Shown here piece by piece: positions 1 to 40,086 of a stretch of 40,086 nucleotides of DNA; position 1 is the first letter of the stretch, and every line of letters starts with the position of its first letter. Origin of the DNA: an uncultured Pelagibacteraceae bacterium (GTDB taxonomy: Bacteria; Pseudomonadota; Alphaproteobacteria; Pelagibacterales; Pelagibacteraceae); the NCBI GenBank assembly GCA_902595745.1, contig CACJRE010000007.1:1-40086 (forward strand), given 5' to 3'. A program made the translations under genes and the position numbers. Under the pieces are notes generated by a model. It ran no database searches. It was not told the origin of the DNA and saw only the letters and a list, made by a program, of their open reading frames with translations.

Positions 1-78
1 TTCAAATAAACATCAAGGATCAAAATTATTTTTTAGTTATTATTATAAAAATATCAGATTAATTGATAATTTTTAAAC

Positions 79-1452
79 CTATAAAAAATAAGCTCCAACA
101 CCTAGAAATGAAACAAAACCTATTACATCTGTGATTGTTGTTACAAAAACACTAGATGCGATTGCTGGATCAATATTCATTTTTTTTAATGTAACAGGAA
201 CTAAAATTCCAAAGAGACCAGCAATGATCATGGTTAAAACCATTGAGATTGAAATTATTATTGAAAGAGTATTATCTTGGAACCAAATTTGAACAATAAA
301 AGCACTTATAACAGCAAAAATAATTCCATTTAAAATTCCTATAGAAAATTCTTTAATAACGTTAGTAGTAAAGTTATTTTCTGTTAAATCGTTAGTTGCG
401 ATCGTTCGAACTGTAACAGCTAAAGTTTGCATTCCAGCATTTCCACCCATTGATGCAACTATGGGCATTAAAAATGCTAACACCACCATTTGTTCTATCG
501 TTGCACCAAATAAACTAATACACCATGTAGCTAAAAATGCAGTGAATAAATTTAACAGAAGCCAATTAAATCTTCTTTTAGTTTTAGTAATTACACCATC
601 TGTTATTTCTTCATCACCTACCCCAGCTAATCTCAATGCGTCTTCTTCAGCTTCTTCTTGCAATACAGTTAAAACGTCATCACTCATAATCATTCCGACT
701 AACTTATTATTTTTATCAACTACGGCAGCTGAATTTAAATTATAGTTTTCAAATAAATTAGCTACCTCCTCTTTATCCATATCTACGGGTATTAATAATT
801 GAGACTCTGACATGATAGAGAGCATTTTTGTATCTCTTGAAGTTGTTAAAACACGAGATGATGGTACAGTACCAATTGGTTTAAACTCTTCATTTATAAT
901 AAATATTTCTAAAAATTCCTCCGGAAGATCTTTGTTTTCTCTCAAATAATCTATTGTTTGGCCTACAGACCAATTACTAGGAATTGCTGTAAATTCACGT
1001 TGCATTATTCTAGCAGCAGTATCTTCAGGATAGCTTAAACTTTCTAGTAAAGCGAAACGATCCTTAGGAGGTAAAGAACTTAGAATATTGTTTTTATCTT
1101 CCTCAGGCACATTTTCTAGTATTGAAATTGCATCATCTGACTCAAGATTAGTTAATATAGATACAATCGAGTCTGACGAAAGATAAGTGATAATTTCTGT
1201 TTGGATAGACTCATTAAGTTCAACAAAAACTTCAGGATCAATTTTAAAATTATTTAATTTTATTAGACTTTCTCTGTCTGATTGATTTAAATGTTCAATA
1301 ATGTCTGCAGCATCCGCTGGGTGCATCTCTTTAAAAGAATTAGTAATAAAAAGAGCATCATTGTTAGCAATTTTAGACGTAACTACTTTTATATACTCTT
1401 TATTGAATTCAAAATTTACTTTTTTATCTTTTATTTTTTTAACTAAAGACAT
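79..1452 (-). CDS. mgtE: MgtE-family magnesium transporter
   Basis: 457 aa ORF: N-terminal MgtE domain (HPADAADIIEHL), CBS region, C-terminal membrane domain with PIVASMGGNAGMQTLAV. Confidence 0.93.
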   Translation of the reverse strand: MSLVKKIKDKKVNFEFNKEYIKVVTSKIANNDALFITNSFKEMHPADAADIIEHLNQSDRESLIKLNNFKIDPEVFVELNESIQTEIITYLSSDSIVSILTNLESDDAISILENVPEEDKNNILSSLPPKDRFALLESLSYPEDTAARIMQREFTAIPSNWSVGQTIDYLRENKDLPEEFLEIFIINEEFKPIGTVPSSRVLTTSRDTKMLSIMSESQLLIPVDMDKEEVANLFENYNLNSAAVVDKNNKLVGMIMSDDVLTVLQEEAEEDALRLAGVGDEEITDGVITKTKRRFNWLLLNLFTAFLATWCISLFGATIEQMVVLAFLMPIVASMGGNAGMQTLAVTVRTIATNDLTENNFTTNVIKEFSIGILNGIIFAVISAFIVQIWFQDNTLSIIISISMVLTMIIAGLFGILVPVTLKKMNIDPAIASSVFVTTITDVIGFVSFLGVGAYFL

Positions 1453-1512
1453 AAATCTACCTATAATTTAGATTGGACTATTAATTGATAATTAAGATAA
1501 TACAATTTATAA

Positions 1513-2130
1513 ATGAATATAGAGATCAAAAAGTCAATAAAACCAATAAATTATTTTGATGCAATAAACATATTGGAGAAAAGATTAGAAGATTTACATG
1601 CTAATATTAACAAAGAGCTAATTTGGACATTAGAACATGATGAAATATTTACAGCAGGTACAAGCTATAAAGAAAATGAGATTTTGGATACCTCTATTAA
1701 TCTAATAAAAACTAACCGTGGTGGTAAAATAACATGTCATGCACCAGGTCAATTGATTTGTTATTTTGTGATAGATTTAAGAAAAAAAAAAGATATTAGA
1801 AAATTTATTTCTTGTATAGAAAAAACAATTATTGAAACTCTTAAACATTATCAAATTGAAACATTTTCAGACAAAGATAATATTGGGATTTGGCATAAAA
1901 AAAAGAATTCAGTAAATAAAGTTGCGGCAATTGGAGTAAGAGTCAAAAAATGGATTGCCTATCATGGATTTGCAATAAATATAAATAATAATATTGATCA
2001 ATATAAAAAAATTATACCCTGTGGCATCAAAGATAAAGGGGTGACTAATTTAATTAGTATAATTGATAAAGATTACTCAAACTTAGATAGCTTATTAATA
2101 GAAAAATTTATTTCAAACCTGAAAATCTAA
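1513..2130 (+). CDS. lipB: Octanoyltransferase LipB
   Basis: 205 aa ORF with [22 protein letters not shown] and [23 protein letters not shown] motifs. Confidence 0.9.
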
Positions 2131-3025
2131 GTCTTTTTGTTTTTAATAATTTTCTAAAGTAATCGGGTAATAAAGCGGTATATGTGTGTTTTATATCATC
2201 AATTATGAATTTAATCTGATATGAATGAAGCATTAAATTCTTATTTAATCCTCTAGAAGAGTTAGAAATTTTATACTTAATATCACCAAAAATTGGTTGT
2301 CCTAAAGCATATAATTGTTTTCTAAGTTGATGTTTTCGACCAGTAATAGGTTTTAATTCAACTAAACTTGCTTCAGAATTCTTATCTAAAACTTTATAAA
2401 TCGTTTTTGCTTTTTCTATGATCTTTTTATCTCCATCATATCGAATAAGATCATCATTCCACTCACCTGAGTCTTTATTTAATTCACCATGACAGATAGC
2501 TAAATATGTTTTGTGAACTTTTCGTAATCTAAATAAAGAAGTTAATAGTTGGGCTGACTCTCTTGTTTTAGCCATTATAAAAACACCTGAAGTATCTTTG
2601 TCCAATCTATGTACTGAGTAGGGTTTTGTGCCCTGGAAGATTTCGCTTTTAGCAAAAATATCAACTAAATTTTTTTTGGATTTAGTTCCACCCTGTACGG
2701 ATATACCTGAACTTTTATTTAATACGACAAAATTTTCATTATTATCAATAATTTGATCTTCATTAGATCTTATAATTTCTTTTGATGGCTCAAATTTTAT
2801 TTTTTTTTGTACAATAGTTTCTTTAAAATCTAAGTTAAAAAAACTTACAATATCATTTGTTTTAACTTTAGTTGAACTTTTAATTTTTTTTTTATTAATT
2901 TTGATTTTACCAGACCTCAAATATTTTTCGATTAGTCCTTGAGGAATTTTACCAATTTTAAGTCTTGTCCAACGATCTATACGCATATCATTACACGTTG
3001 AATCAACGGTGTATGACTTTTTCAT
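2108..3025 (-). CDS. rluC: RluC/RluD-family 23S rRNA pseudouridine synthase
   Basis: 305 aa; S4-like N-terminus, catalytic [17 protein letters not shown] motif, GRKHQLRKQ. Confidence 0.85.
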
Positions 3026-3035
3026 GATTTAAGAT

Positions 3036-3479
3036 TTATGCTGTTGCTTGTTTCTTTTCTTCAGCTTTTGGTGTTTCTTTATTAGTCTCTTTTTTTGGCT
3101 TATCAACTCTTTTAGCCTCAACATCTCTATCCACAAATTCGATTATAGCCATAGGTGCATTATCACCATATCTGAATCCAGCCTTTATAATTCTAGTGTA
3201 TCCACCATTTCTTTTTTCATATCTTTTTGAAAGTGTTTTTTTAACTTTGTTAGCTGATTTAATATCCTGGAGTTGAGAAACTAGCATTTTCGTTGTCTGT
3301 AAAGTTTCTTTTTTGCCTAGTGTAATAATTTTATCAGCTTGTGGTTTCAAAAATTTGGCTTTTGGCAAAGTAGTTTTGATTTGTTCATATTTGATTAAAG
3401 AATTTAACATATTCTTTAAGAGCGCCTTTCTATGTTCAGAAGTCCTGTTTAACTTCTTATTTGCCATTCCGTGTCTCAT
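3036..3479 (-). CDS. rplQ: 50S ribosomal protein L17
   Basis: MRHG..KLNRTSEHRKALLKNM; position next to rpoA; K/E-rich C-terminal tail. Confidence 0.97.
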   Translation of the reverse strand: MRHGMANKKLNRTSEHRKALLKNMLNSLIKYEQIKTTLPKAKFLKPQADKIITLGKKETLQTTKMLVSQLQDIKSANKVKKTLSKRYEKRNGGYTRIIKAGFRYGDNAPMAIIEFVDRDVEAKRVDKPKKETNKETPKAEEKKQATA

Positions 3480-4507
3480 TAGATAGCTTCCTCTAGTTTT
3501 TTAGACATTTCAGCAATATTATCTGGTGGCCAGTTTGGTATCTCCATCCCTAGGTAAAGAGACATACCAGTTAAAACCTCTTTTATTTCATTTAAAGATT
3601 TTCTACCAAAATTAGGTGTTCTTAGCATTTCACCTTCAGATTTTTGAACGAGATCTCCAATGTAAATTATATTATCATTTTTTAGACAATTCATAGATCT
3701 AACTGATAACTCAAGTTCGTCAACTTTTCTTAATAAGTTTTTATTAAATTCTGGTTCTGTTGAAACCTCTTTTACAGGAGCTTCAACTGGCTCATCAAAA
3801 TTAACAAACATTTTTAACTGATCTTGGAAAATTCTTGCTGAATAAGCTACGGCATCTTCTGCTGAAATAGATCCATTTGTTTCAACTTCCATAGTAAGTT
3901 TATCATAATCAAGCGCCTTACCTTCTCTAGCAGTACTTATTGAGTAAGAAACTTTTTTAACTGGACTATATAATGAGTCTATAGCAATTAAACCCAATGG
4001 TGGCTCTTCTGGTTTGTTTAAATCAGCTGGAACATATCCTTTTCCAGTATTTACATTCATCTCCATATGAAAATTTGTGTTTTCATCAAGATTACATATA
4101 ACAAGTTCAGGATTTAATATTTCTACATCAGCAACTTGTGTAATATCAGAAGCTTTAATTTCACCAGGACCTTTTGCATCTAATATAAGTTTTTTTGTAC
4201 CTTCTGAATTACATTTAAGTGCTAGAGATTTAACATTTAAAACTATGTCAGTAACATCCTCTCTTACACCTTTAATTGATGTAAATTCATGTAATACTCC
4301 ATCGATTTGTATCGAAGTAACAGCTGCACCCCTAATAGAAGAAAGTAAAATTCTTCTTAGAGAATTACCTAATGTTAATCCATAACCTTTTTCTAGAGGC
4401 TCTGCTATAATTTTAGCATGAGTTAAATCATCACTAATTTGAACGTCTAATTTAGATGGTTTAATTAATGACTTCCAATTTTTAACGTTTACATTTTCGA
4501 CTTCCAT
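3479..4507 (-). CDS. rpoA: RNA polymerase alpha subunit
   Basis: 342 aa; [18 protein letters not shown] and C-terminal alpha-CTD motif. Confidence 0.98.
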
Positions 4508-4956
4508 TAAACTCTCCTTTTTTTTGGTGGTCTAGTTCCATTATGAGGCATGGGTGTTGTATCTTTAATTGATAAAATTTTAAAACCTCTAGCCTGTAAT
4601 GCTCTTAAAGCTGTTTCACGACCAGAGCCAGGGCCCTTAACTTCAACAGACAAAGTTTTCATACCATATTCTAATGCTTTTGAAGCGGCAGCATCAGCAG
4701 CTATCTGTGCAGCATAAGGAGTTGATTTTCTTGATCCTTTAAAACCTTTTTGCCCAGCAGATGCCCAAGAGATTACATTTCCATTAGTATCCGCAATTGA
4801 AATTATAGTATTGTTAAAAGTAGATTGAACATATGCAATACCATTTAAAATATTCTTTTTAATTTTTTTCTTTTTTGAATAAGAACTTTTATTACTTTTC
4901 TTTGAAGATTTCTCAACCTTCTGATCTTTATTTTCAACTTTATCAGCTTTAGCCAT
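4507..4956 (-). CDS. rpsK: 30S ribosomal protein S11 with Lys-rich N-terminal extension
   Basis: [49 protein letters not shown]-terminus. Confidence 0.97.
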
Positions 4957-4958
4957 AA

Positions 4959-5342
4959 TTATTTTTTAGTTGGAGTTAATTTTTTTCCTGCGATAGCGAT
5001 TGCTTTACCTTTTCTTGTTCTAGCATTACATCTAGTTCTTTGGCCTCTCACAGGTAATTTTTTTCTATGTCTTGTTCCCCTGTAGCAAGCTAAATCAATT
5101 AATCTTTTAATTGTAAGAGAGTAATCTCTTCTCAGATCTCCCTCTACTTTAAAGTTAGCATCGATGTACTCTCTGATCTTTAAAATTTCATCATCAGTTA
5201 ATTCGTTTATTCTTTTTGCTCTTGGAATTTCAAGCGATGTACAAATTTGATTGGAAAATTTATCACCAATTCCATAGATATAAGTTAAACCTATATGAAC
5301 AAGTTTGTTTTGTGGAATATTGATACCTGCGATACGAGCCAT
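4959..5342 (-). CDS. rpsM: 30S ribosomal protein S13
   Basis: [13 protein letters not shown]...[25 protein letters not shown]. Confidence 0.98.
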
Positions 5343-5397
5343 AATTTTGTGATAAATTTGAGCCTTTTATATAATAAGATTACCTAAAGTCAACGTC

Positions 5398-5961
5398 TTA
5401 AACATTGATAAAAGCTTCAATTTCCTTTGTTATTTGGTCAATTTCTTGTGTTCCATTTATCTCATGAAAATTTGGATTTTGAGAGTAAAATTCTAGCACT
5501 GGTCTCGTAGTTTCCATATAAGTGTCATATCTCTTAAGGATAGTTTCAGTATTATCATCCGCCCTATTTTCTAATATTTTCCTTTTTTCAATTCTTTCAA
5601 TGATAATATCCTTATTTACATTGAGAAAAAAAATATGGTCAATTTTTTGACCTGATTTATCTAATAATAAATCTAAATATTTTGCCTGACTTAAAGATCT
5701 AGGATATCCGTCAAATATTAGTTTGTCTTTTTTTTGAGTATCGTTAATTATTTTTTCTATTAATTCATTAACGATTTCATCACTAACAAATTTACCTTCA
5801 TTCATATTTTTTTTAATTTGTTGGCCAATAATTGAGTTTTTCTTTATCTCTTCTCTTAAAATATCACCAGTTGAAACTTGAAAGTTATTTAGTTTGTTAA
5901 CTAAATATTTTGATTGCGTACCTTTACCTGCGCCTGGGGGCCCAAATAAAATAATATTCAC
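5398..5961 (-). CDS. adk: Adenylate kinase
   Basis: MNIILFGPPGAGKGTQS Walker A; FDGYPRS motif. Confidence 0.97.
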   Translation of the reverse strand: MNIILFGPPGAGKGTQSKYLVNKLNNFQVSTGDILREEIKKNSIIGQQIKKNMNEGKFVSDEIVNELIEKIINDTQKKDKLIFDGYPRSLSQAKYLDLLLDKSGQKIDHIFFLNVNKDIIIERIEKRKILENRADDNTETILKRYDTYMETTRPVLEFYSQNPNFHEINGTQEIDQITKEIEAFINV

Positions 5962-7242
5962 TTACTTACCAAATTTAGTTTTTTTGATTAATTGCTCATA
6001 CTGAGAACTCATTAATCTTGTTTGAATTTGTGTTACTGTATCAATAGCAACAACTACTACAATTAAAATTGAAGCACCACCTAAGTAAAAAGGTATTGGA
6101 TAATTTGCAATTAAAAATTCAGGCATTAAACAAACTAACGTTAAATATAATGCACCAATAGTTGTTAGTTTAGTTGATATATTCTGAATATACAAAGCTG
6201 TACTTTCACCCGGTCTAATTCCAGGAACGAAACCACCATATTTTCTTAAGTTATCTGCAGTCTCAGTAGGATTAAAGGTTATTGAAGTGTAGAAAAAAGT
6301 AAAAAATATGATTCCTGATGCATATAATAACATATAAAGAGGCTGTCCTTGAGTAAAATAAGAACTTAAATTTAAAAAAGTATCATTGTCTGAAAAAGAA
6401 TAGTTAGAGAAAGTAACTGGCAATAAAAGTAAAGCAGAGGCAAAAATTGCTGGAATTACACCAGCTTGATTAATTTTAAGCGGTAAATGAGATGACTCAC
6501 CACCATACATTTTATTACCCATTTGTCTTTTTGGATAATTAATTAAAATTTTTCTTAAAGCTCTTTCCATGAAAACTACAAATAATATTGTGGCAACTAA
6601 TAGAACAAAGATGGCTAATATCATAAAAGTAGATACAGCACCAGTTCTACCTAATTCAAAAGTTGTAACTAAGGCTCTTGGAATTTCTGCAACTATACCT
6701 GCAAATATAATAAGAGATATACCATTACCTATTCCTCTTTGAGTGATTTGTTCACCTAACCACATCAAAAACATTGTTCCAGCTACTATAGTTGTAACAG
6801 TCGTAATTTTGAAAAAAGCCCCAGGATTTATCACAAGGTCTGCAGATGACTCTAGTCCAATAGATAAACCATAACCTTGTAAAGTGGCTAATAATACGGT
6901 TCCATATCTGGTAATTTGAGTAATTTTAGCTCTTCCAGTCTCACCTTGGGCTTTTAAATTTTTAAAATACTCAGACACACCTGTTAAAAGCTGAACTATA
7001 ATAGCAGATGAAATGTAGGGCATTATACCTAAGGCAAAAATTGCCATTCTACTCACTGCCCCGCCAGCAAAAACATTAAACATTCCTAGTAAACCTTTTT
7101 GGTTACCATCCATCATTACTTTAAGTTGCTCAGGGTCTATACCTGGTAATGGTACAAAAGTACCAAATCTATAAACTGCTAGAATGAAAATTGTAAATAA
7201 TATTCTATTTCTTAAATCGTTTGATGATGACGACGCACTCAT
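5962..7242 (-). CDS. secY: Protein translocase subunit SecY
   Basis: 426 aa polytopic protein; GIMPYISSAIIVQLL, GNGISLIIFAGI motifs. Confidence 0.98.
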   Translation of the reverse strand: MSASSSSNDLRNRILFTIFILAVYRFGTFVPLPGIDPEQLKVMMDGNQKGLLGMFNVFAGGAVSRMAIFALGIMPYISSAIIVQLLTGVSEYFKNLKAQGETGRAKITQITRYGTVLLATLQGYGLSIGLESSADLVINPGAFFKITTVTTIVAGTMFLMWLGEQITQRGIGNGISLIIFAGIVAEIPRALVTTFELGRTGAVSTFMILAIFVLLVATILFVVFMERALRKILINYPKRQMGNKMYGGESSHLPLKINQAGVIPAIFASALLLLPVTFSNYSFSDNDTFLNLSSYFTQGQPLYMLLYASGIIFFTFFYTSITFNPTETADNLRKYGGFVPGIRPGESTALYIQNISTKLTTIGALYLTLVCLMPEFLIANYPIPFYLGGASILIVVVVAIDTVTQIQTRLMSSQYEQLIKKTKFGK

Positions 7243-7250
7243 TGAAATAA

Positions 7251-7703
7251 TTATTTTTTCAATTGAATAGATCCACTAATTTTTTCTAGTTTCTCTATTG
7301 CTGATTTAGATGCTAAATCTGCCTCTATATTAACTTTATCTTTAATCTCCCCAGTTCCAAGTATCTTTAATTTTTGAGAATTTTTATTAATCAATTTAAG
7401 TTTTTTTAGCAATTCCATGTTTATTGTGTCACTTGGATTGATAGTTTTTTCATTTATGAATGACTGGATTTTTTCAAGATTCATTATTGCTATGTTTGCT
7501 CTAGAGATAGGATTAAAACCTCTTTTTGGCAGTCTTCTATACAATGGCATTTGTCCACCTTCAAAAGATTTGATTGCAACACCAGATCTTGATTTTTGAC
7601 CCTTTACACCTCTACCAGAAGTTTTACCTTTACCAGAACCAATACCTCTACCAACACGAATTTTTGATTTATTAATTTTATCTTTAGTGTTTAAAGTTAT
7701 CAT
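7251..7703 (-). CDS. rplO: 50S ribosomal protein L15
   Basis: RVGRGIGSGKGKTSGRGVKGQKSRSG motif. Confidence 0.97.
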   Translation of the reverse strand: MITLNTKDKINKSKIRVGRGIGSGKGKTSGRGVKGQKSRSGVAIKSFEGGQMPLYRRLPKRGFNPISRANIAIMNLEKIQSFINEKTINPSDTINMELLKKLKLINKNSQKLKILGTGEIKDKVNIEADLASKSAIEKLEKISGSIQLKK

Positions 7704-8218
7704 TATCCTCTTTTCTCAACTATTTCAGAAATCTTTTTATTTCTAATTGCTGAAATTTGTTTTGGTGAATTTTGTTTTAATAACGCTTTCATGGTCGCCC
7801 TAATAACATTATGAGCATTCGATGTTCCCATTGATTTTGCCACAATATCCTTAACACCTAATACTTCACATACAGCTCTAACTGGTCCACCCGCAATAAT
7901 ACCAGTTCCTTTAGATGCAGCTCTTAATACAATTCTACCTGATCCATCTTTTGCTTTTACGTCATGGTGAATAGTTCTTCCTTCTCTTAAAGGTATATGT
8001 ATTAATTTTCTTCTAGCTACTTCGTTAGCTTTTTTGATTGCATCAGGTACTTGTTTAGCTTTTGCATGAGCAATTCCAATTTTACCTGCTTGATTTCCTA
8101 CAACTACTAATGCAGAAAAACCAAATCTTCGTCCACCTTTAACTACTTTTGTAATACGGTTTATATGAACTAATTTTTCTAAAATATCATCAGCTTTTTT
8201 ATCTTTAAAGTTTTCCAT
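7703..8218 (-). CDS. rpsE: 30S ribosomal protein S5
   Basis: KVVKGGRRFGFSALVVVGN motif; spc-operon position. Confidence 0.97.
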   Translation of the reverse strand: MENFKDKKADDILEKLVHINRITKVVKGGRRFGFSALVVVGNQAGKIGIAHAKAKQVPDAIKKANEVARRKLIHIPLREGRTIHHDVKAKDGSGRIVLRAASKGTGIIAGGPVRAVCEVLGVKDIVAKSMGTSNAHNVIRATMKALLKQNSPKQISAIRNKKISEIVEKRG

Positions 8219-8220
8219 AA

Positions 8221-8577
8221 TTAAAATTCCATTCCATTTTCTCGTAAGGTTTCTGCAAATACTTTAACTCTGCCATGATATCTATAAATACCTCTATCAA
8301 AGTAAATTTTTGTAATTTTTTTTTCTTGGGCTTTTTTTGCTAGTTTTGTTGCTACTATTTTAGATAACTCAGTTTTGTTAACTTTATCTCCTGACTTGAT
8401 ATCCTTTTCGATGGATGAAGCAGATAATAATGTAACTTTGTTTATATCATCAATTATTTGTGCAGAAATATTTTTTGATGATCTAGAAATACATAATCTG
8501 AATCTATCTTTAGGTGCAACTTTTTTTACCTTGTTGCTAACTCTAAATCTTTTTCTAATGCTTGTATTTAGTTTCAT
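8221..8577 (-). CDS. rplR: 50S ribosomal protein L18
   Basis: 118 aa; [44 protein letters not shown]. Confidence 0.96.
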
Positions 8578-9116
8578 TATTTTTTCTTTCCTTCTTTTTT
8601 AAGAACATATTGTCCTTTTTCACGAATTCCTTTGCCTTTGTAAGGTTCTATCTTTCTATATGTTTTAATTTTTGAAGCAACGGATCCAACTTGTTGTTTA
8701 TCTGATCCTGAAATTTTTAAAGTTGTTTGTTTTTCTACTTCAATTTTAATTCCATCAGGAATATCATAATTGATGTCATGACTATACCCTAGCTGAAGGT
8801 TTAATTGTTTTCCTTTTAAGGCAGCTCTGTAACCAACTCCAACTAACTCTAATGTTTTTTCATAACCAGTACTCGAACCGATTACTGCATTATTAATTAA
8901 ACTTCTATTCATGCCCCAAAGTCTCTTAGAATTTTGATCTATTTTTTTCGGTTTGATAGATATTTCTTTGCCTTCTTTAATATCTAGGTTGAACATATCC
9001 AAATCAATATCAACAGATTTTTTCCCTAATGGGCCTTCAATATTTAATATGTTACCAGCCAAAACAACTTTTACTTTTTCAGGGATAGAGATACTTATTT
9101 TACCAATTTTAGACAT
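8577..9116 (-). CDS. rplF: 50S ribosomal protein L6
   Basis: [45 protein letters not shown]. Confidence 0.97.
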
Positions 9117-9511
9117 TAAAATACCTTACAAATTATTTCACCACCAACACGTTGTTTTCTAGCATCAATATCTGTCATTACACCTTTTGGTGTTGAGACA
9201 ATTGCAATACCTAAACCATTGTTTACTTTTGGTAAGCTTTCTGCACTGGAAAAAATTCTTCTGCCAGGTTTTGATACACGCTCAAATGCGCTTATGACAG
9301 GATTTCCTGAGTGATATTTAAGTTCTAAGGATAATGTTGGTTTCTTATCTTCAGAGTCGATTTTAAAATCTTTTATAAATCCTTCATTCTTAAGGATATC
9401 AGCAATTTTAGTTTTAAAGTTTGAAGATGGTAATGCTACTTTTTTATGATTTCTTGCTTGAGCATTTTTTACTCTTGCTATCATATCTCCAATTGGATCA
9501 CTTAAACTCAT
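9116..9511 (-). CDS. rpsH: 30S ribosomal protein S8
   Basis: MSLSDPIGDMIARVKNAQ...GLGIAIVSTPKGVMTDIDARKQRVGGEIICKVF. Confidence 0.97.
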   Translation of the reverse strand: MSLSDPIGDMIARVKNAQARNHKKVALPSSNFKTKIADILKNEGFIKDFKIDSEDKKPTLSLELKYHSGNPVISAFERVSKPGRRIFSSAESLPKVNNGLGIAIVSTPKGVMTDIDARKQRVGGEIICKVF

Positions 9512-9522
9512 AATATTCCTTT

Positions 9523-9828
9523 CTACCAGCTTGACTTAGTCATTCCTGGAATTAATCCAGCTAAACCTAAGTCCCTTAAAGCTATTCTTGATATTTTTAA
9601 TTTTCTATATACCCCATGAGGTCTTCCTGTAATTTTACATCTATTCATAACTCTAGTTTTTGCAGAATTTCTTGGCATCTGAGATAATTTTTGCTGTGCT
9701 TTAAATCTTTCTTCTAATGGTAATTTTTTATCCATTATAATTTTTTTTAAACTTTGTCTTTTTTTGTAAAGTTTATCAGATAGTTTAATTCTCTTATCAT
9801 TTTTATTTACAGCACTAACTTTAGCCAT
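9523..9828 (-). CDS. rpsN: 30S ribosomal protein S14
   Basis: 101 aa zinc-independent form; NRCKITGRPHGVYRKLKISRIALRDLGLAGLIPGMTKSSW. Confidence 0.97.
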   Translation of the reverse strand: MAKVSAVNKNDKRIKLSDKLYKKRQSLKKIIMDKKLPLEERFKAQQKLSQMPRNSAKTRVMNRCKITGRPHGVYRKLKISRIALRDLGLAGLIPGMTKSSW

Positions 9829-9830
9829 GT

Positions 9831-10385
9831 TTAATTGTCTCCTTTTTTTATAAATGGAAAATTCATTTTTTCTAATAATGCAAATGCATGATCTTTATTT
9901 AAAGCTTTAATTACGACTACAATATCAAGACCACGTACTTTATCTGCTCTATCAAAACTTACTTCTGGGAAAATAATATGTTCTTTTACACCAAATGTAT
10001 AATTACCAAATTTATCAAAACCTTTAGCAGATAAACCTCTAAAATCTTTAATTCTAGGTAATGCGATGTTCACTAATCTATCAATAAATTCATACATCTT
10101 ATTTTTTCTTAAAGTTACTTTTAGACCTGCATTTGAACCTTTTCTTGTTTTAAAATTTGCTACCGATTTTTTAAATTTTGTGACCACAGGCTTTTGACCT
10201 GTTATTTTGCCTAAATCTTCTTCTGCTGTTTTTAAAATTTTGGCATCCGCACCGTCTAATCCAAGTCCCATATTTAAAACAATTTTTTCAATTCTAGGTA
10301 CCATAAAAATATTTTTTAAACCTAGACTGTCTTTTAAAGCTGGTTGAATTTCTTTACTGTAAGTTTCTTTTAATCTTGGTGTCAT
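9831..10385 (-). CDS. rplE: 50S ribosomal protein L5
   Basis: 184 aa; GQKPVVTKFKKSVANFKTRKG, RIKDFRGLSAKGFDKFGNYTFGVKEHIIFPEV. Confidence 0.97.
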   Translation of the reverse strand: MTPRLKETYSKEIQPALKDSLGLKNIFMVPRIEKIVLNMGLGLDGADAKILKTAEEDLGKITGQKPVVTKFKKSVANFKTRKGSNAGLKVTLRKNKMYEFIDRLVNIALPRIKDFRGLSAKGFDKFGNYTFGVKEHIIFPEVSFDRADKVRGLDIVVVIKALNKDHAFALLEKMNFPFIKKGDN

Positions 10386-10630
10386 TATTTTTTAGCCTCT
10401 GCTTTTTTTGAAACTTTTTCATCAATTAACTTAAGATTTGATAAATGAATAAAGCTTTCTTTTGAAACGATTCCACCTTTTTTTTCTTTTGTGGTTTTCA
10501 CATGCTTTTTCACCATATTAATCTCTTTAACTTTTGCTCTATTATTAGCTCTATCAATTTCAATAACTTCGCCCTCTTTTTTTTTATCTTTACCCGTTAA
10601 AACTTTAACCTTTAAACCCTTTTTAATCAT
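10385..10630 (-). CDS. rplX: 50S ribosomal protein L24 (short form)
   Basis: 81 aa; [19 protein letters not shown]; position between rplE and rplN. Confidence 0.94.
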
Positions 10631-10631
10631 T

Positions 10632-11000
10632 TTATAAAACCTCCGGTGCTAGTGAGATAATTTTCATCTGACCTCTGCTTCTAAGCTCTCTAGTTACAGG
10701 ACCAAAAATTCTAGTTCCCACTGGTTCACCTTTGTCATCAACTAAAACTGCAGCATTATTATCAAATTTGACTTTTGATCCATCATTTCGATGAATTCCC
10801 TTTTTAACTCTAACTACTACTGCCTTATGTACAGTACCTTTTTTTACTTTTCCTTTTGGTATCGCCTCTTTAACAGCGATTACAATAGTATCACCAATAC
10901 TTGCATATCGTCTTTTGGACCCACCAAGTACTTTGATACACTCTATTCTTTTAGCGCCCGTATTATCTGCCACCTGTAGCTCTGTTTGTACACCAATCAT
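10632..11000 (-). CDS. rplN: 50S ribosomal protein L14
   Basis: [33 protein letters not shown]. Confidence 0.98.
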
Positions 11001-11236
11001 TATTTTGCATTCTCCATTACTTGGAATTTTTTATTTTTTGAAAACGGTTTACTCTCAATAATTGAAACTTTGTCACCTGTTTTAAATTTGTTATTTTCAT
11101 CATGAGCATTATAGTTTTTTCTGACTTTAATAACTTTTTTAAGCACAGGATGTGAATATTTTCTTTCAACCATCACAGTAATAGTTTTATTTGGCTTATC
11201 GCTTATGACCACTCCTGTTAATATTTTTTTAGGCAT
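11000..11236 (-). CDS. rpsQ: 30S ribosomal protein S17
   Basis: [29 protein letters not shown]. Confidence 0.97.
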
Positions 11237-11429
11237 TAATTTTCCCTTTTAATATAGTTTTTAATCTTGCTATTGTTTTTTTTGTTTCTCCAATTTTAGC
11301 AGGGTTTGTCACTTGTGAATTCATCTTTTGAAATCTAAAATTAAAAAGATCTTTTTTTAGTTTATCTATGTTCTTGATCATTTCATCCTTAGATAATTTT
11401 TTAATTTCTTGTTTTTTCATATTAAGCAA
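11229..11429 (-). CDS. rpmC: 50S ribosomal protein L29
   Basis: 66 aa; [37 protein letters not shown]. Confidence 0.95.
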
Positions 11430-11832
11430 ACCTCTTAATAGTTTTTGTTTTTATCGGTAATTTAGCTGATGCTTTATATAAAGCCTCTTTAGCTATTTGT
11501 TCTGAAACCCCATCGACTTCAAACAGAATTCTTCCTGGTTTAACTCTGCATGCAAAAAATTCAGGATTTCCTTTACCTTTACCCATTCTTACTTCAATAG
11601 GTTTTTTAGATACGGGAATGTTTGGAAATACTCTAGTCCATACTCTTCCTTGTCTTTTCATATGTCTTGTTAATGCCACTCTAGCAGCTTCAATTTGCTT
11701 ACCAGTAATTCTTTCTGGTTGTAACGCTTTAAGAGCAAATGCACCGTAGTTAATGCTGCTAGCTCTTGTTGCAGTACCATGTATTCTTCCTTTATGAGCT
11801 TTTCTCCATCTAGTTCGAACTGGTTGAAGCAT
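11422..11832 (-). CDS. rplP: 50S ribosomal protein L16
   Basis: [58 protein letters not shown]. Confidence 0.98.
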
Positions 11833-12512
11833 TATTCTTTACCCTCTTTTGGTGTTACTTTATTAGTTTCTTGGCTAAACTCTCTTGCAAAAACTTCTCC
11901 TTTATAAATCCATACTTTAATTCCAATAATTCCATATGTTGTTAAAGCTTCTGCTTCTGCATAATCTATGTCAGCTCTTAAAGTGTGTGAAGGAATACTG
12001 CCTTCTCTTAACCATTCAGTTCTTGCTATTTCATTCCCACCAAGTCTTCCACTGATAGAAACTTTAATTCCTTTTGCACCTAATCTTATGCATGATTGCA
12101 TTGATCTTTTCATTGCTCTTCTATAAGAAATTCTTTTTACAAGTTGTTGGGCAATATTTTCAGCTACCAGATATGCGTTTGTTTCTGGTTTTTTTACTTC
12201 TTTGATGTTTAAAGCAACTTCATTAGTTGTGAATTTTGACAAATTATTTTTTATTTTATCAATATCACTTCCCTTTTTACCAATTACAAAACCAGGTCTT
12301 GAAGTGTAGATCGTCACATAACATTTATTGGATGTTCTCTCTATCATTACTTTTGAAACACCAGAATTGACTACATTTTTTTTAATGTAATTTCTGATTT
12401 TAAAGTCTTCAATTAAATAATTTCCAAAATCTTTCTTTTTAGCATACCAAACAGAGTCCCAACCTCTGTTGATACCTAATCTAAAACCTACAGGATTAAC
12501 CTTTTGTCCCAT
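11832..12512 (-). CDS. rpsC: 30S ribosomal protein S3
   Basis: [24 protein letters not shown]. Confidence 0.98.
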
Positions 12513-12894
12513 GACTCTCCATTTGTTTAACTTCTGATAAAATTATAGTTACAGTTGACCAAGGTTTTAAAATTGGGGCAGCTCTACCTTTTGCTCTTGG
12601 TCTAAATCTTTTCATTACAATTTTTTTTCCACAATAAGCTTCCTTAACAATTAAATTATCAATATCGTATTGAAAATTATTTTCAGCATTTGCTACTGCA
12701 GAGCCAATTGTTTTTCTTATGTCTTTACTAATTCTTTTTGCAGAAAATTGTAAATCTCTCATAGCAACATCTACTTTTTTTCCAACAATACTTTTTAAAA
12801 TAGGATTAAGTTTTCTAACACTAGTTCTAATACTATTGTTTACAGATTTAACTGTATCAACTTTTTTTCTATTTTTTTTCTTTGTCTTATTCAT
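12496..12894 (-). CDS. rplV: 50S ribosomal protein L22
   Basis: 132 aa; [19 protein letters not shown]...[13 protein letters not shown]; overlaps rpsC by 17 nt. Confidence 0.95.
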
Positions 12895-12896
12895 AA

Positions 12897-13193
12897 TTAT
12901 TTTTTAGCCGCTGTTGCGGGTTTAGCTTTTTTATCTGCTGGAGTATGACCATAAAAAGTTCTTGTCGGTGCAAACTCACCCAGTTTATGACCAACCATAT
13001 CTTCTGATATAGTAATTGGAATAAATTTTTTCCCATTATAAATTTGAAAACTAACACCAACAAAATCTGGTATTATAGTTGATTTTCTTGACCATGTTTT
13101 TATAGGAATTTTTTTTGGATCATCTTTGTATTTGTCTACTTTTTTCATTAAGCTTTCTTCAACAAAAGGTCCCTTCCAAACTGATCTAGCCAT
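12897..13193 (-). CDS. rpsS: 30S ribosomal protein S19
   Basis: [18 protein letters not shown]...[18 protein letters not shown]. Confidence 0.98.
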
Positions 13194-14032
13194 TACTTTG
13201 TATCCTTCCTTTTATTTCTTCTCTTAACAATATATTTGTCTGTTCTCTTGTTATCTCTAGTTTTTAATCCTTTTGCAGATTGACCTGTAGGTGATACTGG
13301 GTGTCTTCCACCAGCAGATTTACCTTCACCTCCACCATGTGGGTGATCGACCGGATTTTTGACAACCCCTCTAGTGTGAGGTTTTCTTCCAAGCCATCTC
13401 GATCTACCTGCTTTACCAATTTTAATATTTTTTTGATCTGGATTACTTAATATTCCTATTGTAGCTAATGCTCTTGAGTCTATTTTTCTCACTTCACCTG
13501 AAGCAAGTTTAATTAAACTATAGTTTCCATCTAATCCACTAATAGTAACTGATGATCCTGCTGATCTAGCAATTTTACCACCTGCACCCGGTTGTATTTC
13601 AACATTATGTATATTTATACCAACAGGTATATCTTGAAGAGGCATGCAGTTTCCTACTTTAATTTCTTTTTTTGAACCATTTTCGATTTTATCACCAGCT
13701 TTGATTTTTTGTGGTGCTAAGTAGTAAGCATGAGTACCATCTTCAAATTTTACTAACATAATGTAACAAGATCTATTCGGATCATACTCAATTCTTTCAA
13801 CAGTAGCCTCCATATCAAATTTCTTTCGGTAAAAATCTACATGTCTATACATTTTTTTATGACCACCTGATCTATTTATAGATGTTATATGTCCATTATT
13901 GTTTCTACCTTTCATGGCATTTTTTGGAGACACTAAAGATTTGAAAGGCTTACCTTTCCATAATCCGGTTCTATCAACTAGGATTGTTCCTCTCGTTGAC
14001 TTTGTGTAAGGTTTAAATGTTTTTAATGCCAT
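13193..14032 (-). CDS. rplB: 50S ribosomal protein L2
   Basis: 279 aa; [53 protein letters not shown]. Confidence 0.98.
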
Positions 14033-14035
14033 TTA

Positions 14036-14329
14036 TTAAATCCCTGTTGTCAGATCAATACTTTGACCTTTTTTAAGTGTTATTATTGCTTTTTTAAATC
14101 CAGACACTCTTACTTTTTTGCCTCTAGTAATTTTAATTCTATTTTGCTTGTTAACTATATTAATCTTAGTCACATTTACTTTGAAAATTTTTTCAATATT
14201 CTTTTTTAAGTTTATTTTGTTTGCTCCTGCAGGAACTTTAAAAACAACTTTGTTTTGTTCTGATAAATTAGTTGATTTCTCTGTAACTAACGGAGAAACA
14301 ATTTTGTCATATAAATGTATCTTGTCCAT
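14036..14329 (-). CDS. rplW: 50S ribosomal protein L23
   Basis: YDKIVSPLVTEKSTNLSEQNKVVFKVPAGANKINLKKNIEKIFKVNV. Confidence 0.97.
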   Translation of the reverse strand: MDKIHLYDKIVSPLVTEKSTNLSEQNKVVFKVPAGANKINLKKNIEKIFKVNVTKINIVNKQNRIKITRGKKVRVSGFKKAIITLKKGQSIDLTTGI

Positions 14330-14330
14330 T

Positions 14331-14954
14331 TTAAGAATATCTCTTTTCTAGTTCTTTTACTGAACTTTCAGTAAACACAACTTTTTTAAATTTTATAATA
14401 TCGTAAGAGCTAAAATGATTAACGTCAGTTACCTTTACATTTGGAATATTTCTAGCTGATTTTTCTATTTTTTCTTTAGAAGCTTTATCTAGAATTATTA
14501 ATGAGTTTGTAATCTCTAATTTTTGAATAATTGCATTCATCTCTTTTGTTTTTTTTATTTCTGATCCAAAATCATTCAATATTAATAAGTTTTTATGTTT
14601 ATTTTTTTCAGTTATTAAAGATGCAACACTAAGTTTTTTTTCATTTTTATTTAATTTTCTTTTTTTATAAGCAAGCTCTCCTTTAGGACCGTGTGCTATA
14701 CCACCACCAACAAATATAGGTGCTTTTCTGCTTGCGTGTCTAGCTCCGCCTGTACCTTTTTGAGCATAGATTTTTGATGTAGGTCCACTAACTTCATTTT
14801 GTTGTTTTGTTTTGGCATGTCTACCTTTGTAGTTTGCGTTCGATTTATATAGAACACTACTAACCAGTTTACTGTTAATTTTTGCAGAAAATATTTTATC
14901 TAACACTTCAATCGTGTCTTTTTTTCCATCAATACTAATTTTTTCTAGTTTCAT
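14331..14954 (-). CDS. rplD: 50S ribosomal protein L4
   Basis: KQQNEVSGPTSKIYAQKGTGGARHASRKAPIFVGGGIAHGPK. Confidence 0.97.
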   Translation of the reverse strand: MKLEKISIDGKKDTIEVLDKIFSAKINSKLVSSVLYKSNANYKGRHAKTKQQNEVSGPTSKIYAQKGTGGARHASRKAPIFVGGGIAHGPKGELAYKKRKLNKNEKKLSVASLITEKNKHKNLLILNDFGSEIKKTKEMNAIIQKLEITNSLIILDKASKEKIEKSARNIPNVKVTDVNHFSSYDIIKFKKVVFTESSVKELEKRYS

Positions 14955-15664
14955 TATTTTTTCTTTTTATCTGGTGTTTTTTTAGCTTCTTCCGCTTTTG
15001 CAATTTTTTCAGAAATTGTCATTTTATTAATATTTTTGATTGATTTTCTTACAACTACCTCTGTATTTTTTGAACCTGGAATTGAACCTTTTAAATATAA
15101 AAGTTCATTTTCTAAATCTGTTTTTATTATTTCAATATTTAACATAGTTCTTAATCTATCACCCATGTGACCAGCCATCTTTTTTCCTTTAAATACTTTT
15201 CCAGGATCTTGGCTATGACCTGTTGAACCATGAGCTCTGTGTGAAATTGATACCCCATGACTAGCTCTTAAACCACCAAAGTTCCATCTTTTCATTGCTC
15301 CGGCAAAACCTTTACCAATGGTTTTTGATCTAGTGTCTACAAATTTAATATCCTTAAAAATTTCTAGGCCAAACTCATTTCCTTCTTTGTAATTTTCTGT
15401 ATCTTTCACTCTGTATTCTTTAAGTGTTTTTTTGGCTTCTGTGTTTTTTTTAGCAAAAAAGCCTTTCATAGATTTTGTAAGTTTTGAATTCTTGATCTTT
15501 CCATATCCAAGCTGTACTGCTTTGTAGCCTCTTTTTTCTTCATCTATAACCTGAATTACTCTCGCTTTTTCTACTTTTAGAACAGTAACAGGAACCAATT
15601 GACCAGTTTTATAAAATTCTCTAGTCATACCTATTTTCTTTCCTATTAAAGCTATTTCAGACAT
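14954..15664 (-). CDS. rplC: 50S ribosomal protein L3
   Basis: ALIGKKIGMTREF...RWNFGGLRASHGVSISHRAHGSTG. Confidence 0.97.
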   Translation of the reverse strand: MSEIALIGKKIGMTREFYKTGQLVPVTVLKVEKARVIQVIDEEKRGYKAVQLGYGKIKNSKLTKSMKGFFAKKNTEAKKTLKEYRVKDTENYKEGNEFGLEIFKDIKFVDTRSKTIGKGFAGAMKRWNFGGLRASHGVSISHRAHGSTGHSQDPGKVFKGKKMAGHMGDRLRTMLNIEIIKTDLENELLYLKGSIPGSKNTEVVVRKSIKNINKMTISEKIAKAEEAKKTPDKKKK

Positions 15665-15666
15665 AA

Positions 15667-15975
15667 TTAAATTTTTATCTCCACATCAACACCTGAAGCT
15701 AAGTCAAGTTTCATTAAGGCTTCAACAGTTTGTGGTGTTGGTTCTATAATATCTATTAATCTTTTATGAGTTCTTGACTCAAATTGTTCTCTACTTTTCT
15801 TATCAATATGAGGGCTTTTTAAAACAGTATATCTTTCAACTCTTGTAGGAAGAGGGATAGGTCCTTTTATAGTTGCACCAGTTCTTTTTACTGTGTTAAC
15901 TATTTCCTCAGTAGATGCATCAAGAATCTTATTGTCGTATGCTCTAAGTTTTATTCTTATATTTTGTTTTTCCAT
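15667..15975 (-). CDS. rpsJ: 30S ribosomal protein S10
   Basis: 102 aa; [40 protein letters not shown]. Confidence 0.98.
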
Positions 15976-15977
15976 AT

Positions 15978-18056
15978 TTAACCTGCAATTTTTTTGGTTA
16001 CTTCGTCCTGTACATTTTGTGGGACCTTAGAGTAATGATCAAAGAACATAGAATATTGTGCTCTTCCTTGAGACATTGATCTTAAATTATTTATATATCC
16101 AAACATATTTGCTAATGGAACCATTGCAGTAATTACTGTTGCATTTCCTCTTTGTTCTTGAGTACTTATTTGTCCTCTTCGACTATTCAAATCACCTATT
16201 ACGTCACCCATATAATCTTCAGGTGTTACTACTTCAACTCTCATAACAGGTTCTAGAAGTTTTAATGTTCCTTTAGTACATGCTTCTTTAAAACAAGCTC
16301 TGCTGGCAAGTTCAAATGCAAGAACACTTGAGTCTACATCGTGATGTAAACCATCAATTATAGTAACTTTATAATCGATCATTGGAAAACCAGCTAAAAT
16401 TCCGTTATCAGATACAGTTTCAATTCCTTTTTCAACACCTGGAATAAATTCCTTAGGAATAGCTCCACCTTTAATTTTACTTTCAACAAGTCTACCTGCA
16501 CCAGGTTCTTGAGGCTCTACTAACAACTTAACTTTAGCAAACTGACCTGCACCACCACTTTGTTTTTTGTGTGTATATTCGACTTCAGATGCATTTTCTA
16601 ATGTTTCTCTATAAGCAACTTGTGGAGCTCCAACATTAGCTTCAACTTTAAATTCTCTCTTCATTCTATCAACAATAATATCTAAATGAAGTTCACCCAT
16701 ACCTTTAATTATTGTTTGGCCTGACTCTTCATCAGAAGTAACTCTGAAAGAAGGATCTTCAGCAGCAAGTCTACCTAGAGCTTCACCCATTTTTTCTTGG
16801 TCGGCTTTCGTTTTAGGCTCGACTGCAATTTCAATTACTGGCTCAGGGAATTCCATCGGCTCAAGTAAGACAGGATTATCTTTATCACATAAAGTGTGAC
16901 CTGTTATTGTGCTTTTTAATCCAGCAAGGGCTACAATATCACCTGCATTAGCTTCTTTAATATCTTCTCTTGAATTAGCATGCATTAACAGCATTCGTCC
17001 AACACGTTCTTCTTTTTCTTTAGATGAGTTGAAAACTGCAGTTCCAGTTTTAATTGTACCTGAGTAAATTCTTATAAAAGTTAATGACCCAACAAAAGGA
17101 TCATTCGCAACTTTAAATGCTAATGCTGAAAAAGGTGCACTATCTTCAAATTTCATATCCACTTCATCTTCTGAACCAAGTTTAGTTCCTGAAATAGATC
17201 CAATATCAACTGGACTTGGTAAATAATTTACAACAGCATCAAGTAATGGCTGTACACCTTTATTTTTAAAAGCTGAGCCGGTTAAAACAGGAACAAAACT
17301 AAAATTCAATGTACCTTTTCTTATACATTTAATTAAATCTTCTTCTTCAATTTCATCTCCATTCAAATACGCTTCCATTAGTTTTTCATCTTGCTCTACA
17401 GCCATTTCTACTAATTCAGTTCTATATTTCTGTGATATTTCTTTTAAATCATCTGGAATTTCTTTGTATTCCCACTCAGCACCTAGTGCTTCATTTTTCC
17501 AGACCTGAGCTTTCATTTTAACTAAGTCTACAACGCCAGTTAATGATGCTTCTATTCCTATAGGAACTTGAACTACTAATGGTTTAGCTCCCAATCTATC
17601 TCTTATCATGTCTACACATCTAAAGAAATCTGCACCAGTTCTGTCTAATTTATTTACAAAACATATTCTTGGAACTTTGTATTTATCTGCTTGTCTCCAT
17701 ACTGTTTCTGATTGTGGTTCAACACCGGCAACACCATCAAAAACTGCAACTGCACCGTCTAGTACTTTTAAAGATCTTTCTACCTCAATAGTAAAATCCA
17801 CGTGACCAGGAGTATCGATAATATTAATTCTATGATCATTCCAAAAACAAGTTGTAGCAGCTGAAGTTATTGTAATGCCTCTTTCTTGTTCTTGTTCCAT
17901 CCAATCCATTGTTGCAGCACCATCATGTACTTCACCAATTTTATGACTTTTTCCTGTATAATATAAAACTCTTTCTGTAGTAGTAGTTTTACCTGCATCG
18001 ATGTGGGCCATAATCCCAATGTTTCTATATTTATCTAATGTATGAGTTCTAGCCAT
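15978..18056 (-). CDS. fusA: Elongation factor G
   Basis: 692 aa; [56 protein letters not shown]. Confidence 0.99.
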
Positions 18057-18062
18057 AATTTA

Positions 18063-18533
18063 TTACCATCTAAAATGTGCAAAAGCTTTATTAGACTCGG
18101 CCATTTTATGCACATCCTCTCTTTTTTTAACTGCAGCACCTTTTTTTTCATAAGCATCAAACAGTTCATTGAAAATTTTATCTGACATATGTTTATCTTT
18201 TCTTTTTCTTGCAGAATCTACTAACCATCTAATAGCCAATGCTTGAGCTCTTTTACTTTTTACTTCAACTGGAACTTGATAAGTAGCACCACCAACTCTT
18301 CTTGATCTTACTTCGACAGTTGGCTTAATATTATTTATTGCTTCATTAAAAATATTTATGGGTTCATCTTTTGATCTTGTTTTGATTTTTTCAATTGCAT
18401 CATAAACGATTTTAGCTGCAACACCTCTTTTTCCATCATACATTATATTGTTAATTAACTTTGGAATAATAGTTGAATTAAACTTAGGATCTGGAACTAC
18501 ATTTTTTTTTGGTTGAGTTTTTTTTCTAGACAT
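18063..18533 (-). CDS. rpsG: 30S ribosomal protein S7
   Basis: 156 aa; RRVGGATYQVPVEVKSKRAQALAIRWLV, NKAFAHFRW. Confidence 0.98.
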   Translation of the reverse strand: MSRKKTQPKKNVVPDPKFNSTIIPKLINNIMYDGKRGVAAKIVYDAIEKIKTRSKDEPINIFNEAINNIKPTVEVRSRRVGGATYQVPVEVKSKRAQALAIRWLVDSARKRKDKHMSDKIFNELFDAYEKKGAAVKKREDVHKMAESNKAFAHFRW

Positions 18534-18904
18534 TATTTACCTTTTTTAGTTCCGTATAAAGATCTTCTTTTTTTCCTGTTGGCAACACCTTGAGTATCAA
18601 GATTACCTCTTAAAATATGATAACGTACACCTGGTAAATCTTTAACTCTTCCTCCTCTTATTAGTACTACTGAGTGTTCTTGAAGATTGTGTCCTTCTCC
18701 TGGAATATAAGCAGTAACTTCGAAACCATTTGATAATCTTACCCTTGCAACTTTTCTTAATGCAGAGTTAGGTTTTTTAGGAGTTGTTGTGTAAACTTTA
18801 ACACATACACCTCTCTTAAGAGGTTGCTTTTGTAAAGCAGGAACTTTGTTCCTTGTTAATTGTTTAACTCTTTTTTTTCTTAACAACTGATTAATAGTTG
18901 GCAT
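18533..18904 (-). CDS. rpsL: 30S ribosomal protein S12
   Basis: [12 protein letters not shown]...[58 protein letters not shown]. Confidence 0.99.
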
Positions 18905-18939
18905 AAATTTTATAAAATTAATTAATTTATTTTTAGAAG

Positions 18940-18961
18940 AAAATAACTGACAGGTTATTTT
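18940..18961 (-). promoter_or_regulatory. Leader hairpin upstream of rpsL
   Basis: Perfect 8-bp inverted repeat AAAATAAC-(6 nt)-GTTATTTT; a second 6-bp hairpin TAGTAC-(9 nt)-GTACTA at 18973-18993. Confidence 0.45.
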
Positions 18962-19015
18962 GTGGCAGCGTTTAGTACTATTAGTAGGTACTACATTCCA
19001 ACCAAAAACATCGCC

Positions 19016-19043
19016 AAAATACTTATTAATCTGTCTTTGTCAA
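19016..19043 (-). promoter_or_regulatory. Candidate sigma-70-type promoter upstream of rpsL
   Basis: Minus-strand TTGACA (19038-19043), 16-bp spacer, TATTTT (19016-19021), in the largest intergenic gap of the cluster (18905-19072). Confidence 0.5.
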
Positions 19044-19072
19044 ACTAAAACTTCAAGTATTAGGTGATATTT

Positions 19073-22000
19073 TTACTGATTTGCGGGAGTTTCTACGGCT
19101 TCAGAGGTTTCTAATTTATCTTGTTCAGCAATAAAATTATTATCATCTTCAAGTGCTTTTTTGTTCCATTTATTTTTAATGCTACCAGTACCAGCTGGAA
19201 CTAATCTACCAACAATAACGTTCTCTTTTAGACCATTTAATGGGTCAACTTTCCCTTTAATTGCTGCATCAGTTAAAACTCTTGTTGTTTCTTGGAATGA
19301 AGCCGCTGAAATAAACGACTCAGTTTGTAAAGAGGCTTTAGTAATACCCATTAATACACGTTCACCAACAGCAGGTGTTTTACCTTCTGCCACCAATTTT
19401 TCATTAGTGTTATCAAATTTTATTCTATCGATAACTTCACCAGGTAAATAACTAGAGTCACCTGAAACTTTTACTTCAACTTTTTTAAGCATTTGTCTTA
19501 AAATAGTTTCAATATGTTTGTCGTTAATAATTACACCTTGTAATCTGTATACTTCTTGTACTTGGTTTACAAAATACTCTGTTAATTCTTTTATTCCTAA
19601 TACCCTTAAAATATCATGCGGTAATGGTTGTCCATCAAGTAAGTATTCTCCTTTTTGTATTCTTTCTCCTGGATTAAAGTTAATGTGTTTTCCTTTTGGA
19701 ATTAAATAATTTGAAGGTTCAGCCCCATCTTCAGGAACGATAGATACTCTTTGTTTTCCTCTGACCTCTTTGCCAAATACTACTTGTCCATCATTTTCAG
19801 CAATAATCGCACTATCTTTTGCTTTTCTTGCTTCAAATAATTCAGCAACTCTCGGTAGACCTCCAGTAATATCTTTAGTTTTAGTAGTTTCTTTTGGAAG
19901 TCTTGCGATAACATCTCCAGCAAAAACTTTTTGACCATCTTTAATTGAAAGAATTGAATCAGGTACAAGATAATATCTCGCTTCATTATCATCGGCTTTT
20001 TTAATTACATTACCTTTTTCATCTCTTAAAGTAATTCTAGGTTTTAAATCAGTACTTTTTGACTGTGCTCTCCAGTCAATAACTGATTTAGAAGATATTC
20101 CTGTAGCATCATCTGTAGTTTCTTGGATTGAAACTCCATCAATTAAATCAACAAAACTTGCTGTACCACTTTTTTCAGCTATCACAGGAGTTGTATATGG
20201 ATCCCACTCACAAATTTTAGTATTAGCTTTAATCTTATCTCCATTATTGAAAAATAATTTTGATCCATAAGCTACTTTATAAACTGCAACCTGAACTCCA
20301 TTATCGTCCTCTATAGACAATTGAGTATTTCTACCCATTACAATTAAATTTTTCTTTGAGTCTTCTAAAATATTAGAATTTAAAATTTTAAGAGTTCCCT
20401 CATTTTTACTCACAATTTGAGAATCTTGTTTTACAGATGCTGTACCACCGACGTGGAAAGTTCTCATAGTCAACTGAGTTCCAGGTTCACCAATTGATTG
20501 AGCAGAAATCATACCAATCGCTTCTCCAACGTGGACCATTTTTCCTCTTGATAAATCTCTTCCATAACAGGTAGCACAAACACCTTCTTTTGAACTACAT
20601 GTCATTACAGAGTAAACTTTAATTGATTTAACTCCTGCTGCATCTATTAAATCGCAACCAGCTTCATCAATCATTTTAGATTTTTTAATCACAACTTCAC
20701 CTGTAAGAGGGTTTTTAACATCAGCTGCAGCAACTCTTCCTAATGCTCTTTCTGATAAACTTACAACAACATTTCCACCTTCTAATATTTCTGAAAGTTC
20801 AATGAACCCTGGATCTTCACATTGAACTTTTGTAATTGTTAAGTCTTGTGCTACATCACAAAGTCTTCTTGTTAAATAACCTGAACTTGCTGTTTTAAGG
20901 GCAGTATCAGCAAGACCTTTTCTAGCGCCGTGAGTAGAATTAAAATATTCTAAAGCTGTTAAACCTTCTTTAAAATTTGAAATAATAGGACTTTCAATAA
21001 TTTCGCCTGAAGGTTTCGCTATCAAACCTCTCATACCAGCAAGCTGTTTCATTTGCGCAGCTGAACCTCTAGCTCCACTATCAGCCATCATATATACTGA
21101 ATTAATTTTTAAACCTTCTGGAGTTTTTTCAGTAGCAGAAATTCCTTTCATCATTTCACCAGCAACTTTATCAGTACATTTTGACCAGGCATCAACTACT
21201 TTATTATATTTCTCACCTCTTGTAATTAGTCCTTCAGAATATTGATTTTCATAATCTGCAATTAATCCTTTTGTGTCTTCAATTAATTGAGTTTTATTCT
21301 CTGGAATTACTAGATCATCTTTTCCAAATGAGATACCAGCTTTAAACGCGTGTTTGAAACCTAAGTCTTTCAACCTATCACAAAATATAACTGTTGTTTT
21401 TTGTCCACAAAACCTAAATACAACATCGATAATTTCCGAAACTGTTTTTTTGGGTAATAATCTGTCGACTAAAGAAAATTTAATATTACTGTTTTTTGGT
21501 AATAAGTTCGCTAATAAAAATCTTCCAGCTGTTGATGTGTATTTTTCATATTTTTTATTTCCATTTTCATCAACTGTTTCAATTCTTGATATAATTGTGC
21601 TGTGAACTTTAATTTGTTCTGAAGCTAAAGCAAATTCTATAGCATCAACATCTACGAAATATCCTGCTGGTTTGTCAGTAAGTGGTTCTTGAGATAAGTA
21701 ATAAATACCTAAAATCATATCCTGACTTGGAACAATTATTGGTTTCCCATTTGATGGTGATAAAATATTATTTGTTGAAAGCATTAATATTCTAGCTTCT
21801 AATTGAGCTTCCAAACTTAATGGAACGTGAACAGCCATTTGGTCACCATCAAAGTCAGCGTTAAAAGCAGCACATGTTAAAGGATGTAATTCAATTGCAT
21901 CGCCTTCTATAAGTTTAGGTTCAAATGCTTGAACACCTAATCTATGAAGTGTTGGAGCTCTGTTTAATATAACAGGATGCTCTCTTACAATTAGTTCTAA

Positions 22001-23245
22001 TGCATCCCAAACAGCATTTGTTTCTTTTTCAACTAATTTTTTAGCTTGTTTAATTGTAGATGCTAATCCAAGTTTATTCAATCTAGCATATAAGAATGGC
22101 TTGAATAATTCTAAAGCCATTTTTTTTGGTAAACCACACTCGTGAAGTTTTAAGTCAGGACCAACAACAATTACAGATCTACCTGAATAATCAACCCTTT
22201 TACCTAGTAAGTTTTGTCTGAATCTACCTTGCTTACCTTTTAGCATTTCTGCCAAAGACTTAAGAGGTCTCTTACCAGTTCCGGTTATTACTCTGCCTCT
22301 TCTACCATTGTCAAATAATGCATCGACAGATTCTTGAAGCATTCTTTTTTCATTTCTAACAATAATATCTGGAGCTTTTAGGTCCATTAATCTTTTTAAT
22401 CTATTATTTCTGTTAATTACTCTTCTATAGAGATCATTTAAATCTGAAGTAGCAAATCTACCACCGTCTAGTGGCACTAGTGGTCTTAATTCTGGTGGAA
22501 TTACTGGTACAACAGTTAAAATCATCCATTCCGGTTTTTGACCTGTTTCAATAAATGACTCTACTAATTTTAATCTTTTAATTGCTCTTTCTTCGTTAAC
22601 TTTTGATTTTGTTTCTTTGATAAAACTAACAAGATTTTTACGCTCTAATTCAAGATCTAAATTTTTTAGCATTTCAAGTACGGCTTCAGCACCGATACCA
22701 GCCGTAAATGACTCCTCACCGAATTCATCTTGGTATTTTGCTAATTCTTCTTCATTAAGAAGTTGGTTTTTTTGTAATCCAGTTAAACCAGGCTCGATTA
22801 CGATAAAGTTTTCAAAATATAAAACTCTTTCAATTTCTTTAAGTTTCATATCAACCGCCAAAGCTATTCTGCTAGGTAAAGATTTTAAAAACCAAATGTG
22901 AGCAACCGGTGTAGCTAAGTTAATGTGACCCATTCTTTCTCTACGGACATTAGATTTTGTTACTTCAACTCCACATTTTTCACAGATAATACCTCTAAAT
23001 TTCATTCGTTTATATTTTCCACACAAACACTCATAATCTTTAATTGGTCCAAAAATTCTTGCACAAAATAAACCATCTTTTTCAGGTCTGAATGTTCTGT
23101 AATTTATCGTTTCCGGTTTTTTAATTTCACCAAAAGTCCAAGATTTAATTTTTTCAGGACTTGCTAAAGAAATTTTTATGCTATTAAAATTTTGAGCTTC
23201 AGAAATTTCGGTATTTTTAAATAGATCTGTTAGTTCTTTTTTCAT
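19073..23245 (-). CDS. rpoC: RNA polymerase beta' subunit
   Basis: 1390 aa; [16 protein letters not shown] active-site motif; zinc-finger [22 protein letters not shown]. Confidence 0.99.
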
Positions 23246-23247
23246 TT

Positions 23248-26200
23248 TTAATTAAGCTCCACGTTTAGTGCTAATGATTTAATTTCCTTAACTAGAACGT
23301 TAAATGACTCAGGAATACCTGACTCAAAATTTTCTTCACCTTTAACTATAGTTTCGTAAACTTTAACTCTACCTGCAACATCGTCTGATTTTACAGTTAA
23401 TATTTCTTGAAGTGTGTATGATGCTCCATAAGCTTCTAAAGCCCAAACTTCCATTTCACCAAATCTTTGTCCACCTAATTGAGCCTTACCACCTAATGGC
23501 TGTTGCGTTACTAAACTATAAGGTCCTGTTGATCTTGCGTGAATTTTATCCTCTACTAAGTGGTGAAGCTTAAGCATATAGATTATTCCAACAGTTACAG
23601 GTCTATCAAATTTTTCACCTGTTCTACCATCCCATAAATATGTTTGTCCTGATCCTGGTAAGTTAGCAAGTTCTAACATTTCAGTTACATTTTTTTCTTT
23701 AGCCCCATCAAATACTGGAGTTGATATTGCTATACCATTTTGTAAATTTTCACATAAATCTTTGAATTCTGGTTTTGATAGTTTTTCAACTTTTTCTTTG
23801 AAAATTTCTTCACCATAAACGGATTTTAAAAATTTTGATATTTTTTCAGTTTTTTCAATTTTTTTATTATTTTCATTAACTAGTTTCTTAACTTCTTCAC
23901 CGAATTCTTTACATGCCCATCCTAAGTGAGTTTCTAAAATTTGGCCAACGTTCATACGACTTGGCACACCAAGGGGATTTAGAACAATATCTACTGGTCT
24001 ACCATCTTCTCTGTATGGCATATCCTCAACAGGAACAATTTTACTAACAACACCTTTGTTACCATGTCTTCCAGACATTTTATCACCTGGTCTTAGTCTT
24101 CTTTTAATTGCAACAAAAACTTTAACCATTTTCATCACGCTTGGTAATAAATCATCACCACTTCTAATTTTTAAAACTTTATCTTCAAATCTTTCGGTAA
24201 TGTCTTGTTTTGCTTTGTTATACTGATCTTTAAGTTGAGCTAAAGTTGCTTCATCATTAACGTTACCCACTGATATTTTAAATACATCATTAACAGATAG
24301 CTTGTCTATTGTTTCAAAATCTAATTTAGTACCTTCAGCTAAATCCTTAACTTTTTTAGTTAAAGAAGATCCTGATAAAAATTGAGATGCTCTTTGCTTA
24401 ATACTTCTCTCTAAAATTTCTTCTTCAACAATTTTATCTTGTTGTACCTGTTCAATTTCGGCTCTTTCAATTGTAATTGATCTTTCATCTTTTTCTATAC
24501 CATGTCTATTGAATACTCTTACATCAACAACAGTTCCACTGCTACCTCTAGACATCCTTAAAGAAGTATCTGTAACATCAATTGCTTTTTCACCAAAAAT
24601 TGATCTTAATAGTTTTTCCTCAGGTCCTGATGCTGAGTCACCTTTAGGGGTTACTTTTCCAACTAAAATATCACCTGCATTAACTTCCGCTCCAATATAA
24701 ACAATACCAGACTCGTCAAGGTTTTTTAACGCCTCTTCATTAACATTTGGAATATCTCTTGTAATATCTTCTTCACCTAATTTTGTATCTCTTGCCATTA
24801 TTTCATATTCAACAATATGGACTGATGTAAACACATCATCTGTTACGCATCTTTCAGAGATCAAAATAGAATCCTCAAAATTATAGCCTTGCCACGGCAT
24901 GAATGCTACCGTTACGTTTTTACCTAAAGCTAACTCACCTAATTTAGTAGATGGTCCATCAGCAATAATATCTCCAGATTTAACCTTGTCTCCAACTCTA
25001 ACCAATGGCTTTTGGTTAATGCAAGTGTTTTGGTTTGACCTTTTAAATTTTTGTAAATTGTAAATATCAACACCAGATTTGGAAAAATCAGTCTCTTCAG
25101 TTGCTTTAATTACAATTCTTTTACCATCAATTTTATCAACAATTCCGTCTCGTTTTGCAACAATCGTTACACCAGAATCTAAAGCTACATCACTTTCGAT
25201 ACCTGTTCCAACTAAAGGTGACTCAGGTTTTAGTAATGGAACGGCCTGTCTCATCATGTTAGACCCCATTAATGCTCTATTTGCATCATCGTTTTCTAAG
25301 AAAGGTATTAATGAAGCTGCAACTGAAACAAGTTGCTTAGGAGATACATCGATATAATCAATAGTATCAGGTTTAGCTAAAAGGAAATTTAAATTTTGTC
25401 TACAAGAAACTAATTCCTCAACTATTTTTCCATTTTTATCTAATTTTGTATTTGCTTGAGCAATAGTGAATTTAGTTTCTTCCATTGCTGATAAATATTC
25501 AACATTATCTTGAACAACACCGTCTTTAACTTTTTTATACGGACTTTCGATAAAGCCGTACTTATTGATCTTTGCATAAGTAGAGAGACTGTTAATTAAA
25601 CCAATATTTGGTCCTTCGGGAGTTTCAATCGGACATATTCTTCCATAATGAGTAGGGTGAACGTCACGCACTTCAAAGCCAGCTCTTTCTCTAGTTAAAC
25701 CACCAGGTCCTAATGCTGAAACTCTTCTTTTATGAGTAATTTCAGATAGAGGATTTGTTTGATCCATAAATTGTGAAAGTTGTGAGCTTGCAAAAAAGTC
25801 TTTAAGAGAAACAGTTAATGGTTTTGCATTAATCAAATCTTGAGGCATTGCTGACTCAACATCTAAAGTAGTCATTTTTTCTTTAATAGCTCTTTCCATT
25901 CTATAAACGCCAATACGAGCTTGATTTTCGACTAACTCACCTACAGAACGAACTCTTCTGTTTCCTAAATGGTCAATATCATCAACTTCATCTTTACCAT
26001 CTCTTAAATCTAACATTTTATGAACGATAGCTATAATGTCATCATTTCTTAAGATTGTAATTTTATCTGAACATTCTTGGTTTAATCTAGAGTTCATTTT
26101 AACTCTGCCAACATCAGAAAGATCATATCGGTCAGAACTAAAAAATAGATTATTGAAAATTTGAGTAGCTATTTCTATAGTTGGTGGCTCTCCAGGTCTA

Positions 26201-27333
26201 AGCATTTTATAGATTTCTGTAATAGCTTCATCTTTTGAATTGTTTTTATCATTTAAAATAGTAGTTAATAAATAAGGTCCTTTATTGATAGAATTTGTTA
26301 CAGATATTTGTAATGAATGGATGTTTGCATCAAGTATTTGTTGGATTACAGTATCATTAAGTTCTGTACCAATTGAAAAAGTACCCTCTTCTTCATCACT
26401 TACTTTAACATCTCTATGTAGAAATTTTCCAAATAAAGATTCTCTTGAAACTAAAATATCTTTTAGTCCATCGTTTGCTAATTTTTTTGCACTTAAAAAA
26501 TTAATTTTATCACCTAACTTTATTACTACTTCACCAGTTTTTGCATCGATTACTTCCTCTGAAAAGTTTTTAGCTTTATAATTTTCTGGATTAAATTTTG
26601 TTTTCCATTTTTCAGTTTTAGGATCATAAGTATATTGTTCGTTAGCATAAAACTCATCTGCCATTTCTGCTTTTGAATATCCTAAAGCTAATAATAATGT
26701 AGAAGCAAAAATTTTCTTTTTTCTATCAATTTTAAAATATAAAAAATCTTTAACGTCATATTCAAAATCTAACCAAGAGCCTCTGTTTGGGATAACTCTA
26801 CAATTAAATAAAAGTTTTCCACTTGCATGCGTTTTTCCTTTGTCATGATCAAAAAATACACCAGGACTTCTGTGCATTTGATTTACAACAACTCTTTGAA
26901 CACCATTAGTTATGAAGGTACCACTGTTAGTCATCATGGGAACTTCTCCCATATAAACTTCTTGCTCTTTAGCAGATAAAATATCTTTAGTATTATTTTC
27001 TTGATCTATTTCGTAAACAACTAATCTCAAAGTACATTTAAGAGCAGATGAATAAGTCAATCCTCTAGTAATACATTCTTCAACATCAAATTTTGGTTTA
27101 TCCAATCTGTAAGAAACATATTCTAATGTTGCTTTGTCATTTAAATCTTCAATTGGAAATATGCTTTTAAAAACTCTGTCAAAACCCTTTGTTAGCTCTG
27201 TTTCAGAATAAAATTCAGTTAGTTCTTTGTATGAATTTTTTTGTACTTCGATTAGATTTGGAATAGATAAACTTTCTTTTAGTTTACCAAAACTTTTTCT
27301 TATATTTTTCTTTTCAGTAAAAGATAATTGCAT
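23248..27333 (-). CDS. rpoB: RNA polymerase beta subunit
   Basis: 1361 aa; [39 protein letters not shown]. Confidence 0.99.
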
Positions 27334-27344
27334 TTATGTTTAAT

Positions 27345-27370
27345 GATACTGATTAAAAATAATCAGTATC
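27345..27370 (-). promoter_or_regulatory. Hairpin between rplL and rpoB
   Basis: Perfect 10-bp inverted repeat GATACTGATT-(6 nt)-AATCAGTATC with no U-tract following on the minus strand. Confidence 0.6.
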
Positions 27371-27389
27371 CGAATTCTTTCTTATTAAT

Positions 27390-27755
27390 TTATTTAAGTT
27401 CTACTTTTGCGCCTGCAGCTTCTAACTTAGCTTTGATCTCTTCCGCTTCTTTTTTTGGAACACCAGATTTAACTTCTTTTGGTGCACCTTCTACAAGATC
27501 TTTAGCTTCTTTTAGTCCCAGTGAAGTCGCTGCTCTAACTTCTTTAATAACGTTAATTTTTTTCTCACCTGCTGATACAAGCATAATTGTAAAATCATCT
27601 TTATCTTCTGCTGGAGCCGCACCACCTGCTGCTGCTGGAGCTGCTGCTGCCATTGGAGTTACACCCCATTTTTCTTCTAATTGTTTTGACAACTCTGCTG
27701 CTTCTGCAACTGTCAAACTTGATAGGTCTTCTATAATTTTGTTTAAGTCAGGCAT
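27390..27755 (-). CDS. rplL: 50S ribosomal protein L7/L12
   Basis: Ala-rich hinge then [39 protein letters not shown]. Confidence 0.98.
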
Positions 27756-27758
27756 AAT

Positions 27759-28280
27759 TTACTCTTTGGGTTGTGTTTCAGAATTTTCTGCCGACAAATT
27801 ACTCATTTTTTCTGAGTATGCAAGCAAAATACTTACTAATTTGGATGCTGGAGCATTTAAAATACCAACAATATTCGCTCTAGCCTCATCTAAAGTTGGT
27901 AAACTAGCTACATTTTGGACTCCAGCCTGATCTAAGACCTCGTTATCCATAATTCCACCAATTAACTTAAGATTTTCATTATCTTTTGCGAATTTTGATA
28001 GAATCCTTGCTGACATTATAGCATCCTCGCCAAATGCAACTGCAGTAGGCCCAGTAAATAAATCTGATAAGTCCTTACACTTAGTTTTTTCTAAAGCTAG
28101 TTTTGTTATTCTGTTTTTTGTAATTTTGAAAATTATTCCATGCTCTCTCATTTGAGCTCTTAACTCATCTAGTTGAGTCATTGTTAAACCTTGATAATGA
28201 GTAACCATTACAGCTTTGCTGTTCTCAAACTGTGTGGTCATTTCTGAAATATAATTCTTTTTTTGTTCTTTAGTTAACAT
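27759..28280 (-). CDS. rplJ: 50S ribosomal protein L10
   Basis: 173 aa; MVTHYQGLTMTQLDELRAQMREHG; position. Confidence 0.97.
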   Translation of the reverse strand: MLTKEQKKNYISEMTTQFENSKAVMVTHYQGLTMTQLDELRAQMREHGIIFKITKNRITKLALEKTKCKDLSDLFTGPTAVAFGEDAIMSARILSKFAKDNENLKLIGGIMDNEVLDQAGVQNVASLPTLDEARANIVGILNAPASKLVSILLAYSEKMSNLSAENSETQPKE

Positions 28281-28282
28281 GA

Positions 28283-28972
28283 CTATATCGACTTTCCTAA
28301 TTTGACTTTATACGAAACTCCCATTGATGAAGTAACAAAAGTATTTTTAATTAAATCACCTTTTAGAGTATTATTGGATTTCTCTTTTTCTAATGCATCA
28401 ATGATTGCGTGAAAATTTTTTAACAATTGATCATCATGAAAAGATTTTTTTCCGATGCTAACACCAATGTTTCCATCTTTATCATTTCTAATTTCAACTT
28501 GACCTGATTTAGCATTAGTAACAGCTTCTTTTATATTCTCAGAAACTGAACCAAGTTTTGGATTAGGCATTAATCCCTTTGGACCTAAAACTTTACCCAA
28601 TTTAGAAAGTTTAATCATCATTCCAGGTGTACAGATTAATTTTTCAAAGTTTAATTCACCACCTTTAATTTTTTCAACAAATTCATCACTGCCAACAATA
28701 TCTGCACCTGCATCTTTTGCTTCTTGTGCTTTATTATCTTCACAAACAACAGCAACTTTTACTTTTTTTCCAGTTCCACCAGGTAAGTTAACAACAGTTC
28801 TTATATTTACTTCACTTTTCTTTTGCTTGTTATTAATTTGGAAACTTAGATCTAGAGACTCATCAAATTTAGTTGTACAATTTTTTTTAACTTCAGGTAA
28901 TAATTTCTCGATAACCTCAGCATCAAGATCTTTTGTTTTTTCAGGTAATTTTTTATATCTTTTTGATGGCAT
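28283..28972 (-). CDS. rplA: 50S ribosomal protein L1
   Basis: MIKLSKLGKVLGPKGLMPNPKLGSVSENI motif. Confidence 0.98.
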   Translation of the reverse strand: MPSKRYKKLPEKTKDLDAEVIEKLLPEVKKNCTTKFDESLDLSFQINNKQKKSEVNIRTVVNLPGGTGKKVKVAVVCEDNKAQEAKDAGADIVGSDEFVEKIKGGELNFEKLICTPGMMIKLSKLGKVLGPKGLMPNPKLGSVSENIKEAVTNAKSGQVEIRNDKDGNIGVSIGKKSFHDDQLLKNFHAIIDALEKEKSNNTLKGDLIKNTFVTSSMGVSYKVKLGKSI

Positions 28973-29397
28973 TACTCTTTCACCTCAATACCCATTGATC
29001 TGGCAGAGCCAGCTATGATTTTTACAGCTTCATCTAAATCATGAGCATTTAAATCATTCATTTTTTGGTTTGCTATATCTTCAAGTTGTTTTTTTGAAAT
29101 TGACGCAACAATATTTCTACCTGGTTCTTTAGAACCACCCTTTAGTTTTACTGCTTCTTTAATAAAGAAAGATGCTGGTGGAGATTTAATTTTAAAATCA
29201 AATTTTTTATCTTTATAGACTGTAATTTCTACTGGAACAGGTTTACCAGCCATTGATTTGGTCTTGTCATTAAAAGCTTTACAAAATTCCATTATGTTTA
29301 CACCTCGTTGACCTAATGCAGGACCAACAGGGGGTGCTGGGTTTGCTTGACCACCTTTAATTTGTAACTTTATAAATCCACTAATTTCTTTTGCCAT
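28972..29397 (-). CDS. rplK: 50S ribosomal protein L11
   Basis: [35 protein letters not shown]. Confidence 0.98.
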
Positions 29398-29927
29398 TAA
29401 CTTACTTTCTCAACTTGGTTATATTCTAAATCTACTGGTGTTGGACGTCCAAATATAGAAACTGAGACCTTAAGTCTAGACTTTTCTTCATCAATATCTT
29501 CCACCATTCCACTGAATGATGCAAAAGGACCATCAACAACCTGAACTTTTTCACCAACGCTGTACTCTATACCAGATTTTGGCTGAGCCACACCATCTTT
29601 TATTTGTCCTAAAATCTTTTCGATTTCTTTATCAGAAACTGGTACTGGAATTCCTTTAGAGCCTAAAAAACCACTAACTCTCTTTATATTTTTAATCATG
29701 TGATATATATTATTGTCCATTTCACTCTTTATTAAAACGTATCCTGGAAAATATTTCTTTTTACGTTGAATTCTTTTACCTCTTTTAACCTCAGTTACAT
29801 CATGAGTTGGAACAATTATTTCTTCAAATTTTTCTGCAATTTTAGCCTTATCAGCCTCTTCTTTTATTAATCCAGCTACTTTATTTTCAAAACTTGAATG
29901 AGATTGAACAATGTACCAATTTTTCAT
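29397..29927 (-). CDS. nusG: Transcription termination/antitermination factor NusG
   Basis: [31 protein letters not shown] region [22 protein letters not shown]. Confidence 0.97.
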
Positions 29928-30118
29928 TAAATACTCACCTTAAGTAGTAATTCTAGAAAAAACTTTAAAACTTGATCTAAAAGAAGAAAAAATAAAGACA
30001 TTACTACAGCCATTGCAAAAACCATCAAAGCACCTTGTAAAGTCTCTTTCCAAGTAGGCCATGTTATTTTAAATGCCTCTTGTTTTACTTCCTGAATAAA
30101 TTTCATCGGGTTTTTCAT
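29927..30118 (-). CDS. secE: Protein translocase subunit SecE
   Basis: 63 aa; KFIQEVKQEAFKITWPTWKET then one TM helix; between nusG and tRNA-Trp. Confidence 0.95.
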   Translation of the reverse strand: MKNPMKFIQEVKQEAFKITWPTWKETLQGALMVFAMAVVMSLFFLLLDQVLKFFLELLLKVSI

Positions 30119-30134
30119 AATTTCTAGCTCTAAT

Positions 30135-30210
30135 TGGCAGGAGCGGAGGGACTCGAACCCTCAGCCTCCGGTTTTGGAGACCGGCGCTCTACCAATTGAG
30201 CTACACTCCT
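30135..30210 (-). tRNA. tRNA-Trp (CCA anticodon)
   Basis: Full cloverleaf AGGAGTG...CACTCCT complement; anticodon loop CTCCAAA; 3' CCA encoded. Confidence 0.95.
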
Positions 30211-30220
30211 ATTTATAGAG

Positions 30221-31411
30221 TTACTCTATAATTTTTGTTACTACTCCTGCTCCAACAGTTCTTCCACCTTCTCTAATAGCAAAGTTTAATTGTTCTGCCA
30301 TTGCGATCGGTGTAATCAACTTAACAGTAAATTTAGCATCATCACCTGGCATAACCATTTCTGTACCAGCTGGTAACTCTACTTCTCCTGTTACGTCTGT
30401 TGTTCTAAAGTAAAACTGTGGTCTGTATTTAGTAAAGAAAGGTGTATGTCTTCCACCCTCATCTTTTTTAAGTACATAAGCCTGAGCTTCAAATTTAGTG
30501 TGTGGAGTAATTGAACCAGGCTTACAAAGAACTTGACCTCTTTCAATGTCAGATCTTTCAATACCTCTCAATAAAATTCCTACGTTATCACCAGCTTCAC
30601 CAGAGTCTAAAAGTTTTCTAAACATTTCAACACCAGTACAAACTGATTTTTTAGTTTCTTTGATACCAACTATTTCAACTTCTTCACCAGTTTTAATCAC
30701 ACCTGATTCAATTCTACCAGTTGCAACTGTTCCTCTTCCTGAAATTGAAAATACATCCTCAACAGGCATCAAGAATGGTTTATCAACATCTCTAGCTGGT
30801 TGTGGAATATGTTCATCAACAGCTTTCATCAATTCCATGATTGAATTTTTTCCAATTTCATCATCTCTTTTTTCAACTGCTGCTAAAGCTGAACCTTTAA
30901 TAATTGGAGTTTTATCTCCAGGATATTTGTATGAAGTTAAAAGTTCTCTTATTTCTTCTTCAACAAGTTCAATCATATCTTTGTCATCAACTTGATCTAC
31001 TTTATTTAAGTAAACAACAATCGCCGGAATACCAACTTGTCTTCCTAAAAGAATGTGCTCTCTTGTTTGTGGCATTGGACCATCAGCAGCGTTAACTACC
31101 AAGATAGCTCCGTCCATTTGTGCAGCACCTGTAATCATGTTTTTAACATAGTCGGCGTGACCTGGACAATCTACGTGAGCGTAATGTCTTTTTTCTGTTT
31201 CATATTCAACGTGAGCAGTTGAAATTGTTATTCCTCTTTCTTTTTCTTCAGGAGCTTTATCGATTTGATCGTAAGCTACTGCTGCTGCTCCACCTGCTTC
31301 TGCTAAAGTGATTGTGATAGCTGCAGTAAGAGTTGTTTTACCATGATCGACATGACCAATAGTCCCAATGTTACAGTGGGGTTTACTTCTAACAAACTTT
31401 TCTTTTGACAT
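30221..31411 (-). CDS. tuf: Elongation factor Tu
   Basis: 396 aa; [35 protein letters not shown]. Confidence 0.99.
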
Positions 31412-31457
31412 TACTTTTTTACCTCAGTTTTTGTTTTCATTAATAATTTTTTTTTCT

Positions 31458-31531
31458 TGGAGCGGGTAAAGGGAATCGAACCCTTACATCCAGCTTGGAA
31501 GGCTAGCGTTCTACCATTGAACTACACCCGC
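31458..31531 (-). tRNA. tRNA-Gly (TCC anticodon)
   Basis: GCGGGTG acceptor, anticodon loop CTTCCAA, CCA encoded. Confidence 0.95.
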
Positions 31532-31575
31532 ACAACCCCAAGAGTAACACTCCATGTTACTTAAAATTTATTGAA

Positions 31576-31662
31576 TGGTGGAGGGGGAAAGATTCGAACT
31601 TTCGAAGACCGAAGTCAACGGGTTTACAGCCCGCCCCATTTGACCGCTCTGGAACCCCTCCC
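31576..31662 (-). tRNA. tRNA-Tyr (GTA anticodon)
   Basis: Class II tRNA with long variable arm; anticodon stem-loop GGGCTGTAAACCC; CCA encoded. Confidence 0.95.
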
Positions 31663-31789
31663 ATGGGGAAGTGTCCCCTGTTCAATAAAGCTTCAAACAA
31701 CATGCGTTTTATATATTTTATTTATTCAAATGCAACACGTGATTTAATAGGTAAATATTCAAAAAAACGTGTAAAACTCATGTAAATTT

Positions 31790-32533
31790 ATGAATAAATC
31801 CTCTTTTTTTATCGCTGGTCAACATGCTGTTATCGAAGCTCTTAGAAATCCAGATCGAAAGGTTTTAAGGGTGTTTTTAACCGAAGATGCAAAGAAAAAT
31901 ATACATAGAAAAAATCCAAGAAAAAATGTTTTAGAGGACGTTAAAGTTTATTTTAAATCTAAAAAAGAATTAGACAAATACACATCTAAAGAACAATTGA
32001 TGCATAACGGTTATGTTGCAGAAATTGAACATTTAGATCAACCAGATTTAAAAGAATATATAAAAGAAAAAAAAAATTGTACTTTTGTATGTTTAGATGA
32101 AGTAACCGACCCAAGAAATATTGGTTCATTAATTAGAAGTGCAGCATCATTTAAAATAGATGGTTTGATTATAAAAGAAAGACATTTTCCCAAAGATAGT
32201 AAACTCATGTACAAATCAGCTAGTGGATGTATGGAGCATTTAAATATTTTCCAAGTATCAAATATAAATTCTACTCTTAAAAATTTAAGAGAAAGAAATT
32301 TTTGGGTTTATGGTTTTGATGCTAGTGGAGAAAAAGATTTTACAGAGGTTAAATGGGAAGGCAAAAATGTTCTTCTTTTTGGATCTGAGGGATTTGGTAT
32401 GAGAGAACATACTAGTAAATATGCAGATTTTTTTGTTAAAATAGATATCAATAAAGATATAGAAAGTTTAAATATATCAAATAGTGCAGCAATAGTCTTT
32501 CATCACTTAGACTTTGTAAAAAAAAAGAGTTGA
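31790..32533 (+). CDS. rlmB: TrmH/SpoU-family 23S rRNA (guanosine 2'-O) methyltransferase, RlmB-like
   Basis: GQHAVIEALRN, LDEVTDPRNIGSLIRSAASF, LLFGSEGFGMREHTSKYADFFVKIDI, LNISNSAAIVFHHL. Confidence 0.92.
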   Translation: MNKSSFFIAGQHAVIEALRNPDRKVLRVFLTEDAKKNIHRKNPRKNVLEDVKVYFKSKKELDKYTSKEQLMHNGYVAEIEHLDQPDLKEYIKEKKNCTFVCLDEVTDPRNIGSLIRSAASFKIDGLIIKERHFPKDSKLMYKSASGCMEHLNIFQVSNINSTLKNLRERNFWVYGFDASGEKDFTEVKWEGKNVLLFGSEGFGMREHTSKYADFFVKIDINKDIESLNISNSAAIVFHHLDFVKKKS

Positions 32534-32566
32534 TTATTTAACAAATAATTAATAGTTATTGCGCAT

Positions 32567-32642
32567 GCCCTTGTAGCTCAGTTGGTAGAGCAATTGATTT
32601 GTAATCAATAGGTCCGCGGTTCGAATCCGTGCGGGGGCACCA
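32567..32642 (+). tRNA. tRNA-Thr (TGT anticodon)
   Basis: GCCCTTG/CGGGGGC acceptor, anticodon loop TTTGTAA, T-loop GGTTCGAATCC, CCA encoded. Confidence 0.96.
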
Positions 32643-32647
32643 TCACT
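32596..32647 (+). repeat. attL-like 52-bp direct repeat (inside intact tRNA-Thr plus 5 bp downstream)
   Basis: GATTTGTAATCAATAGGTCCGCGGTTCGAATCCGTGCGGGGGCACCATCACT, identical to 34109-34160. Confidence 0.95.
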
Positions 32648-32654
32648 CAATAAA

Positions 32655-32667
32655 ATCAACGTTAATT
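32655..32667 (+). repeat. 13-bp inverted repeat, left copy (ATCAACGTTAATT)
   Basis: Reverse complement of 34067-34079; 7 bp inside the left 52-bp repeat. Confidence 0.7.
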
Positions 32668-32708
32668 TTTTTCAAAAAATAAAATTTCTATCCTGACTGT
32701 GCTCATGC

Positions 32709-32752
32709 TGTGTTTTGATTGTTTATAGAGTGTGTATGGATTGTGTATAAAT
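32709..32752 (+). repeat. Left-flank cluster of 11-bp motif TGTGTWTDDAT
   Basis: TGTGTTTTGAT 32709-32719, TGTGTATGGAT 32731-32741, TGTGTATAAAT 32742-32752 (last two in tandem); a fourth copy TGTGTATAGAT at 34042-34052. Confidence 0.6.
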
Positions 32753-32763
32753 CAATCAGTCTT

Positions 32764-33627
32764 TTATCCACCATTTATTGCTAAAATAGTAAGATCGTCT
32801 TTAATAATACTTTTTTCTTCGTTATGTATATTTTGTAATGCACCAAACGCTGAAACTTCTATAAAAATATTTTCTAATTGTTTTTCAATACTATGATTTT
32901 TATTTTTATTTAATAAATTTATAACACCTTCAGTTTCAATTTCATTTCCTTCAAAATCTCTACTTTCGCTTAAACCATCACTATATATATAAAAAATTTT
33001 TTCTTTTAGTGATATTTTATTTAAAATACTATTTAGGTCAAAATTAATTGGCTGAACTCCAAGTGGTGGAATTTTGTTAGAAGAATGCTCAGTAATATTT
33101 TTATTCTCTGAAATTATACAATTTGAATGACCAGCATTTATAAATTCAAGATTTTTAGATTTTTTATCGTAAGCAGCAAATATTCCTGTTAAAAATTTTG
33201 ATGAACGCAAAGTATATAAGTTATCATTTATTAATGATACAATTTGACTAATGCTCCTGTTTTCTCCAACAAAAATTTCAAACAAAGTAGTGACTCTTGA
33301 CATAATAAGTCCTGCATCAACTCCTTTGCCAGAAACATCAGCAAGAACTATAAAGATTTTATCTCCAAAATTTTTGAAATTGTAAAAGTCTCCAGAAATA
33401 TCTAAGGAAGGTACATTTTTAGCAAAAAGAATATTTTCGTGATTATTAGTCTTTGGAAACATAAGTTTTTGTACTCGTGTTCCTTTTTTGAGTTCTTTTT
33501 CTGCTACGCTTTTTCTATTTAAAAATTTTAGATTTGTTTTTTCAATTCTTTCCCATGCCTCTTTGGGTTTCAGTCCATGTTTTTTTGCTAATGCTATTAA
33601 ATCTTCCCAATTATTTATTTTCATCAT
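32764..33627 (-). CDS. SpoIIE/PP2C-type serine phosphatase domain protein
   Basis: 287 aa; SLDISGDFYNFKNFGDKIFIVLADVSGKGVDAGLIMSRV, FINAGHSN, YIYSDGLSESRD, KDDLTILAI. Confidence 0.88.
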   Translation of the reverse strand: MMKINNWEDLIALAKKHGLKPKEAWERIEKTNLKFLNRKSVAEKELKKGTRVQKLMFPKTNNHENILFAKNVPSLDISGDFYNFKNFGDKIFIVLADVSGKGVDAGLIMSRVTTLFEIFVGENRSISQIVSLINDNLYTLRSSKFLTGIFAAYDKKSKNLEFINAGHSNCIISENKNITEHSSNKIPPLGVQPINFDLNSILNKISLKEKIFYIYSDGLSESRDFEGNEIETEGVINLLNKNKNHSIEKQLENIFIEVSAFGALQNIHNEEKSIIKDDLTILAINGG

Positions 33628-33649
33628 AAATTTTAATTAATTATGAATT

Positions 33650-34012
33650 CTATTTCTTTGATACTATTTGCTCTGAAAGTGGGGCTACGACACCAATGAT
33701 TGTATCAATATCTTGGGTTTCAACTTTTAACTCTTCTAATGTTTTTTTAAGATGTCCGGCAACTCCATTAAAATCTTCTTGGGATATTTTCATGCCTTGA
33801 TGAGCAGCTTTCATATCAAGACCAGTATATTCCTTTGGTCCACCTAAAGCTTGAGAAATGAAATTAGTTTGATGTGAAATTAAAACTTTCATATCTGTAT
33901 TTGAAAAAAACTTTTTTAAATTTTCATCAGCCATAATTTTTTGATAAAAATTAATAACAATTAGGCCAACCGTTTTTTTTCCACCATATTTTTCATAAAG
34001 TGTCTGGGTCAT
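33650..34012 (-). CDS. Truncated hemoglobin (group 1-like)
   Basis: 120 aa; LYEKYGGKKTVGLIVINFYQKIMADENLKKFFSNTDMKVLISHQTNFISQALGGPKEYTGLDMKAAHQGMKISQEDF (proximal-His region AHQGM). Confidence 0.88.
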   Translation of the reverse strand: MTQTLYEKYGGKKTVGLIVINFYQKIMADENLKKFFSNTDMKVLISHQTNFISQALGGPKEYTGLDMKAAHQGMKISQEDFNGVAGHLKKTLEELKVETQDIDTIIGVVAPLSEQIVSKK

Positions 34013-34066
34013 TGTTGTCAGTTATATCACTGTGCCCGTAGTGTGTATAGATTTTTAAATACTTTC

Positions 34067-34079
34067 AATTAACGTTGAT
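34067..34079 (-). repeat. 13-bp inverted repeat, right copy (AATTAACGTTGAT on + strand)
   Basis: Reverse complement of 32655-32667; 29 bp inside the right 52-bp repeat. Confidence 0.7.
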
Positions 34080-34108
34080 AGTATTTATCTTTTTGGATTT
34101 AGACTCTC

Positions 34109-34160
34109 GATTTGTAATCAATAGGTCCGCGGTTCGAATCCGTGCGGGGGCACCATCACT
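34109..34160 (+). repeat. attR-like 52-bp direct repeat (truncated tRNA-Thr copy)
   Basis: Identical to 32596-32647; the 5' half of the tRNA is missing upstream. Confidence 0.95.
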
Positions 34161-34327
34161 TAATTTTTCTTATTTTTTGTTAATTGGTTAATGGCCTCAC
34201 CATATTTTTTGATTTTCTCTAATTCTTTCTGTTGTTCTATTTTTTTCTTTTCCGAAGAATAATAAATAGGCATGATAATTGACAAACTAACTATAACAAT
34301 TGCTAAAATTATTTGCCAAGTATCCAT
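34160..34327 (-). CDS. Small predicted membrane protein, 55 aa (not in the supplied ORF track)
   Basis: MDTWQIILAIVIVSLSIIMPIYYSSEKKKIEQQKELEKIKKYGEAINQLTKNKKN; N-terminal TM helix then charged coil; stop codon overlaps the attR end by one base. Confidence 0.65.
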   Translation of the reverse strand: MDTWQIILAIVIVSLSIIMPIYYSSEKKKIEQQKELEKIKKYGEAINQLTKNKKN

Positions 34328-34331
34328 AAAT

Positions 34332-35102
34332 CTAACTAGTTTCTTTTCTTATTTGTTCAATCTTAATCTTTTTTTGTAAACTTCTGTTTTTGTCATAAAG
34401 AAGATTAAATTTAATTTTATTATTTGTTTTAACAATAATTGATTTTGCATTTCTTACCTCTGAATTATCGGCAACCGCACTTATGGGTCTCTTTGATGGA
34501 TTCAAATTAGTAATAACAATTTTAGTTTTATCATTAACAATTTTTCCCTTCCATCTTCTTGGTCTAAAAGCACTGATTGGTGAAATAGAGAGTTTTTTTG
34601 AATGTAGACTTAAAATAGGTCCGTGCACTGATAAGTTATACGCTGTACTACCAGCTGGTGTTGAAACTAATACACCATCAGAGACTAACTTTTTTATTAT
34701 CTGTCTTGACCCTTGTTTAATTGATAATGAAGCAGCCTGTCTACTTTGTCTTAAAACAGAAACTTCATTTATTGCTAAAGATTTTTTAATTTGATTATTT
34801 TTGTTTTTAACAATCATTTCTAAAGGAGAAATAGAAACCACATTAGACTTTGATAAATTTTTGATAATATTTTTGGAAGAAAATTTATTCATCAAGAAAC
34901 CATAGTTTCCTGAATTAATTCCATAAAATTGCTTTTTTGAATTCTTATTTTTTTTTAGTGTTTGAAGCATAAAACCATCGCCACCAATAACGATGATTAG
35001 GTTTTCTTTTTTAAATTTCTCTTTGTTTATTTTTTTAGTTAAAATTTTTTTAATTTTAGAAGACTTTTCATTCTTATCAGAAATAATCTGAAGTCTTGTC
35101 AT
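34332..35102 (-). CDS. nadK: NAD kinase
   Basis: LIIVIGGDGFMLQTLKKN; GINSGNYGFLMN; SDGVLVSTPAGSTAYNLSVHGPIL. Confidence 0.94.
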   Translation of the reverse strand: MTRLQIISDKNEKSSKIKKILTKKINKEKFKKENLIIVIGGDGFMLQTLKKNKNSKKQFYGINSGNYGFLMNKFSSKNIIKNLSKSNVVSISPLEMIVKNKNNQIKKSLAINEVSVLRQSRQAASLSIKQGSRQIIKKLVSDGVLVSTPAGSTAYNLSVHGPILSLHSKKLSISPISAFRPRRWKGKIVNDKTKIVITNLNPSKRPISAVADNSEVRNAKSIIVKTNNKIKFNLLYDKNRSLQKKIKIEQIRKETS

Positions 35103-35106
35103 TTAG

Positions 35107-35192
35107 TGGTGCCCTCGGCCAGACTCGAACTGGCACTCCGCAAGCGGCAAGGATTTTAAGTCCTTTGTGTCTACCAATTTCACCACGAGGGC
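35107..35192 (-). tRNA. tRNA-Leu (TAA anticodon)
   Basis: Class II tRNA; acceptor GCCCTCG/CGAGGGC; anticodon loop CTTAAAA; CCA encoded. Confidence 0.95.
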
Positions 35193-35277
35193 ATTAATGA
35201 ATTTCATGAGTGTTTAAGCTAATATTTATAATTGAACAAGAAGAATAAGTAAAATTTATTTAGTTCAATTTATAATT

Positions 35278-35916
35278 TTACGTCTTTTTTTCGTCTTTTG
35301 TTTTTATCTTTTTAACTTTTTCTTCTAAAATAGATTTGCAGCCATTTAGTTGGCCTTTATACTTTGTAGCTTGTTTAGAAACTCTTTGAGCATAATCTTT
35401 AATTGCTTGTTTTTTTACACCTTTTTTATAACCACCCCATCCTTGATGATACGCTAAGTACTGATTGTAAACATCTTTTTGTGAAATTTTTAATATTGAG
35501 TTTGATTTTGCAGTATACCATCCAATAAAATCAACACTGTCTTTAAAACTAGTTCTGATTGCAATTTTTTTTTCTGTTTCTTTTTTATACATTTTCCATG
35601 TCCCATCTAAAACTTGAGCATATCCAAATGCAGAAGATAATCTTTTGTATGGCTTATTATTATTGATTAATGTTTTTCTTCCAGGTCGTGCAATAAAATT
35701 AAATCCAGATTCACCATGGATAATTGCCATTTGAACATGAACTGGTGTTCCCCACTTTTCTTCTGATTTTTTGGTGTGATAATACCAGTGAGTTTTTTGA
35801 TTAAAGATATCACATACATCATTAGGATTAACAGGTATTGAAGTGTATTTTGGCATACCCGCACAAGAATTTAAAAAAAATAACAATAAAAGAAATTTAA
35901 TTGAATTTTTTTTCAT
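35278..35916 (-). CDS. Putative lipoprotein with lytic transglycosylase (SLT)-like domain
   Basis: Signal peptide with lipobox LNSC; IIHGESGFNFIARPG, SSAFGYAQVLDGTW, YLAYHQGWGGYKKG. Confidence 0.75.
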   Translation of the reverse strand: MKKNSIKFLLLLFFLNSCAGMPKYTSIPVNPNDVCDIFNQKTHWYYHTKKSEEKWGTPVHVQMAIIHGESGFNFIARPGRKTLINNNKPYKRLSSAFGYAQVLDGTWKMYKKETEKKIAIRTSFKDSVDFIGWYTAKSNSILKISQKDVYNQYLAYHQGWGGYKKGVKKQAIKDYAQRVSKQATKYKGQLNGCKSILEEKVKKIKTKDEKKT

Positions 35917-36052
35917 AAGTTTTTTTACTAGATTTGATTTAAAAAAAAAAAATAAAAATTAAAAAAGACCCAGTTTGATCAGTAAAATAAACTAGAATAT
36001 ATTTTTTATTAATTGAAGAGATTTCTTGTTTTGTAGTTGAATATTCTTTTTT

Positions 36053-36325
36053 CTAATACTGATGCTGAAATTCCAAATTTCCTCTAGAATTAACTTTTTT
36101 TTTAACATGCTTATAATAGCTAACATCATTTATAAGTTTAATGAGATCTATTCCTTTATCTTCGTATCTTCTTTTAATTGTATTTCTTGAAACCATTATA
36201 AAATTTAAATTTTCAACAAAATTTTCAGTCCATTCTTTTTCTATTTTGTCATTAATCATTTTTTTTAAGAACAACCTAAAATCAGAACAGGATATCATTT
36301 TTAGCTTTTCATTTAATAAAGGCAT
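36053..36325 (-). CDS. Hypothetical protein
   Basis: 90 aa ORF with no recognised motif; its strand matches its neighbours. Confidence 0.5.
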   Translation of the reverse strand: MPLLNEKLKMISCSDFRLFLKKMINDKIEKEWTENFVENLNFIMVSRNTIKRRYEDKGIDLIKLINDVSYYKHVKKKVNSRGNLEFQHQY

Positions 36326-36398
36326 AATGATTATTTAATATATTAATTTTTATATATTCATCAACTTTTAAAAGTTAAGAAATTAAGCGATTAAATAT

Positions 36399-36800
36399 TT
36401 ATGATCTCAAAGCTTTTGTAAGGAATTTTTTATCTAGTTTACAATCCTGATAGCCTCTTTTAACAACATTTAAATATCGTTCAGTTGGAAATTTAAAAGC
36501 TGTTTTTTTAACCATCGTATAAGTCATTACTTTTTTACCATAGTAATAAAAATAATGTTTCTTATACAATGTTGGAAAATCCTCATAAACATCAAGTTTT
36601 TTTTCATCACTTTTTGAAATTTCAAATAATCCCCCTGGCACAATTGAATTTTTTTTAGGCTCAATATCTGCTGCTCTATATTTGCTTCTAAATGTAAGTT
36701 TAAAATCTTTTAAGTTTATTTTTTTTAAATAAATACTGTCTTTACATCTTCTTTTCATTTGAAAATGATGAAGGTTACTTCCATAAGCAAAATAAAGCAT
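36399..36800 (-). CDS. Gamma-glutamylcyclotransferase-like protein
   Basis: 133 aa; MLYFAYGSNLHHFQMKRRC and IVPGGLFEIS...LDVYEDFP. Confidence 0.85.
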   Translation of the reverse strand: MLYFAYGSNLHHFQMKRRCKDSIYLKKINLKDFKLTFRSKYRAADIEPKKNSIVPGGLFEISKSDEKKLDVYEDFPTLYKKHYFYYYGKKVMTYTMVKKTAFKFPTERYLNVVKRGYQDCKLDKKFLTKALRS

Positions 36801-37550
36801 TTATCGGTCTACTACTTCTATGTTTTTTTTATTTACAAATTCTAGTATTTGAGAATTGCAGTTATCAATTTTAGATTGATCTTCAGATCTAATTACAATT
36901 GAAACACCTAACTTTCCTGCTTGAAAAAATGGATAGCTTCCAATTTCAACATCTTGATTTTGATCTTGCACTTTTGTTAAAGAGTTTGCAATTTCACTTT
37001 CAACTGTTCTTAAACTAATCGTTAAACTTAAAATAGGTTTTCCTCCAATAATACTATTAGTCAAACCACCTAGCATAGATTTTAAAATTGATGGAACTCC
37101 TGGTAAACAAAACACGTTTTCAACGCTAAAACCTGGGGCACCGCTAGTAGGATTTAAAATTAAATTCGCGTTTTCTGGCATCCAAACCATTTTTTGTCGA
37201 CCTTCATTAAACTCACCCGGTTTATAATATGCCTCTAAAATTTTAAATGCTTCTTTATGTATTTCATATTTTAATCCAAATGCTTTTGAGACTGACTCTG
37301 CTGTGATATCATCATGGGTAGGACCTATTCCACCTGTAGTAAAAACATAATCATAAGTTGTTCTAAGTGTATTTAAAGTTTCAACTATTGTTGTTTCTAC
37401 ATCAGGAATAACTCTCACTTCTTCTACTTTAACGCCAATAGAATTTAACCAAGTAGCTAATGTTGATGTATTTGTGTCTTGAGTTCTTCCTGATAAAATT
37501 TCATTACCTATAATTAATATTGCGGCATTAACTTTTGTGTTTTTAGTCAT
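36801..37550 (-). CDS. CinA/MoaB-like molybdopterin-binding domain protein
   Basis: AAILIIGNEILSGRTQDTNTSTLATWLNSIGVKV; FTTGGIGPTHDDITAESVSKAFGL; SGAPGFSVENVFCLPGVPSI. Confidence 0.9.
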   Translation of the reverse strand: MTKNTKVNAAILIIGNEILSGRTQDTNTSTLATWLNSIGVKVEEVRVIPDVETTIVETLNTLRTTYDYVFTTGGIGPTHDDITAESVSKAFGLKYEIHKEAFKILEAYYKPGEFNEGRQKMVWMPENANLILNPTSGAPGFSVENVFCLPGVPSILKSMLGGLTNSIIGGKPILSLTISLRTVESEIANSLTKVQDQNQDVEIGSYPFFQAGKLGVSIVIRSEDQSKIDNCNSQILEFVNKKNIEVVDR

Positions 37551-37564
37551 TTTAAATGTATAAT
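37535..37564 (+). promoter_or_regulatory. Candidate promoter for a leaderless sfsA transcript
   Basis: TATAAT at 37559-37564, 6 bp before ATG 37571; weak TTGTGT at 37535-37540 with 18-bp spacing. Confidence 0.35.
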
Positions 37565-37570
37565 TTAGTA

Positions 37571-38269
37571 ATGGAATTTACCAAGTCTTTAGTAAAAGGC
37601 AAACTAATCAAAAGATATAAAAGATTCTTTACTGACGTTAAGTTAAACAAAGAAATCGTTACAGCACATTGTCCTAATACAGGTTCAATGAAAGGTCTGC
37701 TTGATGAAGGAAATGACGTTTATTTACTACCCAACAATGATCCTAAAAGAAAACTTAAATATGGACTAGAAATCATTAAGACTAGAAAAAACCTTGTTGG
37801 AGTGAACACTCATATGGCAAATAAAATAGTTCAACACGCTTTAGAAAATAATTTAATTGATGAACTTAAAAATAGTAATTTAATTAAACCAGAAGTATTT
37901 TTTAATAAAGAAACTAGATTTGATTTTCTAATTGAAAAGAATAAACAGAAAAGTTTCATTGAGGTTAAAAATGTCACTCTTTTTAGAAATAAAGATACAG
38001 CTGAGTTTCCAGATGCTGTAACAACTCGTGGAAGTAAACACTTGCTTACCCTTATTGATGCCATAAAAAAAGGTTATAAAAGCTACTTATTGTTTTTGGT
38101 ACAAATCCAAAATATGAATAAGTTTAAAATAGCTAAAGATATTGATGGTGAATATTACAATAATTATTTAATAGCTAAAAAGGCAGGAGTTAAATTTTTA
38201 GCTTATAGGTGTGATATAAGTTCTAAAAAAATTTTTATAGATAAAAAACTAAAGATTATCGATGAGTGA
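37571..38269 (+). CDS. sfsA: Sugar fermentation stimulation protein homolog SfsA
   Basis: LVKGKLIKRYKRFFTDVKL..VTAHCPNTGSMKGLLDEGN; FIEVKNVTLFR; FPDAVTTRGSKHL. ORF opens at 37556, but Met at 37571 (MEFTK) is a likelier start. Confidence 0.9.
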   Translation: MEFTKSLVKGKLIKRYKRFFTDVKLNKEIVTAHCPNTGSMKGLLDEGNDVYLLPNNDPKRKLKYGLEIIKTRKNLVGVNTHMANKIVQHALENNLIDELKNSNLIKPEVFFNKETRFDFLIEKNKQKSFIEVKNVTLFRNKDTAEFPDAVTTRGSKHLLTLIDAIKKGYKSYLLFLVQIQNMNKFKIAKDIDGEYYNNYLIAKKAGVKFLAYRCDISSKKIFIDKKLKIIDE

Positions 38270-39032
38270 TTATAAAGAAAAATTTGAAAAAATGAGAATT
38301 GCTGGAAAATTAGCAGCTCGAACTTTAGATATGTTAACTGATAATATTAAAGAAGGTGTAACTACTGACTATATTGATAAGTTAGGTTATGAATTTATAA
38401 GAGATAATGGTGGTCACTCTGCACCACTATATTATAGAGGATTTACAAAATCTTTATGCACATCACTAAATCATGTTGTATGTCATGGAATTCCTTCAGA
38501 TAGGGTTCTAAGGGATGGAGATGCAATAAATGTTGATGTAACAGCTATCGTCGATGAACATTATGGAGACACTAGTAGAATGTTTTCTATTGGAAATACC
38601 TCAGTTAAGTTAAATAATCTTATTGATACAACATACGAGTCTATGATGAGAGCAATTAAAATTTTAAAACCTGGAATTAGACTAGGAGATATAGGTTACG
38701 AAATTCAATCTTATGTTGAAGATAAAGGTTTTTCGGTTGTAAGAGATTTTTGCGGTCATGGTATCAGCACAACTTTTCATGAACCACCTAACATTTTACA
38801 TTATGGAAGTAAAAATTCAGGAATGGATTTAAGACCTGGAATGACTTTTACAATTGAACCTATGATTAATACAGGTAAATACGATGTTAAAATGTTAAAT
38901 GATGGATGGACCGCAGTTACAAAAGATAAATCTTTATCAGCACAATTTGAACATACATTGGGAATTACTGAAAATGGTTATGAAATCTTTACAGAATCTG
39001 CTAAAGGTTATTCGAAGCCCCCATACTTATAA
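38262..39032 (+). CDS. map: Methionine aminopeptidase, type I
   Basis: NHVVCHGIPSDRVLRDGDAINVDVTAIVDEHYGDTSRMF; GHGISTTFHEPPNI; FTIEPMINTGK. Confidence 0.97.
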   Translation: MSDYKEKFEKMRIAGKLAARTLDMLTDNIKEGVTTDYIDKLGYEFIRDNGGHSAPLYYRGFTKSLCTSLNHVVCHGIPSDRVLRDGDAINVDVTAIVDEHYGDTSRMFSIGNTSVKLNNLIDTTYESMMRAIKILKPGIRLGDIGYEIQSYVEDKGFSVVRDFCGHGISTTFHEPPNILHYGSKNSGMDLRPGMTFTIEPMINTGKYDVKMLNDGWTAVTKDKSLSAQFEHTLGITENGYEIFTESAKGYSKPPYL

Positions 39033-39035
39033 TTA

Positions 39036-40086
39036 ATGATTAAAAGATACTCGCGAAAAGAATTAACTGACATTTGGTCAGAAGAAAATAAATATAAAAT
39101 ATGGCTAGATGTAGAGGTTGCTGCTGCTGAAGCTATGGAAAATCTTGGTCAAATTCCAAAAGGAGTTGCATCTGTTGTTAGAAAAAAAGCAAAAATCAAT
39201 GTTAGTAGAATTCATAAAATAGAGTCTGAAGTTAAACATGATGTAATAGCTTTTTTAACATCAGTTACTGAAAAAGCAGGAATTAAAGCTAGATACTTAC
39301 ACCAAGGAATGACTTCATCAGATGTACTAGATACAAGTTTTAACATCCAGATGGTTCAATCAGGTAAAATCATCCTAAAAGACATAGATCAAATTTTAAA
39401 AGTTCTTAAAAAGCAGGCCAAGAAATATAAATTGACACCTTGTATGGGAAGAAGTCATGGTATCCACGCAGAACCTGTTACCTTTGGTTTGAAATTAGCT
39501 TCGTTTTACGAAGAATTTAAAAGAAATAGAAAAAGATTAGTCGATGCAATTAACGAAGTATCAACGTGTGCAATTTCAGGTGCAGTTGGAACCTTTGCTA
39601 ATATTAATCCAAATGTTGAAAAACATGTTGCAAAAAAACTTGGCTTAAAAGTTGAGCCAATATCAACACAGGTGATCCCAAGAGATAGACATGCCTTTTA
39701 TTTTTCAGTACTAGGCATAATTGCAGGCTCAATTGAAAGAGTTGCTGTTGAGATTAGACATTTACAAAGAACAGAAGTTTATGAACTTCAAGAATTCTTT
39801 TCAAAAAATCAAAAAGGATCTTCTGCAATGCCTCACAAAAAAAATCCAATATTAAGTGAAAACTTAACTGGACTTTCAAGGATGGTTAGAAGTGCTGTAA
39901 TTCCTGCTTTAGAAAATATTGCCCTGTGGCACGAGAGAGATATCTCCCATTCTAGTGTTGAAAGAAATATTGGCCCTGATGCAAATATTACAACTGATTT
40001 TGCATTAGTCAGATTAACTAACATTTTAGATAATATGATCGTTTACCCTAAAAAAATGTTAGAAAATTTGAATATCACCAAAGGAT
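39036..40086 (+). CDS. purB: Adenylosuccinate lyase, truncated by the window end
   Basis: Own translation: MIKRYSRKELTDIWSEENKYKIWLDVEVAAAEAM...GSSAMPHKKNPILSENLTGLSRM; open at the window end, hence absent from the ORF track. Confidence 0.95.
   Translation, partial: MIKRYSRKELTDIWSEENKYKIWLDVEVAAAEAMENLGQIPKGVASVVRKKAKINVSRIHKIESEVKHDVIAFLTSVTEKAGIKARYLHQGMTSSDVLDTSFNIQMVQSGKIILKDIDQILKVLKKQAKKYKLTPCMGRSHGIHAEPVTFGLKLASFYEEFKRNRKRLVDAINEVSTCAISGAVGTFANINPNVEKHVAKKLGLKVEPISTQVIPRDRHAFYFSVLGIIAGSIERVAVEIRHLQRTEVYELQEFFSKNQKGSSAMPHKKNPILSENLTGLSRMVRSAVIPALENIALWHERDISHSSVERNIGPDANITTDFALVRLTNILDNMIVYPKKMLENLNITKG

Follow-up and report, generated by a model that had tools for sequence, protein, structure and literature searches.

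An integrase-free gene cassette system at a tRNA-Thr gene of SAR11 bacteria, probably mobilised in trans by phage-satellite integrases

Background

Bacteria of the SAR11 group are among the most abundant in the ocean and have streamlined genomes with few recognised mobile elements. Among mobile elements described elsewhere, CIMEs, considered derivatives of ICEs or IMEs, are att-flanked units without a recombinase that accrete in tandem and are presumed to be mobilised in trans, while tycheposons and marine phage satellites (VEIMEs, P4-like) are tRNA-targeting tyrosine recombinase elements of streamlined marine bacteria. The arm-type sites bound by integrases of the lambda family look like paired tandem arm repeats. 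Tycheposons are reported in a study on Methylophilaceae to span 4-200 kb and to carry a recombinase (PMC10872708); that study and one on Alteromonas describe additive flexible genomic islands, in which a tRNA gene is the target for gene cassettes and tRNA 3' ends are repeated (PMC4119200; PMC10872708). In SAR11 itself, hypervariable region HVR4 of HTCC1062 was described as 'flanked by tRNA genes' (Wilhelm et al. 2007, PMC2217521), and in it a bacterial-like globin (SAR11_1217) and an adjoining sigB-regulator phosphatase (1218) have pilins on either side; integron attC sites were sought at SAR11 HVRs and none were found, and no mechanism was proposed (PMC2217521).

The locus analysed here lies in a 40,086-nt SAR11 contig (hereafter the window, meaning the whole stretch of DNA studied) and is very probably the same hotspot as HVR4, HTCC1062 being known here from published tables; relative to that description (PMC2217521), the att cores, arms and cassette units are new from this analysis. 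Like CIMEs, the SAR11 cassettes are att-flanked, integrase-free and found in tandem; unlike CIMEs they are mostly 0.5-4 kb long, hold their genes at a fixed position, have an arm that is promoter-like, and have their related integrases on phage-satellite-like elements. No conjugation genes were seen at the cassettes or elements in an unsystematic inspection. Their size (mostly 0.5-4 kb) and the lack of a recombinase set the cassettes apart from tycheposons, the window cassette being about 1.5 kb long, and integrase-less mini-cassettes with paired 11-bp arms and a fixed promoter and start are not reported in the available portions of the two accounts of additive flexible islands (PMC4119200, PMC10872708). 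As with integron cassettes, the units are modular, lie in one orientation, stack in tandem at a single docking site and have a huge diversity of cargo; in contrast to integrons, the site has neither intI nor attC and consists of a tRNA anticodon stem-loop with a double-strand core and arms, each cassette seems to have its own putative promoter, and the integrases found here are phage-type. We conclude that this is a real, widespread integrase-free cassette system, integron-like in outcome and phage attP-like in mechanism, whose mobilisation we infer.

Results and discussion

The cassette in the window

In the window, positions 32596-32647 recur at 34109-34160 with 52/52 identity, the next base differing at both sides, and with one mismatch permitted the repeat extends to 56 bp at 98% identity; an exact 52-bp repeat within 40 kb is far beyond chance. 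ARAGORN and Rfam recognise a single intact tRNA-Thr(TGT), and the second copy is without the tRNA 5' half, as an earlier note made from the sequence had described. That note also drew attention to the non-tRNA bases within the repeat. While the 52-bp identity is exact, the additional TCACT past the CCA is nothing special: TCAC starts 36 of 74 cassette left ends and also follows the CCA at an empty host site (L203). The functional core is the 47 bp ending at CCA.

The earlier note's count of two cargo genes without an integrase likewise stands: the copies enclose just the genes of a SpoIIE/PP2C-type phosphatase and of a group 1 truncated globin, which both run antisense to the tRNA (Table 1). 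The globin matches M. tuberculosis HbN (1.5e-25), its best PDB relatives are HbN-type globins, and its ATG lies 96 bp from the right core; the phosphatase has a PDB match to Rv1364c (5e-6). The pair could form a gas-responsive regulator. No integrase and no replication or packaging gene is present among the cassette's genes; replication and/or packaging genes do occur in two integrase-bearing elements discussed below (L098 and L199). Compared with tRNA-bounded genomic islands, the locus has the intact tRNA, the displaced 3' fragment and the empty relatives and has no integrase of its own, and the features of a phage satellite (an integrase with replication and/or packaging genes) are absent from the window cassette. 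A 425-aa tyrosine integrase is encoded elsewhere in the window's own genome (G000:C33:5450-6073, L115).

Table 1. Features of the tRNA-Thr locus, in window coordinates
Feature	Position	Strand	Remarks
Conserved flank rlmB (23S rRNA 2'-O-methyltransferase)	31790..32533	+	
Intact tRNA-Thr (TGT); attB docking site, restored at attL	32567..32642	+	
Left 47-bp core copy, anticodon stem-loop to CCA	32596..32642	+	identity with right copy until 32647
Left inner end TCACTCAATAAAATCAACGTTAATTTTTTT...	32643..32682	+	common to cassettes with other cargo
13-mer ATCAACGTTAATT in left inner end	32655-32667		inverted copy at right end, 34067-34079
Left arm, five 11-bp units CTGTGCTCATG/CTGTGTTTTGA/TTGTTTATAGA/GTGTGTATGGA/TTGTGTATAAA	32697..32751	+	putative integrase arm-type sites
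Cargo gene 2, SpoIIE/PP2C-type (RsbU-like) phosphatase, 287 aa	32764..33627	-	PF07228, 1e-29
Cargo gene 1, group 1 truncated globin, 120 aa	33650..34012	-	PF01152, 2e-24
Extended -10-like element TGATATAAC, directly upstream of globin ATG; putative portable promoter, near-leaderless	34021..34029	-	motif enrichment in cassettes
Right arm, two 11-bp units CTGTGCCCGTA/GTGTGTATAGA	34030..34051	+	
Right inner end CTTTCAATTAACGTTGATAGTATTTATC...AGACTCTC, with inverted 13-mer (34067-34079)	34062..34108	+	
Right 47-bp core copy, attR, truncated tRNA-Thr	34109..34155	+	exact repeat until 34160
Conserved flank nadK (NAD kinase)	34332..35102	-	directly abuts tRNA at empty sites

Empty sites, single cassettes and tandem arrays

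Searches with a 161-bp probe gave a match in 151 of 151 same-genus genomes, and in many of these the tRNA-Thr region is followed, 0.7-10 kb downstream, by additional copies of the 3' part. From SAR11 genomes 100 loci were fetched, a non-random sample whose second part was picked mostly for multiple copies. For the 76 in which a single contig spans tRNA-Thr and nadK, the number of extra cores is zero in 26, one in 39, two in nine and three in two. The first fetched set, unselected for copy number, comprises 47 loci spanning to nadK, of which 22 are without an extra core (seven of these empty), 17 have one and eight have two, giving at least one extra core in 25 of 47. Five core copies in total occur at L063, whose contig stops before nadK. 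At the eight empty loci the tRNA lies 4-156 bp from nadK (4-14 bp in L057, L058, L067, L082, L085 and L203; 156 bp in L045 and L053), and the closest relatives of the window by rlmB (91-96%) all have cassettes of other lengths at the site. Empty sites, lone cassettes and tandem arrays all occur at this hotspot, the tRNA-Thr gene between rlmB and nadK. These states, together with a core running from the anticodon stem-loop to the CCA, support the earlier reading of the repeat as an att footprint; the contrary picture set out at that time, in which all relatives carry the same two genes without empty or alternative sites, is not what the relatives display.

Core copies next to nadK have on average 1.49 mismatches versus 0.33 in middle copies, and in some tail regions the left end alone remains. 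Perfect core identity, which the earlier note took to argue for recent formation or ongoing exchange, gives no date by itself, because the tRNA bases are constrained and a recombinase needs matching cores, although the nadK-proximal copies are indeed the more mutated ones. Outside the genus, matches in other SAR11 genera were only weak, mostly one per genome, and fit their own tRNA-Thr and not the cassette right end.

A shared layout with 11-bp arm repeats

Defining cassettes as the stretches between cores with at most three mismatches, we obtained 74 from 60 loci (537-9828 bp, median 1475), whose interiors fall into 66 cargo groups. The order is 47-bp core, left arm, genes and right arm, and in 71 of the 74 cassettes the longest frame runs antisense to the tRNA. 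Usually 92-96 bp separate the right core from the first ATG (90-100 bp in 46 of 71, exactly 94 in 23), and about 110 bp separate the left core from the last stop. The ends belong to a few sequence families common to unrelated cargos. Relatives of the window right end occur in more than 30 SAR11 genomes, and at all 30 loci that were read such homologues are joined to the tRNA-Thr core, 29 of them with at most five mismatches. A third end family (left AAAATCTCATTT..., right ...AATGAAAGGAAATTT...AAGCTTTTT) bounds the larger integrase-less elements L198, L230, L237, L070 and L095, which measure 3.4-9.8 kb and in some cases carry restriction systems. Cassettes with mixed end families also exist (e.g. 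L048.0 and L214.0) and some right repeats are weak, so homologous exchange between neighbours may also act.

Past the inner ends, both arms consist of 11-bp tandem repeats. With a match of 8/11 or better as the criterion, period-11 repeats are found in 96% of left arms, 68% of right arms and 3% of interior controls, and no comparable excess appears at periods 9, 10, 12 or 13. The repeat word varies by cassette (GTTGCAGGATT, GTGTGACGCTA, GTGTTACCATA, GTGCGGACATA, GTAGTGAATTT and others), and the left and right arms of the same cassette match each other at a score of 26.5 versus 17.3 (sd 0.58; 0/10,000 permutations), a difference somewhat inflated by the shared ancestry of some cassettes. By analogy, the repeats resemble integrase arm-type sites and may serve as such. 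An incompatibility by which neighbouring cassettes avoid the same arm repeats was also considered, and gave no signal (neighbours 26.1, random 25.5).

Of the 59 first genes, 43 have an extended -10 motif (TGnTA) 6-12 bp upstream of the ATG, versus 4.2% of 424 control genes, and Shine-Dalgarno-like motifs are rare (4/59 first genes), suggesting that each cassette brings a portable promoter that would give leaderless or near-leaderless transcripts. This putative promoter overlaps the right arm, and integrase binding might also repress it.

Integrase-bearing elements with the same core

Two elements combine the same core with an integrase. In L098, an 8.9-kb IMG/VR viral contig, the exact 47-bp core adjoins the gene of a 328-aa tyrosine integrase (phrog_1, 3.7e-53), and a small terminase and a primase/helicase-like gene are also present; its arms contain GCGGAC repeats most like those of cassettes L205.0, L077.0 and L063.0, and the integrase gene has its ATG 102 bp from the core, at the place of the cargo ATG in cassettes. 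L199 (genome G039) is a 7.7-kb primase-integrase element between two cores at the same tRNA-Thr, with an integrase different from that of L098 and with repeats (GTAGTCAATTT) that most resemble the ones in L198 and L237, large elements without an integrase. Both look like phage satellites, resembling the marine VEIMEs and P4-like elements, and not like ICEs; the earlier note's suggestion of pelagiphages as a plausible source of recombinase is less well supported. Relatives of the L098 and L199 integrases occur in 9/201 and 3/300 same-genus genomes, respectively, and such rarity beside common cassettes is expected if the integrases arrive transiently. An L098-type integrase profile, which also misses the divergent L199 integrase (found by PHROGs), had no match among the 479 frames of the region, and no integrase exactly cognate to the window cassette arms (GTGTGTATAGA type) was found among the integrase elements collected.

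Other candidate sources were examined. Nearly every genome has one Xer-like gene (307-326 aa); a host Xer recombinase is not favoured as the integrase, since it would leave the element-specific arm repeats unexplained. For cultured phages with this attP, we found only matches of 80-95% identity, most of those listed being tRNA-Thr genes annotated in other phages; phage records contain related integrases of less than 60% identity, and the top matches infect other hosts. The viral contig L097, which has an intact tRNA-Thr and a cluster of tRNA genes, is not an attP.

Transfer between divergent hosts and alternative explanations

Several cassettes are far more similar than their hosts. The window cassette shares 94.3% nucleotide identity with one in G140, whose rlmB is 77.6% identical, and the pairs L218/L220 and L043/L050 show 99.6% versus 80.1% and 98.6% versus 80.4% for cassette and rlmB, respectively. 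Among 399 same-genus genomes searched at the DNA level, the window's genome and G140 alone gave the globin together with the right end at full length. Such identities (94-99.6% in hosts with rlmB at 78-80%) count against the alternative, already raised in the earlier note, that the cassettes are decayed islands, i.e. immobile remnants of larger elements that lost their integrase. The presence of integrase-bearing L199 at the same site, the frequent mutation of the last core copies and the tails with a left end alone are in keeping with decay; however, independent decay would not preserve an ATG about 94 bp from the core, paired matching arms and complete frames in dozens of unrelated cargos, and we consider it quite improbable.

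Spread mainly by homologous recombination or natural transformation through the tRNA core and flanks, with site-specific recombination at the origin only, is an unlikely account, though SAR11 recombines often, DNA uptake genes are mentioned in its literature (PMC7542561), mixed end families occur, and identical cores and ends offer short homologies. Against it, the transferred cassettes sit within divergent flanks, 47 bp is short for homologous exchange, and a protein that binds the paired arm repeats is suggested by their conservation. That the structure is an assembly artefact or tandem-duplication noise around the repeat is hardly credible: the window genome is a fragmented 61-contig assembly, but the same structure recurs in the complete single-contig genomes L200 and L201 and at 60 loci of different genomes.

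A proposed mechanism of mobilisation in trans

We therefore prefer, with a probability of roughly 0.8, the reading that 32596-34155 is one integrase-free cassette mobilised in trans by a phage-satellite tyrosine integrase at the tRNA-Thr anticodon stem-loop, in support of the earlier proposal of a non-autonomous element, although the mobilisation itself is deduced from sequence. The excised circle would carry a single attP, composed of the 47-bp core with an 11-bp integrase-binding repeat arm on each side, and its junction would run from the right inner end (...AGACTCTC) through the core to the left inner end (TCACTCAATAAAATCAACG...), without the tRNA 5' half; the two-gene operon would be transcribed from a promoter within one arm. 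Recombination of the cassette with the anticodon stem-loop would be carried out by a tyrosine integrase acting in trans, whose most likely source is a phage satellite that shares the core and has cognate repeats in its arms. As the cassette supplies the 3' tRNA half, the tRNA would survive and could accept another cassette, and repeated insertion would produce tandem arrays with the oldest copies adjoining nadK.

Two classes of junction bear on the crossover. Cassette right ends share up to seven more tRNA bases upstream of the core, and at L080 (genome G076) a reversed element lies between rlmB and tRNA-Thr, where the 5' half of the native tRNA-Thr, as far as the anticodon loop, is joined to foreign DNA via GATTTGTAATCAA; about 4.8 kb further on comes an intact tRNA-Thr whose upstream region is foreign. 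The anticodon stem-loop is common to both classes and probably contains the crossover.

More speculatively, and with less than even confidence, these cassettes may constitute an integron-like system built on phage attachment logic, in which the 11-bp arm repeats would act as an address code for loading and unloading by satellite integrases, each cassette would bring its own promoter, and satellites or their helper phages would carry genes for defence, pilins and signalling from one species to another, the host keeping a gene library and passing satellites supplying the recombinases. Cassette docking with probable phage-satellite integrases would explain the ongoing change of the hypervariable region described in 2007 (PMC2217521), and it offers for HVR4 a concrete, testable mechanism with defined sites, a predicted promoter and candidate recombinases. 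The diversity of arm repeats further makes co-evolution of integrases and attachment arms directly testable.

Cargo

The locus shows an entry and exit point of restriction systems, candidate phage defences and diverse pilin-like genes in SAR11 genomes. The cargo includes type IV pilin-like proteins whose C-termini vary (50 in one cluster), secreted proteins, trypsin-like proteases and candidate or known phage-defence proteins, namely PDC-S11, DpnI-like methyl-directed restriction and homologues of PD-T4-1 and TmtA; among the larger elements, L095 encodes a type IIG restriction enzyme and L230 an apparent type I restriction set, read from sequence. Up to nine successive pilin-like genes, sharing a GFTLIELLVV N-terminus and with divergent C-termini, lie in and beside cassettes at L062, L063, L052, L037, L056 and L088, suggesting pilin diversification via the tRNA-Thr locus. 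A 104-aa protein (DUF3764/DUF1330-like) is nearly identical across cassettes of different genomes (L069.C0, the L088 tail and L095.C1), a sign of recent spread of one cargo gene.
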